This document shows, in pieces, positions 1 to 64,000 of a stretch of DNA of 64,000 nucleotides (position 1 is the first letter of the stretch; each line of letters begins with the position of its first letter). Source of the stretch: Acidovorax sp. GW101-3H11. Its GTDB lineage: Bacteria > Pseudomonadota > Gammaproteobacteria > Burkholderiales > Burkholderiaceae_C. The stretch is taken from NCBI RefSeq assembly GCF_001633105.1, contig NZ_LUKZ01000009.1, forward strand, positions 525,716-589,715, read 5' to 3'. Under the pieces are notes generated by a model that ran no database searches, had not been told where the DNA came from, and saw only the letters and a list, made by a program, of their open reading frames with translations. Both the position numbers and the translations under genes were made by a program.

Positions 1-1
1 C

Positions 2-1006
2 CCCATGATGGACTGGACCGACCGCCACTGCCGTTACTTTCACCGGCTGCTGACCCGCCAGACCCTGCTGTACACCGAGATGGTGAACGCGGGCGCCATC
101 ATCCATGGCGGCACCGAGCGCCACCTGCGCTTCAACGCCGAAGAGCACCCCGTGGCCCTGCAGTTGGGCGGCAACGAGCCCGACAAGCTGGCCCAGGCCG
201 CTAGGCTGGGCGAGCAATGGGGCTACGACGAAATCAACCTCAACTGCGGCTGTCCCAGCGACCGGGTGCAGCGCGGCGCCTTTGGCGCCAGCCTGATGAA
301 AGCGCCCCAACTGGTGGCCGACTGCGTGAAGGCTATGAAGGATGTGGTCAGCGTGCCCGTGACCGTCAAGCACCGCATCGGCATCGACAAGGTGGAGGAA
401 TACGGCTTTGTGCGCGACTTCATCGGCACCGTGGCCGAGGCGGGCTGCACCGTGTTCATCGTGCATGCGCGCAACGCCTGGCTGCAGGGCCTCTCCCCGA
501 AGGAAAACCGCGACATCCCGCCGCTGCGCTACGAGGTGGTGCACCGCCTCAAGGCCGAGTTTCCGCAGTTCACCATTGCCATCAACGGCGGCATCCAGAC
601 CGATGACGTGGTGCTGGAGCAGCTCGACCACCTGGACGGCGTGATGATCGGCCGCGAGGCGTACCACAACCCCTGGTGGCTGGCGCGCTGGGACCAGCTC
701 TACTACGGCGGTGCCCCCTGCCCCCTGACCCGCGAAGAGGTGGAGCTGGCCATGGTCGAGTACATGGAACGCGAGGCCGCTCAACACGGCACGCCCTGGC
801 CCCACATCGCCCGCCACATGCTGGGCCTGCGCCACAGCCTGCCCGGCGCCCGCATCTGGCGCCAGGTGTGGAGCAACCATCTGCTCAAGGACCGGCCCGC
901 ACGCGAGGTGCATGCGCTGGCGAAGGAAACCTATGGCACTTTTGCCTATGGGCAAACGGCCGAAGCAGCAACTGCAAGCTCAGTGAGACAAGATGAATCG
1001 GTTTGA
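2..1006 (+). CDS. dusA: tRNA-dihydrouridine(20/20a) synthase DusA, 5' end cut by window
   Basis: FMN-dependent enzyme that reduces uridine to dihydrouridine at positions 20/20a of the tRNA D-loop. The visible protein begins in the middle of the family's N-terminal motif (P-MMDWTDRHCRYF), so roughly the first dozen residues and the true start lie before base 1; the ATG at 5 is internal. The catalytic cysteine motif NCGCPSDRVQRGAFGASLM is intact, as are the phosphate-binding strands (AINGGIQ, GVMIGREAY) and the DusA-type helical C-terminus (HMLGLRHSLPGAR). The 3' end overlaps the start of the next gene by 14 bp, so the two are probably co-transcribed. Family assignment is secure; only the start is missing. 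Confidence 0.95.
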   Translation, partial: PMMDWTDRHCRYFHRLLTRQTLLYTEMVNAGAIIHGGTERHLRFNAEEHPVALQLGGNEPDKLAQAARLGEQWGYDEINLNCGCPSDRVQRGAFGASLMKAPQLVADCVKAMKDVVSVPVTVKHRIGIDKVEEYGFVRDFIGTVAEAGCTVFIVHARNAWLQGLSPKENRDIPPLRYEVVHRLKAEFPQFTIAINGGIQTDDVVLEQLDHLDGVMIGREAYHNPWWLARWDQLYYGGAPCPLTREEVELAMVEYMEREAAQHGTPWPHIARHMLGLRHSLPGARIWRQVWSNHLLKDRPAREVHALAKETYGTFAYGQTAEAATASSVRQDESV

Positions 1007-1559
1007 CCGCCTCACCAACAACAAAACACTGAAGGCGGCCCGGGTGCTCGGCCGAATGACTCTGCGCGCGCCCCTGCCGTCGGATGAAGCCATTTTTACA
1101 ACCTTGGCTCAGCGGAGCCGCAGACTGCATGCCCCCTGGACTTCAGCGCCGTCAACCCCTGAAGCATTTGCAGCCTACCTGGAACAAATGGAGTCACCTG
1201 CAAACCGTTACTTCTTGGTCTGCCTGAAAGACTCGGCCCACGGTGATGAACAAATTGCGGGTGCCTTTCACATCTCCCAGATCGCAATGGGCAATTTCTG
1301 TAGCGCCTACCTGGGCTACTACGTTTTTGCGGGGTACGAACGCCGTGGGGTAATGCGCGCGGGACTACAACAACTGATCCGCCACGCATTTGGCGCCATG
1401 AAACTGCACCGTTTGGAGGCCAACATCCAGGTTGGAAATACAGCGTCTATCGCCCTGGTCAAGGCCTGTGGGTTCAATCAGGAAGGCTTCTCGCCCCGCT
1501 ACCTCAAAATCAATGGTCGCTGGCGGGACCATGAGCGCTGGGCCTTGGTCGCCCAGTGA
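993..1559 (+). CDS. GNAT-family N-acetyltransferase (RimJ/RimL-like)
   Basis: Predicted acetyl-CoA-dependent N-acetyltransferase of 188 residues. The central part has the RimJ/RimL-type arrangement: a strand ending in LGYYVFAGYERRGVM (acetyl-CoA pyrophosphate loop), then RLEANIQVGNTASIALVKACGF, which is the typical 'N..S..L..k.GF' C-terminal signature, and a final strand RDHERWAL. The start at 993 overlaps dusA by 14 bp; an internal ATG at 1056 (MTLRAPLPSD) would give a more typical N-terminus and is a real alternative. The substrate (ribosomal protein N-terminus or small molecule) cannot be told from sequence. Translational coupling to dusA suggests, but does not show, a role near translation. 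Confidence 0.85.
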   Translation: MNRFDRLTNNKTLKAARVLGRMTLRAPLPSDEAIFTTLAQRSRRLHAPWTSAPSTPEAFAAYLEQMESPANRYFLVCLKDSAHGDEQIAGAFHISQIAMGNFCSAYLGYYVFAGYERRGVMRAGLQQLIRHAFGAMKLHRLEANIQVGNTASIALVKACGFNQEGFSPRYLKINGRWRDHERWALVAQ

Positions 1560-1615
1560 TTAGCCCGCCCGCAACCTGACGCTTCTAGCCCTGCTGTGTC
1601 TGTGCCGGGCGCCCG

Positions 1616-4441
1616 CTACACCTGCCGCGCCAGCCACACCGCCAGTGGCTCGGGCCGACCGAACAGGTAGCCCTGCAGGCATTCGCACTGGTTCTGCAGC
1701 AGAAAATCGGCCTGGGCGCGGGTTTCCACGCCCTCGGCCACCACGCGCAGGTTCAGGTGGCTGGCCACCGAAAGGATGGACTGCACGATGGCAGTGTCGC
1801 TCGGGTCGTCGGGCGTGTCCTGCACAAAACTCTTGTCGATCTTGAGCTCGAACAGCGGCAGGCGCTTGAGGTAGGCCAGGCTCGAATAGCCCGTGCCAAA
1901 GTCGTCGATGGAAAAGCGCACGCCCAGGCCCACGATTTCGGTCATGCGGGCGATGGTGTCGTCCAGGTCTTCGATGAGCAGGCTTTCCGTCATCTCCAGG
2001 ATCAGGTTGCCAGGGTGGGCCCCCGTGTGGGCCAGCACATGGCGCACACGCTCGACAAAGTCATCCTGGCGAAACTGCCGCTGGCTCACGTTGACCGACA
2101 GCGACAGCTCCCGCCCCGCCGCCTGCAGGCGCGCCAGGGTTTCGCAGGCCTGCTGGATCATCCAGTCGCCCATGCGCAGGATCAGGCCCGAGGCCTCGGC
2201 AATGGGAATGAAGCGGCTGGGCGGCACGTTGCCACGCACCGGGTGGGTCCAGCGCATCAGCAGCTCGCCGCCCACCACGGCGCCCGTGGCGTCCACCTGG
2301 CTTTGCACAAAGGCAGCCAGTTGCCCTTCGGCCTGGGCCTTTTTCAGGTCCTGCTCCAGCGCCAGGCGCTCCTGCACGTCGGCCTGCATGGCGGCTTCGT
2401 AGAAGCGGATGCGGTTGCGGCCCAGGTCCTTGGCGCGGTACATGGCGGTGTCGGCCTCGCGCAGCAGGTCTTCCACGCCATCGCCGCGCTTGGGGAACAG
2501 CGTGATGCCAATGCTGCCCGTGGTGCTGTAGAGGTGGGTGGCAATGGTGTAGGGCGCCTCCAGCACCGCGCGGATCTCCTCGGCCACCAGCAGGGCCGCG
2601 CGCCCGGCCGATTCCATGTCGGCAGCCACGTTGTGCACCAGCACCACGAACTCGTCGCCGCCCAGCCGGGCCACGGTGTCGCCCGGGCGCAGCTGCTGCG
2701 TGAGGCGCTGGGCCACCTGCATCAGCAGCGCATCGCCCACGGTGTGGCCGCGCGCGTCGTTGATCTGCTTGAAGTTGTCGAGATCGATGTAGAGCACCGC
2801 CCCCACCTCGGCGGCGTTGAGGGCGCGGTGCAGGGCATGCTCCATGCGGTCAAGCAGCATGCGCCGGTTGGGCAGGCCGGTGAGGCCGTCGAAGTACGCC
2901 AGCTGGTGCGAGCGTGCCTCGGCCTGTTTGCGCTCGGTGATGTCGCGCGACAGGGCGATGAACCGGGCCTCGTCGCCGGGCGCGGCGGCGTCCTTGCGGG
3001 CGATGGACAGCTCGAACCAGTGGGTGGTGCCGCCCAGCTCCAGCCGGTACTGGTGTCCCGCCGAGTACCCCGTGTGGTGCGCAGCCTCCAGCGCGGCATG
3101 GCAGCCCGCTGCGGCTTCGGGCGGAACCACTTCGCTCATCAAACGCCCCAGAAACATCTCGGGCGGCACGGCCAGCAGGTCAGACCGCGCCGAGCGGTAG
3201 TGGTGGATGCGGCCGTCCAGCCCCAGTTCGAACAGCAGGTCGGGGATGGCGTTGAGCGTGCTCTCCAGGTCATCGCGCGTGGCGCGCAGCTCGGTGGTCA
3301 TGCCATGCGCCAGCGCCACGGCGCGCTCGCGTCCGGTGGCCAGCAGCCAGGTCAACCAGGACAAAAGCAGGCCCAGGGCCACACCCACCGCTGCAATCAT
3401 GGCGTGGCTGTCCTCCCGATGGCGCAGGGAAAAACTGGGCGTGGGCTGCATCTGCAGCGTCCACATGCGCCCGCCAATTTGCAGTGTGCGCAGCGCCTGG
3501 CGTGCGGGTGCCGCCCCCTTGTCGCCCCCGGAGGCCATCGGCGACTTGTCAGCCGATGGCCCGTACAGAAGCAGCCCGCCCGGTTTGGCCAGACCGTCGT
3601 ACAGGGTGATCTCAATGTCCGGGTCCAGCTCACGCGCCATTCCGGCGATGACGTCGCCCGCCCGGAACGGGGCCGACACCCAGCCGACCAGGCCCGCCCG
3701 GCGCACCAGCTGCGTGCTTGTGTCTGCCTGCGGGGCATAGATGGGCAGGTACATCACCACCCCAGGCTGCGCGGCCGTTGTAGAGGTGTCGTTTTGCAAC
3801 AGGGTAAGCGGTGCGCTGAGCGCCAGTTCACCGCTGTCCCTGGCCCGCTCCAGTGCCTCGCGTGCGGCTGGCATGGTCAGCGTGTCAAATCCCAGCGCAC
3901 GCACGTTGTCGCCCCGCAGTGGCTCGATGTGCGTGATGGGAGCGTATGCAGCGCGCACACCAGAAGGAAGGACGCTGTAGTGGGGAAACCCGCGCCGACG
4001 CATGTCTGCAATGTGCAGGTCAAGCTGTGGCTCGAACAGGTGAAGTATCAAGGACACCCCCTGCAGGCCGGGCCGGGTCTCCTGCAGCTGCAGGGCCTCC
4101 ACGTAGGTCTTGAACTCCTCTCGACTGATGCGCTCGGAACCCTCGAAGTACCCTTTCACGCCGCGCAGCACCACTTCATACGTGGCCATCCGGTCCTTGA
4201 GGTTGTAAGCCACTTGGTCGGCTGCGACCTCAAAATTCAGAGCGTTCTTGGCCTGGACATTGTCTTCCTCGCCCTGCCAGTAGAGATAGGACAGACCCAG
4301 CGCAAACATGCCCACCAGCGGAGGCAGGACCAGAGGCACCCAGCGCCGCCTGGTGATCGCGTTGGCGCTGGCCATACCCTCCCGCGCGCCTGCGGCGGTG
4401 GTATCGTCGTCGGCAGAGGCTGGAGGGTGTAAGGGGGGCAT
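1616..4441 (-). CDS. CHASE-PAS-GGDEF-EAL cyclic-di-GMP signalling protein
   Basis: Inner-membrane sensor of 941 residues. Order of parts: short cytoplasmic N-terminus, transmembrane helix near 38-55, periplasmic CHASE ligand-binding domain (about 80-300), second membrane helix near 350-370 (GVALGLLLSWLTWLL), PAS domain (about 395-515), GGDEF domain with an intact RLGGDEF and an upstream RPGD inhibitory-site pattern, then an EAL domain. The EAL signature reads ELLMRW instead of EALLRW; the glutamate is kept and ELL variants occur in active phosphodiesterases. The later DDFGTGYSSL and KIDKSFV motifs are intact. Both activities are therefore plausible. It is transcribed divergently from the RelA/SpoT-like gene at 4625. 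The ATG at 4441 has no strong ribosome site; an ATG 22 codons in (MASANAI) is an alternative. Confidence 0.9.
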   Translation of the reverse strand: MPPLHPPASADDDTTAAGAREGMASANAITRRRWVPLVLPPLVGMFALGLSYLYWQGEEDNVQAKNALNFEVAADQVAYNLKDRMATYEVVLRGVKGYFEGSERISREEFKTYVEALQLQETRPGLQGVSLILHLFEPQLDLHIADMRRRGFPHYSVLPSGVRAAYAPITHIEPLRGDNVRALGFDTLTMPAAREALERARDSGELALSAPLTLLQNDTSTTAAQPGVVMYLPIYAPQADTSTQLVRRAGLVGWVSAPFRAGDVIAGMARELDPDIEITLYDGLAKPGGLLLYGPSADKSPMASGGDKGAAPARQALRTLQIGGRMWTLQMQPTPSFSLRHREDSHAMIAAVGVALGLLLSWLTWLLATGRERAVALAHGMTTELRATRDDLESTLNAIPDLLFELGLDGRIHHYRSARSDLLAVPPEMFLGRLMSEVVPPEAAAGCHAALEAAHHTGYSAGHQYRLELGGTTHWFELSIARKDAAAPGDEARFIALSRDITERKQAEARSHQLAYFDGLTGLPNRRMLLDRMEHALHRALNAAEVGAVLYIDLDNFKQINDARGHTVGDALLMQVAQRLTQQLRPGDTVARLGGDEFVVLVHNVAADMESAGRAALLVAEEIRAVLEAPYTIATHLYSTTGSIGITLFPKRGDGVEDLLREADTAMYRAKDLGRNRIRFYEAAMQADVQERLALEQDLKKAQAEGQLAAFVQSQVDATGAVVGGELLMRWTHPVRGNVPPSRFIPIAEASGLILRMGDWMIQQACETLARLQAAGRELSLSVNVSQRQFRQDDFVERVRHVLAHTGAHPGNLILEMTESLLIEDLDDTIARMTEIVGLGVRFSIDDFGTGYSSLAYLKRLPLFELKIDKSFVQDTPDDPSDTAIVQSILSVASHLNLRVVAEGVETRAQADFLLQNQCECLQGYLFGRPEPLAVWLARQV

Positions 4442-4624
4442 GGCAAGGCACCAAGGCGTGCACCATTATGGGCCGGTGTTCAGCGCCGCCAAGTGCAGTT
4501 TGGCAGCTTGTTTGTGCAAGCGCTGCGCCGCCGGGCTTTCCCCTGATTTGCCCGGTCCTGCGCCAGCAGCTCGGCATTCCTTGGTGGTTGGTTTTCAATT
4601 CGGCGCGTTCTGCGCAGTCCACAC

Positions 4625-5710
4625 ATGGCATCACTTGACTTTGACCTGGAAGAATCACAGTTCCGCACTTACTACGCGCAGCAGGCCACGGCGCTGCAGG
4701 CCGCGTGTACGGCCATCACCAGCCTGGTGGCGGCTGCGGTGGCGCAGGCAGGGGGCATCGACATCGCCAAGGTGGAAGGCCGCGTGAAGGATGCCGACGA
4801 GTGCATCCGCAAATTTGTGCGCAAGTACCGCCCGGCGCTGGAAGAAAGCAACACGCCCTATGACATCCAGAGCTACATCTCCGACCTCATCGGGGTGCGG
4901 GTGGTGTGCCTGTATGAGGACGAGCTGGAGAAGGTGGCGCAGACCATGCGCGCCCGTTTTGCAGTGATTGATGTCACGGACAAGGTCACGGCCGTGGAGA
5001 GCACCGAGGCATCGTTTGGCTACAAGGGCCTGCACCTGGACCTGCGCCTGGGCACCGCAGAGCGCGACCTGCCGGAACATGCGGCCTATGCCCACTGGGC
5101 GTTCGAGCTGCAGGTGCGCACCATCATCCAGGACTCCTGGAGCGTGCTGGACCACAAGATCAAGTACAAGAAATCCATCCCGCAGCAGCTCAAGCGGCGC
5201 ATCAATGTGCTGTCGGCCCTGTTCGAGCTGGCCGACCGGGAGTTCCTGCAGATCCGCGATGCCACCGCAGCCGAGCTGCTCCAGGCCCCCGACGAGACCG
5301 CCGACCCCGCGCTGGACGCCCCCGCCGACGCACTGGCCCCCCACAAGGCGGCAGGTGGCAGCAGCGAGCTGAACGCCTTCACCTTCCTCAAGATCGCCAC
5401 CCATTTCTTCAAGGACTTCGAGTTCGAGCCCTCCAAGGTCGATGGGTTTGTGGACGACATCCAGGCCTGGTCGCCGCGCATGACACGCGCACGCTTCAAC
5501 ACCCTGATGCGCGAGACCATCGGCGTGGTCAAGCGCTACAAGCAGCACTTCGAGGAGCAGAACCCCCAGGGCAGCTTCAACCCCTACACGGTGATGCGGC
5601 ACTGCCTGTACCTGAGCAACAAGACCGCCTTCCGCCCGGCGCTGCGCAATTCGGCGCGCGAGGCGTTCGAAGCCTGGCTGATCGACAACACCGACCCCCG
5701 GCCACATTGA
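4625..5710 (+). CDS. RelA/SpoT-domain nucleotidyltransferase, stand-alone (alarmone synthetase-like)
   Basis: A 361-residue protein with one RelA/SpoT nucleotidyltransferase domain (about 45-185) and no HD hydrolase, TGS or ACT domain. Synthetase landmarks are visible: the G-loop-like EGRVKDADECIRKFVRK, DLIGVRVVCLYEDE, FGYKGLHLDL (the YRSIH-like motif) and ELQVRTIIQDSWSVLDH (the EVQIRT motif). The catalytic pattern thus looks complete and transfer of pyrophosphate from ATP to a purine nucleotide is the expected activity; the acceptor is unknown. The remaining about 175 residues are mostly helical with an acidic Ala/Pro-rich linker near 215-245 and no domain I recognise. A toxin-type (toxSAS) role cannot be excluded, but no antitoxin gene is adjacent. 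Confidence 0.8.
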   Translation: MASLDFDLEESQFRTYYAQQATALQAACTAITSLVAAAVAQAGGIDIAKVEGRVKDADECIRKFVRKYRPALEESNTPYDIQSYISDLIGVRVVCLYEDELEKVAQTMRARFAVIDVTDKVTAVESTEASFGYKGLHLDLRLGTAERDLPEHAAYAHWAFELQVRTIIQDSWSVLDHKIKYKKSIPQQLKRRINVLSALFELADREFLQIRDATAAELLQAPDETADPALDAPADALAPHKAAGGSSELNAFTFLKIATHFFKDFEFEPSKVDGFVDDIQAWSPRMTRARFNTLMRETIGVVKRYKQHFEEQNPQGSFNPYTVMRHCLYLSNKTAFRPALRNSAREAFEAWLIDNTDPRPH

Positions 5711-5818
5711 CCGACAGGGGGACGCCACAGGCCCGACAATCGGACGCCCCCGCATGTCACATAGGCGACTTGGCATTGGTGGTTTTACTCCATGCGCTTG
5801 TTACCAAGTGCTGCTATA

Positions 5819-5829
5819 TTGCACTGCAA
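5819..5829. promoter_or_regulatory. Perfect 11-bp palindrome TTGCACTGCAA upstream of phaZ
   Basis: A perfect palindrome, TTGCA-C-TGCAA, lies 19 bp before the chosen phaZ start and directly abuts a TATATT hexamer (5815-5820) that could be a -10 box. TGC-containing palindromes are described as targets of the PHB-responsive repressor PhaR in other bacteria. That a PhaR-type regulator binds here is inference from position and symmetry only; no phaR gene is in the window. Confidence 0.35.
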
Positions 5830-5848
5830 CAAATCGGAGTTTCGCCCC

Positions 5849-7471
5849 ATGCTATATCACATTTACGAAACCCAGCGCTCCCTGATGGAGCCCTTTACAG
5901 ACTTTGCGCAGGCGGCTTCCAAGTTGTTCAGCAACCCGGTGTCGCCCCTGAGCCAGACCTCGGCAGCCCAGCGCATGGCAGCGGGCTACGACCTGCTCTA
6001 CCGGCTGGGCAAGGATTACGAGAAGCCCGCGTTCGACATCCACACCGTGGACGTGAACGGCATCGGTGTCGCCATCCATGAGCGCATTGAGGTGAACAAG
6101 CCGTTCTGCGAGCTGCGCCGCTTCAAGCGCTTTTCGGACGACCCCGCCACGCTGACCAAGCTCAAGGGCCAGCCCGTGGTGCTGATCGTGGCACCGCTGT
6201 CGGGCCACTACGCCACCTTGCTGCGCGACACCGTGCGCACCATGCTCAAGGACCACAAGGTCTACATCACCGACTGGAAAAATGCCCGCCTGGTGCCACT
6301 GGCCGAAGGGGAGTTCCACCTGGACGACTACGTGAACTACGTGCAGGAGTTCATCCGCCACCTGCAGGGCCAGTACGGCAACTGCCATGTGATCAGCGTG
6401 TGCCAGCCCACCGTGCCGGTGCTGGCTGCCGTGTCGCTGATGGCCAGCCGGGGCGAGAAAACGCCGCTGACCATGACCATGATGGGCGGCCCCATCGACG
6501 CCCGCAAGTCGCCCACCTCGGTGAACAACCTGGCCACGAACCGCAGCTACGAGTGGTTCGAGAACAACGTCATCTACCGCGTGCCCGACAAGTTCCCTGG
6601 CGCGGGCCGCCGCGTGTACCCGGGCTTTCTGCAGTACACGGGTTTTGTGGCGATGAACCCCGACCGCCACGCAAACAGCCACTACGACTACTTCAAGGAC
6701 CTGATCAAGGGCGACGACGCCAGCGCCGAAGCCCACCGCAAGTTCTACGACGAGTACAACGCCGTGCTGGACATGGACGCGGACTACTACCTGGAGACCA
6801 TCCAGACCGTGTTCCAGGACTACAAGCTGGTCAACGGCACCTGGGATGTGCGCTCGCCCACCGGCAAGATCGAGCGTGTGCGCCCGCAGGACATCACCAC
6901 CACCGCCCTGTTCACCGTGGAAGGTGAGCTGGACGACATCTCCGGCTCGGGCCAGACCGAAGCGGCCCACGACCTGTGCAGCGGCATTGTGCGCAAGGAA
7001 CAGCGCCACCTGGAAGCCAAGGGCGCGGGCCACTATGGCATCTTCAGCGGCCGCCGCTGGCGCGATCTGGTGTACCCCAAGGTGCGCGCGTTCATTCTGG
7101 AACACGAACTTCCCCGTGCCCCCGCAGCTCCATTGGCCGCCGCACCCGTGGCCAAGGCGGCAACGCCCGCTGTGGCGGTAGCAGCGCCCTCCGCCAAACC
7201 CAAGGCGGCCCCTCAACCCAAACCTGCAGCAAAGAAGGCCCAGGCAGCCAAGGCGGCTCCTTCAGCCCCACGCGCGCGCACAGCAGCGGCCGCCAAAACC
7301 ACTGCGCCCGCCGCCACAGTGGCTACACGCTGGGTCAAAACAGAGGGTGCGGCACAGCCAACCGGTGCGGCAGAGCAGGCGCCCGCCGACCTCGGCGCAG
7401 CCAAGGCCACCGCAGTCACGGCAGCCCCTGCTCGCAGCGCCAGCCGCAGCAGCAAGGCGCGCAAGGCTTGA
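5849..7471 (+). CDS. phaZ: Intracellular polyhydroxyalkanoate (PHB) depolymerase PhaZ with Ala/Lys/Pro-rich C-terminal tail
   Basis: Depolymerase that degrades intracellular PHB granules. With the ATG at 5849 (GGAG about 10 bp upstream) the protein is 540 residues. The alpha/beta-hydrolase core (about 1-425) carries the PhaZ1-type nucleophile: SVCQPTVPV with a cysteine near residue 185 in place of the usual serine, matching the catalytic Cys of Ralstonia PhaZ1. [15 protein letters not shown] near the core end holds the histidine. The last about 115 residues are low-complexity Ala/Lys/Pro with repeated [23 protein letters not shown] stretches, resembling tails of PhaF-type phasins and histone H1-like proteins; the usual PhaZ1 ends near 420 residues. 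The stop overlaps the TTG start of the next gene. Family call secure; the tail's role is inference. Confidence 0.93.
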
Positions 7472-8151
7472 TCCGCCAGCCGGAAGCCCCACCCGCCTGC
7501 GCTGCCCCGACGGACCTTGCAGCGCGGATTGACGCCGCGCTGCCCCAGACGCAGTGCACACGCTGCGGCTACCCCGACTGCGCCACCTACGCGCAGGCCA
7601 TTGCCAGCGGCGAGGCCGCCATCAACCAGTGCCCGCCCGGTGGCGCCGAGGGTGTGGCGCGCCTGGCGGCCATCACGGGCCTGGCCGTGCTGCCCCTGAG
7701 CACCGAACACGGCGTGGAAGGCCCGCGCACCGTGGCCTTCATTGACGAAGCCTGGTGCATCGGCTGCACCTTGTGTATCAAGGCATGTCCCACAGACGCC
7801 ATCGTGGGCTCCAACAAGCGGATGCACACCGTGATCGAGCCGTATTGCACCGGCTGCGAGCTGTGTATCCCAGTCTGCCCGGTGGACTGCATCCAGCTGG
7901 AAACCGCCAGCGGCATGGCCACAGGCTGGGCCGCATGGTCCGCCCCCCTGGCCGAGCAGGCCCGGGCGCGCTACCAGCAGCATCGCCAGCGGATGCCTTT
8001 GGAAGATGCGGAAGAAGAACCGGCAGCGGCAATGGGCGAGCCTGCCCAGGACTCCGCCAGCACCCCAACCAGCGCCGCCGACGCGCGCAAGGCCGCCATT
8101 GCAGCGGCCATGGAGCGCGCGCGGCAACGCAGGGAACAAAACCCGCACTGA
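7468..8151 (+). CDS. RnfB/RsxB-like ferredoxin-type electron transport protein
   Basis: Iron-sulfur protein of about 227 residues. Near its N-terminus is a four-cysteine Fe-S domain as in RnfB ([14 protein letters not shown]...NQCPPGG). Two 4Fe-4S ferredoxin motifs follow ([12 protein letters not shown] and [12 protein letters not shown]). The C-terminal 70 residues are Ala/Glu/Arg-rich and probably unstructured. It lacks the hydrophobic N-terminal anchor of true RnfB and no other rnf/rsx genes are present, so it is the stand-alone form common in Burkholderiales; its electron partner is unknown. No ATG fits the start; TTG at 7468 overlaps the phaZ stop (TTGA), implying translational coupling. 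The frame is also open further upstream inside phaZ, so the start is less certain than the product. Confidence 0.85.
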
Positions 8152-8207
8152 AATCCAGGCGCCCGCCCCTTCGCCCCTGCCACGGGGCCGAGGGAAAAAT
8201 CACCCCG

Positions 8208-9692
8208 TCAACGGGCCGCCAGCGACTTGTAGACCCCGCAGCCTACGTACAAATCTCCGACGCGGCTCACATAGGACATCTTGGTCTGCACCGCGCCCGT
8301 GGCCGGGTTGTTGATGTCGTACTCGACCCAGCCCGGCGCCCGGTCGGCCTGGGCCACGATATCGCTCACCAGCCGGTCGCCCGCAATGCCGGGGATGTCC
8401 TGCACCCGGGTGCCCACCTTGGCGGGGTTGCCCCCAAACGCCCGGTAGGTGCCCGCACTGTCCAGCACAAACACATACATGTCCCGATCATGGTACGGCT
8501 GGTTCTTGTCCGTCAGGCTGCGCAGGAACTGGTCGTGCGAGGTGGTCTTGTACAGGGCCACGGCCTTCTGGACCAGGGCCACCGCCTCATCGGCCGTGCC
8601 CTGCTGCAGCCGGAAGGCCGCCACCGCCCGCGACAGGGTGGTGGCGCGCTGCTCCAGCGCCTCGGCCTGCGCCACCGCATGGCCCACCATCTGCGCGTTG
8701 TGCTGGGTGATCTGGTCCAGCTGCTGCACGGCCGAACTCACCTCGCTCAGCCCCGTGCTTTGCTCGGCACTGGAGCCCGAAATTTCCGTCATGCTGGCGG
8801 CCACACTGCGAATGCCACCCGCCATGTTGGCAATCCCATCCCCCGCCGAGCGGATCAGCCCGGCGCTGGCCTCCACCTGGCTCACCGAGGCCCCGATCAG
8901 CTCGCGGATCTCGCGTGCCGCATCGCCCGAACGTTTGGCCAGGGTGCGCACCTCGCCTGCCACTACGGCAAAGCCCCGGCCTTGCTCACCCGCGCGGGCG
9001 GCTTCCACGGCGGCGTTCAGCGCGAGGATGTTGGTCTGGAAGGCGATGCTGTCGATGACGCCAATGATTTCGGTCATGCGGCGGGCACCCTGCTGGATGG
9101 CCTCCACCGACTGCACCGCCCGGGCCATGGCCTCGGCCCCCGCATCGGCCGCCTTGCGCACATCGGCCGCCCGCGCATCGGCGCTGCGGGCGGTCTGGGC
9201 GTTGTTCTGCACGGCCGATGAAAGCTGCTCGACGCTGGCAGCGGTCTGCTCCAGGTTGGCGGCCTGCTGTTCGGTGCGGTCGGCCAGCGAGCGGTTGCCT
9301 TGTGCCAGGCTCTGGCCCGCATGGGCCACCAGGGCCGCATTGCTGCGGATATCGGCCACCATGGACGACAGGGTGAGCACCATCTGGTCGAGCGACTGCG
9401 CCATGGCCCCCACTTCGTCCTGGCCGTACACACCGGCACGGGTACTGAGATCGCCTTGGGTGGTCTTCTGCATGGCGCGGGACAGGCCCTCCAGATCGGA
9501 CGACAGGCTCAGGTACAGCGCCAGCAGCCCATACAGCAAGGCCACAGCGCCCACAGCCCCGCCCCATCCCGGCGCCGCAGCGGTGGCAACCAGCACCACC
9601 GCCATCAACACTCCCAGCGTCACCAGTTTGCCGGGCAGGTGCCATCTGCGCATCCACCAGAGTCCGGGGCGCAGTGGTAGAAATCCAGACAT
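8208..9692 (-). CDS. Methyl-accepting chemotaxis protein with C-terminal single Cache domain
   Basis: Chemoreceptor of 494 residues. Two close membrane helices (about 23-40 and 44-62) leave almost no periplasmic loop. A HAMP segment follows (about 63-115), then a long coiled-coil signalling domain with the conserved hairpin tip ([20 protein letters not shown], about 220-240). After it, about residues 370-494 form a single Cache (sCache_2-like) domain: [37 protein letters not shown] and a final DLYVGCGVY. Cache modules normally sit between the two membrane helices outside the cell; here the module must be cytoplasmic. It is divergent from dapC, with no che genes nearby. Product class certain; ligand unknown. 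Confidence 0.92.
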
Positions 9693-9864
9693 CTTGTCTC
9701 CTGTTATGGTTCTTTCCAGCGGCGGATGCTATGTCCCCGCTCTTACGTCGGATTGACACAGGGGCTCTGGCGCGACTGCCGTGCATCCGGTCCGGCGCCT
9801 GGCGGCCCGGCCGCACCTGGCGCGCAGGCCTTTGCACAGTGGCCATCGCCCATAATGTCGCACC

Positions 9865-11070
9865 ATGAACCCCCTGCTCTCCCACCTCCAGCCCTACCCG
9901 TTCGAGCGGCTGCGGCAACTCTTTGCGGGGGTCACGCCCCCGGCGGCCTACAGCCCCATCAGCCTGGGTATGGGTGAGCCGCGCCATCCTACACCGCAAT
10001 TCATCAAGGATGCACTTAGTAACAACCTGGAAGGATTGGCCAGCTACCCCGCCACGGCAGGCGAACCCCGGCTGCGCGAGGCCTTCACACGCTGGCTGAA
10101 CCAGCGCTATGCGCTGACCCTGGACCCGGGCACCCAGGTCCTGCCCGTGAACGGTTCGCGCGAGGCGCTGTTTGCCTTTGCCCAGACCATCATTGACCCC
10201 TCCAAGGGCCAGCCGCTGGTGGTCTGTCCCAACCCGTTCTACCAAATCTATGAAGGCGCCGCGCTGCTGGCGGGCGCCCAGCCCTACTACGCCCCCAGCG
10301 ACCCGGCACGCAACTTTGCGGTGAACTGGGACACGGTGCCCGAATCGGTGTGGGAACGCACACAACTGCTGTTTGTGTGCTCGCCCGGCAACCCCACCGG
10401 TGCCGTGATGCCCCTGTGCGAGTGGCAAAAACTCTTCGCGCTGAGCGACCGCTACGGCTTCGTGATCGCTTCGGACGAGTGCTACAGTGAGATCTACTTC
10501 CGCGACGAACCTCCCCTCGGCGGCCTGCAGGCCGCAGAAAAGCTGGGGCGGCGCGACTTCAAGAACCTGATTTCCTTCACCAGCCTGTCCAAGCGCAGCA
10601 ACGTGCCCGGCCTGCGCAGCGGTTTTGTGGCGGGCGATGCGGCGCTGATCAAGTCCTTTCTGCTCTACCGCACCTACCACGGCAGCGCCATGAGTCCCAT
10701 CGTGCAGGCCGCCAGCATTGCCGCCTGGGGCGACGAGCAGCATGTGGTGGAAAACCGCACGCGCTACCGCAAGAAGTTTGCCCAGGTCACCCCGCTGCTG
10801 GCAGGCGTGATGGAGGTGGCCCTGCCCGATGCCGGTTTCTACCTGTGGGCCAAGGTGCCCGATGCCCTGGGGATGACCGACGCCGAGTTCGCGCGGGCCC
10901 TCCTGGCTCAATACAATGTCACGGTGCTGCCCGGCAGCTACCTGGCCCGCGAGGCCCAGGGCAGCAACCCCGGCGCCCAGCGCGTGCGCATGGCCCTGGT
11001 GGCCGAAACCGAAGAGTGCGTGGAGGCCGCGCTGCGCATCGTGCAGTTCATCCAGTCCCGCACTGCCTGA
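9865..11070 (+). CDS. dapC: Succinyldiaminopimelate transaminase DapC (PLP-dependent)
   Basis: Class I/II aminotransferase of 401 residues converting N-succinyl-2-amino-6-oxopimelate to N-succinyl-LL-2,6-diaminopimelate in the succinylase branch of lysine/peptidoglycan precursor synthesis. The PLP lysine is in SFTSLSKRSNVPGLRSGF (about 234-251), preceded by the cofactor-ring Asp/Tyr motif ASDECYSEIY; VNGSREALF and CSPGNPTGAV are the standard phosphate- and substrate-binding segments. A C-terminal arginine (RVRMALV) binds the carboxylate. The next gene is dapD, 45 bp downstream, which fixes the pathway role against the closely related ArgD/DapL-type enzymes. Start ATG at 9865 fits the family N-terminus (MNPLLSHLQPYPFERL). 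Confidence 0.93.
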   Translation: MNPLLSHLQPYPFERLRQLFAGVTPPAAYSPISLGMGEPRHPTPQFIKDALSNNLEGLASYPATAGEPRLREAFTRWLNQRYALTLDPGTQVLPVNGSREALFAFAQTIIDPSKGQPLVVCPNPFYQIYEGAALLAGAQPYYAPSDPARNFAVNWDTVPESVWERTQLLFVCSPGNPTGAVMPLCEWQKLFALSDRYGFVIASDECYSEIYFRDEPPLGGLQAAEKLGRRDFKNLISFTSLSKRSNVPGLRSGFVAGDAALIKSFLLYRTYHGSAMSPIVQAASIAAWGDEQHVVENRTRYRKKFAQVTPLLAGVMEVALPDAGFYLWAKVPDALGMTDAEFARALLAQYNVTVLPGSYLAREAQGSNPGAQRVRMALVAETEECVEAALRIVQFIQSRTA

Positions 11071-11115
11071 TTTCTGAATCCCGATCCACAGATTGACCGA
11101 CTGACAGACAACAAC

Positions 11116-11949
11116 ATGACCCAACAACTGCAAACCATCATCGACAACGCCTGGGACAACCGCGCCAGCCTCTCGCCCGCCGCCGCCCCCAAGGAAATCC
11201 AGGACGCCGTCGAGCATGTGATCGCCGAACTGAACAACGGCACGTTGCGCGTGGCCACCCGTGAAGGCGTGGGCCAGTGGACCGTACACCAGTGGATCAA
11301 GAAGGCCGTGCTGCTGTCCTTCCGCCTGAAGGACAACGAAGTCGTCAAGGCTGGCGACCTGGGCTTTTATGACAAGGTGCAGACCAAGTTCGCGCACCTG
11401 TCCGAAGAAGAAATGAAGGCCACCGGTGTGCGCGTGGTGCCCCCCGCCGTGGCCCGCCGTGGCAGCTTCATCGCCAAGGGCGCGATCCTGATGCCGTCTT
11501 ACGTGAACATCGGCGCCTATGTGGGCGAAGGCACCATGGTCGATACTTGGGCCACCGTGGGCTCGTGCGCGCAGATCGGCTCCAACGTGCACCTTTCGGG
11601 TGGCGTGGGCATCGGCGGCGTGCTGGAACCCCTGCAGGCCGGCCCCACCATCATTGAAGACAACTGCTTCATCGGCGCCCGCTCCGAGGTGGTTGAAGGC
11701 GTGGTCGTCGAAGAGAACTCCGTGCTGGGCATGGGCGTGTACCTGGGCCAGAGCACTCCCATCTTCAACCGCGCCACCGGCGAAATCAGCTACGGCCGCG
11801 TGCCCTCGGGCTCGGTGGTGGTGAGCGGCAATCTGCCCAAGACGGCGGCCAACGGCGCGCCTTACAGCATGTACGCCGCCATCATCGTCAAGCAGGTCGA
11901 TGCGCAGACGCGCTCCAAGACCAGCATCAACGACCTGCTGCGCGACTGA
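11116..11949 (+). CDS. dapD: 2,3,4,5-tetrahydropyridine-2,6-dicarboxylate N-succinyltransferase DapD
   Basis: Succinyl-CoA-dependent transferase (277 residues) that opens tetrahydrodipicolinate in lysine/DAP synthesis. The N-terminal helical domain (about 1-100) is followed by a left-handed parallel beta-helix built of hexapeptide repeats ([39 protein letters not shown] and on) and the C-terminal CoA-site region ending in [26 protein letters not shown] is the DapD signature. Length and ends match the family. It lies between dapC and pilU and is probably transcribed with dapC. A weak hairpin follows the gene. Confidence 0.96.
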
Positions 11950-11964
11950 TTCCGCTGCACAAGG

Positions 11965-11985
11965 GCGGCCTGTTTGGCCGCTTTG
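11965..11985 (+). terminator. Weak hairpin after dapD
   Basis: Six-bp stem GCGGCC-TGTTT-GGCCGC followed by only three T residues, in the 68 bp gap before pilU. It may attenuate rather than end transcription; without a longer T run this is a weak call. Confidence 0.35.
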
Positions 11986-12017
11986 CCGACAGAGACTGAC
12001 AACAAGAGGGACACACC

Positions 12018-13181
12018 ATGAGCACAATGGAACGGATTCTTCGCCTGATGGCTGAGAAAAAGGCCTCCGACGTCTATCTGTCGGCCAACGCACCGGCGCT
12101 GATCAAGATCAACGGCGAGTGCGTGCCCATCAACAACCAGATCCTGCCGCCCGATGCGCCGCGCAACCTGCTCTCCGAAGTGGTCCCCCCGGACCGCATC
12201 GAAGAGCTGGAAGAAACCGGCGAACTCAACATGGGGGTGCCGCTCAGCGGCGTGGGGCGCTTCCGTATCAGCGCCATGCGCCAGCGGGGCAGCTATGCGG
12301 TGGTGATCCGCTTCATCTCGCAGCAGATCCCCGAGTTCGACACCCTGGGCCTGCCGCCCGTGATGCGCGAACTCATCATGGAGAAACGCGGCCTGATCCT
12401 CATGGTGGGCGCCACGGGCTCGGGCAAGAGCACCTCGCTCGCGTCCATGATCGACACCCGCAATGAGGCCATGACCGGCCACATCCTCACCATCGAGGAC
12501 CCGGTCGAATACCAGTTCAAGAACAAGAAATCCATCGTCAACCAGCGCGAGATCGGCAGCGACACGCAATCGCTGCAAACCGCCCTGAAAAACGCGCTGC
12601 GCCAGGCGCCCGACGTGATCCTGATCGGCGAAATCCGCGACCGCGAAACCATGTCGGCCGCCATTGCCTATGCCCAGTCGGGACACCTGTGCCTGGCCAC
12701 GCTGCACGGCAACAACAGCTACCACGCGCTCAACCGTATCCTGAGCTTCTACCCCGTCGAAGTGCGCCCCACCATGCTGGGCGACCTGGCCTCCGCCATG
12801 AAGGCCATCATTTCGCAGCGCCTGGTGCGCACCGTGGACGGAAGCCGTGCACCCGCCGTGGAGGTCATGCTCAACACCAAGCTGGTGTCGGACCTGATCG
12901 AAAAAGGCGACTTCTCGGGCGTGAAGGAAGCCATGGAAAAATCCATGGCCGAGGGCTCGCAGACCTTCGAGGAAGCCCTGGCCCACCTCATCATGGACGC
13001 CAAGATCGACCGCAAGGAAGGCATGTCCTACGCCGACTCCCCCACCAACCTCATGTGGCGCCTGCAGAACGACTTTTCCCTGGCCGCCAACGCTGCCAAG
13101 GCCCAGAAGGAAGCGCGCGATGCACCCGACGACGCCCCTTCGTTCACCGAAATCGTGCTGGACGTCAAACCAGCGGCATGA
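12018..13181 (+). CDS. pilU: Type IV pilus retraction ATPase PilU (PilT/PilU family)
   Basis: Hexameric secretion-type ATPase of 387 residues, cytoplasmic, helping pilus retraction. Walker A is GATGSGKSTS (about 134-143); the Asp box HILTIEDPVEYQF, Walker B region APDVILIGEIRD and His box GHLCLATLHGNN are all intact. The sequence favours PilU over PilT: KRGLILMVGATGSGKST with SIDTRNEAMTGH-like spacing, KKSIVNQREIGSDTQS, and the extended C-terminus. A good ribosome site (AGAGGGA) precedes the ATG. Its usual partner pilT is not adjacent; here pilU lies between dapD and dapE, which is unusual for function but appears to be a stable order in this family (from memory, not checked). Confidence 0.88.
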   Translation: MSTMERILRLMAEKKASDVYLSANAPALIKINGECVPINNQILPPDAPRNLLSEVVPPDRIEELEETGELNMGVPLSGVGRFRISAMRQRGSYAVVIRFISQQIPEFDTLGLPPVMRELIMEKRGLILMVGATGSGKSTSLASMIDTRNEAMTGHILTIEDPVEYQFKNKKSIVNQREIGSDTQSLQTALKNALRQAPDVILIGEIRDRETMSAAIAYAQSGHLCLATLHGNNSYHALNRILSFYPVEVRPTMLGDLASAMKAIISQRLVRTVDGSRAPAVEVMLNTKLVSDLIEKGDFSGVKEAMEKSMAEGSQTFEEALAHLIMDAKIDRKEGMSYADSPTNLMWRLQNDFSLAANAAKAQKEARDAPDDAPSFTEIVLDVKPAA

Positions 13182-13183
13182 AA

Positions 13184-13304
13184 TGTCTCCCCCCTGAGTC
13201 GCCTACGGCGCCTTCCCCCCTGGGGGACGACGCCCTCGCTGCGGGGCGGCCCTTGCTAGGCGTCTCTCGCCTAGGCCGCGCTGATGCTTACGCATCGCTC
13301 TCTA
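13184..13304. repeat. Hairpin-rich intergenic repeat unit between pilU and dapE
   Basis: This gap is a chain of short inverted repeats: the CCCCCC/GGGGG pair around 13214-13226, CGCCTA pairing with TAGGCG around 13257-13275, and GATGC-TTAC-GCATC near 13283-13296. I recall very similar 'cccctgagtcgc' stretches between genes of other Comamonadaceae, but this window has one copy only, so repeat status rests on structure and memory. It leaves no room for another gene. Confidence 0.5.
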
Positions 13305-13344
13305 ATCACCGCTGACTGCACGGCCCCATCCCACCGAATCCCCA

Positions 13345-14538
13345 ATGTCCCGCACCCTGCACCTGGCCGAACAGCTCATCGCCCTGCCCTCCATCACCCC
13401 CGACGACGCGGGCTGCCTCAACCTGCTGGCCGCACGGCTGGCCCCGCTCGGGTTTGAGTGCGAGCGCCTGGACAGCGGTCCGGCCGACTTCCGGGTCAGC
13501 AATTTGTGGGCAAAAAGGCCTCTACCGCGCGACCAGCTTGCCCAAGCAGCTATCAAAACAGTAGTATTTGCAGGCCACACCGATGTGGTGCCCACCGGCC
13601 CGCTGGCACAGTGGAGCAGCGACCCGTTCGTGCCCACGCACAAGGACGGCAAGCTCTACGGCCGTGGCGCCAGCGACATGAAGACCTCGATCGCCGCCTT
13701 TGTGGTGGCGGTGGAGGAGTTCCTGGCCGCCACGCCAGAACCCTTGGTTCAACTCGCCTTTTTGCTCACCAGCGATGAAGAAGGCCCCTCGGTGGACGGC
13801 ACCAAGGTGGTGGTCGAGCAGCTCAAGGCACGCGGCGAGCCGCTGGATTACTGCATCGTGGGCGAGCCCACCTCGGTCGAGAAGACCGGCGACATGATCA
13901 AGAACGGGCGGCGCGGCACCTTGAGCGGCAAGCTCAGCGTGCGTGGCATCCAGGGCCACATCGCCTACCCGCAGCTCGCGCGCAACCCCATCCACCAGGC
14001 CCTGCCCGCCCTGGCCGAGCTGGCTGCCACCGTGTGGGACCACGGCAATGCGTTTTTCCCGCCCACCAGCTGGCAGATCAGCAACATGCACGGCGGCACC
14101 GGCGCCACCAATGTGATCCCGGGCGAGGTCGTGATCGACTTCAACTTCCGCTTCTCCACCGAATCCACGGCCGAAGGCCTGCAGCAGCGCGTGCACGCCA
14201 TGCTGGACCGCCACGGACTGGAATACGACCTGCGCTGGACGCTGGGCGGCCAGCCCTTCCTGACCACCCCGGGCGAGCTGGTCACCGCCGTGCAGCAGGC
14301 CATCACCGCCGAGACGAGCATCACCACCGAACTCTCCACCACCGGCGGTACCAGCGACGGCCGCTTCATTGCCCAGATCTGCCCGCAGGTCATCGAACTC
14401 GGCCCACCCAACGCCAGCATCCACAAGATCGACGAGCATGTGGTGGTGGCCGACATCGAGCCACTCAAGAACATCTACCGCCGCACACTGGAAAACCTGC
14501 ACGCGCAGGCCCTGGCAGCGACAGCGGTGCCCGCATGA
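13345..14538 (+). CDS. dapE: Succinyl-diaminopimelate desuccinylase DapE, with in-frame repeat-derived insert
   Basis: Di-zinc M20-family hydrolase (397 residues) that removes succinate from N-succinyl-LL-DAP. Metal and catalytic motifs are visible: GHTDVVPTG (His78, Asp80), the DEE near 140 ([11 protein letters not shown]), the metal-binding VGEPTS, and a C-terminal His in [20 protein letters not shown] is typical of DapE. Residues about 56-75 (bases 13511-13570), just before the first metal motif, read as an extra segment, [17 protein letters not shown], whose DNA matches a short repeat found elsewhere in the window. Because it falls in a surface-loop position and the frame is kept, the enzyme is probably active. 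Its stop overlaps the prmB start (ATGA). Confidence 0.93.
13511..13570 (+). repeat. AGCTATCAAAA-type short element, copy A (inside dapE)
   Basis: Sixty bases containing AAAAAGGCCTCT near the left end and CAGCTATCAAAACAGTAGTA at the right. The same layout, 'A/T run, GGCCT..., C/G-rich middle, AGCTATCAAAA(CAGTAG)', occurs in the intergenic copies at 42009-42066 and 53164-53221. Here it is translated in frame within DapE. Confidence 0.65.
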
Positions 14539-15473
14539 GCACGCCCAAAACACCACACCCCGCCGTCACGGGCGACACCGTGGGCGCTCTGGTCGAATCT
14601 GGCGCCCAGTGCCTGCGCTCGGCCGGCGTGTCCTTCGGCCACGGCACCAGCAATGCCCATGACGAAGCCGCCTGGCTGGTGCTGTGGCGCCTGGGCCTGC
14701 CGCTGGACAGCGACCTCTCGGACGCCCCGGATTCGATCAAAAATCAGCCCGTACCGCCCGACCAGCTTGCCTTGATTGCTACACTTTTTGAAGAACGCAT
14801 CACCACCCGCAAACCTGCCGCCTACCTCACACACGAGGCCTGGCTGCAAGGTGTGCCCTTCTACGTGGACGAACGCGCCATCGTGCCGCGCAGCTTCATC
14901 GCCGAACTGCTGGCCGACGGCAGCGTGGACGGCTTCCTGAGCGAAAACACCCGCCAGGTGCTGGACCTGTGCACCGGCAACGGCAGCCTGGCCGTGCTGG
15001 CCGCCATGGCCTGGCCCGAAGTACAAGTGACCGGCGCCGACATCTCGCCCGACGCCCTCGCCGTGGCCCGCATCAACGCGGACAAACACGGCCTGCAGGA
15101 CCGCATCCAGCTGCAGCTCTCCGACGGCCTGGCCGCCCTGCCCGGCCCCTGGGATTTGATCCTTTGCAACCCGCCCTATGTCAACGCCGCCAGCATGGCC
15201 GCGCTGCCCAGCGAGTACCGCGCCGAGCCCGAACTGGCCCTGGCCGGTGGCACCGACGGCATGGACTTCGTGCGCCAGCTGTTTGCCGCCGCACCCGCCT
15301 GCATGACGGAAGACGCCGTGATCATCCTGGAGATCGGCAACGAGCGCGCGTACTTCGAAGCGGCGTTCCCCCAACTGCCCGTTTTCTGGCTTGATACCAG
15401 TGCGGGAGAAGACCAGGTTTTGCTGGTCACCCGGCAGGCTTTGGCCGCCCAAGCCCGCCTCACGGCACAATAG
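14535..15473 (+). CDS. prmB: 50S ribosomal protein L3 N5-glutamine methyltransferase PrmB
   Basis: SAM-dependent methyltransferase (312 residues) expected to modify a glutamine of ribosomal protein uL3. After a helical N-terminal domain with the substrate-recognition segment ([18 protein letters not shown]), the Rossmann fold carries [15 protein letters not shown] (SAM loop), [13 protein letters not shown] and the catalytic [21 protein letters not shown] distinguishes PrmB from PrmC/HemK. The start overlaps the dapE stop (ATGA). Bases 14735-14793 (about residues 67-86) share a 20-base stretch with one mismatch with the repeat inside dapE, so part of the inter-domain region may derive from the same element. 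A rho-independent terminator follows. Confidence 0.92.
14735..14793 (+). repeat. AGCTATCAAAA-family short element, copy B (inside prmB, diverged)
   Basis: The centre reads TACCGCCCGACCAGCTTGCC; the dapE copy reads TACCGCGCGACCAGCTTGCC at the equivalent place (19 of 20 identical). The flanks carry ATCAAAAATCAG on the left and TTGCTACACTTTTTGAAG on the right, similar in kind to element ends. More diverged than the other copies, so less certain. Confidence 0.45.
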
Positions 15474-15546
15474 AGGGTTGCGCGCCGCCGCCCTGTGCAT
15501 CGGTTCCACCGATTTGCACTCGCGCTGGCCCCCTGATTTTTCATGC

Positions 15547-15575
15547 CACCCGCCTTGTGCGGGTGCGTCTTTTTC
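15547..15575 (+). terminator. Rho-independent terminator after prmB
   Basis: Perfect 7-bp stem CACCCGC-CTTGT-GCGGGTG followed by CGTCTTTTTC. It ends the dapC/dapE-prmB side before the ABC-F gene starts at 15586, so the ABC-F gene probably has its own promoter or depends on read-through. Confidence 0.75.
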
Positions 15576-15585
15576 TGAGTTCCGG

Positions 15586-17622
15586 ATGATCACCCTCAAG
15601 AACGTTACCCTGCGACGCGGCACCAAGGTCGTGCTCGACAGCGTGTCCACCACCATCAATCCCGGCGAAAATGTCGGTCTGGTGGGCCGCAATGGCGCGG
15701 GCAAGTCCAGCCTGTTTGCCTTGCTCAACGGCAAGCTGCACGAGGATGGGGGTGACTTCTACATCCCCACCAGCTGGCGCATGGCCGAGGTCGCGCAGAA
15801 CATGCCTGAGACCGATCAATCGGCCACCGACTTCGTGCTCGAAGGCGACACCCGCCTGGCCGAAGTCCAGAAACAGCTGGCCGAGGCCGAAGCCAGTGAC
15901 GATGGCATGGCCATCGCCCACGCCTATTCGGACCTGCACGATGCCGGTGCGCACGATGCCGTGGCGCGCGCGCAGGCGCTGATCCTGGGCCTGGGCTTTC
16001 GCGTGAGTGAGCTGGACCAGCCGGTCAACAGCTTCTCGGGCGGCTGGCGCATGCGCCTGCAATTGGCGCGCGCGCTGATGTGCCCCAGCGATTTGCTGCT
16101 GCTGGACGAGCCCACCAACCACTTGGATTTGGACGCACTCGTCTGGCTCGAAGCCTGGCTCAAGCGCTACGCGGGCACCATGATCGTGATCAGCCACGAC
16201 CGCGAGTTCCTGGACGCTATTACCAACGTCACCCTGCAGATCCAGCAAGGCGAGCTGAACCGCTACGGCGGCAACTACAGCAAGTTCGAAGAACTGCGCG
16301 CCCAGCAGCTGGAGCTGCAACAGGCCAGCTTTGCCAAGCAGCAGGAGAAGATGGCCCACCTGCAGAAGTTCATCGACCGCTTCAAGGCCAAGGCCAGCAA
16401 GGCCAAGCAGGCGCAAAGCCGCGTCAAGCAGCTTGAACGCATGGAGAAGATTGGACCCGTGCTGGCCGAAGCCGACTTCACGTTCGAGTTCAAGGAACCG
16501 GCCAACCTGCCCAACCCGATGCTGGCCATCAGCGATGCGTCGTTTGGCTATGTGGACGACGAAGGCGTGCCCACCACCATCCTCACGGGCGTCAACCGCT
16601 CGGTGCTGGCGGGGCAGCGTATCGGCATCCTAGGCGCCAACGGCCAGGGCAAGTCCACGCTGGTCAAGACCATTGCGCGCACCATGAAGGCCCTGGGCGG
16701 CAGCATCACCGAGGGCAAGGGCCTGAACATCGGCTACTTTGCCCAGCAGGAACTGGACGTGCTGCGCCCCAGCGAGAATCCGCTGGAGCACATGATCCGC
16801 CTGGCCAAGGAGCTGGGGGCAGAAGCCAAGCAACCGAGCCGCGAGCAGGACCTGCGCAGCTACCTGGGCAGCTTCAACTTCACGGGCGACATGGTCAAAC
16901 AGGCCGTGGGCACCATGAGCGGCGGCGAAAAAGCCCGCCTGGTGCTGGCCATGATCGTCTGGCAACGCCCCAACCTGCTGCTGCTGGACGAACCCACCAA
17001 CCACCTGGACCTGGCTACCCGCGAGGCCCTGGCCATGGCGCTCAACGACTTTGACGGCACCGTCATGCTGGTCAGCCACGACCGTGCGCTGCTGCGCTCG
17101 GTCTGTGAGGACTTCTGGATGGTGGGCCGGGGTGTGGTGGGGCCATTTGACGGCGATCTGGACGACTACCAGCGTTACCTGCTCGAAGAGTCCAAGCGCC
17201 TGCGCGAAGAAGCACGGCTGGCCGAACAGGCACAGGTGGCGGGGGCGAACACCACAGCCGCCGCGCCCTCGCCCGCTGTTGCTCCATCGGCCCCTGTCGC
17301 CGCTCCAGTCTCAACGCCCTCAGCCCCCGTAACCCGGGACGGCCGCGAACAGCGCAAGATCGACGCCCAGACACGCCAGCAGCTGGCCGAGAAAACCCGC
17401 CCGCTCAAAAAGGAGCTGGAGCAGATCGACAAGCGCCTTGCGGCACTGTCTGCCGAACGGGCCAGTCTGGAGCAGAAACTGACCGAACCCCTGCCCCCCG
17501 CCGAGATTGCCGAGTGCGGCCGACGCCTGAAAGTGGGGAACGACGAAACGGCTCAGCTGGAAGAACGCTGGCTTGAAATCTCTTCTGCACTGGAAGAAAT
17601 TTCGGCGGCCACCGCCACCTGA
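15586..17622 (+). CDS. ABC-F family ATPase (YheS/Uup-like), ribosome-associated type
   Basis: Soluble protein of 678 residues with two ABC domains and no membrane helices, as in ABC-F translation factors. First domain: GRNGAGKSS, signature SGGWRMRLQLARAL, Walker B LLLDEPTNHLDLDAL. The interdomain linker (about 245-320) is Lys/Gln-rich and helical. Second domain: GANGQGKSTL, SGGEKARLVLAM, LLLDEPTNHLDLATR. The C-terminal part has an Ala/Pro-rich linker (about 550-580) and a charged coiled coil (about 590-670), as in YheS. The start ATG at 15586 (MITLKNVTLRRG) places the first strand correctly; open frame upstream runs through the terminator and is not used. Exact subfamily is a judgement between YheS and Uup. 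Confidence 0.9.
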   Translation: MITLKNVTLRRGTKVVLDSVSTTINPGENVGLVGRNGAGKSSLFALLNGKLHEDGGDFYIPTSWRMAEVAQNMPETDQSATDFVLEGDTRLAEVQKQLAEAEASDDGMAIAHAYSDLHDAGAHDAVARAQALILGLGFRVSELDQPVNSFSGGWRMRLQLARALMCPSDLLLLDEPTNHLDLDALVWLEAWLKRYAGTMIVISHDREFLDAITNVTLQIQQGELNRYGGNYSKFEELRAQQLELQQASFAKQQEKMAHLQKFIDRFKAKASKAKQAQSRVKQLERMEKIGPVLAEADFTFEFKEPANLPNPMLAISDASFGYVDDEGVPTTILTGVNRSVLAGQRIGILGANGQGKSTLVKTIARTMKALGGSITEGKGLNIGYFAQQELDVLRPSENPLEHMIRLAKELGAEAKQPSREQDLRSYLGSFNFTGDMVKQAVGTMSGGEKARLVLAMIVWQRPNLLLLDEPTNHLDLATREALAMALNDFDGTVMLVSHDRALLRSVCEDFWMVGRGVVGPFDGDLDDYQRYLLEESKRLREEARLAEQAQVAGANTTAAAPSPAVAPSAPVAAPVSTPSAPVTRDGREQRKIDAQTRQQLAEKTRPLKKELEQIDKRLAALSAERASLEQKLTEPLPPAEIAECGRRLKVGNDETAQLEERWLEISSALEEISAATAT

Positions 17623-17814
17623 GGATGTAAATTCCTGTAAAGAATCAAGCGTCTTTTTGGCACCTACCGCCTTACAGCAAAGAGATTGTTGCTGCTTAAT
17701 TTATAGCAATTTGATTGTAAACATTCGGGCACTTGCGGTTGCATTTTTTTGCGAAACGCTGTCAACGGACTGTGAATGGGCCGCGTTGTTGGTACATCAC
17801 AGGAGTTTTCCAGC

Positions 17815-17889
17815 ATGAACACCACCGCAATCTTGTCCGCTTGGCCCGAAGACGAACGCGATCGCAAGCGCGCCCCGGCCCGCTTCTGA
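17815..17889 (+). CDS. Possible 24-residue peptide with strong ribosome site
   Basis: In the 494-bp gap between the ABC-F gene and phbB, an AGGAG at 17801-17805 is followed 9 bp later by an ATG opening a 24-codon frame (MNTTAILSAWPEDERDRKRA...). Nothing known is recognised. Upstream (17640-17800) is AT-rich and could hold a promoter; downstream to 18050 I see only an unrelated overlapping open frame (17733-18029, 98 codons) in another frame, then the terminator shared with phbB. It may be a small protein, a leader peptide, or part of a non-coding RNA ending at that terminator. Confidence 0.3.
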   Translation: MNTTAILSAWPEDERDRKRAPARF

Positions 17890-18059
17890 ACGAAGGCGCG
17901 GCAGCCCGTTCTTCTATTCGCAGCCCACGCAATGACCGCCACGTTATCAATGCAAAAACTATGCCACAGCATGATGAACGCATTGACTTCGCGGCCCGTT
18001 GTTTGAGTCCACCGAAGAAAGGTCCGTAGGCAGCCCCTTCTTCCTCTGCTCCTCCCAAT

Positions 18060-18087
18060 AAAAAACCCCGCATTGCGGGGTTTTTTA
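18060..18087. terminator. Bidirectional rho-independent terminator downstream of phbB
   Basis: Perfect stem AAAAAACCCCGC-ATT-GCGGGGTTTTTT with A/T runs on both sides, so it can work on either strand. On the minus strand it ends phbB; on the plus strand it would end any transcript from the small-ORF region at 17815. Confidence 0.9.
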
Positions 18088-18116
18088 TTTTCCCAAGGGG
18101 CCCACGGCCCCAGAGA

Positions 18117-18854
18117 TCAGCCCATGTGCAGGCCGCCGTTGACCGAGAAGTCGGCGCCCGTGGCGTAGCCGCCTTCTTCCGAAGCCAGCCAGGCGATGAT
18201 CGACGCGATCTCGCTGGGTTCACCCAGGCGCTTGACGGGCACGGTGGCGACGATCTTTTCGAGCACGTCGGGGCGGATCGCCTTGACCATGTCGGTGCCG
18301 ATGTAGCCCGGGCTCACGGTGTTGACCGTCACGCCCTTGGTAGCCAGCTCCTGGGCCAGGGCCATCGAGAAGCCATGCATGCCCGCCTTGGCAGCCGAGT
18401 AGTTGGTCTGGCCGGCCTGGCCCTTCTCGCCGTTCACCGAGCTGATGTTGACGATGCGGCCCCAGCCCTTTTCCACCATGTCTGCCACCACCTGCTTGGT
18501 GACGTTGAACATGCTGTTGAGGTTGGTCTCGATCACCGCATCCCAGTCTTCGCGCGACATCTTGAGGAACATGCGGTCACGGGTGATACCGGCGTTGTTC
18601 ACCAGCACGTCGATGGTCCCGTGTTCGGTCTTGGTCTTGCCGAACGCTTCCACCGTGGAATCCCAGTCGCCCACATTGCCCACCGATGCGTAGAAGGTGA
18701 AGCCCAGGGCTTTTTGCTCTGCCAGCCACTTGGCGTGATCACGGGTAGGGCCACAGCCGGCGATGACCTTGAAGCCCTCCTTGTGCAGTCGTTGGCAAAT
18801 GGCGGTTCCGATACCACCCATGCCACCGGTGACATACGCGACTTTCTGGCTCAT
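18117..18854 (-). CDS. phbB: Acetoacetyl-CoA reductase PhbB (NADPH-dependent SDR)
   Basis: Short-chain dehydrogenase (245 residues) reducing acetoacetyl-CoA to (R)-3-hydroxybutyryl-CoA, second step of PHB synthesis. Cofactor loop TGGMGGIGTAIC near the N-terminus, NNAGITRDRMF at about 88-98, catalytic Ser in NISSVNGEKGQ and YSAAKAG with the catalytic Tyr and Lys about 150-154; GYIGTDMV follows. These match PhaB-type reductases rather than FabG. An AAGGAG sits just before the ATG at 18854. It lies downstream of phbA on the same strand but is separated from it by 326 bp containing a terminator, so it likely has its own promoter. Confidence 0.94.
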   Translation of the reverse strand: MSQKVAYVTGGMGGIGTAICQRLHKEGFKVIAGCGPTRDHAKWLAEQKALGFTFYASVGNVGDWDSTVEAFGKTKTEHGTIDVLVNNAGITRDRMFLKMSREDWDAVIETNLNSMFNVTKQVVADMVEKGWGRIVNISSVNGEKGQAGQTNYSAAKAGMHGFSMALAQELATKGVTVNTVSPGYIGTDMVKAIRPDVLEKIVATVPVKRLGEPSEIASIIAWLASEEGGYATGADFSVNGGLHMG

Positions 18855-19076
18855 GTGATTTCTCCTTGTTAGTGATTTGCCCAGCACCCACTCTACCGAA
18901 GAAAACAGGCCCCGCCGTGAAGGAAAACACTGAAGCCCTTTCCTTTTTGGCATATCGGCATGCGTCACACATCTGACACAACGCGGGCCCTCTTCCAAGT
19001 CACCGCTTTGGTGCACGGCACATGCTCGTGCCCGCCTGGTGCACATCCAGGGGGCATGGCAACGATCAGAAACAAA

Positions 19077-19105
19077 AAAAGCCGCGTTGCAACAACGCGG
19101 CTTTT
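19077..19105 (-). terminator. Rho-independent terminator downstream of phbA
   Basis: Perfect 13-bp stem AAAAGCCGCGTTG-CAA-CAACGCGGCTTTT; on the minus strand it continues with TTT, giving a seven-T run. It lies 76 bp after the phbA stop and upstream of phbB, splitting the locus into phaC-phbA and phbB transcription units. The rest of the gap (18855-19075) contains two GGTGCAC direct repeats at about 19010 and 19038 but no promoter I can define. Confidence 0.85.
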
Positions 19106-19180
19106 CACTCAGGCCACACCCAGAGCGTCCACACCGAATGGCGAGACGCCCAGCGACGCGGCGGCGAGACCGTCAGCCCA

Positions 19181-20359
19181 TCAGCGCTCCAGCGCCAAGG
19201 ACACGCCCATGCCGCCGCCGATGCACAGCGCGGCCAGGCCCTTCTTGGCGTCGCGGCGCTGCATCTCGTGCAGCAGCGTCACCAGGATGCGGCAGCCGGA
19301 TGCGCCAATGGGGTGGCCGATGGCAATGGCGCCACCGTTCACATTGACCTTGGCAGGGTCGATGGCGAGTTCCTTGTTCACGGCACAGGCTTGTGCTGCA
19401 AAGGCTTCATTCAGCTCGAACAGGTCCACGTCAGCCGCGTTCCAGCCTGCACGCTGCAGGGCCTTGCGCGACGCGGGCACGGGGCCCATGCCCATGGTGG
19501 CGGGGTCCAGGCCGCTGGTGCCAAACGCCGCGATGCGGGCCAGGGGCTTGAGGCCGAGGGCCGCCGCTTTTTTGGCGCTCATCACCACCACGGCGGCGGC
19601 GCCGTCGTTCAGGCCCGAGGCGTTGCCCGCCGTCACGCTGCCGGCCTTGTCGAACGCAGGGCGCAAGCCCGCCAGCGCTTCGGCGTTGGTCTTGCGGTTG
19701 AGGTACTCGTCGGCATTGAAGAGGATGGGGTCGCCCTTCTTCTGTGCCAGGCTCACGCCCACGATTTCGTCGGCAAACTTACCTGCGTCCTGCGCGGCGG
19801 CAGCTTTTTGCTGGCTGCCCAGGGCCAGAGCATCCTGCATGTCGCGGGTGATGCCATAAGCCTTGGCCACGTTCTCGGCCGTGATGCCCATGTGGTACTG
19901 GTTGTACACGTCCCACAGGCCATCGACGATCATGGAATCGACCATCTTCCAGTCGCCCATGCGCTGGCCGTCGCGCGAGCCATTCAGCACATGGGGTGCC
20001 AGGCTCATGTTCTCCTGGCCGCCGGCCACCACGATGTCACTGTCGCCCCAGGCAACGGCCTGGGCGGCCAGCATCACGGCCTTCAGGCCCGAGCCGCACA
20101 CGGCGTTGATGGTGAGGGCCGGAGTTTCCTTGGCCACACCGGCCTTCATCGAGGCCTGGCGAGCGGGGTTCTGGCCCACGCCAGCCGCCAGCACTTGGCC
20201 CATGATGACTTCGCCGATCTGGTCGGACGACAGGCCCGCGCGCGCAATGGCCTCGCGGATCACGATGGCGCCCAGTTCGCTCGCGGGCGTCTTGGCCAGC
20301 GCGCCACCAAACTTGCCCACAGCGGTGCGGGCGGCCGAAACGATGACGATGTCTTCCAT
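19181..20359 (-). CDS. phbA: Acetyl-CoA acetyltransferase (beta-ketothiolase) PhbA
   Basis: Thiolase of 392 residues condensing two acetyl-CoA to acetoacetyl-CoA. The acylated nucleophile is Cys88 ([11 protein letters not shown]); the GHPIGASG histidine (about 349) and the C-terminal CIGGGMG cysteine (about 379) complete the active site. [13 protein letters not shown] and [15 protein letters not shown] segments are typical of biosynthetic thiolases. It starts 80 bp after the phaC stop in the same direction, giving a phaC-phbA unit, and is followed by a strong terminator. Length equals the family norm. Confidence 0.95.
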
Positions 20360-20439
20360 GGAATGTCCTTGTGGTTGGAGGTTGTTGCTGGGTAATTTTC
20401 GTGGTGCAGGAAGTCGGGACAGGTCAGGACTTTTGCGTA

Positions 20440-22140
20440 TCAGGATTTCTGCTTAACGTAGCTGCCAGGGGCTGGCTCTAGGGCCTTGAACTTGGTGCCT
20501 TTGCCATAGCCCTTGGGCGCAGCAATCTGCTTGCCCGCATGGCCCTTGAGCCAGTTCGACCAGTCGGTCCACCAGCTGCCGGGGTGTTCGGTGGCACCAT
20601 CCAGCCATTGGTCCAGGGTGGCGGGGAACTTGCCGTCGGCGCGTATCCAGTGGCTGCGCTTGCCCTTGGCGGGGGGGTTGATCACGCCCGCAATGTGGCC
20701 CGATGCCCCCATCACAAAACGCTTTTTGCCCGGCAGCACCTGCGTGGACGCATAGGCTGCCGTGGCTGGCACGATGTGGTCTTCGCGCGAGCCGTAGATG
20801 TAGACGGGCAGGTCCACCTGGCCCAGGTCCATCTTCTCGCCGCACACCGTAAGCTTGCCGGGCTGGATGAGGCTGTTTTCGAGGTAGAAATTGCGCAGGT
20901 ACCAGGCGTAGAAGGGGCCAGGCAGGTTGGTGCTGTCGCTGTTCCAGTAGAGCAGGTCAAACGGCGGCGGCGTTTCGCCCTTGAGGTAGTTGCCCACCAC
21001 GTAGTTCCACACCAGGTCGTTGGGGCGCAGAAAACTGAAGGTCGAGGCCAGGTCCTGCCCCTTCATCAGGCCGCCGCTGCCCATCTGCATCTCGCGGAAC
21101 TTCACGAACGCCTCGTCGATGAACACGTCGAGGATGCCGGTATCGGAGAAATCAATCAGCGTGGTGAGGAAGGTGGCGCTGGCCACAGGCTCGTCGCCGC
21201 GCGCGGCCAGCACGGCCAGCGCATTGCTCAGAATGGTGCCGCCCACACAGAAGCCCAGCGCATTGATCTGCTCGGCCCCCGTGATGTTCTGCACCACATC
21301 GATGGCGGCCATGGCGCCGTCTTCCACGTAGTCGTCCCAGGTCTTGTGGGCCAGGCTGTCGTCGGGGTTGCGCCAGCTCACCACAAAGGTGCGGTGGCCT
21401 TGTTCGACGGCATAGCGGATCAGCGAGTTCTCGGGCTGCAGGTCGAGAATGTAGAACTTGTTGATGCAGGGTGGCACGAGCAAAAACGGTCGCTCGTACA
21501 CCTTGGCGGTGAGCGGCTTGTATTCGAGCAGCTGAAAGAGTTCGTTCTCAAACACCACCGCGCCTTCGGTGGTGGCCACATTGCGGCCCACCTCGAACAG
21601 GCTCTCGTCGGTCATCGACACGTGGCCCTGCGTGATGTCGTGCAACAGGTTCTGCATGCCTTTGGCAATGCTCTCGCCCTTGGTCTCGATGGCTTTTTTC
21701 TGCGCTTCGGCGTTGAAGGCCAGGAAGTTGCTGGGCGCCATGGCCGCCATCCACTGCTCCACGCCAAAGCGGATGCGGGCCTTGGTTTTTTCGTCGGCCT
21801 CCACCGCGTCGGCCAGGCCCATCAGGGTGCGGGCGTTGAGCAGGTAAGCGGCGGCCGAGAACGCGGCCACCGGGTTGCTGGCCCAGCCCTCGCCGGCAAA
21901 GCGCTTGTCCTTGACCTCGGGCGCCCCTTGCAGGCCCTGGGCCCACAACTCCTGGGCTTCTTTCAGGTACTGCTGCTGCAAGGCCTGCAGCTTGGGCGGC
22001 GAAAGCTGCAGCGCCGGGGCCGTGGGCATTTGCGCGCCCAGGTCCATCTTCTGAAACGATTGCAGCGCCTGCGACCAGCTTTGCCCGAAAATCTGTTGGA
22101 ACTGCTGGGCGCTCTCAGCCCAGGGTGATTCAGAATTCAT
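20440..22140 (-). CDS. phaC: Class I poly(3-hydroxyalkanoate) synthase PhaC
   Basis: PHB synthase (566 residues) polymerising (R)-3-hydroxybutyryl-CoA at the granule surface. After an N-terminal domain (about 1-200, variable, Gln/Ala-rich) the alpha/beta-hydrolase core has the nucleophile Cys298 in the lipase-like box GFCVGGT. The catalytic Asp is in [13 protein letters not shown] and the His in [32 protein letters not shown] is diagnostic of class I/II synthases; absence of a phaE or phaR partner and the size indicate class I. First gene of the phaC-phbA unit; it diverges from a small membrane-protein gene 125 bp away. Confidence 0.95.
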
Positions 22141-22265
22141 GCTCTTTCCTCAATGGTTGATCGCTCGCAGCGGCAGAAGACCTTGGCGATCTCCCCCTCG
22201 GGTTCATTGTTGCCGACCCATTGGCGCATGGCAACGGATCCGGCACTTGCAGTGAACACAATTCA

Positions 22266-22583
22266 ATGTACCTCATCGTCATCGCCTGGACCTACGTCAC
22301 CCTCATGATGGCCGTGGCCGAAGCCACCAGCCCCACGGGCACGCTGCTCGGCGCCATCATCACCTTTGTGCTGTATGGCGCGCTGCCCATGGGCATCCTG
22401 GTCTACATCCTGGGCACACCGTCGCGCAAGCGCGCCATCAAGGCGCGCGAAGCCGCCGAACAGGCCGCCTACGATGCGGAGCAGGCAGCGGCAACAACCG
22501 CATCAGCCACGCCAGATGCAGGCAGCGAAACGCCCGCTGGCACCGAGCACGGCCGCGTCGCGCCGGTGCGAAAAGAACCGTGA
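22266..22583 (+). CDS. Small membrane protein, unknown function
   Basis: A 105-residue protein with two hydrophobic segments (about 2-18 and 25-47) and a charged Ala/Glu/Lys-rich cytoplasmic tail (KRAIKAREAAEQAAYDAEQ then a Ser/Pro/Gly end). It resembles small conserved proteins seen near pgeF in related genomes, by memory only. The ATG at 22266 is chosen because it opens directly into the first membrane segment; the open frame begins earlier but without hydrophobic sense. Its last 81 bases overlap the 3' end of pgeF on the opposite strand. Confidence 0.65.
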   Translation: MYLIVIAWTYVTLMMAVAEATSPTGTLLGAIITFVLYGALPMGILVYILGTPSRKRAIKAREAAEQAAYDAEQAAATTASATPDAGSETPAGTEHGRVAPVRKEP

Positions 22584-23381
22584 GGCGTTGGTCACCGTGC
22601 ACCAGGGCGCCGTGCTGTCGTTGCCGTAGATCTGGGTGATGCCCAGGGCCCGCAGTCGCAAGCGGGCCAGGCCTGCCAGGTCGCACAGGTACTTGCCTGG
22701 AGCGTCTGCGCGGGCCACAAAGCAGTCTTGCGCGACGGCATCGGCGTCGCAAAACGCTGCGCGCACCTCAGGCCCCACTTCAAACGCCTGGGGGCCGATG
22801 CAAGGACCCAGCCAGGCCAGCGTGTCTGCAGCCACGGCAGGCACACCAGCACTCGCTTCACTTTTAATAGCTACTGAGGCAATAGGGGCGCGCGCAAAGG
22901 CCTCAAAACGTTCAAAGGTGGACTCCAGCACCCCTTGGCCGCCCTCTCCTGCCAACCCGCGCCAGCCCGCATGGGCGGCAGCCACCACCTGGCCATTGCG
23001 ATGGGCCAGCAGCACTGGCAGGCAATCGGCCACCATGATGGTGCAGACGGTACCCGGGGCCGTGGCCACGCAGGCGTCGGCCTCGGTGCCATCAGGGGTG
23101 ACGGCATTCAGGTGGACCACGCCGTCGCCATGCACCTGGTTCAGAAACACGGCCCGCGCCGTTGGCGTGCGTGCCTGCACAGCCGCTTGCAGTGCCTGCC
23201 GGTTGGCCTGCACCGCAGCCGGGTCGTCGCCCACATGGCTGCCCAGGTTCAGACTGTCGTAGGGCGGCAGACTGCTGCCCCCCGTGCGCGTGGTGCACAG
23301 CGCCCACACGCCGGGCGGCGCGGGCCAGTCGGGCACCAGCCAGTCGGCGCCCGCACCGCCAGGCGTAGAGGGGATGGCCAT
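22503..23381 (-). CDS. pgeF: Purine nucleoside phosphorylase / laccase-domain protein PgeF (YfiH), with repeat-derived insert
   Basis: Zinc-containing YfiH-family protein (292 residues), now known as a purine nucleoside phosphorylase and linked to peptidoglycan-editing in E. coli. Conserved zinc/active-site motifs: LNQVHGDGV, VADCLPVLLA, AAHAGWRGLA and LGPCIGPQAFEVG, with SHRRD near the end. Between AGWRGLAGEGGQGVLE and the AWLGPCIGP motif, residues about 157-173 (bases 22861-22912) derive from the window's AGCTATCAAAA-type repeat read in frame. Its start overlaps the stop of maiA (bases 23381), so the two are coupled; its 3' end overlaps the convergent small gene by 81 bp, and the conserved C-terminus (RFAACIW) shows that the overlap is real. 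Confidence 0.9.
   Translation of the reverse strand: MAIPSTPGGAGADWLVPDWPAPPGVWALCTTRTGGSSLPPYDSLNLGSHVGDDPAAVQANRQALQAAVQARTPTARAVFLNQVHGDGVVHLNAVTPDGTEADACVATAPGTVCTIMVADCLPVLLAHRNGQVVAAAHAGWRGLAGEGGQGVLESTFERFEAFARAPIASVAIKSEASAGVPAVAADTLAWLGPCIGPQAFEVGPEVRAAFCDADAVAQDCFVARADAPGKYLCDLAGLARLRLRALGITQIYGNDSTAPWCTVTNASRFFSHRRDAAVLGASGRFAACIWRG
22861..22912 (-). repeat. AGCTATCAAAA-type short element, copy C (inside pgeF)
   Basis: Read on the minus strand the segment goes GAGGCCTTTGCGCGCGCCCC, then TATTGCCTCAGTAGCTATTA and AAAG. This is the same order (GGCCT, GC-rich middle, CAGTAGCTATtAAAA) as the other copies. It adds about 17 residues to PgeF without breaking the frame. Confidence 0.55.
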
Positions 23382-24049
23382 CAGGCCTCGAAGTCCGGGC
23401 AGGCCGAGGGCTGTGCCTGCTGGAACGCAGGCAGCGCCATGCAGGCCTCAAACGCGCCCATCGTCAGCGGCAAGCCGTCCAGATTCACGTTGAAGCGCTG
23501 GCCATTGAAGATCTGCGGCACCAGGCAGCAATCGGCCAGGGTGGGCGTGTCGCCCCAGCACAGCACCGACGGCGCCAGGCCCTGGGCGGCACGCTCCTGC
23601 GCCAGCAGCGCGAACTGCCGCTCGAAAGCCTCCAGCCCGCTGCGCACCCAGTGGCGGTACCAGGCGTTCTTGGCGTCTTCGTCCACCTTCAGGTCGCGCA
23701 CCAGGTACTTGAGCACGCGCAGGTTGTTGATCGGATGGATCTCGCAGGCCACCATCTGCGCCAGGGCCCGCACGCGGGCGCGGGCCAGCGGTGTGGCGGG
23801 CAGCAAGGCGGGCGTGGGGTGGGTCTCGTCCAGGTATTCGATGATGGCCATCGACTGCGACAACGCCGTGCCCCCGTCCGTCACCAGCGTGGGCACCAGC
23901 GCATCGCCGATGCGGCTCGCGTACTCCGGCGCCTTGTGCTCGCCTTTGACGAGGTGCACAGGCAGGTAGTCATAGGCCAAGCCCTTGATCTGCAGCGCGA
24001 TACGCACACGGAACGAGGCAGAGGAGCGGAAATAGTTGTAGAGCTGCAT
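23381..24049 (-). CDS. maiA: Maleylacetoacetate/maleylpyruvate isomerase (zeta-class GST)
   Basis: Glutathione S-transferase of zeta class, 222 residues. The N-terminal thioredoxin-like domain begins LYNYFRSSASFRVRIALQIKG, containing the SSxSxRVR glutathione site that defines zeta GSTs, with ALVPTLVTDGG and SQSMAIIEYLDE following. The C-terminal helical domain has ACEIHPINNLRVLKYL and the TPTLADCCLVPQ cap. It isomerises the cis double bond of maleylacetoacetate (tyrosine/homogentisate route) or maleylpyruvate (gentisate route). The FAH-family hydrolase gene about 0.7 kb away would act on its product, and a MarR gene lies between. No dioxygenase gene is present to choose between the two pathways. 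Confidence 0.88.
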   Translation of the reverse strand: MQLYNYFRSSASFRVRIALQIKGLAYDYLPVHLVKGEHKAPEYASRIGDALVPTLVTDGGTALSQSMAIIEYLDETHPTPALLPATPLARARVRALAQMVACEIHPINNLRVLKYLVRDLKVDEDAKNAWYRHWVRSGLEAFERQFALLAQERAAQGLAPSVLCWGDTPTLADCCLVPQIFNGQRFNVNLDGLPLTMGAFEACMALPAFQQAQPSACPDFEA

Positions 24050-24134
24050 GGAGAAACCCGTCGATGAATCGATGAACCGGTGGAGGAGCCAGGGAATGCT
24101 GCTGCGGCGGCGCCCCGGCGGCCGAGAGCGCAGG

Positions 24135-24590
24135 TCAGGCGCCCGAGGTGCCTGCCGGGTCCTGGTGGTTGTAGACCACCTTGGACAGGATGGACATCAG
24201 ATCCACCCGCTCCTGCGCGTTGAGCGGGGCCATCAGGCGCTCCTGCACACGCTGGGCGGCATCGCGCATCTGCAAGGCAGCCACTTCGCCTTCGGGCGTG
24301 ATCCACAGGAGCTTGCGGCGGCGGTCGCGGGTGTCGGGCTCGCGGCGGATCCAGCCCCGTTTTTCGAGCCGCCCGATGACCGAACCCGAGGTCGCCGCAT
24401 CAAACGCCACCCGCGCAGCCAGCGTGACCTGGTCTTCGCCCGGCTGGGCCAGCAGCTCGTGCAGGATGGCGAACTGCACCGGCGTCACGTCGAACCCGGC
24501 GGTTTCTTCCATGAAAAGCGCCACGGTCCGCTGGTGGGCGCGGCGCACCAGGTGGCCCGGCGTGTTGTGGAAATCGAAGCTCTTTGCCAT
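24135..24590 (-). CDS. MarR-family transcriptional regulator
   Basis: Winged-helix regulator of 151 residues. The recognition region VTLAARVAFDAATSGSVIGRLEKRGWIRREPDTRDRR (about 55-91, shown by its ends) has the MarR pattern of helix-turn-helix and the wing DxRDRR, followed by a helical dimer region. ATG at 24590 opens MAKSFDFHN. It is divergent from the FAH-family hydrolase (24759) and upstream of maiA, so it probably controls one or both in response to an aromatic ring-cleavage intermediate. That is inference from position. Confidence 0.88.
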   Translation of the reverse strand: MAKSFDFHNTPGHLVRRAHQRTVALFMEETAGFDVTPVQFAILHELLAQPGEDQVTLAARVAFDAATSGSVIGRLEKRGWIRREPDTRDRRRKLLWITPEGEVAALQMRDAAQRVQERLMAPLNAQERVDLMSILSKVVYNHQDPAGTSGA

Positions 24591-24758
24591 GGGCGCGAGT
24601 GTAGCGCCCCACAGCAGGCGGCCCAGAGCCATGGCACACTGCCACGGGGTGCGCACCACCCCACCCGGCCAACACCCACGGCTTGCGCACAAACCGGTGA
24701 CAGCGGCATGCTGCACCGCTGGTTGGCGCAGGCCCCACCCCATGAAAGACCGACAGAC

Positions 24759-25454
24759 ATGAGCTACGTGTTTACCCCCGCCCCCGTGGCCAGCGTGCCC
24801 GTGGTGGGCAGCGGCAACCGCTTCCCCGTGCACCGCATCTACTGCGTGGGCCGCAACTACGAAGAACATGCCAAGGAAATGGGCTTCACCGGCCGCGAGC
24901 CGCCCTTCTTCTTCATGAAGCCCGCCGATGCCATCGTGGTGGTCAACACCGGTGAAACCGGCCAGCTGCCCTACCCCAGCCTCACTGCCAACCTGCACCA
25001 CGAGATCGAGCTGGTGGTCGCCATCGGCAAGGGCGGCAAAAACATCAAGGCCGCCGATGCGTTCGCGCACATCTACGGCTACGCCGTGGGCCTGGACATG
25101 ACCCGCCGCGACCTGCAGAACGACATGAAGAAGCAGGGCCGCCCCTGGTGCATCGGCAAGGGCTTTGACGCCAGCGCACCCATCGGCCCCATCACCCCGG
25201 CCGCGCAGGCAGGCGATGTGGCCAACGCCGCGATCTGGCTGCAGGTCAACGGTGCCGACAGGCAGCGCAGCACGGTGGCTCAGCTGATCTGGAACATCGC
25301 CGAAACCATCGAACACCTCTCGGCCGCCTGGGAGCTGCAGCCCGGCGACCTGATTTACACCGGCACCCCCGAAGGCGTGGGCGCCGTGGTGCGCGGCGAT
25401 GTGCTGGAAGGCGGCGTGGAGGGCCTGGGCACGCTGCGCCTGAGCGTGGTGTAG
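24759..25454 (+). CDS. Fumarylacetoacetate hydrolase (FAH)-family protein, probably fumarylpyruvate/fumarylacetoacetate hydrolase
   Basis: A 231-residue single-domain FAH-fold enzyme. Metal-binding residues are visible: HHEIELVVAIGKGG (E..E pattern), GLDMTRRDLQ with the Asp, and the catalytic His/Glu region RNYEEHAKEMG. The C-terminal PGDLIYTGTPEGVGAV motif is strongly conserved in the family. The compact size matches fumarylpyruvate hydrolases (NagK-like) and acylpyruvases more than the long animal FAH. With a zeta GST and MarR gene beside it, a role in aromatic-ring degradation (gentisate or homogentisate branch) is likely; an oxaloacetate-decarboxylase activity, known in this fold, is the alternative. 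Confidence 0.85.
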   Translation: MSYVFTPAPVASVPVVGSGNRFPVHRIYCVGRNYEEHAKEMGFTGREPPFFFMKPADAIVVVNTGETGQLPYPSLTANLHHEIELVVAIGKGGKNIKAADAFAHIYGYAVGLDMTRRDLQNDMKKQGRPWCIGKGFDASAPIGPITPAAQAGDVANAAIWLQVNGADRQRSTVAQLIWNIAETIEHLSAAWELQPGDLIYTGTPEGVGAVVRGDVLEGGVEGLGTLRLSVV

Positions 25455-25520
25455 GCCCGCCTGGAGCCTGCCTGGAGCCCACCTGCGGTCCCGCCGAGGC
25501 GCGCCTCCAGGCTCCAAATA

Positions 25521-25584
25521 CTCATTTTTTGATAGCTATCAGCGCTTACCCAGCGGGCGCAGAGGCCATTTTTAGATCAAAATC
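25521..25584 (-). repeat. AGCTATCAAAA-type short element, copy D (intergenic)
   Basis: On the minus strand: TTTTGATCTAAAAATGGCCT, then C/G-rich bases, AAGCGCTGATAGCTATCAAA and A-rich end. It lies between the FAH-family gene and the Nudix gene and ends 5 bp before the Nudix ATG, so it occupies the ribosome-binding region of that gene. Confidence 0.6.
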
Positions 25585-25588
25585 CCGC

Positions 25589-26140
25589 ATGACTTTTCGC
25601 AGCCCCATCAAACACTGCCGCGCCTGCGGCACCGCCGTGGTCTACCGGCTGCCGGACGACGGCGACACCAAACAGCGTGCGGTGTGCCCCGCCTGCAACA
25701 CGGTGCACTACGAAAACCCGCTGAACGTCGTGGGCACCGTGCCCGCACTCCCCGATGGGCGCATCCTGCTGTGCAAGCGCAACATCGAACCCCGCTGGGG
25801 TAAGTGGACGTTGCCCGCAGGCTTCATGGAACTGGACGAAACCACGGCCCAGGGCGCCGCGCGCGAGACGGACGAAGAAGCGGGCGCACAGATTGAGATG
25901 GGCCCGCTGTTCAGCCTGCTCAACGTGCGCCGCGTGGGCCAGGTGCATCTGTTCTACCGCGCCACGCTGCTCAGCGACCAGTTCAACCCGGGGTACGAAA
26001 CCATCGAGGCGCGGCTGTTTACAGAAGATGAAGTGCCATGGGACGAGATTGCCTTTCGCACCGTAAAGGAAACGCTGGAGGCCTACTTTGCAGACCGCAA
26101 GGCGGGCAGCTTTGGGCTGCATTGCATTGATGTCGAGTAG
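25589..26140 (+). CDS. Nudix hydrolase with N-terminal zinc ribbon
   Basis: Protein of 183 residues. An N-terminal zinc ribbon (CRACG about 10-14 and CPACN about 32-36) precedes a Nudix domain with the complete box GFMELDETTAQGAARETDEE plus AGA (about 85-107), which binds the metal for hydrolysis of nucleoside-diphosphate-X substrates. The zinc ribbon arrangement resembles NudC-like or ADP-ribose/NADH pyrophosphatase-related families, but the length is shorter than NudC; the substrate is not fixed. ATG at 25589 is chosen because it opens MTFRSPIKHCRACG. A short repeat element directly precedes it. Confidence 0.88.
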   Translation: MTFRSPIKHCRACGTAVVYRLPDDGDTKQRAVCPACNTVHYENPLNVVGTVPALPDGRILLCKRNIEPRWGKWTLPAGFMELDETTAQGAARETDEEAGAQIEMGPLFSLLNVRRVGQVHLFYRATLLSDQFNPGYETIEARLFTEDEVPWDEIAFRTVKETLEAYFADRKAGSFGLHCIDVE

Positions 26141-26261
26141 CACAACGAACAGCCTGAACCGCGATGAAAGAGCCCAAAGCAGACTCTGTCAACAGCTATC
26201 AGAATTGAAACTAGTGCCTGACTGTATTCATATCTCACTTTCCATTCACAAAGGTAAATGC

Positions 26262-26819
26262 ATGAAATACCCGTTTGTCCTCTCCATCGTGCTTATTTCG
26301 CAGGCAGCCTCTGCAACTACCGGTGCTTGTGTCATGCGCCCATTTCCAGATAGCCAGCTGCTGAATGTTTCCTCTGCAGGCTGGGCCTCCAAAGATGAGC
26401 CTTTGGTGGCTTGCACTATCGTGAACCCCGAAATCAGCAATGATTCCGGGATAGCATTTTTTTCCGAAACTTTAACGGGCGATGCCTATCTGGCCTTGCG
26501 CTACGTCGATAAACCTTTTCCGATCCGTGTTGCAGACAATTGGACGACAGAGGTCCCTGAATCACAGCGCGCTAACCTGGCCGGTGCATTGAGAAACCCA
26601 TTGAAAGAGACCGATGCGGCCATCGTGCTGCATGTGGACAAATCACTCTACCAAGGCCTCCCGGACGGGGCGAAAAATCTCGCTACTTATAGATACGGCG
26701 TGTGTGCCTACGGCTACCCCAAAGAAGGTCGTGCATGGACTACCTTGTCTATCAGCACATTGACCCAGTCCGCTTGCCCGTGGCAGAACGTTCCACCAGT
26801 GAACTACTTTGAGCGATAG
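26262..26819 (+). CDS. Secreted hypothetical protein, AT-richer than neighbours
   Basis: A 185-residue protein with a likely Sec signal peptide (MKYPFVLSIVLISQAASA, cleavage near 18-19). The mature part has four cysteines (near GACVMRP, VACTIV, GVCAYGY and SACPWQN), consistent with two disulfides in the periplasm. No family recognised. AAGGT precedes the ATG at 26262. Base use is clearly more AT-rich than the flanking genes, including the 120 bp before it, which suggests recent gain. It is flanked by a Nudix gene and, convergently, the HD-GYP regulator. Confidence 0.65.
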   Translation: MKYPFVLSIVLISQAASATTGACVMRPFPDSQLLNVSSAGWASKDEPLVACTIVNPEISNDSGIAFFSETLTGDAYLALRYVDKPFPIRVADNWTTEVPESQRANLAGALRNPLKETDAAIVLHVDKSLYQGLPDGAKNLATYRYGVCAYGYPKEGRAWTTLSISTLTQSACPWQNVPPVNYFER

Positions 26820-26883
26820 CCACACGCATGAGGGGTGTGTGCAGGCCATCTAACTTTTCACGGCACAATTCCAAGGCGTTGAT

Positions 26884-28011
26884 TCAGCCACCCTGCGACA
26901 ACGCCCCCTCGGGCTCGTCGGCAAAGGCCCGGGCGATGGCTTGAAATTCGGCCTCATTGGCCAGAAAAGCATCGACCAGGGCCGGGTCGAAGTGGCTGCC
27001 CCGCCCTGCCGCCACAATGCCTACCGCCTCCTCGTGGGTCATCGCTTCCTTGTAGACGCGCCGGGTGATCAGGGCGTCGTACACATCGGCCAACGCCATC
27101 AGCCGGGCGGACAGCGGAATCGCATCCCCCGCCAAGCCCAGCGGATAACCGCTGCCGTCCCATTTTTCCTGGTGCGAGTAGGCGATCTCCTTGGCGAGGC
27201 GCAGAAAGGGCACGGTCTTGCCCAGGCGCTGCTCAGCCATTGCAATGGCATCGCGCCCCAACGTGGTGTGGGTCTTCATGATTTCGAACTCGTCCGGCGT
27301 GAGCTTGCCCGGTTTGAGCAGGATGGCGTCGGGAATGCCCACCTTGCCCACATCGTGCAACGGCGCACTTTTGTAGAGCCATTCGATGGTCTGCTCGTCC
27401 AACTGCGGCGCGTAGTCGGGGTGGCTGAGCAGCGCGGTGGCCAGCAGGCGCACGTAACGCTGGGTGCGCAGGATGTGATTGCCCGTGTCGTTGTCGCGCG
27501 CCTCGGCCAGTGACGCCAAAGCGAGCACAGTCACGTCCCGCACGTCGCGCACTTCCTGCGTGCGGCGCTCCACCTCTTGCTCCAGGTAGCTGGATTTGTC
27601 TCGCAAGAAGTCAGAAGCCACCTTGAGGGTGAGGTGCGTGTGCACGCGTGCCAACAGCAGGGGCGGAACGACCGGCTTGGCGATGTAGTCCACCGCCCCC
27701 AGGGAGAAACCCAGCGCTTCGTTCTCCATGTCGTGGCGCGAGGTCAGAAAGATCACCGGAATGTCGCGCGTGCGCACATGGGCCTTGAGGCGGCGGCAGA
27801 CCTCGTAGCCGTCAGGCTCGGGCATCAGCACGTCGAGCAGGATCAGGTCGGGCGGCGTGGCCTGGGCAATCTGCAGAGCGCGGTCACCGCTGGGCGCCAC
27901 GCGCACCCGGTAGCGGGGGGCCAGCAGGTCGCTGATGAGCTGCAGGTTCTGCGGCGTGTCGTCCACCACCAGCACCGAGGGCCGCACGGCAGCTGGAATG
28001 AAATCGTTCAT
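26884..28011 (-). CDS. Response regulator with HD-GYP c-di-GMP phosphodiesterase domain
   Basis: RpfG-type protein of 375 residues. The N-terminal receiver domain has the acidic pair VDDTPQN, the phosphoacceptor Asp60 ([16 protein letters not shown]) and the Lys of AKPVVPP. The HD-GYP domain (about 165-355) has [29 protein letters not shown] and [16 protein letters not shown], all metal-binding and GYP residues intact, so hydrolysis of cyclic di-GMP is expected. Its ATG overlaps the stop of the hybrid kinase gene by 4 bp (28008-28011); it is the last gene of a three-gene unit and the likely output. Confidence 0.93.
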
Positions 28012-31000
28012 GTCAATGCTCCTGATCCACTCAGCGTACTTCCCTCTGCCGTATCCAGCACAGCCAGCGCGGCCGGGAAATCAAAACCGCGCAGGTGAGA
28101 TTCAAAGGCTTCGAACTGAACGCCCATCAGGGCGCGCAGCTCTGCAGACCTGCGCTCCAGCAGGCGCCTGGCACGCGGATCGTCCAGCTCCAGCCTGGCC
28201 CTGAGCACCCCGGCCGTGCGCTGCAGGCGCAATGGGCTGGCTGGCCGAGTGCCGGGCACCGATACATCTGCCGGCAACACCGCCTGCAGGTGAGCCACGA
28301 GCGACTGCAGCTCGCGGGCCAGTTGCTCATGGCTGCTCCAGTGCGCGCGCTCCTGGCGGGCCGATTGTTCCACCGTATCGGCGTGCGAACGCAGCGCGCC
28401 CGCACCGATATGGGCCGCCAAACCCTTGAGGGTGTGGGCCAGTCGCTCAGCCAGCGGCCAATCGCCACCACGCAGGGCATCGGCCAGTTGCTCTGCGGTA
28501 CCCGCTTGGCTGGCAGCAAACTCGCGCAGGGTGGCGATGTAGCGCGCGGGGCGGTCCATTGCGCGGCGCAGCCCACCGCGCGTGTCCAGATCAGGGATCG
28601 TTTGCAGTTGCTGCAGCACAGCCTGGTATTGGGCATCCGGTGGTGGCGCTTCACCCAGTGCGGGCGCCGAGCCATCGGCCGGTCCATCGTCGGCAGGCAC
28701 CAGAAAGCGCCGCAATACGCGCCACAGGCTGGCGGGCTCGATGGGCTTGGCCACAAAGTCGTCCATGCCGGCTGCCTGGCAACGCGCACGGTCTTCGGCG
28801 AGGGCGTTGGCCGTCATGGCGACGATGGGCAGGCTCGCCAATGCCGGCAGAGCCCGCAGGCACCGGGTGGCCTCCAGCCCGTCCATTTCGGGCATCTGCA
28901 TGTCCATCAGCACCAGGTCATAGTGTTGGCGCTGGGCCATCTCCACGCCAACACGCCCGTTGCCAGCGACATCCACCGCCAGGCCGGTTTCTGCCAGCAA
29001 CTCGGCTCCCACCTGCTGGTTCAGCGGGTTGTCCTCTACCAACAGCACGCGCCGCCCCTGCAGGCCGGTCGGCACACCATGCGGCACGTCCCGCAGGGCC
29101 GGTGTGCCGTCCACGGGTTCGCGCGTGTCCCCTGGCAAGGGCTGGTCTGCCAGCAAGCGCAGCAAGGTGTCAAACAACAAGGAGGCACCCACAGGCTTGA
29201 GCAACACGTCGAGCTTGCCCAGCGCGTGGTGGCCTTGCTGCAGCCATTCCTCGCGCCCATGTGCCGTCACCAGCACCCCGCGCGGCTGTTTGCGCAAGCC
29301 CAGGCCCTGCATGCGCTCCAGGGTCTGCAGGCCATCCAGGCCTGGCATTTGCCAGTCCACCAGGGCCACATCAAAGGCCTGGTGCCGGTGGTCGGCCTCC
29401 ACCGCCGCCGCCAGCGCAGCGGCGCCAGACGCCACGGCCTCGGCGTCAAAGCCCATTTGCTCCAGCATGTGCAGCAGCACGGTGCGCGCACTTTCGTTGT
29501 CGTCCACCACCAGCACCCGACGCCCCAGCAGGTCGGCGTGCTGCGGCGGCTGGGGCCGCTGGGACGCAGCCACTCCTAGGTCCACCGTGGCCCAGAATGT
29601 AGAGCCAACACCCGGCGCGCTCTCGACCCCGACCTCGCCCCCCATCAGCTCCACCAGTTTGCGCGTGATGGCCAGGCCCAGCCCGGTGCCGCCAAACTGG
29701 CGGGTGGTGGACGAATCGGCCTGCTCGAAGCTGCGGAACATGCGCTCCTGCTGCTCGGACGCCAGCCCCACCCCGGTATCGCGCACCAAAAAGCGCAGGC
29801 GCACCTGCTGATCGCTGCGCGCCTCGACCCGCACCATCACGCACACCTCGCCGCGCTCCGTGAACTTGATGGCGTTGTTGGTGTAGTTGATCAGCACCTG
29901 CCCGAGTCGCAGCGGGTCGCCAACCAGCCAGAGCGGCACATCGGGCGCCACGTCGTAGATCATCTCCAGGCCCTTGTCACTGGCGCGCTGCCCCAGAAGC
30001 CCGGCCAGGTTGTTGAGCAGCGCATCAAGTTCAAACTCGATGTGCTCCACCGTCATCTTGCCGGCCTCGATCTTGGAAAAATCCAGGACGTCGTTGATGA
30101 CGCCCAGAAGATGCTGGCCGGAGCGCTGGATTTTTTCGAGGTAGTCCCGCTGGCGCGGCGTGAGGTCGGTCTTGAGGGCCAGGTGGCTCATGCCGATGAC
30201 CGCGTTCATGGGCGTACGAATCTCGTGGCTCATGTTGGCCATGAACTCGCTTTTGACCAACGCCGCCTGCTCTGCCTGCAACGTGGCGTCGCGCAAAGCC
30301 AGGGTCACGCGCTGCAGGTTCTCGCGCATGGCCGCCAGGCGGCCCATGACGCTGCCGCTGTCTGTGCGCTCGCCCAGTTGAATGGGGGTCGCCAGATCAC
30401 CGCTGGAAATACGGCCGATGGCCTGGTGCACCTCGTCCACGGAGCCGCCCATGATGCGCTCCAGCCGGGCCACAAAGGTGTTGAAACTGCGGGCGACCGC
30501 ATCAAACTCCAGGCTGTTGCTGCTGGGCAGCCGCAGCGACAGATCCGCGTCGGCCGAGGCGATGTGCTCCAGCGCGTCGCGCACCGCGAACAGCGGGCGC
30601 AGCACCACCATGCGCAAACCCACCAGCAACACCAGTGCCACCAGCACATTGAGCGCCAGCATGACACCCACCAGACGCACCAGATCGCGCCGCACGTTGT
30701 CACGGATGGCCTGGGTGCTGGCATAGATGCGCACAACACCCAGAGGGTGCCGCGCCTGGCTTTCTTCGTAGCTCAGGCGCACGCTGCGCTCAACATCAGC
30801 CGGGGTCTTCGCCGGGTTCCAGGGCTGCCCCGAAACCCGGTTGGATGCCAGGTAGGCGGACTGCCCCTGCTCATCAAACACCTCGATTCCCAGCACATCG
30901 CCCGTGCCCAGTTCGGAGTCCACGATGGTGCGCACCAGGTTGTTTTCAAAGCGCCAGAGCGCATCGGGCAAATTACGGGACAACCTGGCCACGGCCGCAT

Positions 31001-31142
31001 CCAGCTCCAAGTTCAGCTGCTGCAGTTTCTGCGCCCTGCTATCCCGGTAGTTGTAGGCACCAAAGCTGCCCAGCACCAGCGACACCACCATGACCAGCAG
31101 CACAATGAAGCGGTTTTGTATGGAGTTCATGAACCGGCCCAT
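28008..31142 (-). CDS. Hybrid sensor histidine kinase (HAMP-HisKA-HATPase-REC-REC-Hpt)
   Basis: Membrane kinase of 1044 residues. Layout: transmembrane helix about 12-32, periplasmic domain about 33-155, second helix about 158-182, HAMP, HisKA with [20 protein letters not shown], HATPase with [15 protein letters not shown] and [10 protein letters not shown], receiver 1 ([27 protein letters not shown]), receiver 2 ([27 protein letters not shown]) and a C-terminal Hpt ([15 protein letters not shown]). All phosphotransfer residues are present, so a His-Asp-His-Asp relay to the HD-GYP regulator next door is plausible. An alternative ATG lies at 31130. The periplasmic part is not a recognisable Cache or SBP domain, and the neighbouring SBP-like protein may bring the signal. 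Confidence 0.92.
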
Positions 31143-31172
31143 GCAACCCGCTTTGGATGAAGACCCGCTGTT

Positions 31173-31937
31173 TCAGAAAGGGTAATCAAACCCTGCCTTT
31201 TTATAGATGGCCTTGAACGCATCTGCCTTGTGGAAGGTTTCCATTTCCTCGTCCCAGATGCGCCGCAACACCTCGCCACGGGGGGTGTTGGCAAAGGCCA
31301 GGTACAGCCCCAGGTGCATCACAAACGCCAGTTCAAAATCCCGCATGTCCGCGCTGCGCGCCTTGATGTCATCGGCAATGTCGGACTGCGCACCGATGAA
31401 GTAATCGATGCGGCCCGCTTCCAGCATCTGCATGGCACTCTGGATGGTGTCCACCTCGACGATCTTCACCGGCACGTTAAGGTATCTGTCCAGGCCAAAA
31501 TCGCGCAGCCACGCCACGCGCTTGTCGCGCAGATCGCTGGTCCCGCCAAATCGATAGCCCGGACGCTTGCGGAACAGTGCCTGCTGCACGTTGCGGTCAA
31601 AGTGCCAGTGCGGGTACAGCGCAAAGTCCTTCTCCTCCAAAAACGAGGCCACCCATGCATCGGCCCGTTTGTCCTTGACCGCCTGCACCGTGCGCGCATA
31701 GGGGTAGATGGTGATGCGCAGCTTGATTTTGCGTTGGGCATACACCGCGCGGATGAGGTCGAAATACAGGCCCGAGCCATCCTTGCGCGTGAGGCCGTGC
31801 CAGGCGTCGGAGACCAGGTGGATGTCGGTCGGAGGGGTATCGGCCGCCAGGGGCCAGGCCAGGGAAGATGCCACACCCGCCAGGAGTGTCCGACGTGACC
31901 ACAACGCCAGACGGTCGCACTCAACGCAAGCTTTCAT
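31173..31937 (-). CDS. Periplasmic solute-binding (family 3-like) protein
   Basis: A 254-residue periplasmic protein. The N-terminus has a signal peptide with two adjacent arginines (SRRTLLAGVASSLAWPLAA), possibly Tat-type. The rest resembles bacterial family 3 extracellular solute-binding proteins: GSGLYFDLIRAVYAQRKIKL, ADAWVASFLEEKD and a late strand MLEAGRIDYFIGAQSDIA. No transporter permease or ATPase lies nearby; instead it is the first gene of a unit with a hybrid kinase (30 bp apart) and an HD-GYP regulator. A sensory co-receptor role is therefore more likely than nutrient uptake. GGAG precedes the ATG at 31937; the open frame upstream is not used. Confidence 0.8.
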   Translation of the reverse strand: MKACVECDRLALWSRRTLLAGVASSLAWPLAADTPPTDIHLVSDAWHGLTRKDGSGLYFDLIRAVYAQRKIKLRITIYPYARTVQAVKDKRADAWVASFLEEKDFALYPHWHFDRNVQQALFRKRPGYRFGGTSDLRDKRVAWLRDFGLDRYLNVPVKIVEVDTIQSAMQMLEAGRIDYFIGAQSDIADDIKARSADMRDFELAFVMHLGLYLAFANTPRGEVLRRIWDEEMETFHKADAFKAIYKKAGFDYPF

Positions 31938-32197
31938 GGCAACTCCCAGAGCGTCAGCACCGCCGCCGGACTGCTGACCGCGATCAAGATCGTTGAAGAC
32001 TATGAAGCAGTTTGTTGCAATTGTAGTGAGGCAAGGGCGTTGCACAAGGGCAGAAAACCATGCTCCACCCAGGCGACGAGGAGCCACCCCGCAGCACGGT
32101 GCGACGGACTCCATCCACGCACCACGCAAACGATTCGCCAAGACCATTGCATGGGCGGCGCCCAGCGCTTGACGGCCATCGGCAGGGAGACGCGAGC

Positions 32198-34483
32198 CTA
32201 GCCGCCCACCCGCTCCTCGGCAGGCACGGGCGGGGTCGCGTTGCCCGGCACACCTGGCGCTCCGCCAGGCAGGGACGGCTGGTTGGGATCGCTGCGGAAC
32301 AGCCCCCGCAGCCAGTCGCGCATGGTGTCCAGCGAGCTGTCGGGCGGCGGCACCGGGCGGGTGTCGAACTCGTCCACAAAGCGTTCATTGCCGTCGATCA
32401 CCTTGCTGCGGATGGCCTGCTGCATGAACTCGCCCACCATGGGCAGTGCGCTGCGGGCGCCCTGCCCCCAATGGTCGCTGCGCAGGGTGATGCGGCCGTC
32501 GTTGAAGCCTGCCCAGGCGCCCACCACCACACGCGGATTCATCAGGATGAACCAGCCGTCGGTGTTGTCCTGGGTCGTGCCCGTCTTGCCCGCCACGTCG
32601 GCCTGGATGCCATAGCGGCTGCGGATGGCGGTGGCCGTGCCATGGTCGATGGCACCCCGCATGGTGTTGCGCAGGGTTTGTGCGGCGCGGGCGTCGAACA
32701 CCGCCTCGGGGGCCGACGGGGCAAAGGTTTCCAGCACCTTGCCGTGGCGGTCTTCGATGCGGGTGATGAGCACCGGCTCGATATAGCGCCCCAAGTTGGC
32801 GATGGAGCTGTAGGCCGACACCATTTCCTTGAGCGTGACCGGGCTCGTGCCCAGCGCAAGCGAAGGCACTTCTTCGAGCTTGGACTGGCGCACGCCCAGG
32901 GCCCGCGCCACCTCGGCCACACGCGCCGGGCCCACCTGGTGCATGACCTGGGCGGTGATGGTGTTCTTGGAGCGCGCCAGGCCATCGGCCAGCGTCATGG
33001 GCTCGTCGCTGGGCGGGCCGCCGTCGGTGGGGCGCCACACGCGGCCACCGCCCAGGGGGATCTCCACGGCCGAGTCCATGAGCGTGTCGTCGGGCGATGC
33101 GCCCTGCGCAAAGGCCGCGCCATACACAAACGGCTTGAAGGTGGAGCCCGGCTGGCGCCGCGCGGCCTGCACGTGGTCGAACGGGTCCTGCGCAAAGTCG
33201 CGGCTGCCCACCCAGGCCAGCACATGGCCAGTGACCGGGTCCTGCGCCAGGAACCCGGCCTGCACCCGTGTCTTCTCGGCACGCAGCTTCGGCAAAAAGG
33301 CGGTGTCGTCCAGCAGCGCCTTGAGCACATCCTCGGGCGCCTCGCCCTTGTCCACGGCGGCGCGGTATTCGGCGCTTTCGCGCACCAGCGTCTGCACCAG
33401 CTCGTTGTTCGGGCCCCAGCCATTGCGCTGCGACCAGGCCGTGTCGGCCACACCCTGCAGCTGCCGCCCCTGGCGCGCCACGGCCTGGTTGGCCATGGCC
33501 TGCAGGCGCGAGTCGATGGTGGTGCGGATCACCAGGCCATCGGCATACAGGTTGTAGCCATGGCTGTCGGCCCACTCGATGAGCTGCTTGCGCAGCTGCA
33601 TCGCAAAGTGCGGCGCGGGTCCCATCACCTCGGTCTGGCGCTCGAAGTTGACGCGCAGCGGGCGCTTTTGCAGGGCTTCCAGCTGCTTTTCTTCGAGCTT
33701 GCCGCGCTTGACCATCTGCGACAGCACGGTGTTGCGGCGGGCCTGCGCGCGCTCGGGGTTGAGCACGGGGTTGTAGTAGGCCGTGCCTTTGAGCATGCCG
33801 ATCAGCGTAGCGCTCTCCAGCACATTGAGCTTGTCGGCCGACTTGTCGAAATACGTGCGCGCGGCCATCTCGATGCCGTAGGCGTTGTACAGAAACGGCA
33901 CGGTGTTGAGGTAGGTCTCCAGGATCTCGTCCTTGGTGTACGAGGCCTCGATCTTGAGGGCCGTGATCGCCTCCTTGAGCTTGCGCGTGAGCGCCTGCGG
34001 GAACACGCGCGAGCGGCCGATCTCGTCCGGAAACAGATTGCGCGCCAGCTGCTGCGTGATGGTGGAGCCACCCTGCGGATCGCCCCGCAGCGTGTGCACC
34101 ACCGACGATGCCGTGCGCTTCCAGTCCAGCCCGAAATGGTCGTAGAAGCGGTGGTCTTCAGTGGCGATGAGAGCATTCACCACATTCGGCGAAATCTCGT
34201 TCAGCTCCACCCATTCGCGGTTGGCCCAGCGGTATTCGGCCAGCAGCTTGCCGTCCACCGACATGAGCTGCGCGGGCAGCTCGCTTTTGGCCTTGCGGAT
34301 GTCGCTGATGGAGGGCGTGAACGGGATCAGCACCAGCGTGTAGGCCAGCACGGCGGCGGGCACGGCGAGGGCGCCCCAGAGCAGCGCGCGGCGCAGCGGG
34401 CGGGGCATCCAGGCGAACAGGCCGGCCAGCCAGCGGAACAGGGCCGCAGCGCGGGCCTGGAGAGAAAGCAGCAAGGTGCGCAT
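32198..34483 (-). CDS. Bifunctional penicillin-binding protein, PBP1A type
   Basis: Class A PBP of about 761 residues that polymerises and cross-links peptidoglycan. Short cytoplasmic N-terminus, one membrane helix (LLWGALAVPAAVLAYTLVLI), a GT51 glycosyltransferase domain with catalytic ATEDHRFYDHFGLDW and GGSTITQQLARNLF, then a transpeptidase domain with PGSTFKPF (SxxK serine), SKN (ARSKNTITAQV) and KTGTTQDN. The C-terminus is Pro-rich. Two starts are possible: ATG at 34483 (MRTLLLSLQ), used here, or GTG at 34522, which would overlap the ligA stop. The gene is directly downstream of ligA; in many genomes a PBP1A paralogue is elsewhere, so no gene symbol is given. Confidence 0.92.
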   Translation of the reverse strand: MRTLLLSLQARAAALFRWLAGLFAWMPRPLRRALLWGALAVPAAVLAYTLVLIPFTPSISDIRKAKSELPAQLMSVDGKLLAEYRWANREWVELNEISPNVVNALIATEDHRFYDHFGLDWKRTASSVVHTLRGDPQGGSTITQQLARNLFPDEIGRSRVFPQALTRKLKEAITALKIEASYTKDEILETYLNTVPFLYNAYGIEMAARTYFDKSADKLNVLESATLIGMLKGTAYYNPVLNPERAQARRNTVLSQMVKRGKLEEKQLEALQKRPLRVNFERQTEVMGPAPHFAMQLRKQLIEWADSHGYNLYADGLVIRTTIDSRLQAMANQAVARQGRQLQGVADTAWSQRNGWGPNNELVQTLVRESAEYRAAVDKGEAPEDVLKALLDDTAFLPKLRAEKTRVQAGFLAQDPVTGHVLAWVGSRDFAQDPFDHVQAARRQPGSTFKPFVYGAAFAQGASPDDTLMDSAVEIPLGGGRVWRPTDGGPPSDEPMTLADGLARSKNTITAQVMHQVGPARVAEVARALGVRQSKLEEVPSLALGTSPVTLKEMVSAYSSIANLGRYIEPVLITRIEDRHGKVLETFAPSAPEAVFDARAAQTLRNTMRGAIDHGTATAIRSRYGIQADVAGKTGTTQDNTDGWFILMNPRVVVGAWAGFNDGRITLRSDHWGQGARSALPMVGEFMQQAIRSKVIDGNERFVDEFDTRPVPPPDSSLDTMRDWLRGLFRSDPNQPSLPGGAPGVPGNATPPVPAEERVGG

Positions 34484-34518
34484 CAAAAACCCAGAGAAAA
34501 AAGCGCAAAAAGAGCGCG

Positions 34519-37168
<2,650 letters not shown>

Positions 37169-37173
37169 GTTGC

Positions 37174-38289
37174 TCAGCTGAACAGCCGCCGCGCCAGCAC
37201 GGACCCCGCCGACAGATCCCGCCCATCCAGCTGGTCATACAGCAGCTCCAGATCGCCCGCGATCGGGTCCATGGCCATCGCGGGCAGCGGGGTGCCGTTC
37301 TGGTCGCAGAGCACGCCGTCCATGGCCTGGCACAGAGCGGCGGCCACGTCGCGCAGGCGGGCAAAGGGCTGCTCGGTGCGGTGCACCTGGGCAACATCCA
37401 GGCTCAGCGTGATGTCGCGGATGGCGGACTGGTCGGGGTCGTCGGCCAATGCGGCCTGGGTGTCGTAGCCCAGGGTGAGCAAGGGCGGCAGGCCCGGGGT
37501 GCTGGCGGGCAGCACCAGGCGGCCGGGCATGGCGCCGGGCACAAAGCCCAGGCGGGCGGCATTCTGCTGCACATAGCCGGGGCTCCACGCGGCCTGGCGG
37601 GCACGCAGCATGAACATGAGCTGGGCGTCGTGGTCACTGGCGAACTGGTCCAGTTCGCGCGCGCGGGCCACTTCCTGCAGCATGTCTGGGAAGTCGGGCG
37701 CGGCGTTGACGGTGTCGGCAAAGGCCTGGGCCTTGACCACGAATTCGGAGAACTCGATCTCGTTGAGCGCGCCCATGCGGTTGGCCAGTTGCACGCCCGC
37801 CTGGAACGACTGGTAGCGCTGGCCGGGGGCCGGGGTTTCCCACTGCTGGGTGGCTTCGTTCAGGCCTTCGATGGCAAAGGGCTTGCTGCCTGCACGGCGG
37901 GTGGGTGGCAGCGCGGCCAGCGCCGCGTCGCCCGACACGACGTGCTCAGGCTGCAGCAAAGCGATCACGTCGATCAGCGGGTCCAGCCCGGGGCGGCGCT
38001 CGGGCGAAAACGGTGGCACGGGCAGTTGCAGGGCATCGCCCGCGTCCACGGTATGTTCAGACGGCTCCGGCCCCCGGTCGAGGCCATGGAACTCGCTGGG
38101 TGGCATGGCACCGGTCGCGCCCGCATCGAAGCCGGGCTCGAGGCGCTGCGCGGGCTCTGCCGCTGGATCGTGCTCCGTGGGCAGGGCGCGCTTGGGCGCA
38201 TTGCGGCGCGAGGTCCAGGTGTTGTAGGCCACGATGAGGGCCAGCACCAGACCGCCGATGATGGCCAGACTCAGTTGCAATGTGCTCAT
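37174..38289 (-). CDS. zipA: ZipA-like cell division protein
   Basis: A 371-residue membrane-anchored protein: N-terminal helix (LQLSLAIIGGLVLALIVAY, about 5-23), a basic then Pro/Glu-rich linker, and a C-terminal domain of about 230-365 matching the ZipA FtsZ-binding fold in layout (GVQLANRMGALNEIEFSEFV, MLPG/MPGRLVLPAST, ITLSLDVAQV, LCQAMDGVLCDQNGTPL). Gene order smc-zipA-ligA is the standard one in this lineage, which supports the call more than sequence identity, as ZipA diverges quickly. Stabilisation of the Z-ring at the inner membrane is the expected role. It lies 17 bp after smc. Confidence 0.82.
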   Translation of the reverse strand: MSTLQLSLAIIGGLVLALIVAYNTWTSRRNAPKRALPTEHDPAAEPAQRLEPGFDAGATGAMPPSEFHGLDRGPEPSEHTVDAGDALQLPVPPFSPERRPGLDPLIDVIALLQPEHVVSGDAALAALPPTRRAGSKPFAIEGLNEATQQWETPAPGQRYQSFQAGVQLANRMGALNEIEFSEFVVKAQAFADTVNAAPDFPDMLQEVARARELDQFASDHDAQLMFMLRARQAAWSPGYVQQNAARLGFVPGAMPGRLVLPASTPGLPPLLTLGYDTQAALADDPDQSAIRDITLSLDVAQVHRTEQPFARLRDVAAALCQAMDGVLCDQNGTPLPAMAMDPIAGDLELLYDQLDGRDLSAGSVLARRLFS

Positions 38290-38305
38290 GGTTGGGTGGG
38301 TTGTT

Positions 38306-41300
38306 TCAAGCGTCTGCCATGGAGAGGGCCGATTCCATATCGACGGCCACGATGCGCGACACGCCCTGCTCCTGCATGGTCACGCCGATCAGTTGCTCGG
38401 CCATTTCCATCGCGATCTTGTTGTGGCTGATGAACAAGAACTGCGTGCCCTTGCTCATGCTGGAGACCAGCTTGGCGTAGCGCTCGGTGTTGGCATCGTC
38501 CAGCGGTGCGTCCACCTCGTCCAGCAGGCAGAACGGCGCGGGGTTGAGCTGGAAGATGGCGAACACCAGCGCGATGGCCGTGAGCGCCTTCTCGCCGCCC
38601 GACAGCAGGTGGATGGTCTGGTTCTTCTTGCCCGGGGGCTGGGCCATCACCTGCACGCCGGAATCGAGGATTTCGTCGCCCGTGATGATGAGCTTGGCCT
38701 GGCCACCGCCGAACAGTTCGGGGAACATGCGCCCAAAGTGGCCGTTGACGGTGTCGAAGGTGCCCGAGAGCAGCTGGCGCGTTTCGCCGTCGATCTTGCG
38801 GATCGCGTCTTCCAACGTGTTCATCGCCTCGGTCAGGTCGGCTGTCTGCGCATCGAGGAAGATCTTGCGCTCGCTGGCGAGCTTGAGTTCGTCCAGTGCT
38901 GCCAGGTTCACGGCGCCCAGGGCGGCGATTTCGCGGTGCAGGCGGTCGATTTCACTTTGCAGGCCACCCACGCGCACATTGCCGTCGGTGATCGACTGGG
39001 CCACGGCTTCGAGGTCGGCCTGGGCGTCGGCCAGCAAGGTGGTGTATTGCTCCAGGCCTAGGCGCGCGGCCTGTTCCTTGAGCTGGAATTCGGTGATGCG
39101 CGCGCGCAGCGGGTCGAGCGCACGTTCGAGCTGCATGCGGCGTTCATCGCTGGCGCGCAGCTTCGTCGTGAGGTCGTCGTATTCGCTGCGCTGGGCGCCG
39201 AGCGCCTTTTCGCGTTCCATCTTCACTTCCAGCGCGGCCTGCAGGCCACCTTGCGCGGCGGCGTCGGACAGGCGGGCCAGCTCGTCACGCGCGCGCTGCT
39301 CTTCATCGGCCAGGGCCTTGGCCTGCTGCGTGGCGGTTTCGATGGAACGGTTGAGTTCGGCGCGGCGCGCTTCCAGGCTGCGCTGGGAGAAAGTGGCCTC
39401 TTGCGCCTGGCGCTCCAGCGTGCGCTGCTGTTCGCGGCAGGCGGTGAGCTTGCGCTCAGCCTCGATGACCTTGTCGCCCAGTTGCGCCTCGCGCTCCTGG
39501 CTGTCGGCCAGCTGCATGTCCAGTTCTTCAAAACGCGCTTCGGCCGCCACGCGGCGTTCCTGCAGGTCGGCCAGCTGGGCCTCGACTTCGGCCAGGTCGC
39601 CGTCGATTTGCTGGCTGCGCGCGCGGGTCTGTTCGGCCAACTGCGTGAGGCGCAGGGTTTCGACCTGCAGCTCGTGGGCACGGCTCTGGGTTTCGGTGGC
39701 TTCGCGGCGGGCGGCCACCAGGCGCTGCGAGGCGTCGGCATAGGCCGCCTCGGCACGGACCAGGGCGGTGCGTGATTCTTCGGCGATCAGGGCCTGCGCG
39801 CGCAGCTCCTTTTCGAGGTGCTCGATCTCCTGCGCGCGGGCCAGCATGCCGGACTGTTCGGAGTCCTGCGCGTAAAAGCTCACGCTGTGGGCGCTGACCG
39901 CATGGCCGGTAGGAACAAACACTACCTCCCCAGGCTGCAGCGTGCTGCGGCGGGCCAAAGCGTCGTCCAAGGTGGGCGCGGTGTAGCAGCCTTGCAGCCA
40001 GTCCACCAACACGGCCCGCAGGCCCGCATCGTTCAGGCGCAGCAGGTCTGACAGGCGGGCGTGGGGGGACGATGTTTCGGGGTGGCCCGCAGCGGGGGCA
40101 CTGTAGAAGGCCAGGCGCGCGGGCGGCGCATCGTTGCCTCCGGAGCCGAGGAAGCCGCGCACCATGTCCAGGCGCCCTACTTCCAAGGCGGCCAGCCGTT
40201 CGCGTAAGGCGGCTTCCAGCGCGTTTTCCCAGCCGGGTTCGATGTGGATGCGGCTCCACAGGCCTTGCAAGCCGTCGAGGCCATGTTTGGCAAGCCAGGG
40301 GCGCAGTTTGCCGTCGGTCTTGACCTTTTCCTGCAGCGCCTTGAGCGCCTCCATGCGGGCCGACAGCTCGGCCTGGCGCGCGCTTTCGCTGTTCACGGCT
40401 TGCTGGCGCGCGCGGCGGTCGTCGTCGAGCTGGGGTACGGACTCCTGCAGCTCGTGCAGGCGGGCTGCGGTGGTTTCGGCAATCTCCTGCGCTTCTTCGA
40501 GCTGTTCGCGCAGGTTGGTCAGGCGGGCTTCGTCGGGTGCAGCCAGCGCGTTGCGGTCGGTGCGCAGGCGTTCAAAGCGGGCGTCCAGCTGGCGGCTTTG
40601 TTCGTCAAAGCTGCGCTGCTCGGCGGCCAACACGCCGATCTGCTGCTGCACCTGCACGACGCTGCTGCGCTGTTCGGCCGTGCGGGCCTGGGCCTGGCGC
40701 AGGGCCTCTTCCAGGTCAGGCATTTGCATGGCCTGCTCTTCGACCTGGGCAGCCAGCAGTTCGGCGCGTTCTTCGGCGTCCACGCCCGCACCGGCCAGGT
40801 TTTCCAGCTCCACGTCGGCGTCTTCCTTGCGGGCCTGCCACTGGGCGATCTGCTCGGCCAGTTGCACCAGGCGCTGTTCCACGCGCTGGCGGCCTTCGAC
40901 CACGTAGCGGATCTCGGCTTCGAGCTTGCCGACTTCGGCCGTGGCTTCGTAGAGCTTGCCCTGGGCCTGGTTGACCTGGTCACCGGCGGCGTAATGGGCT
41001 TGGCGGATGGTTTCGAGGTCGGACTCGACGGCGCGCAAATCGGCCATGCGCGATTCGAGGTCGTTCACGGCCTGCAGACCATCGAGGCGCACCTTGTTCT
41101 GCTGCTCTTCGGCTTCGGCCCGCTTCAAAAACCACAGCTGGTGCTGTTTGAGCGTGGCGTCGGCGTGCAGGGTGTTGTACTTGGCAGCCACCTCAGCCTG
41201 CTTTTCGAGCTTTTCGAGGTTGGCGTTCAGCTCGCGCAGGATGTCTTCGACCCGCGTGAGGTTCTCGCGCGTGTCCGAGAGGCGGTTTTCGGTCTCGCGG

Positions 41301-41830
41301 CGGCGCTCCTTGTATTTGGAGACACCCGCAGCTTCTTCGAGGAACAGGCGCAGTTCCTCAGGGCGGCTTTCGATGATCCGGCTGATGGTGCCCTGGCCGA
41401 TGATGGCGTAGGCGCGCGGCCCAAGGCCGGTGCCCAGAAACACGTCCTGCACGTCGCGGCGGCGCACGGGCTGGTTGTTCAGGTAGTAGCTGCTGGTGCC
41501 GTCGCGCGTGAGCACGCGGCGCACCGCCACCTCGCCGTACTGGCCCCACTGGCCGCCCGCGCGGTGGTCGGAGTTGTCGAACACCAGCTCCACACTCGCA
41601 CGGCTGGCCTGCTTGCGGGTGGTGGTGCCACTGAAGATCACGTCCTGCATGCTCTCGCCGCGCAGCTCGCTGGCCTTGCTTTCGCCCAGCACCCAGCGCA
41701 CCGCATCCATGATGTTGGACTTGCCGCAGCCGTTCGGGCCCACCACGCCCACCAGTTGGCCGGGCAGCATGAAGTTGGTGGGTTCAGCGAACGACTTGAA
41801 ACCGGAAAGCTTGATGGAGGTAAGACGCAC
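38306..41830 (-). CDS. smc: Chromosome segregation protein SMC
   Basis: Condensin ATPase of 1174 residues. N-terminal Walker A GPNGCGKSNIMDAVRWVLGE (about 32-51), coiled coil (about 170-500), hinge (about 505-670, with the conserved FVPTGHAVSAHS area), second coiled coil (about 670-1000), then the C motif LLSGGEKALTAIALVFAIF and Walker B PFCLLDEVDAPLDDAN. The full set of ATPase residues is present and the length matches the family. The start is a GTG at 41830 (MRLTSIKLSGFKSFAEPT). The partners scpA and scpB are not in the window. First gene of the smc-zipA-membrane protein-ligA-PBP group. Confidence 0.97.
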   Translation of the reverse strand: MRLTSIKLSGFKSFAEPTNFMLPGQLVGVVGPNGCGKSNIMDAVRWVLGESKASELRGESMQDVIFSGTTTRKQASRASVELVFDNSDHRAGGQWGQYGEVAVRRVLTRDGTSSYYLNNQPVRRRDVQDVFLGTGLGPRAYAIIGQGTISRIIESRPEELRLFLEEAAGVSKYKERRRETENRLSDTRENLTRVEDILRELNANLEKLEKQAEVAAKYNTLHADATLKQHQLWFLKRAEAEEQQNKVRLDGLQAVNDLESRMADLRAVESDLETIRQAHYAAGDQVNQAQGKLYEATAEVGKLEAEIRYVVEGRQRVEQRLVQLAEQIAQWQARKEDADVELENLAGAGVDAEERAELLAAQVEEQAMQMPDLEEALRQAQARTAEQRSSVVQVQQQIGVLAAEQRSFDEQSRQLDARFERLRTDRNALAAPDEARLTNLREQLEEAQEIAETTAARLHELQESVPQLDDDRRARQQAVNSESARQAELSARMEALKALQEKVKTDGKLRPWLAKHGLDGLQGLWSRIHIEPGWENALEAALRERLAALEVGRLDMVRGFLGSGGNDAPPARLAFYSAPAAGHPETSSPHARLSDLLRLNDAGLRAVLVDWLQGCYTAPTLDDALARRSTLQPGEVVFVPTGHAVSAHSVSFYAQDSEQSGMLARAQEIEHLEKELRAQALIAEESRTALVRAEAAYADASQRLVAARREATETQSRAHELQVETLRLTQLAEQTRARSQQIDGDLAEVEAQLADLQERRVAAEARFEELDMQLADSQEREAQLGDKVIEAERKLTACREQQRTLERQAQEATFSQRSLEARRAELNRSIETATQQAKALADEEQRARDELARLSDAAAQGGLQAALEVKMEREKALGAQRSEYDDLTTKLRASDERRMQLERALDPLRARITEFQLKEQAARLGLEQYTTLLADAQADLEAVAQSITDGNVRVGGLQSEIDRLHREIAALGAVNLAALDELKLASERKIFLDAQTADLTEAMNTLEDAIRKIDGETRQLLSGTFDTVNGHFGRMFPELFGGGQAKLIITGDEILDSGVQVMAQPPGKKNQTIHLLSGGEKALTAIALVFAIFQLNPAPFCLLDEVDAPLDDANTERYAKLVSSMSKGTQFLFISHNKIAMEMAEQLIGVTMQEQGVSRIVAVDMESALSMADA

Positions 41831-42008
41831 GGGTCAGGGGGCGGGCAAAAATGGGAGAAGCGGGGATGGGAAGCTGCGCCGGACGGGCGTTCCGGCGGGG
41901 AACACGCTGGCTGCAGCCACGGCGGAATGATACCGCGCCGCCTGCGTGCCCCCTTGCCCTGGCGGCTTGGGGCGGCTCCCTAAGCCGTGTATTGCGGAAA
42001 CATTTGGT

Positions 42009-42066
42009 TAAAACAGGCCTTGCCGCGCATCCAGCATGGCTTTATAGCTATCAATTTTGAATACCT
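42009..42066 (+). repeat. AGCTATCAAAA-type short element, copy E (intergenic)
   Basis: Contains AGGCCTTGCCGCGCATCCAG then CATGGCTTTATAGCTATCAA. The copy at 53164 carries GGCCCCTTCCGCGCATCCAT then CATCCCTTTATAGCTATCAA, nearly the same over 40 bases. It occupies the 294-bp gap between smc and the CHASE-PAS-GGDEF-EAL gene, which holds nothing else I recognise. Confidence 0.7.
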
Positions 42067-42124
42067 ATACCCTGCCGGATAACCCGGCAAACAGCGCGCG
42101 GAAAGCCCCTGCCCCGCCCGGCGT

Positions 42125-45100
42125 TCAGGCCTGGGGCGGCAACCCGTCCACCGCATTGGTGCGGCGCACCAGGGCCTCAAACTCGGCCACGGGCAGCGGG
42201 GGGCTCAGCAGGTAGCCCTGCCAGGCATGGCAGTGGTGCCGCTCCAGAAACTCGCGCTGGGCCTCGGTTTCCACCCCTTCGGCGATCACGCGCAGGCCCA
42301 GGCTGGTGCCCAGGGCCACCACGGTGCGGGCAATGGCGGCGTCGTTGGGGTCGGTGAGCACGTCGCGCACAAAGCTCTGGTCGATCTTGAGCTGGTCGAG
42401 CGGCAAGCGCTTGAGGTAGCTCAGCGACGAATAGCCAGTGCCGAAGTCGTCCAGCGAAAAGCCCACGCCGTAGCCCTTGAGCTGGCCCATCTTGTCGATG
42501 GTGTCTTCCACGTCTTCCAGCAGCAGGCCTTCGGTCATCTCCAGCTTGAGCTGGCGGCCGTCGGCCCCGGCACCGGCCAGCGCGGCCAGCACCTGGGCCA
42601 CAAAGCCGCTCTGGTGGAACTGGCGCGGGCTCACGTTGACGGCCAGGCTCAAAGGCGCCAGTGCGGGTTGCAGCGCCCACGACGCGAGGCACTGGCAGGC
42701 CGTTTTCAGCACCCATTCGCCCAGCGGCAAGATGAGCCCGGTTTCTTCGGCCAGCGGGATGAAATGGGCGGGCGACACGAACCCGTCGCGCGGGTGGCGC
42801 CAGCGCAGCAGGGCCTCGGCACCAATGATGCGGCCATGGTCGATCTGCGGCTGGTAGTACAGCTCGAACTGCCCCTGGGCCAGGCCAGTGCGCATGTCCA
42901 GCTCCAGCGCAGCCCGCGCGCTCACGGCGGCCTGCATCTTGGGGTCATAGAAACGCAGGGTGTCGCGGCCCGCGTCCTTGGCCTGGTAGAGCGCCAGGTC
43001 GGCGCGCTTGAGCAGCTCGTCCGCCGTCTCGCGCATGCCGCTGAACACCGCCACGCCCATGCTCAGCGAGCTGTGGTGTGTGTCGCCGTCAAGCAGGTAG
43101 GGCTCACGCAGCACGGACAGGATGCGCTGGCCCACTTCTTCGCCGCGTGCCGCCGCCTCTTCGGGGCTGGCGCCCAGGTCTTCCAGCACCACCACAAACT
43201 CGTCGCCACCCTGGCGGGCCACGGTGTCGTCCTCGTGCACACAGCCGCGCAGGCGGTGCGCCACCTGCAAAAGCAAGGTGTCGCCCCGGTCATGGCCCCG
43301 GGTTTCGTTGAGGGTCTTGAAGTTGTCCAGGTCCAGCATCAAAAGCGCACCGCTGCGGTGGTGGCGGGCGCTGGTGGCCAGTGCCTGCTGCAGCCGGTCC
43401 ATCAGCAGGCGCCGGTTGGGCAGGCGGGTGAGCGGGTCGTAATACGCCAGGATGTTGATCTCTTCCTCGGCGGCCTTGTGCTGGCTCAGGTCCTGCATGG
43501 TGATGAGGCGCCCGCCATCGACAAAGATGCCGGAGATCTCCACCGGCTTGAGCTTGCCGTCGGCGCACCGGATGGTGTACTCGGCTGCAGGAATCACGCC
43601 CTGGTTTCTGGCATTGATCAGCTCTTGCCGGATGGCATCGCGCTCCACCGCATCCGGGTAGGCACGCTGCCACCAGGTGTCCACGTCGGGGACTTCTTCC
43701 TGGGTGTAGCCACAGATCTGCACATAACGCTCGTTGCGGAAGCTGATGAGGCCGTCCTCCTGCACCAGGCACAAACCCATGGGCAGGCGCTCCAGGATGC
43801 TGCGCAAGCGCTGCTCGTTGGCGCGCAGGGTTTCTTCCATGCGCTTGCGCGAGGTGATGTCCTGCACCACGGCGATGTGGTGGCCGGTGAACCACATCGA
43901 CGACACGGTGAGGTCGCCCCAGACCACATGCCCGTCCTTGTGGATGTAGCGTTTTTCGAGGCGGTACTCGGGCAGGTCGCCGCTCTTGAGGCGCCGCACC
44001 TGGGCCATGTCGGCGGCCAGGTCGTCGGGGTGGGTGAGGCTCTGGAAGGTCTTGCCCAGCAACTCCTGCACGCTGTAGCCCAGGATGTCGGCATAGCGCT
44101 GGTTGGCGCGCAAAAACTGGCCGGTGTCGGAATCCACCTGAGCCACCCCCACGGTGGCCTGGTTGAACAGGGCACCAAACCGCTCTTCGCTCTCGCGCCG
44201 GGCGTCGTCTGACACCTGGGCGCGCACCAGCGCCAGGGTGCGCTGGCGCACCAGCAGCCCCACCGTGGACGCGGCCAGCAGCGACACCAGCACACCGGCC
44301 AGCCCCGCCAACAGCGGCAGCCGCGCCTCTTGCTGCGTCAGGAACGAGCGTGTGGGATAAAACGTGAGCTGCCAGCGCCGGTCGTGCACCACCAGGTCAC
44401 GCACCAGGGGCCGCGCGCCGGGCAGGCCGGGCGAGGTCTGCTCCAGCAGCGGGCGCACCGTGGTGTCGCGGGCGTCCGTGCGCACCGGGCCCTGGTCGGT
44501 CATGGCCACGGCGATGCCGTTCAGAAAGCCCTGGCTGCCGAGGCCCTGCACCAGGTCGTACACCCGCAGGGTAGAGGCCACGGCCCCCACAAACCGCTGC
44601 TCGGCCGTGCCCGCCGTGGGGTCGAACACCGGCACGCGGATCACGATGCCCTGGCGGTATTTTTCTTCCTGGATCAGGTCGAACGGCGCCGACACCACGG
44701 TCTGGCCGCTGTCGCGGCTGTAGCGCATGGCCGCCAGGTTGGTGGGTTGGGCGCTGATGTCCAGGCCCAGCACCCCTTCGTTGCCCACCATGGGCCAGAG
44801 GTACTCGGCCACAAAGTACTCGGCACGCTCGCCCGGCGGGTGGATGCGGAAGTTGGGGAAGCCATCGGGCGAAAGCGAGGTGTCCACCCGCACGCGGGCC
44901 TCGTAGGCTTCGCGTTCCGGGCCTGGCACCCAGCGGGTGAACGACAGGTTGCGCACCCCCGGGTAACGTTGGCCCACTTCCATCTCGCTGGCGGCGCGCT
45001 CGAAGTCCAGCCGCGACAGATGGGGGTTGGCGGTGAACAGGCCCCGCAGGCAGTTGACCACCTCAGTGTCCCCGGTGATGCGCTGGCTCAACGCATCGGA

Positions 45101-45205
45101 AAAAGCCCGCGCCTCCTGCACAAACCGCGCTTCGTCAATTTGTGCCATCGAATCCGCCTGGTGCGCTCCCAGCCACAGGCTCAGGCCCAGCCCCAGCACG
45201 GCCAC
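42125..45205 (-). CDS. CHASE-PAS-PAS-GGDEF-EAL cyclic-di-GMP signalling protein
   Basis: About 1026 residues: an N-terminal hydrophobic segment, periplasmic CHASE domain (about 25-255; RYPGVRNLSFTRWVPGPE), membrane helix (LLAGLAGVLVSLLAASTVGLLV about 295-316), two PAS domains (about 335-455 and 460-580), GGDEF domain with RQGGDEF (HEDD instead of RxxD upstream, so no classic inhibitory site) and an EAL domain with intact EALLRW and DDFGTGYSSL. The first usable start in this frame is the GTG at 45205, which falls inside the first hydrophobic helix; an in-frame TGA lies at 45296-45298. The 30 codons between have no ATG, GTG or TTG, so translation probably begins earlier at a rare start, or the GTG is right with a short helix. 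Confidence 0.88.
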   Translation of the reverse strand: MAVLGLGLSLWLGAHQADSMAQIDEARFVQEARAFSDALSQRITGDTEVVNCLRGLFTANPHLSRLDFERAASEMEVGQRYPGVRNLSFTRWVPGPEREAYEARVRVDTSLSPDGFPNFRIHPPGERAEYFVAEYLWPMVGNEGVLGLDISAQPTNLAAMRYSRDSGQTVVSAPFDLIQEEKYRQGIVIRVPVFDPTAGTAEQRFVGAVASTLRVYDLVQGLGSQGFLNGIAVAMTDQGPVRTDARDTTVRPLLEQTSPGLPGARPLVRDLVVHDRRWQLTFYPTRSFLTQQEARLPLLAGLAGVLVSLLAASTVGLLVRQRTLALVRAQVSDDARRESEERFGALFNQATVGVAQVDSDTGQFLRANQRYADILGYSVQELLGKTFQSLTHPDDLAADMAQVRRLKSGDLPEYRLEKRYIHKDGHVVWGDLTVSSMWFTGHHIAVVQDITSRKRMEETLRANEQRLRSILERLPMGLCLVQEDGLISFRNERYVQICGYTQEEVPDVDTWWQRAYPDAVERDAIRQELINARNQGVIPAAEYTIRCADGKLKPVEISGIFVDGGRLITMQDLSQHKAAEEEINILAYYDPLTRLPNRRLLMDRLQQALATSARHHRSGALLMLDLDNFKTLNETRGHDRGDTLLLQVAHRLRGCVHEDDTVARQGGDEFVVVLEDLGASPEEAAARGEEVGQRILSVLREPYLLDGDTHHSSLSMGVAVFSGMRETADELLKRADLALYQAKDAGRDTLRFYDPKMQAAVSARAALELDMRTGLAQGQFELYYQPQIDHGRIIGAEALLRWRHPRDGFVSPAHFIPLAEETGLILPLGEWVLKTACQCLASWALQPALAPLSLAVNVSPRQFHQSGFVAQVLAALAGAGADGRQLKLEMTEGLLLEDVEDTIDKMGQLKGYGVGFSLDDFGTGYSSLSYLKRLPLDQLKIDQSFVRDVLTDPNDAAIARTVVALGTSLGLRVIAEGVETEAQREFLERHHCHAWQGYLLSPPLPVAEFEALVRRTNAVDGLPPQA

Positions 45206-45484
45206 GCCCAGGCCAGACCACCAGTGCCTGTAGCGGCCGGGCGCAAGCGGGCCGGCCGGGAGGGGGGAACTCGGGGGGAGGGTCAGACGAATGCCTCAGC
45301 CGGGGAGCAGGTTGGTGGGACGCCAGCCAAGCAACAAGTCGGCCAGCCAGAGCGGGATGGACGCAGGATAGCGGCAAACCTGGCCCAGCGGCACCAACAT
45401 TTTGTTATCGCGCAACATTCGATAAAAAAGTGCCGTCTCCGCAGCACTGTCATGCCTTGCATGCTATGAAATGATGAGCATATT

Positions 45485-46945
45485 TCATGACCGATGGGTC
45501 GCGGTTTGCGGCGCAGCCACCGGATACGGGGCAAAACGGCTGTGGTTCTCATTCACATCCAGCGCCCGCCCGATGGGTGGGAACGCGCGCTGCGGGCAGG
45601 CGTCGCGCTCGCATACCTTGCAGCCCATGCCGATGGGCACGGCGGCCTCGGGGTTGGCCAGGTCGAGCCCGCGGGAGTACACCAGCTGCGGCGCATGGCG
45701 GATGTCGCAGCCCAGCGCCACCGAGAACTCCTTGCCCGGCACGCCCCACCCGCCCCCGCCGCGCGCCACGGTGCGCGCCACCCACAGGTAGGCGCGGCCA
45801 TCGGGCATGCGCGCCACCTGCGGCACGGTGCGCCCGGGCTGGGCAAAGGCCTCGTACACATTCCACAGCGGGCAGGTGCCGCCGATCTTGCTGAAGTGGA
45901 AATGTGTGGCCGACTGCCGCTTGCTGATGTTGCCCGCGCGGTCCACCCGGATGAAGAAGAACGGCACGCCCCGCGCACTGGGCCGCTGCAACGTAGACAG
46001 GCGGTGGCACACGGTCTCGAAACCCACGCCAAACTGGTGGCCGAGCCGGTCGATGTCGTAGTGCGCCGCCTCGGCCGCGCGCAAGAAGGCGGTGTAGGGC
46101 AGCACCAGCGCCCCCGCAAAGTAGTTGGCCAGGCCAATGCGCGCCAGCGCCCGGGCCTGGTCGCTCGACAAACCCGCGCTGTCGGCCAGGCGCTGCAGCT
46201 CAGCACCCTGCTCCAGAAACGCCAGCTGCGTCGCCATCTGAAACGCGCGCTGCCCGCGCTCCAGCCCCGCCGCCAGCTGCAGCAGCCCGGTGTCGGCCTG
46301 GAACACACGCTGTGCCTGCCCCGGCAGGTCGGCCACATCCACCACGCGCACGCCATGGGCGGCGAGCAGGCGCTGGGCCAGCGCCTCGTCGGCGCGGCCG
46401 GGCAGCAGGCCCCAGTCGGCGGCGCACTGCTCGGCCGCGTCGTCCAGCTCGGCAATGTGGTTCTGGCGCGCAAAGAAGAAGTCGCGCACCTCTTCATAGG
46501 CCATGGGCGGGTGGTGGGCCATGGCGCCCTCCCCGCCCCGGTCATTGCCCAGGGCGGCCAGGCGTTCAAGCGCCTGGCGGTGCCGCTGGTGCAGCGCGAG
46601 CAATGTGCGGGCCACGGCGGGCATGCCAGCGGCCAGCTCGCGGATCTCGGCCAGAGACACGGCTTCGCCCGCGCCCTCCCCGCCCAGACCTGCGGGCAGG
46701 TCTGCCAGCACCTCGCGCAAGCCGGTGATCAGGCGCGCCTCGTCGTCGTCGGAGAAGCGCTGCACATCCACGCCAAACACGGCGTTGATCTTGAGCAGCA
46801 CGGGCACCGTGAGCGGGCGCTGGTTCTGCTCCAGCTGGTTGAGGTAGCTGGCCGACAGGTCCAAGGCCCGGGCCAGCGCAATCTGGGTCATGCCGCGCTC
46901 TTCGCGCAGGCGGCGCAGGCGCACACCCATGAAGGTTTTTTTCAT
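45485..46945 (-). CDS. ScfR-type (short-chain fatty acyl) XRE-family transcriptional regulator
   Basis: A 486-residue regulator with an N-terminal XRE helix-turn-helix (LRRLREERGMTQIALARAL, LDLSASYLNQLEQNQRPLT, about 8-60), a middle region with an ImmA/IrrE-like metallopeptidase-type fold (about 180-290; FQMATQLAFLEQG) and a C-terminal conserved domain with Cys motifs (GGTCPLWNVYEAF, GCDIR, GMGCKVCERDACPQR), the layout of the RamB/ScfR family that senses propionyl- or acetyl-CoA metabolism. It is divergent from the thioesterase-prpC-acnD-prpF genes, whose 125-bp intergenic region has RamB-like boxes. ATG at 46945 (MKKTFMGVRL). It is likely the local regulator in place of the NtrC-type PrpR of enterics. 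Confidence 0.87.
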   Translation of the reverse strand: MKKTFMGVRLRRLREERGMTQIALARALDLSASYLNQLEQNQRPLTVPVLLKINAVFGVDVQRFSDDDEARLITGLREVLADLPAGLGGEGAGEAVSLAEIRELAAGMPAVARTLLALHQRHRQALERLAALGNDRGGEGAMAHHPPMAYEEVRDFFFARQNHIAELDDAAEQCAADWGLLPGRADEALAQRLLAAHGVRVVDVADLPGQAQRVFQADTGLLQLAAGLERGQRAFQMATQLAFLEQGAELQRLADSAGLSSDQARALARIGLANYFAGALVLPYTAFLRAAEAAHYDIDRLGHQFGVGFETVCHRLSTLQRPSARGVPFFFIRVDRAGNISKRQSATHFHFSKIGGTCPLWNVYEAFAQPGRTVPQVARMPDGRAYLWVARTVARGGGGWGVPGKEFSVALGCDIRHAPQLVYSRGLDLANPEAAVPIGMGCKVCERDACPQRAFPPIGRALDVNENHSRFAPYPVAAPQTATHRS

Positions 46946-46977
46946 TGTTTCTTTCGGCAGTGGGGTGGCGCCATTCA

Positions 46978-47068
46978 TTCGCAAACTTTGCAAATCACTG
47001 CCGCCACCTTCGCAATCATTCGCCAATTCAGCCCTTACGGAGGGGTGCCATTGTGCGTAAATTGCGAA
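46978..47068. promoter_or_regulatory. Three TTCGCAA-type boxes between the ScfR regulator and the prp genes
   Basis: Box 1 (46978-46994) reads TTCGCAAACTTTGCAAA and includes AAACTTTGCAAA, the RamB-type operator as I recall it. Box 2 (47009-47026) begins TTCGCAATCATTCGCC; box 3 (47051-47068, opposite strand) ends in TTGCGAA. All share TTCGCAA. Box 3 ends 2 bp before the thioesterase ATG and box 1 lies 33 bp from the regulator start, so control of both directions is plausible. Confidence 0.6.
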
Positions 47069-47070
47069 GC

Positions 47071-47466
47071 ATGACAACCCCTCAAGGCACCGTCGAGCTG
47101 ACGGAGATCGTCTTCCCCACCATCGCCAACCACTACGGCACGCTGTTCGGCGGCAACGCCTTGCAGCTCATGGCCAAGGCGGCGTTTCTGGCAGCGCGCG
47201 GCGCCGCACAGCGCGATGTGGTGATGGCGGGCGTGACGGATGTGTGCTTTCTGGCCCCCGTGCCCGTGGGCCATGTGCTCACGCTGCGCGCCTGGGTCAG
47301 CCGCATCGGGCGCAGCTCGCTCACCGTGTGTGTGACCGGCCTGGCCGCCACGCTGGGCTCGCCACCTGAGGAGGTGCTGAAGGGAATTTTTGAAATGGTG
47401 GCGGTGGATGGCAAAGGCCGCCCCGCCGCCATCACCAACGCCTATGCAAACCAGGAGACCGCATGA
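47071..47466 (+). CDS. Acyl-CoA thioesterase (hotdog fold, YciA-like)
   Basis: A 131-residue single hotdog-fold thioesterase. The sequence [21 protein letters not shown] has the catalytic Asn/Gly region of YciA/BFIT-type enzymes, followed by [17 protein letters not shown] and [13 protein letters not shown] at 47071 gives a normal-length protein; upstream codons run through operator sequence. Its stop overlaps the prpC start (ATGA), placing it first in the prp unit. A role in releasing CoA from accumulated propionyl- or methylcitryl-related CoA esters is reasonable but unproven. Confidence 0.85.
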
Positions 47467-48620
47467 CTACCACCGTTGAAACCCCGGGCTTCAAGCCCAA
47501 GAAGTCCGTCGCGCTCTCGGGCGTGACCGCCGGTAACACCGCCCTGTGCACCGTGGGCCGCACGGGCAACGACCTGCACTACCGGGGCTACGACATCCTC
47601 GACATTGCCGAGGTCTGCGAGTTTGAAGAAATCGCCCACCTGCTGGTGCACGGCAAGCTGCCCACACGCGCCGAACTGCGCGCCTACAAGGCCAAGCTCA
47701 AGGCCCTGCGCGGCCTGCCGCTGTCAGTCAAGCAGGCGCTGGAACAACTGCCCGCCGCCAGCCACCCCATGGACGTGATGCGCACGGGCGTCTCGGCCCT
47801 GGGCTGCGCGCTGCCCGAAAAGGACGACCACAACCTGCCCGGCGCGCGCGACATTGCCGACCGGTTGATGGCATCACTGGGCTCCATGCTGCTCTACTGG
47901 TACCACTGGGCCAGCTCGGGCCGCCGCATCGAGGTAGAGACCGATGACGACTCCATCGGCGCGCACTTCTTGCACCTGCTGCACGGCACCCCACCCAGCG
48001 CGGCCTGGGAGCGCGCCATGCACACCTCGCTCAACCTGTATGCCGAGCACGAGTTCAACGCCAGCACCTTCACCGCCCGCGTGGTGGCTGGCACGGGCAG
48101 CGACATGTACTCGGCCATCACCGGCGCCATTGGTGCGCTGCGCGGCCCCAAGCACGGCGGCGCCAACGAGGTGGCCTTCGAGATCCAGAAACGCTACGAC
48201 AGCCCCGACGAGGCCGAGGCCGATATCCGCCGCCGCGTGGACGCCAAAGAGGTGGTCATAGGATTCGGCCACCCGGTCTACACCGTGAGCGACCCGCGCA
48301 ACGTGGTCATCAAGGGCGTGGCGCACAACTTGTCGCAAGAGGCGGGCAGCACCAAGATGTTCGACATTGCCGAGCGGCTGGAATCTGTGATGTGGGAGGT
48401 CAAAAAGATGTTCCCCAACCTCGACTGGTTCAGCGCCGTGAGCTACCACATGATGGGCGTGCCCACCGCCATGTTCACGCCGCTGTTCGTCATTGCGCGC
48501 ACCAGCGGGTGGGCGGCGCACATCATCGAGCAGCGCATCGACAACAAGATCATCCGGCCGAGTGCGAACTACACCGGGCCCGAAGACCTGGTGTTTGTGC
48601 CCATCGAACACCGCGCTTGA
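47463..48620 (+). CDS. prpC: 2-methylcitrate synthase PrpC
   Basis: Citrate-synthase-family enzyme (385 residues) condensing propionyl-CoA and oxaloacetate. Active-site segments: [20 protein letters not shown] (catalytic His and Asp area), [26 protein letters not shown] and the Asp of the C-terminal [13 protein letters not shown] stretch. [22 protein letters not shown] is typical of PrpC rather than GltA. Overlaps the thioesterase stop by 4 bp. It is followed by a 163-bp gap filled by an inverted pair of C/T-rich repeats, then acnD. Confidence 0.95.
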
Positions 48621-48640
48621 ATCTCGCCTCCCCTTTCTTC

Positions 48641-48680
48641 CTCCCTCTCCCCTCGCGGGAGAGGGCCGGGGAGAGGGGGT
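48641..48680 (+). repeat. C/T-rich palindromic repeat R1
   Basis: Runs CTCCCTCTCCCCTCGCGGGA then GAGGGCCGGGGAGAGGGGG. The first half is itself a hairpin (CCCTCTCCC pairing with GGGAGAGGG). Plus orientation is defined here as '...CGCGGGAGAGGG-CCGGGG-AGAGGGGG'. Confidence 0.8.
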
Positions 48681-48708
48681 GAACCCGCACAGCGTCACCT
48701 TGCAACCG

Positions 48709-48744
48709 CCCCCTCTCCCCCAACCCCTCTCCCGCGAGGGGGAG
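48709..48744 (-). repeat. C/T-rich palindromic repeat R2 (inverted to R1)
   Basis: CCCCCTCTCCCCCAACCCCT then CTCCCGCGAGGGGGAG: the reverse complement of R1 with few changes, 28 bp from it. R1 and R2 together can fold into one long stem between prpC and acnD. Confidence 0.8.
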
Positions 48745-48783
48745 TGAACAGCCGGGCGCCAGAATGCCCCGCCACTTCAGCCC

Positions 48784-51453
48784 ATGATGAACACCCTGTT
48801 TCGCCGCCCTTTGCCGGGCACTGATCTTGATTACTTCGACGCCCGTGCCGCTGTCGAAACCCTGCAACCGGGCGCCTGGGCCACCCTGCCCTACACCGCC
48901 CGGGTCCACGCCGAGAGCATCGTGCGCCGCGCAGACCCGGCCACCGTCAACGACTGCCTGCGCCAGCTCATCGAGCGCAAGCGTGACCGCGACTTCCCCT
49001 GGTACCCCGCGCGCGTGGTGTGCCACGACATCCTGGGCCAGACGGCGTTGGTGGATCTGGCGGGCCTGCGCGATGCGATTGCCAAGGGGGGCGGCGACCC
49101 GGCCCAGGTGAACCCCGTGGTGCCGGTGCAGCTCATCGTGGACCATTCGCTGGCCGTGGAGTGCGGCGGGTTCGACCCCGATGCCTTCGCCAAGAACCGC
49201 GCCATTGAAGACCGCCGCAACGAGGACCGCTTTCACTTCATCGAGTGGACGAAAAAAGCCTTTGCCAACGTGGATGTCATCCCGGCGGGGAACGGGATCA
49301 TGCACCAGATCAATCTGGAAAAAATGTCGCCCGTGGTCCATGCCGACCGGGGCGTGGCCTACCCCGACACCTGCGTGGGCACCGACAGCCACACCCCGCA
49401 TGTGGATGCGCTGGGCGTGATCGCCATCGGCGTGGGCGGCCTGGAGGCCGAGAACGTGATGCTGGGCCGCGCATCGATGATGCGTCTGCCCGAGATGGTG
49501 GGCGTGGAGCTGACCGGTCAGCGCCAGGACGGCATCACCGCCACCGATGTGGTGCTGGCGCTGACCGAGTTTTTGCGCAAGGCCAAGGTGGTGGGCGCCT
49601 ACCTGGAGTTCTTTGGCGAAGGCGCCGCCAAGCTCACCCTTGGCGACCGCGCCACCATCTCCAACATGGCGCCGGAATATGGCGCCACGGCGGCGCTGTT
49701 CTGCATCGATGAACAGACGCTGGACTACCTGCGGCTGACTGGTCGCGAGGCCCGCCAGGTCAAGCTGGTCGAAACCTATGCCAAAACCGCAGGTTTGTGG
49801 GCCGATGCGCTCGCGGGCGCGGTGTACGACCGCACCCTGCGCTTTGACCTGTCTACCGTGGTGCGCAACCTGGCCGGCCCCTCCAACCCGCATGCGCGCG
49901 TAGCCACCTCAGACCTGGCCGCCCGGGGCATTGCGGGCCCCTGGGCCTTGCCGTCGCCGGGCGAAGGCACGATGCCCGACGGCGCCGTGGTCATCGCCGC
50001 CATCACCAGCTGCACCAACACCAGCAACCCGCGCAACGTGATCGCGGCCGCGCTGCTGGCGCGCAACGCTCACCGGCTGGGCCTCACACGCAAGCCTTGG
50101 GTCAAGACCTCGCTCGCGCCGGGCTCGCGCGTGGTGGAGCTTTACCTGAAAGAAGCCGGTCTGCTGACCGACCTGGAGGCGCTGGGCTTTGGCATCGTGG
50201 CCTTTGCCTGCACCACCTGCAACGGCATGAGCGGTGCGCTGGACCCTGCGATTCAGCAGGAGATCATCGACCGCGACCTGTACGCCACCGCCGTGCTTTC
50301 GGGCAACCGCAACTTTGACGGGCGCATCCACCCGTACGCCAAGCAGGCGTTCCTGGCCTCGCCGCCCCTGGTGGTGGCCTATGCGATTGCGGGCACGGTG
50401 CGGTTTGACATTGAAAAGGATGTGCTGGCGGTAGTGGATGGCCAGCCTATCCGGCTCAAGGACCTGTGGCCCAGCGATGAAGAAATCGACGCCGTGGTGA
50501 AGGCCGCCGTGAAACCCGCACACTACCGCGCCGTGTACGAGCCCATGTTCGCCATCCGGCACGACGATGGCCCGCGCGTGTCGCCGCAATACGACTGGCG
50601 GCCACAGTCCACCTACATCCGCCGCCCGCCCTACTGGGACACCGAAGGCATCGGCGCACTGGCCGCCCACCCGCGCACCCTGCAGGGGATGCGCCCGCTG
50701 GCCCTCCTGCCCGACAACATCACCACCGACCACCTCTCGCCGTCCAACGCCATCCTGCCGGACAGCGCGGCGGGCGAATACCTGGCGCGCATGGGCCTGC
50801 CGGAGGAGGACTTCAACTCCTACGCCACCCACCGGGGCGACCACCTCACCGCCCTGCGCGCCACGTTTGCCAACCCGCAACTGGTCAATGAGATGGCCGT
50901 GGTCGATGGCAAGGTCCAGAAAGGATCGCTCGCCCGCGTGGAGCCCGAGGGCCAGGTCATGCGCATGTGGGAGGCCATCGAAACCTACCTGCACCGCCGC
51001 CAGCCGCTGATCATCATTGCCGGGGCCGACTACGGCCAGGGATCGAGCCGCGACTGGGCCGCCAAGGGTGTGCGGCTGGCGGGGGTGGAGGTGGTGGTGG
51101 CCGAGGGGTTTGAACGCATCCACCGGACCAATCTGATTGGGATGGGGGTGTTGCCGCTGGAGTTTGAGGCGGGGGTCAACCGCACCACGCTGCAACTCGA
51201 GGGCACAGAGGTTTATGGCGTGGAGGGGGATCTGAAGCCCGGGGCCACCGTGACGCTTGTTGTGCAACGCAAGTTGGGTGAGGTGGTGAAGGTGCCCATG
51301 CGCTGTCGGCTGGACACGGCGGAGGAAGTGTCGGTGTACGAGGCGGGTGGGGTGCTGCAGCGTTTTGCACAGGACTTTCTGGCGGCGCGGGCTGGGGCAG
51401 CCCCCTCTCCCCAACCCCTCTCCCGCGAGGGGAGAGGGGCTAGCGCGCGTTGA
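48784..51453 (+). CDS. acnD: Fe/S-dependent 2-methylcitrate dehydratase AcnD
   Basis: Aconitase-family enzyme (889 residues) that, with PrpF, replaces PrpD by dehydrating 2-methylcitrate. The [4Fe-4S] ligands are in AAITSCTNTSNPRN and CTTCNGMSG; swivel-domain residues GADYGQGSSRDWAAKG and the N-terminal DSHTPHVDALG are intact. The presence of prpF just downstream supports AcnD rather than a standard aconitase. The last 13 or so residues (SPQPLSREGRGASAR) are encoded by repeat R3 (51401-51439), so the natural C-terminus has been replaced or extended by repeat sequence. The alternative ATG at 48787 is one codon later. Confidence 0.94.
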   Translation: MMNTLFRRPLPGTDLDYFDARAAVETLQPGAWATLPYTARVHAESIVRRADPATVNDCLRQLIERKRDRDFPWYPARVVCHDILGQTALVDLAGLRDAIAKGGGDPAQVNPVVPVQLIVDHSLAVECGGFDPDAFAKNRAIEDRRNEDRFHFIEWTKKAFANVDVIPAGNGIMHQINLEKMSPVVHADRGVAYPDTCVGTDSHTPHVDALGVIAIGVGGLEAENVMLGRASMMRLPEMVGVELTGQRQDGITATDVVLALTEFLRKAKVVGAYLEFFGEGAAKLTLGDRATISNMAPEYGATAALFCIDEQTLDYLRLTGREARQVKLVETYAKTAGLWADALAGAVYDRTLRFDLSTVVRNLAGPSNPHARVATSDLAARGIAGPWALPSPGEGTMPDGAVVIAAITSCTNTSNPRNVIAAALLARNAHRLGLTRKPWVKTSLAPGSRVVELYLKEAGLLTDLEALGFGIVAFACTTCNGMSGALDPAIQQEIIDRDLYATAVLSGNRNFDGRIHPYAKQAFLASPPLVVAYAIAGTVRFDIEKDVLAVVDGQPIRLKDLWPSDEEIDAVVKAAVKPAHYRAVYEPMFAIRHDDGPRVSPQYDWRPQSTYIRRPPYWDTEGIGALAAHPRTLQGMRPLALLPDNITTDHLSPSNAILPDSAAGEYLARMGLPEEDFNSYATHRGDHLTALRATFANPQLVNEMAVVDGKVQKGSLARVEPEGQVMRMWEAIETYLHRRQPLIIIAGADYGQGSSRDWAAKGVRLAGVEVVVAEGFERIHRTNLIGMGVLPLEFEAGVNRTTLQLEGTEVYGVEGDLKPGATVTLVVQRKLGEVVKVPMRCRLDTAEEVSVYEAGGVLQRFAQDFLAARAGAAPSPQPLSREGRGASAR
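51401..51439 (-). repeat. C/T-rich palindromic repeat R3 (inside acnD 3' end)
   Basis: CCCCCTCTCCCCAACCCCTC then TCCCGCGAGGGGAGAGGGG; same orientation as R2. It is translated as the AcnD tail. Confidence 0.8.
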
Positions 51454-51542
51454 TGAGGGCCGCGCTCATGCAAACCCTGTCACCATCACTGCATCGCGCC
51501 GAGGAGCTTGCTCAGTCAGACAATGCTCCCTTTTGCCTTGCT

Positions 51543-51587
51543 CCCCTCGCCCCTCGCGGGAGAGGGGCCGGGGGAGAGGGGGCCCCA
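51543..51587 (+). repeat. C/T-rich palindromic repeat R4 (left flank of DUF559 gene)
   Basis: Contains CCCTCGCGGGAGAGGGGCCG then GGGGAGAGGGGGCCC; same orientation as R1. It ends 4 bp before the DUF559 ATG at 51591 and its AGAGGGGG could act as the ribosome site. Confidence 0.8.
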
Positions 51588-51590
51588 CCC

Positions 51591-51974
51591 ATGGACCAGC
51601 GCCAGTTCACCAAAACCCTGCGCCAAAACATGACCGACGCCGAGCAACTGCTCTGGAAGCACCTGCGCGCCCACCGCATGAGCGACCATAAGTTCCGCCG
51701 CCAGCAACCCATCGGCCCCTACATCGTGGACTTTGTGCATTTCGGCCAGCGGCTGATCGTGGAAGCGGATGGCGGGCAGCATGTGGATTCGGACCACGAC
51801 GCGATCCGCGACGCCTGGCTGCGCAGCCAGGGCTTCACCCTGCTGCGGTTCTGGAACAACGACATCCTGCACAACACCAACGCAGTCCTCGAAGCCATTT
51901 GGCACGCCATGCACACGGACACCCCCTCTCCCCCAACCCCTCTCCCGCAAGGGGCGAGGGGAGGAACACCATGA
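51591..51974 (+). CDS. DUF559-family protein (Vsr/restriction-endonuclease-like fold)
   Basis: A 127-residue protein of the DUF559 family, related to very-short-patch-repair endonucleases. NMTDAEQLLWKHLRAHRM, KFRRQQPIGPYIVDFVHF and LIVEADGGQH carry the conserved acidic residues (Asp in IVDF, Glu and Asp in VEADG) of a PD-(D/E)xK-like site, and GFTLLRFWNNDIL is the family's C-terminal strand. It sits between acnD and prpF, where no gene is expected, flanked by inverted repeats R4 and R5. The stop overlaps the prpF start (ATGA). The last 13 residues (SPPTPLPQGARGG) are translated from R5. Activity and target are unknown. Confidence 0.85.
   Translation: MDQRQFTKTLRQNMTDAEQLLWKHLRAHRMSDHKFRRQQPIGPYIVDFVHFGQRLIVEADGGQHVDSDHDAIRDAWLRSQGFTLLRFWNNDILHNTNAVLEAIWHAMHTDTPSPPTPLPQGARGGTP
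51921..51964 (-). repeat. C/T-rich palindromic repeat R5 (right flank of DUF559 gene)
   Basis: CCCCCTCTCCCCCAACCCCT then CTCCCGCAAGGGGCGAGGGGA; inverted to R4. It encodes the DUF559 tail and ends in GAGGGGAGGAA, which is the apparent ribosome site of prpF (ATG at 51971). Confidence 0.8.
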
Positions 51975-53161
51975 ACAACCATCCCCATCAAATCAAAGTA
52001 CCTGCCACCTACCTGCGCGGCGGCACCAGCAAAGGCGTGTTCTTCCTGTTAGAAGACTTGCCCGCCCCCGCCCAACAACCCGGCCCCGCGCGCGACGCCC
52101 TGCTGCTGCGCGTGCTGGGCAGCCCCGACCCGTATGGCAAGCAGATCGACGGCATGGGCAATGCGTCCTCCAGCACCAGCAAGGCCGTGATCCTGTCGCG
52201 CAGCACGCGGCCGGGGCACGATGTGGACTACCTGTTTGGCCAGGTGTCCATCAACCAGCCCTTTGTGGACTGGAGCGGCAACTGCGGCAACCTCTCGGCG
52301 GCCGTGGGGCCCTGCGCCATCCACATGGGGCTGATCGATGCGGCGCGCATTCCGCAGAACGGCACCATCCCCGTCCGCATTTGGCAAGCCAACATCGGCA
52401 AGACCATCGTGGCGCATGTGCCCATCACCCACGGGCAGGTGCAGGAGACGGGCGACTTTGAACTGGACGGGGTGACCTTTGCGGCGGCCGAGGTGGCACT
52501 GGAGTTCATGGACCCAGCGGACGATGGCGACGAAGGGGGCGGCATGTTCCCCACCGGCAATGTCGTAGACACCCTCGAAGTACCGGGCGTCGGCAGCTTT
52601 GCCGCCACGCTGATCAACGCGGGCATCCCCACCATTTTTCTCAACGCGCAGGAGCTGGGCTACACCGGCACCGAACTGCAAGGCGCGATCAATGGCGATG
52701 CGGTGGCACTGGCGCGCTTCGAGGCCATCCGTGCCCACGGCGCCCTGCGCATGGGCCTGATCCAGCACCTGGGAGAGGCCACCACACGCCAGCACACACC
52801 CAAGATCGCGTTCGTCGCGCCGCGCGCCAGCTACACGGCCTCCAGCGGCAAAGCCATCGATGCCAAAGACATCGACCTGTTGGTGCGCGCCATCTCCATG
52901 GGCCAGCTGCACCACGCCATGATGGGCACGGCGGCCGTGGCCATTGGCACGGCGGCAGCCATCCCGGGCACGCTGGTCAACCTGGCGGCGGGTGGCGGCG
53001 TGCGCAGCAGCGTGCGGTTTGGCCACCCCTCGGGCACCTTGCGTGTGGGGGCCGAGGCAGCGCAGATCAACGGCCAATGGAAGGTGACCAAAGCCCTGAT
53101 GAGCCGCAGCGCGCGCATCCTGATGGAGGGCTGGGTGCGTGTGCCTGGCGGTGTTTTTTGA
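51971..53161 (+). CDS. prpF: 2-methylaconitate cis-trans isomerase PrpF (AcnD accessory protein)
   Basis: PrpF-family isomerase of 396 residues that converts the AcnD product to the form used for rehydration. The fold's two halves are visible (LRGGTSKGVFF near the start; GNCGNLSAAVGP about 98-109; VDTLEVPGVGSFAATLINAG; MSRSARILMEGWV at the end). RGGTSKGVFF and the substrate-binding GNC are conserved. ATG at 51971 is preceded by GAGGGGAGGAA from repeat R5. The gene is normally placed directly after acnD; the DUF559 cassette separates them here. Confidence 0.94.
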   Translation: MNNHPHQIKVPATYLRGGTSKGVFFLLEDLPAPAQQPGPARDALLLRVLGSPDPYGKQIDGMGNASSSTSKAVILSRSTRPGHDVDYLFGQVSINQPFVDWSGNCGNLSAAVGPCAIHMGLIDAARIPQNGTIPVRIWQANIGKTIVAHVPITHGQVQETGDFELDGVTFAAAEVALEFMDPADDGDEGGGMFPTGNVVDTLEVPGVGSFAATLINAGIPTIFLNAQELGYTGTELQGAINGDAVALARFEAIRAHGALRMGLIQHLGEATTRQHTPKIAFVAPRASYTASSGKAIDAKDIDLLVRAISMGQLHHAMMGTAAVAIGTAAAIPGTLVNLAAGGGVRSSVRFGHPSGTLRVGAEAAQINGQWKVTKALMSRSARILMEGWVRVPGGVF

Positions 53162-53163
53162 GG

Positions 53164-53221
53164 TTTTTTGGCCCCTTCCGCGCATCCATCATCCCTTTAT
53201 AGCTATCAAAACAGTAGCAAA
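53164..53221 (+). repeat. AGCTATCAAAA-type short element, copy F (intergenic)
   Basis: TTTTTTGGCCCCTTCCGCGC, then ATCCATCATCCCTTTATAGC and TATCAAAACAGTAGC. It fills the gap between prpF and the isocitrate-lyase-family gene; its first bases lie 3 bp past the prpF stop. Confidence 0.7.
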
Positions 53222-53239
53222 TCAAATTCCTTGCGATTC

Positions 53240-54100
53240 ATGAACACCAAACAACAACTCAAAGCCCTGGCCCAGGCCCGCCGGGGCGTGATCGTGCCCG
53301 GCGCATTCAACGCGCTTTCCGCCCGTGTGGTGGCCGACCTGGGCTTTGAAGCCATCTACGTGACCGGCGCGGGCGTCACCAACATGTGGTTCGGCCTGCC
53401 CGACCAGGCCTTCATGGGCCTGACCGACATTGCCGACCACACGGCGCGCATCCGCGACGCGGTGGAGCTGCCGCTCATCGTCGATGCCGACACCGGCTTT
53501 GGCAACGCGCTCAACACCTACCACGCGGTGCGCACGCTGGAGCGCGCTGGCGCCGACTGCATCCAGCTCGAAGACCAGGTCAGCCCCAAGCGCTGCGGGC
53601 ACTTCAATGGCAAGGAGGTGATCGGCACCGACGAAATGCTGGGCAAGATCAAGGCCGCCGTGGACGCGCGCCGCGACGCAGGCACTCTCATCCTCGCCCG
53701 CACCGATGCCTGCGCCACCCAGGGCTTTGAGGCCGCCGTGGAGCGTGCCCAGCGCTTTCAGGAGGCGGGTGCCGACATCCTGTTTGTGGAAGCCGTCACC
53801 ACGCTGGACGAGATCCGCGCCCTGCCCCAGCGGCTGGCGGCGCCCCAGCTCATGAACATGGTGATTGGCGGCAAGACCCCCATCACCAGCGCCGAAGAGC
53901 TGGCCACGCTCGGCTACGGCCTGGTGCTGTATGCCAACGCCGCGCTGCAGGGCGCGGTGGCAGGCATGCAAAAGGCGCTCACGGTGCTGCGCGAGCAGCG
54001 GCGCATCGACGAAGACCCGGCCCTGGTGGCGCCGTTTGCCGAGCGCCAGCGCCTGGTGCGCAAGACCGAGTGGGATGCGTTGGAGGCCAGGTACACCTGA
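53240..54100 (+). CDS. Isocitrate lyase/PEP mutase-family protein (PrpB-like or related lyase)
   Basis: A 286-residue TIM-barrel enzyme of the isocitrate lyase/PEP mutase superfamily. It has the metal-binding VDADTGFG (about 73-80), LEDQVSPKRCGH (about 112-123, with the Cys of the catalytic KKCGH-like motif) and ARTDACATQGFEAA. Its position in the prp region suggests 2-methylisocitrate lyase (the missing PrpB step), but MWFGLPDQAFMGLTD at the active site and overall sequence also fit oxaloacetate decarboxylase- or dimethylmalate-lyase-type members. ATG at 53240 gives MNTKQQLKAL. No other prpB is in the window. Confidence 0.8.
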   Translation: MNTKQQLKALAQARRGVIVPGAFNALSARVVADLGFEAIYVTGAGVTNMWFGLPDQAFMGLTDIADHTARIRDAVELPLIVDADTGFGNALNTYHAVRTLERAGADCIQLEDQVSPKRCGHFNGKEVIGTDEMLGKIKAAVDARRDAGTLILARTDACATQGFEAAVERAQRFQEAGADILFVEAVTTLDEIRALPQRLAAPQLMNMVIGGKTPITSAEELATLGYGLVLYANAALQGAVAGMQKALTVLREQRRIDEDPALVAPFAERQRLVRKTEWDALEARYT

Positions 54101-54254
54101 TATCCAGCGCCTGTGTCCTGTCTCCAACGGGACGGGGACGGCACGGCGGGCGGGATGGGGCGTATTTGTTTATCCACACAGCGCCACAAAAGCGGCGACA
54201 AACACAATGCGCGCGGCACAATGGTCGCTCCATGCACTCTGCGCGCGCTGCCCC

Positions 54255-55622
54255 ATGCACAGCATTCCTTCCCTGAACGTGGTGGACCTGATGCTCGATG
54301 CCGTCTGCCTCGTCAACGTGGACAGCACCATTGTTTTTGTCAGCCCCGCGTTCGAACGCATTTTTGGCTACCAGCCCGAAGAAGTAGTGGGCAAGCGCAT
54401 GCTGGACATGGTGCACCCCGATGACCTCGCCATCACCCAGCGCCAGGCCAAAAGCGTGACCGAAGGCAACCTGCAGCTGCAGTTCGAAAACCGCTACCTG
54501 CGCAAGGACGGCACCATTGCCCACATCCGCTGGACGGCGCGCTGGCTGCCCGAGCAGCAGGTGCGGCTGGCCGTGGCGCACGACATCACCGAGCGCCGCC
54601 TCACCGAGTCCATGCAGGCCGTGATCTACGCGATCTCCGAGGCCGCCCACACCACGCAGAACCTGCAGGCGCTGTTCCAGCACATCCACCAGATCATCGG
54701 GCGGCTGCTGCCCGCCACCAACTTTGCGGTGGCGCTGTACGACGCGCAGGCCGATGCGCTGAGCTTCCCCTACCACGTCAACGAATCACTGCCTGCCCCG
54801 CCCCCCATGGCGCTGGCACAAGACGCGCTGTGTGCCGAGGTCATCCACAACGGCTGCACCCTGCTGCTGACCCCCGAAAACCGCACCGCCCACCCGCCCC
54901 CGGCCCCGCAGCAGCGCCCGCCGCTGTACTGGCTGGGCGTGCCCCTGCAAACCCAGAAAGGCGCGATTGGCGCGCTGGTGCTGCAAAGCTACACCGAACA
55001 GGGCCGCTACACCGACAAGGACAAGGACCTGCTGCAGTTCGTCTCCACCCAGGTGGCCGCCGCCATCGAGCGCAAGCAGATGCACGAGCGCCTGGAACAC
55101 ATGGCGCAGTACGACCAGCTCACCCACCTGCCCAACCGCCAGCTGTTTCTGGACCGCCTCAAGACCGCCCTGGCCCGCGCCCGGCGCGACCAGCGCCTGC
55201 TGTCGCTGCTGTTCATCGACCTGGACCGGTTCAAGGAGGTCAACGACACCCTGGGCCACGCCATGGGCGACCTGCTGCTGCAGCGCGTGGCGCAGCGCCT
55301 GCTCGAATGTGTGCGCGGCTCCGACACCGTGGCCCGCCTCGGGGGCGACGAGTTTGTGGTGCTGCTCGAAAGCGGCCTGGCGCGCGACCACGCCACCACC
55401 GTGGCCGACAAGATCCTGTCGGCCTTCACCCAACCGTTCGACCTGGAAGGCATTCGCCTGAACATCCAGCCCAGCATTGGCGTGGCGATCTACCCCGAAC
55501 ACGGGGGCGAAGAAGACCACCTGCTGGGCCACGCCGACGAGGCCATGTACCAGTCGAAAAAAAGCGGCGGCAACCAGGTGCGTGTGGCGCAGCAGGCAGA
55601 AGCCCCGGTCCAGGCCCTCTGA
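54255..55622 (+). CDS. PAS-GAF-GGDEF diguanylate cyclase, cytoplasmic
   Basis: A 455-residue soluble protein: PAS (about 1-115, FVSPAFERIFGYQPEEVVG), GAF (about 125-275), and a GGDEF domain (about 285-445). The cyclase motif RLGGDEFVVLL is intact with an RGSD inhibitory site five residues upstream and LFIDLDRFKEVNDTLGH, so diguanylate cyclase activity with product feedback is expected. There are no membrane segments. ATG at 54255 (MHSIPSLNVV) is used; an in-frame ATG at 54207 would add 16 residues. It follows the isocitrate-lyase-family gene by 154 bp. Confidence 0.9.
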   Translation: MHSIPSLNVVDLMLDAVCLVNVDSTIVFVSPAFERIFGYQPEEVVGKRMLDMVHPDDLAITQRQAKSVTEGNLQLQFENRYLRKDGTIAHIRWTARWLPEQQVRLAVAHDITERRLTESMQAVIYAISEAAHTTQNLQALFQHIHQIIGRLLPATNFAVALYDAQADALSFPYHVNESLPAPPPMALAQDALCAEVIHNGCTLLLTPENRTAHPPPAPQQRPPLYWLGVPLQTQKGAIGALVLQSYTEQGRYTDKDKDLLQFVSTQVAAAIERKQMHERLEHMAQYDQLTHLPNRQLFLDRLKTALARARRDQRLLSLLFIDLDRFKEVNDTLGHAMGDLLLQRVAQRLLECVRGSDTVARLGGDEFVVLLESGLARDHATTVADKILSAFTQPFDLEGIRLNIQPSIGVAIYPEHGGEEDHLLGHADEAMYQSKKSGGNQVRVAQQAEAPVQAL

Positions 55623-55732
55623 CCCAAGCCCTCTGACAGGCAGGGCCAAGCCCCCGTGCAGCGGGCGTTCGCGGCACAATCCGGGCCCGCAGCAAGCCCT
55701 GCGGCCCGCCCCTCCCCACCAGGTTCATCCCC

Positions 55733-56200
55733 ATGCTCTACAACGCCCTCAAGCTCGCCCATGTCCTGTCCATCATTGTGTGGATCGGTGGCATGGTGTT
55801 TGCCCATTTCTTCCTGCGCCCGGCGGCGCAGTCGCTGGAGCCGCCGCAGCGCCTGCGGTTGATGCACGACGTGCTGCAGCGGTTTCTGGGCGCGGTCAGC
55901 GTGGCGGTGGTGGTGGTGCTCGTCAGCGGGCTGTGGATGATCGGCAACGTCGCCCGGCAGGCCGTGCAGTCGGGCGGTAGCTTTGCCATGCCGCTGGACT
56001 GGACCCTCATGGCCGCGCTGGGCATCGTGATGATGGCCATCTTCGGCCACATCCGCTTTGCGCTTTTTCGGCGGCTGCAGCGGGCGGTGGCAGCATCCGA
56101 CTGGTCCGCAGGCGGCCAGGCCATGGCGGCCATCCGCCAATGGGTGGCGGTAAACCTGGGCCTGGGCGTGGCCATTGTGGTCATCACCCTGCTGCTGTAA
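55733..56200 (+). CDS. CopD-like integral membrane protein
   Basis: A 155-residue protein with four membrane segments (about 7-25, 50-68, 85-103, 133-154). LKLAHVLSIIVWIGGMVFAHFF is the typical CopD/YcnJ-family first helix with His and Trp, and there are histidines in the first two helices that could bind copper or heme. Short CopD-type proteins are found widely with unknown role; copper transport is not shown by context. ATG at 55733 gives a good first helix. The end at 56200 lies 124 bp before the ABC exporter start. Confidence 0.8.
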   Translation: MLYNALKLAHVLSIIVWIGGMVFAHFFLRPAAQSLEPPQRLRLMHDVLQRFLGAVSVAVVVVLVSGLWMIGNVARQAVQSGGSFAMPLDWTLMAALGIVMMAIFGHIRFALFRRLQRAVAASDWSAGGQAMAAIRQWVAVNLGLGVAIVVITLLL

Positions 56201-56324
56201 CCCACGGCAACGCATTGCGCAGGCCGCTGGCCACAGTGCACCTACTTCAGGCGCGGGCAAGCCACTGCTGACACACCCTGGTCCTGCGGCTCCTCTACCA
56301 TCGGGTAACGAGGAGCCCTGCTAC

Positions 56325-58180
<1,856 letters not shown>

Positions 58181-58181
<1 letters not shown>

Positions 58182-58466
58182 GGGTCTGTTTGCGATCTCG
58201 CAGGGGGTCGCTTTGGAGCGCCATCGTGATGGACGTGGACGCTTCGGATGCGCTGCATGGGCTCGTGCCCATGCAAGCAGCCGGGGCGCCAAAGCTTCGA
58301 GTTCATTGGCCCGATTTCGCTCCAACCCTGCGGGCAGTGGTCTTTGCGGGTGATCTGCGGCGTTGCGGCGCTGGTGGATAGCCGGGCTATCCACTGCGCA
58401 CCGCGCCTGGCGCCCCATCCCGCAAAGACTGCTGCGCGACCCCGGGGAGATCGTAAACAGGCTCTA
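58181..58466. repeat. Large imperfect palindrome with perfect central hairpin
   Basis: The left end (AGGGTCTGTTTGCGATCTCG...) and the right end (reverse complement AGAGCCTGTTTACGATCTCC...) match in about 25 of 31 bases. Inside are GCATGGGC-TCGT-GCCCATGC (8-bp stem) and, near the middle, GTGGATAGCC-G-GGCTATCCAC (58374-58394, perfect 10-bp stem), with further pairing (TCTTTGCGGG against CCCGCAAAGA). No open frame of note. It begins at the stop of the ABC exporter and lies between convergent genes; the rest of the gap to 58689 shows nothing else. Confidence 0.8.
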
Positions 58467-58689
58467 CGCCACCTGAGTACATGTTCCGGATGCACCTGAA
58501 CACGGGGTTCATTTCGACCTGACCACTCCGCCAGCACCGATCACCGGCCGACAACTCCCTTTCCAGGCGCTCTTCTCCGGCAGAATTCGGCCAGAAGCAG
58601 TCTGTGGCGCCAAAGAAAAAGCGAACGCACAACGACTGAAATGAGTGGCCTCGCGCGTCTTTAGGTCCGATAAATTGATGGGTTGGTCG

Positions 58690-59391
58690 TCATTTCGGAC
58701 AAAGGTTGTTGCCTTCAATGAGAAGCTTACGAAGCGAGTCAGTTAGCCAACTGTGCAGAGCGTCGAATGACTCCAAGTCGCCCTCAACGACTGGAGTACT
58801 AGAAGTCGCCGCGAATTGAAGAGGCTTCGCAGGCGGTGGCGCTGCGCCAATTGCGCCAAAGCTAACTCGCGGTAGGTTGGATCTGTGGCTCATTCGGTTG
58901 CGGAGATCGACCCATAGCTTCCACTCTGCGGATGCGCAAAGCTCCGACAGCGCTTGGGTAAGCGCAGCCGCCATCGGTAATGGCGCAAGCCATTCAAGCA
59001 GCTTCTTCGGGCTGCAGTTTCTTTTTTCACTGGCACCAAAAGAGATGAGGTCAATGCGCGGGTGACTTGAAAGGGCAGCTAGTGCGTACGAAGTGCTTTC
59101 GATACAAGACACGCCCGCCGTGAACATGGCAAATAGAGCTCGCTCTCTGCGATAGAGGCACTCGTGATCCACTGCCACACCATGCGTTTGCCAAGAGCGC
59201 TTGTAGTAGTGCCATTCTTCGGAGGATGCTCTGTACCGCCAGCCAATAAGGTTTGACGCCCCCGCAAACTCGGCCCACTCAGGCCCCATTGGCGACAGTA
59301 GAACTCGACGGGCGGCCGCCATGAAGGTGGTGAGTTCTTCGACTGGAAAGTCGTCAGGGACCTCGATGCAATATTCGGAACAGTAGCGCAT
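58690..59391 (-). CDS. Hypothetical protein with HEPN-like Rx4H motif
   Basis: A 233-residue protein of unknown family, mostly helical. Near its middle, LWVDLRNRMSHRSNLP (about 159-174) contains Arg-Asn-Arg-Met-Ser-His, the R-x4-H pattern of HEPN domains, placed at a helix end as in Cthe_2314/MAE-type HEPN proteins. That is only suggestive. Base composition is clearly more AT-rich than the 57-58 kb genes. Ribosome site GAGGTGAG precedes the ATG at 59391. It lies in an islet bounded by the palindrome at 58181-58466 and the EthD-like gene, near a GNAT gene of similar composition. Confidence 0.6.
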   Translation of the reverse strand: MRYCSEYCIEVPDDFPVEELTTFMAAARRVLLSPMGPEWAEFAGASNLIGWRYRASSEEWHYYKRSWQTHGVAVDHECLYRRERALFAMFTAGVSCIESTSYALAALSSHPRIDLISFGASEKRNCSPKKLLEWLAPLPMAAALTQALSELCASAEWKLWVDLRNRMSHRSNLPRVSFGAIGAAPPPAKPLQFAATSSTPVVEGDLESFDALHSWLTDSLRKLLIEGNNLCPK

Positions 59392-59480
59392 AGCTATGAC
59401 TCACCTCGTAATGTTGACCGAAAAACCTGCGGGATAGACCAGACACTGCTTTCTCCTGAAAGTGGCTTGCAGCCTGGGTT

Positions 59481-59693
59481 TCAAGCGTAGGGCTGTTGAG
59501 ACATCCGGACATCAAACCCTGCAAGCTTCAGCTGGGAAAATATAGCCTCCGAACTTACAGAGGCAGCGGTGCCGACACTCACGTTTGGGCCGCCCGCAAA
59601 CCAATGACCAGATTGGGGAGTGGCGCTCACAGTCGCCTTCGGGCCCGTTACAGACATTTGGCATCCCTGTAGTAGACGTCCGTGACCAGGCAT
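59481..59693 (-). CDS. Possible small protein of unknown function
   Basis: A 70-codon open frame (or 58 codons from an internal ATG at 59657, MSVTGPKATVSATPQ) downstream of the GNAT gene on the same strand. The C-terminal stretch AGGPNVSVGTAASVSSEAIF looks protein-like, but there is no recognised family and no clear ribosome site. A second open frame (59512-59751) overlaps it in another phase. In the 331-bp gap between the two larger genes nothing else is evident. Confidence 0.25.
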   Translation of the reverse strand: MPGHGRLLQGCQMSVTGPKATVSATPQSGHWFAGGPNVSVGTAASVSSEAIFSQLKLAGFDVRMSQQPYA

Positions 59694-59722
59694 GCCTGGT
59701 GTACATCATCCTGATTGAAGGA

Positions 59723-60154
59723 CTAAGTTTCACTAAGGTAGCCCCCCTCAACCTGCTGCTGCTGATTCTTAAAGATGGCCATAGCCGTCTTCATTCGCAT
59801 GAAGCCGAATTTCCTGTAGAAAGGCTCTTTGCCAGGGACCGCGTACAAGATGATTTTCTTGTGACCGGATGACATTTCCACCAGGTCACTGACAACCTGT
59901 TTGCCGAGGCCTGTGCCTTGATAGCTGGGCAATACCGCAACGTCGCATATGTACGAGCAATCTCCACCATCAGCGAGCGCGCGCCCCACCGCAACGAGCT
60001 TCGCATTCTCGTAGACGAAACACGTGAACATGCTGTTGGAGAAGACTCTCTGCAGATGATGCGGCGGCTTCTCGCCTAGTGGGGCGGCCCGATAGAGGGC
60101 AGAAAGCTCTTCCCAATCGACTCCCTCGGTGGAGTGTTTCCATTCGAGTGGCAT
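59723..60154 (-). CDS. GNAT-family acetyltransferase
   Basis: A 143-residue predicted N-acetyltransferase. LPSYQGTGLGKQVVSDLVE (about 74-92) is the acetyl-CoA pyrophosphate loop, VAVGRALADGGDCSYICDVAV the preceding strands and FYRKFGFMRMKTAMAIF the C-terminal signature. ATG at 60154 is chosen because GGAG lies 8 bp upstream; the open frame begins 4 codons earlier at a TTG. It is AT-richer than most genes here and resembles the neighbouring hypothetical gene in composition. The substrate is unknown. Confidence 0.85.
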   Translation of the reverse strand: MPLEWKHSTEGVDWEELSALYRAAPLGEKPPHHLQRVFSNSMFTCFVYENAKLVAVGRALADGGDCSYICDVAVLPSYQGTGLGKQVVSDLVEMSSGHKKIILYAVPGKEPFYRKFGFMRMKTAMAIFKNQQQQVEGGYLSET

Positions 60155-60340
60155 TTGAGACTCCAATGTTTGCTTGCGGCCGCTGACGAGGATACCTGCT
60201 GCGGGCGCTCATGACGCCGGACTGACCGGTCGTCATCACCGGACTACGCACCTGGGTGACAGCCTGTCACCCAGGCGGCTGTGCAGCAGGTGCAGTGTCT
60301 TTACGGTGGAGGTTTTCAACGACCGGATGGAAGCCCACCC

Positions 60341-60682
60341 ATGATCAAAGTCACCGCCGTATACCGCTGGCGCGAAGGCGCCACTTTCGACCACGACTAC
60401 TACCACAGCGAGCACATGCGCATCGCCCGCGCGGCGCTGCAGCCCCTGGGCCTGGTGCGGCTCGAAAGCGACCGCGTGCTCTACCCTGGCGAACCACGCC
60501 CAGGCCAGGTGGTGGCGCTGACCAATGCCTTCTTCAGCGACCTGAAACAGGCCCAGACAGCGGCCAAGCAGACGATGGCCGAACTGGCGGGCGACATCCC
60601 CAACTACACGAACATCCAGCCGGAGTCGTACTTCGCGCAAATGCTGGCGCACGAAGTGCCGGGCCCTGCTGTCACGGGGTAA
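60341..60682 (+). CDS. EthD-like (dimeric alpha-beta barrel) protein
   Basis: A 113-residue protein of the EthD family, small alpha-beta barrel proteins often linked to oxygenase or degradation loci. The conserved HxxYYHSEHMRIARAAL pattern (about 15-35) and the VALTNAFFSDLKQAQTA helix support the call. ATG at 60341. It ends about 100 bp before the Fur-family regulator in the same direction; no partner enzyme is visible, so its role is open. Confidence 0.75.
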   Translation: MIKVTAVYRWREGATFDHDYYHSEHMRIARAALQPLGLVRLESDRVLYPGEPRPGQVVALTNAFFSDLKQAQTAAKQTMAELAGDIPNYTNIQPESYFAQMLAHEVPGPAVTG

Positions 60683-60737
60683 GGCCGACTTTTCTGCGCG
60701 GGGGCGGAAACGGGTGGCCTCAGCCACCCGGATTTAG

Positions 60738-60757
60738 TTGATAATTCATTCTCATTA
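60738..60757. promoter_or_regulatory. Fur-box-like sequence before the Fur/Zur-family gene
   Basis: TTGATAATTCATTCTCATTA, 24 bp before the regulator's ATG. It is like the betaproteobacterial Fur consensus GATAATCATTCTCATT with one extra T after GATAAT. It fits autoregulation; whether the metal is iron or zinc cannot be told from the site. Confidence 0.6.
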
Positions 60758-60781
60758 AATACCACCCCACAGCAAACCTCC

Positions 60782-61159
60782 ATGGAACGATTCACCCGGC
60801 AACGCACAGCGATCTATGCCGTGGTGGCTGGCGCGCAGCGTCCGCTGTCGCCGCAGGAGATCCTGGAAACCGCCCAGGTGTCGGTGGAGGGGTTGGGCCT
60901 GGCCACGGTCTACCGCAACCTCAAGGCGTTGCTGGAAGATGGCGCCATCGAAGTGGTGCAACTGCCCGGCGAGAGCCCACGCTATGAGCCCGCAGGCCAG
61001 TCGCACCACCACCACTTCCAGTGCACGCAGTGCGCGCGTGTTTTTGATGTGCATGCCTGCCCGGGCGACTTGAAGGGGCTGGCGCCACAGGGATTCCAGG
61101 TGCAGCGCCATGAATTGACGCTCTACGGCCTGTGTGCAGATTGCGCGCAGGCAGCATGA
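60782..61159 (+). CDS. Fur-family metal regulator (probably Zur)
   Basis: A 125-residue Fur-family repressor. The winged helix has SPQEILETAQVSVEGLGLATVYRNLKALLEDG (about 22-53, ends given), the dimer domain has the metal motif SHHHHFQCTQCARVFDVHAC (about 73-92) and a last CADC. Two CxxC pairs and the HHHH cluster fit Fur/Zur proteins. The genes directly behind it (a His-rich protein overlapping by 4 bp and an AztD-like lipoprotein) point to zinc, so Zur is the better guess. A Fur-box-like site precedes it. Confidence 0.82.
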   Translation: MERFTRQRTAIYAVVAGAQRPLSPQEILETAQVSVEGLGLATVYRNLKALLEDGAIEVVQLPGESPRYEPAGQSHHHHFQCTQCARVFDVHACPGDLKGLAPQGFQVQRHELTLYGLCADCAQAA

Positions 61160-61596
61160 GCGCGAGGGCCATTGCATTGCACCGCCCCCGGGCGGAGCCA
61201 CCTCGGTGGCGGGCCACCGCGCTGCTGTGCGCGTGGTGTGCCTTGTGCATCTTGTTTGCGCAGATGCTTGGGCTGGCGCATGGCATTGCACATGGCCCGG
61301 TCCACGGGGATGTTGGCACTCAGGCCGCACAGGCTGTGGCGGCCCACCCTGGGCATGCCCACGGCAATGCGCAGGTTGCGCCGGATGTGCTGGAAACCCT
61401 CTTCGCCCAGCACGAAGACGCCGAAGACTGCCGCTTGTTCGACGCACTGGGCCAGCAGCCGGGCGCCGCAATGGCCGGGCCAGTGCCCCCGCCCGCAGTG
61501 CCCCCGTGCATGCAACGACTGCGGCGCCTGGAAGGCGCGTTTGTGGCGCGCTGGGCCACGCTGTTTGACGCGCGCGGCCCGCCCTTGTCTCACTGA
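61156..61596 (+). CDS. Membrane-anchored His-rich protein, unknown function
   Basis: A 146-residue protein with one hydrophobic segment (about 20-40, TALLCAWCALCILFAQMLGLAHG) and a periplasmic part rich in His, Ala and Gly (HGIAHGPVHGDV, AHPGHAHGNAQ), ending with a small Cys/Pro/Arg-rich domain. No family recognised; it may belong to the DUF2946-like group of short proteins in metal-related operons, by memory. The start overlaps the regulator's stop (ATGA). Histidine-rich periplasmic character and operon context suggest zinc handling. Confidence 0.6.
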   Translation: MSARAIALHRPRAEPPRWRATALLCAWCALCILFAQMLGLAHGIAHGPVHGDVGTQAAQAVAAHPGHAHGNAQVAPDVLETLFAQHEDAEDCRLFDALGQQPGAAMAGPVPPPAVPPCMQRLRRLEGAFVARWATLFDARGPPLSH

Positions 61597-61712
61597 ACCC
61601 CTCGGCAACCCACCTGCGACCGGCGGGCATGTGCAAGCACGCATGTACCGGTGCGCCTATGCGCCCATGCGTACCTGCCGGGCCGCATCGACCTATTCAG
61701 TGAGAAAAAACC

Positions 61713-62981
61713 ATGAAACATTCATCCCTTCAGGGCGGCCTGGCGCTGTCCCTCGTTCTGGCATTGGCCGCTTGCGGCGGCGGCAGTGGCGGCAGTAGCA
61801 GCGAAGCGCCGCACCAGGACACCCGCATCGACACCGCAGGCCGACTGGCCATGGCCGAAGACGCTGCCACCGCGCTGCGCATCTATGACCTGGACAGCAG
61901 CGCCGTGGTGGCCAACATCCCCCTGGCCAACCCGCCATCTGCCGTGTATGCCAGCCCCGGGCGGCGCTATGCGCTGGCCTTCCAGCGGCCGCAGGACACG
62001 GTGCAGATCGCCGATGCGGGCATCTGGCAGGAAGACCATGGCGACCACCTGCACGACTACAAGGCCGTGCCCAAGCTGCTGAGCTTCCGCATCACCGGCC
62101 CGCAGCCCACTCACTACGACGACCGCGCGGGCCAGGCCAGTATCTTCATGGACGGCCGCGCGCCATCGGCTGTGGCCTCGGCCACCGTTTTCCAGGATGC
62201 CGATCTGGGTGCGGGCCGCGTGGGCGCAAGCATCAGCTTTGCGCAGCCCATGCATGGCTTTGCCGAGCCCAATGGCAACTTCCTGGTGGCCACCTACCGG
62301 GCGCCCGATGCCACCGGCCCCACCCAGGTCGAGGTCTACAGCCGCCAGGGCGCTCAATACACGCTGACGCGGCGCCTGGATGCGCAGTGCCCCGGCATGC
62401 ACGGCAGCTTTACCAGCGGCGGCACCACCGTGAGCGGCTGCGCCGACGGCGTGCTGGCCGTATCACCCCAGGCCACGGGCACAGCAGCCGCCACCAAGAT
62501 CGCCACCCCCACGGGTGTGGGCACCATTGCGGGCCACCCGAAGCTGGGGGCGCGTTTCATCGGCATCGGCAATGCGGGCACACCCTCCACCACCCGCTTC
62601 TACGACATCGACACCGCGGCGGCCAAAGCCACGCCGGTGGCCATCACCGGATGGGCCGACGGGCGCCTGCGCCGCGCGCACGGGTTTGACCGCGCGGGGC
62701 GCACCTTCTTTGTGCTGGACGACACCGGCGCCCTGCATGCGCTGGAGCGGGGGGCAACGGGCTGGGTGGTGAAGAAGACGATCACCGGCGCCATCCCGGC
62801 CATGCCCACGGCGGCGCCGTTCCCGGCGTTTGTTGCCAACGAGGCGCGCGATGAGGTCTACCTCTCCGACCCCGGCGCGCGCCAGCTGGTGGCCATCAAC
62901 ACCACCACCCTCGAAGTGGCACGCCGCACTGCGCTGGACTTCCGGCCCACCTACCTTGCCTGGCTGGGCATCGCGAGATAA
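61713..62981 (+). CDS. AztD-like zinc-binding lipoprotein (beta-propeller)
   Basis: A 422-residue predicted lipoprotein with lipobox LAACG (Cys21). Next comes a Gly/Ser-rich linker. The rest reads as a seven-blade-type beta-propeller with GIWQEDHGDHLHDYKAVPKL (His109, 112, 114), PMHGFAEPNGNF and CPGMHGSFTSG. The HGDHxHxY cluster and the later histidines are the features of AztD zinc chaperones, which pass zinc to AztC in Zur-regulated operons. No aztABC genes are in the window. ATG at 61713, 116 bp after the His-rich gene. Family call is from motif pattern, without a search. Confidence 0.7.
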   Translation: MKHSSLQGGLALSLVLALAACGGGSGGSSSEAPHQDTRIDTAGRLAMAEDAATALRIYDLDSSAVVANIPLANPPSAVYASPGRRYALAFQRPQDTVQIADAGIWQEDHGDHLHDYKAVPKLLSFRITGPQPTHYDDRAGQASIFMDGRAPSAVASATVFQDADLGAGRVGASISFAQPMHGFAEPNGNFLVATYRAPDATGPTQVEVYSRQGAQYTLTRRLDAQCPGMHGSFTSGGTTVSGCADGVLAVSPQATGTAAATKIATPTGVGTIAGHPKLGARFIGIGNAGTPSTTRFYDIDTAAAKATPVAITGWADGRLRRAHGFDRAGRTFFVLDDTGALHALERGATGWVVKKTITGAIPAMPTAAPFPAFVANEARDEVYLSDPGARQLVAINTTTLEVARRTALDFRPTYLAWLGIAR

Positions 62982-62992
62982 GTGAGCACAGC

Positions 62993-63165
62993 GCCGAGGG
63001 ATGTCCTGCACAACCCTCGCGGGTCGGTGGTAGTGCGGATCGGGATGGGCCGCAAGGCGACTTTTTGCAGCCAATAGCGCGGCTATTGGCAAAAAAAGCA
63101 ACGCAGCGGACCGCCCGAGACCGCGCTATCACGGACCGCAGGGAGTTATGCGGGACATCCCTAGC
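62993..63165. repeat. Large imperfect palindrome with perfect central hairpin
   Basis: The left arm (GCCGAGGGATGTCCTGCACA...) and the right arm (reverse complement GCTAGGGATGTCCCGCATAA...) match closely over about 32 bases. At the centre CCAATAGC-GCG-GCTATTGG (63071-63089) is perfect, flanked by T- and A-rich tracts that extend the stem. The right end covers the stop codon of the convergent Sel1-repeat gene (63161-63163). It carries no protein. Confidence 0.8.
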
Positions 63166-64000
63166 GTGCGCGAAAGGCCTTGAACAGCAGCCCCAGGCAC
63201 ACCGCCATGCCCAGCAGCGGGATGGCAGCGAGCAGCGCCACCACGGCGCGCGCCAGGGGCGACCAGTCAAAGTCGCGCGCCGTGCGCCAGGCGCCAAAGG
63301 CCGCCACCAGGCCCAGGCCCACCATGCCCATGCGGAAACTCGCGCCGGGCTTGAAGAAGGCGATCAGCAGCAGCACGCTGGCCACGCCCACCCCCAGGGC
63401 CACATGGCCCAGGTGCAGCGAGAAGCCCGAGCGGGCGCCATAACCAGCGCCCTGAGTGTCTGCGTCTGCTTCCTCATCCTCGTCATCATCCCGTGTGCTG
63501 CGCGCACGGCTGGGCGCAGGTCGGGGGGCCTGCGGCGCCGCACCACCGGCCCGGCCCCAGTCCGATGCCGACAACCCCGCAGCGGCGGCCGAAGCCACCA
63601 CTGCGGCTGCCGCAGGCGCAACACTCCCGGGTGCCGCCACGGCAGCCGCCAGCCCGCGCTGCTGCAGCACGCTGCGCAGGCGGCCGGGCTCGCGCAGGGC
63701 CACCACCAGCGCCCGCACGGGCCCCTGCTCCTGCGGCTTGATGCCCAGGTCGGCCACCTGCATGGTGGTGCCGCGCGTGTTGGCCAGCATGAACAGCGCC
63801 TTGGCCACCTGCGCGTCCTTGGGGCCGCCCTTGCCGCTTTCGATGAAGGTGCCTAGGTTGTAGGTGGCATCGGCGTGGCCTGCCTCGGCCGCCTGGGCGT
63901 ACCAGGCGCGGGCCTGGGCCAGGTTCACGGGCCCGCCATAGCGGCCATGCTCGTCGCTGGTGCCCAGGTGGAAGGCGGCGTGGGGGTCGCCCTCGTGCGC
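63161..64000 (-). CDS. Sel1-repeat (TPR-like) membrane protein, 5' end cut by window
   Basis: The visible part (about 279 codons) continues past the right edge, so the start is missing. It begins with Sel1-type repeats (AARAWYAQAAEAGHADATYNLG-like unit, GDPHAAFHLG upstream), then a degenerate repeat, an Ala-rich linker (about 115-150 of the visible part), an acidic stretch (DDDEDEEADAD) and two or three membrane segments at the C-terminus (LGHVALGVGVASVLLLIAFF and FRMGMVGLGLVAAFGAWRT, then LAAIPLLGMAVCLGLLF). Such Sel1/TPR membrane proteins have varied scaffold roles; function unknown. Confidence 0.8.
   Translation of the reverse strand, partial: AHEGDPHAAFHLGTSDEHGRYGGPVNLAQARAWYAQAAEAGHADATYNLGTFIESGKGGPKDAQVAKALFMLANTRGTTMQVADLGIKPQEQGPVRALVVALREPGRLRSVLQQRGLAAAVAAPGSVAPAAAAVVASAAAAGLSASDWGRAGGAAPQAPRPAPSRARSTRDDDEDEEADADTQGAGYGARSGFSLHLGHVALGVGVASVLLLIAFFKPGASFRMGMVGLGLVAAFGAWRTARDFDWSPLARAVVALLAAIPLLGMAVCLGLLFKAFRAR

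Follow-up and report, generated by a model that had tools for sequence, protein, structure and literature searches.

In the window, a stretch of 64,000 nucleotides from Acidovorax sp. GW101-3H11, a small DUF559 gene lies between acnD and prpF and is enclosed by inverted copies of a palindromic repeat. The question that this locus raises is whether gene and palindromes form a system, and whether one moves the other. The original prediction had compared the layout with REP/RAYT systems, with a Vsr-like nuclease in place of the transposase, and had suggested a nuclease-mobilised cassette. The palindrome resembles the BoxC/PIT/TM triplex motif of Escherichia coli. According to the portion of PMC4666352 consulted, knowledge of BoxC/PIT repeats in E. 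coli goes back to the 1990s, and more than 260 genomes are reported to contain them. The same portion describes triplex formation by the TM motif in vitro, reports having found no mobility function close to the motif and makes no mention of DUF559. Among the open-access papers listed in literature searches, none linked DUF559 to BoxC/PIT repeats. Since the CGTC repeats, another palindrome superfamily, are likewise described without a dedicated transposase in the consulted portion of PMC3733652, orphan palindromes are a known gap. Here we present evidence that DUF559 is, with fair probability, a trans-acting nuclease partner of BoxC/PIT palindromes, in a REP/RAYT-like arrangement in which a nuclease replaces the transposase; the mobilisation of the palindromes is the part that we infer.

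Organisation of the locus

The gene line-up in the window comprises a citrate synthase family gene (47463..48620, + strand; PF00285), which its position in the pathway would make prpC, acnD (48784..51453, +; NCBIfam equivalog TIGR02333, 1710.6 bits), the DUF559 gene (51591..51974, +) and prpF (51971..53161, +; NCBIfam equivalog TIGR02334, 734 bits). Direct reading and repeat searches confirmed the predicted arrangement, in which DUF559 is inserted between acnD and prpF, bracketed by inverted palindromes, with a third copy upstream and its own C-terminus read from the downstream palindrome. R4, the upstream palindrome of the cassette (51538..51582, +; core 51544-51566), has the loop CC. R5, the downstream palindrome (51922..51966, -; core 51938-51960), has the loop TT and lies just 5' of the prpF start. 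Both were found by direct reading and inverted-repeat search, and they are inverted copies of 45 nt with 91% complementarity. R3 (51395..51439, -; core 51416-51438), identified by direct-repeat search, is located within the 3' end of acnD, oriented as R5, of which it is the direct-repeat partner. A solo doublet with no gene within, R1/R2 (48635..48748, no strand given; direct reading and repeat search), occupies the prpC-acnD gap. This doublet folds far better than shuffled sequences (z -7.1); R4 and R5 folded singly do no better than shuffles (z -0.4 and -1.6). A second intergenic repeat, containing the string AGCTATCAA, is found in the window at 42018-42054 and 53173-53209 and at loci L029, L034, L035, L112 and L113; it often stands beside GCGCTT/AAGCGC arms and recurs in the genus, empty acnD-prpF sites included.

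The best start of the DUF559 gene is ATG 51591, and its stop codon, TGA at 51972-51974, shares bases with the prpF ATG at 51971 (ATGA). The YcjD-like product of 127 aa matches PF04480 with 137.4 bits against a curated cut-off of 20.6 (E 2.1e-40) and NCBIfam PRK09767 with 111 bits, under the cut-off of 218. In the profile search this R4/R5-flanked gene matches DUF559 and, below cut-off, MTES_1575; it has no match to PF01797, the HUH Y1 tyrosine transposase. Structure comparison of the predicted model places NGO0050, the homing endonuclease I-Bth0305I and Vsr as nearest folds, and gives DUF559 the catalytic-domain fold common to EDxHD homing endonucleases and Vsr. Matches to enterotoxin B chains, with E of 0.05 or higher, are attributable to chance. 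The candidate active-site residues D47, E58, D60, H64 and D70 are invariant in 27 relatives. The C-terminal tail PSPPTPLPQGARG is translated from R5. Because the model has pLDDT below 50 at residues 113-115 and 120-126, this repeat-derived tail probably lies outside the working fold.

The palindrome family in this genome

The core pattern has 66 matches in the 5.44 Mb genome as compared to one for the reversed control, and a loose version has six in the window as compared to none in shuffles. The arms CCCTCNCCC/GGGAGAGGG occur both in the E. coli BoxC beside ycjD and in the cores of the window, and one pattern fits both; on reading, the third purine stretch and the loops of BoxC are present here as well. 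Among 62 placed cores of the 66 (the four left out are weak, and three of these overlap a listed core of the opposite strand), 27 adjacent pairs have -/+ geometry. Twenty-six of them are spaced 70-90 bp apart, REPIN-like inverted pairs in many copies, and the remaining one, at 393 bp, is R4-DUF559-R5, with the same -/+ geometry as the 26 solo doublets. Six +/- neighbours are spaced 72, 129 (R3-R4), 132, 135, 135 and 153 bp apart. Thirteen distinct solo doublets (loci L002-L021) are each about 100 nt long and vary in their middle part; counted by eye, nine of the 13 end in GGGAGT on the right and five in ACTCCC on the left.

The acnD-prpF site in the genus

It had been predicted that relatives carrying acnD-prpF without the insert might be found, and constant presence of the gene would have spoken against a mobile cassette. 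Of 30 congener loci, six carry DUF559, 22 have neither gene nor core and two have cores only; two further loci, filled in G043 and empty in G009, bring the total to 7 of 32 filled, in a count that leaves out G005, G013, G028 and G041, all with prpF matches. The insert-free arrangement is the commoner state among the congener loci examined, and the gene is not always present. Five of the six filled loci have exact-pattern cores on both sides; in the sixth, of G039, the downstream copy is degenerate and still forms an inverted repeat. The closest relative at prpF, G010 (95%), is empty, and the state changes six times between filled and empty on the prpF tree. The prpC-acnD doublet is likewise patchy among the species of the genus. 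Two peculiarities of the region were noted besides. In G029 (L039), the acnD-prpF interval contains a second palindrome and, behind it, a truncated copy of the first DUF559 codons, a local partial duplication. In G005, G009, G028 and G043, prpF matches as two overlapping pieces near residues 187-209, as if a short stretch had been inserted.

All seven full-length DUF559 genes of the genus sit at acnD-prpF, and repeated fresh insertion within the genus has no support. Vertical presence with losses alone does not account for the distribution either: losses exist, G019 resembling, by eye and as compared to its close relative G020, a deletion across the direct repeats R3 and R5 that removed DUF559 and R4, yet the empty relatives keep intergenic sequence that is absent from filled ones. 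In ungapped comparisons, identity over the last 150 nt of acnD falls to 63-69% in the filled/empty pairs G031/G027, G034/G011 and G000/G010, and reaches 92% and 85% in the filled pairs G000/G034 and G000/G031. Because the end of acnD drops in the former three pairs and stays high in the latter two, some of the filled alleles seem to have passed from one species to another together with the acnD tail. The patchy distribution in the genus fits repeated insertion less well than it fits exchange of alleles and loss.

Such exchange would be expected of a homing-type selfish gene: DUF559 would cut empty acnD-prpF alleles, homologous repair would copy the gene into them, and the repeats would mark its boundary or be what it recognises, their dispersal being a by-product. 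However, the filled/empty pair G029/G025 has no drop in the acnD tail (95%), the other filled pairs listed reach 69-83% (both ungapped), and plain recombination yields an identical pattern of exchange. Homing by itself also leaves unexplained the genome-wide link between gene and copy number described below. We regard this explanation as unlikely, even if it survives better than the other two that we considered.

Bracketing and cognate stem variants in other genomes

Among named genome records, flanking inverted repeats score at least 18 in 47 of 79 DUF559 loci as compared to 1 of 632 random places, and at least 14 in 52 of 79 as compared to 2 of 632; these 79 usable loci come from the best 80 of at least 559 matches, so they are biased toward the DUF559 protein of the window. 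Loci scoring at least 18 include records titled Nitrospirae, Planctomycetes, Chloroflexi and Melainabacteria, many of which are metagenome bins; in a Spirochaetes record there is no flanking inverted repeat. For the loci of the class and the genus, of which 69 further ones were hand-picked from the class match list with short partial matches left out, a pyrimidine-purine hairpin of at least 8 bp stands on both sides in 61 of 106 and on one side in 31 of 106. The corresponding figures for random windows are 0 and 12 of 199. The gene of the window itself is one-sided by this strict stem test, because R4 and R5 carry a stem mismatch, and two-sided by inverted-repeat score (33).

In E. coli K-12, the last codons of ycjD (NRRSPSP) are read from half a BoxC and a full BoxC core follows 168 bp past the stop; by eye, the 67 bp upstream of ycjD toward sapF contain no BoxC. 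The gene is patchy in E. coli, at least 80% of a fabI-ycjD-sapF query being covered in 3362 of 5426 genomes, and in one strain (L198) efflux genes lie beside fabI instead. Among the genomes listed, a copy-number test gave 3.5 other places in 37 with ycjD and 1.4 in 22 without, a comparison that is confounded by lineage, subtracts by assumption one extra place for sapF in the latter, and is not counted as evidence. K-12 has ycjD, yet the E. coli control genome is not among the PF04480 matches; its strain may be one without the gene.

Stems differ by lineage. We distinguished the types CCTCTCCC, CTTCTCCC, CCTCCCC, CCCYTTT and CCCTCCT, classes which we defined after the hairpins had been inspected. 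Upstream and downstream stems are of the same type in 55 of 59 loci (shuffled mean 23.8, maximum 33). On the DUF559 tree, 84 typed loci require 15 changes of type as compared to 32 when shuffled, and none of 200 shuffles was as low. The CCCYTTT type forms one clade on this tree, in which 55 of 102 inner branches are weak. The genome-wide count of a variant goes with the type found at the flanks. Variants were counted in 78 genomes (77 strong carriers, as defined below, and G334), 16 of them without a typed hairpin. At least four genomic copies of CCCCCTTT are present in 8 of 9 genomes with matching flanks and in 4 of 53 others; for CCTTCTCCC the figures are 5 of 7 and 10 of 55, and for CCCTCNCCC 30 of 37 and 9 of 25. 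G078 has 15 CCCCTCCT cores, four at three near-identical DUF559 copies and two beside a second DUF559 type; two members of its family without a listed DUF559 match have none. The hairpin variant follows both the DUF559 tree and the repeats of the genome's own.

DUF559 might instead be a host repair nuclease that handles hairpins or mismatches, so that palindrome-rich genomes keep it from need. The Vsr fold of the model would suit such a role, and VsrA of Caulobacter, a Vsr-like protein bearing DUF559, triggers the SOS response in cells without a cytosine methyltransferase, according to the consulted portion of PMC12907096. Yet need would explain neither the bracketing of the gene by inverted copies nor a variant that tracks the nuclease lineage, and we hold this reading to be quite improbable.

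Copy number of the palindrome and presence of the gene

The prediction also implied that repeats of this family should not be equally common without DUF559. They are not: genomes with the gene tend to have more copies, whether one compares within the genus, the class or single families. In 47 genomes of the genus, counted on the forward strand, the seven with full-length DUF559 have 21-54 cores and the other 40 have 0-20, with zero in 24 of these 40. The highest counts without the gene are 20 in G019, 17 in G028, 15 in G010 and 13 (15 on the reverse strand) in G038; G019 and G038 still have remnants of the repeat at acnD-prpF. For 369 genomes of the class, tested with the larger strand count per genome and with strong carriers defined by our threshold of E below 1e-16, at least one core occurs in 60 of 77 strong carriers as compared to 59 of 292 others, and at least five in 39 of 77 as compared to 28 of 292 (odds ratio 9.7, p 3e-14). 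In 38 families with both states, the core count of carriers is higher in 27, lower in five and tied in six (p 1.1e-4). Cores of this stem type are absent from 17 of the 77 strong carriers, and at least five are present in 23 of 257 class genomes without any PF04480 match. Three genomes in which no PF04480 match was found, G319, G139 and G093, have 81, 73 and 56 BoxC cores; G319 and G139 have DUF559-carrying relatives in the same family, and G093 is the only sampled member of its own.

Y1 genes occur in 241 of the 369 class genomes, and two are present in the genome of the window. Y1 alone is weakly associated with at least five cores (52 of 241 as compared to 15 of 128, p 0.023), and the same within-family test for Y1 transposases gives 19 higher, nine lower and 22 tied. 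Given DUF559, Y1 has no significant effect in the class genomes (p 0.19 and 0.41), whereas the DUF559 odds ratio is 10 with Y1 and 7.4 without. RAYT/Y1 as the driver was rejected on this ground, and the association of DUF559 with the cores is largely independent of RAYT/Y1 transposases. Solo doublets and gene could also be co-inherited with no causal relation between them. Movement of the palindromes by the nuclease is in our judgement the likeliest cause of the association, and rather a probable one.

Signs of movement

Paralogues of DUF559 within a genome are mostly 37-68% identical. Near-identical ones are found in G078 (three at 97-98%) and G367 (two at 92%), followed by G395 (two at 87%) and G406 (two at 76%). 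The two G367 copies match over about 620 bp with 90% identity, have inverted ends of roughly 100 bp and lie in differing surroundings at a distance of 1.5 Mb. In G078 the inverted ends of the copies measure about 80 bp, and outside them stand 9-bp direct repeats, perfect in two and 8/9 in the third by reading; an automatic test scored one of three. The 17-nt outer end of the G078 element recurs without an inverted mate at four sites (L301-L304), next to AAC-like flanks, and because part of the outer end occurs mate-less at these other sites, a helper element may have been involved in G078. Target duplications of at least 6 bp were found at 2 of 86 loci (shuffled mean 1.0), at which level a classical insertion sequence with target duplications was rejected in general. 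Plasmid-borne spread was rejected too, relatives occurring in only 45 of 72,556 plasmid records, all below 60% identity. Of the nuclease-mobilised cassette that had been proposed, the mobile aspect finds some support in the gene copies with terminal inverted repeats in G078 and G367; the single site used in its own genus speaks against it.

Least probable of all, and very much so, is that another enzyme (RAYT/Y1 or a DDE transposase) moves the palindromes and carries DUF559 along, for which the frequency and weak association of Y1, the 9-bp direct repeats of G078, suggestive of a classical event, and its mate-less outer ends could be cited, since the effect of Y1 loses significance once DUF559, with its own odds ratios persisting, is considered, and since one gene family is unlikely to have been captured repeatedly by chance between matching variants.

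Discussion

The reading we prefer remains that of DUF559 as a nuclease partner of the palindromes. In the mechanism that we infer from the observed layout, copy-number association, cognate variants and duplicated gene copies, the direction of cause would run from nuclease to repeat through cutting and copying. The gene with one inverted palindrome per side would be the gene-bearing unit, and the gene-free doublets of about 100 bp its non-autonomous relatives. In single-stranded DNA the palindrome would extrude as a hairpin; the Vsr/EDxHD-type nuclease would recognise its own stem variant and cut there or at the target; and repair would copy the palindromic unit into the break with no target duplication. 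By the same cut-and-repair, empty alleles could be converted by filled ones in the manner of a homing endonuclease. More tentatively, and a little short of what we would call probable, these elements may represent a new class of mobile element across phyla, in which DUF559 cuts its own hairpin variant of the BoxC superfamily, spreads it by break repair without target duplications and coevolves with it by lineage.

BoxC/PIT repeats, which had no known origin or mobiliser in the literature examined, hereby gain a candidate enzyme and, if the reading is true, DUF559, a widespread domain of unknown function, gains a role. E. coli suits direct testing: many strains carry both ycjD and BoxC and many are without most of the ycjD locus, and because the presence of ycjD varies among strains the question can be put directly.

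Compared with BoxC/PIT/TM as given in the consulted portion of PMC4666352, the palindromes share the order of pyrimidine arm, purine arm and second purine stretch. Both have two loop types, TTA and CCG there and TT and CC here, and inverted pairs of the two loop types occur there occasionally as well. The difference lies in the gene, which is tied to the repeat here and for which that portion gives no linked counterpart. The E. coli ycjD locus has a protein of the same family with a C-terminus from half a BoxC; unlike here, no upstream BoxC was seen. I-Bth0305I (EDxHD) and Vsr are relatives in fold; unlike these, DUF559 has here no intron or inverted-intein context and is tied to palindromes.

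The closest parallel in organisation is REP/REPIN with RAYT (TnpA-REP), in which short palindromes likewise form inverted pairs present in tens of copies, the variants are cognate, and a single partner gene on the chromosome has these palindromes at its flanks. The GTAG or CGTC tag of REP/RAYT was not seen at the ends of the 13 doublets, inspected by eye rather than by statistical scan, and the HUH Y1 transposase of REP/RAYT contrasts with the PD-(D/E)XK/Vsr-like nuclease here. The predicted likeness to REP/RAYT in gene-plus-repeat layout has found strong support in the shared doublet architecture, the copy number, the cognate variants and the bracketing in several phyla. The data support a two-part system of a palindrome and its cognate nuclease, like REP/RAYT in layout and population pattern and different from it in the enzyme.
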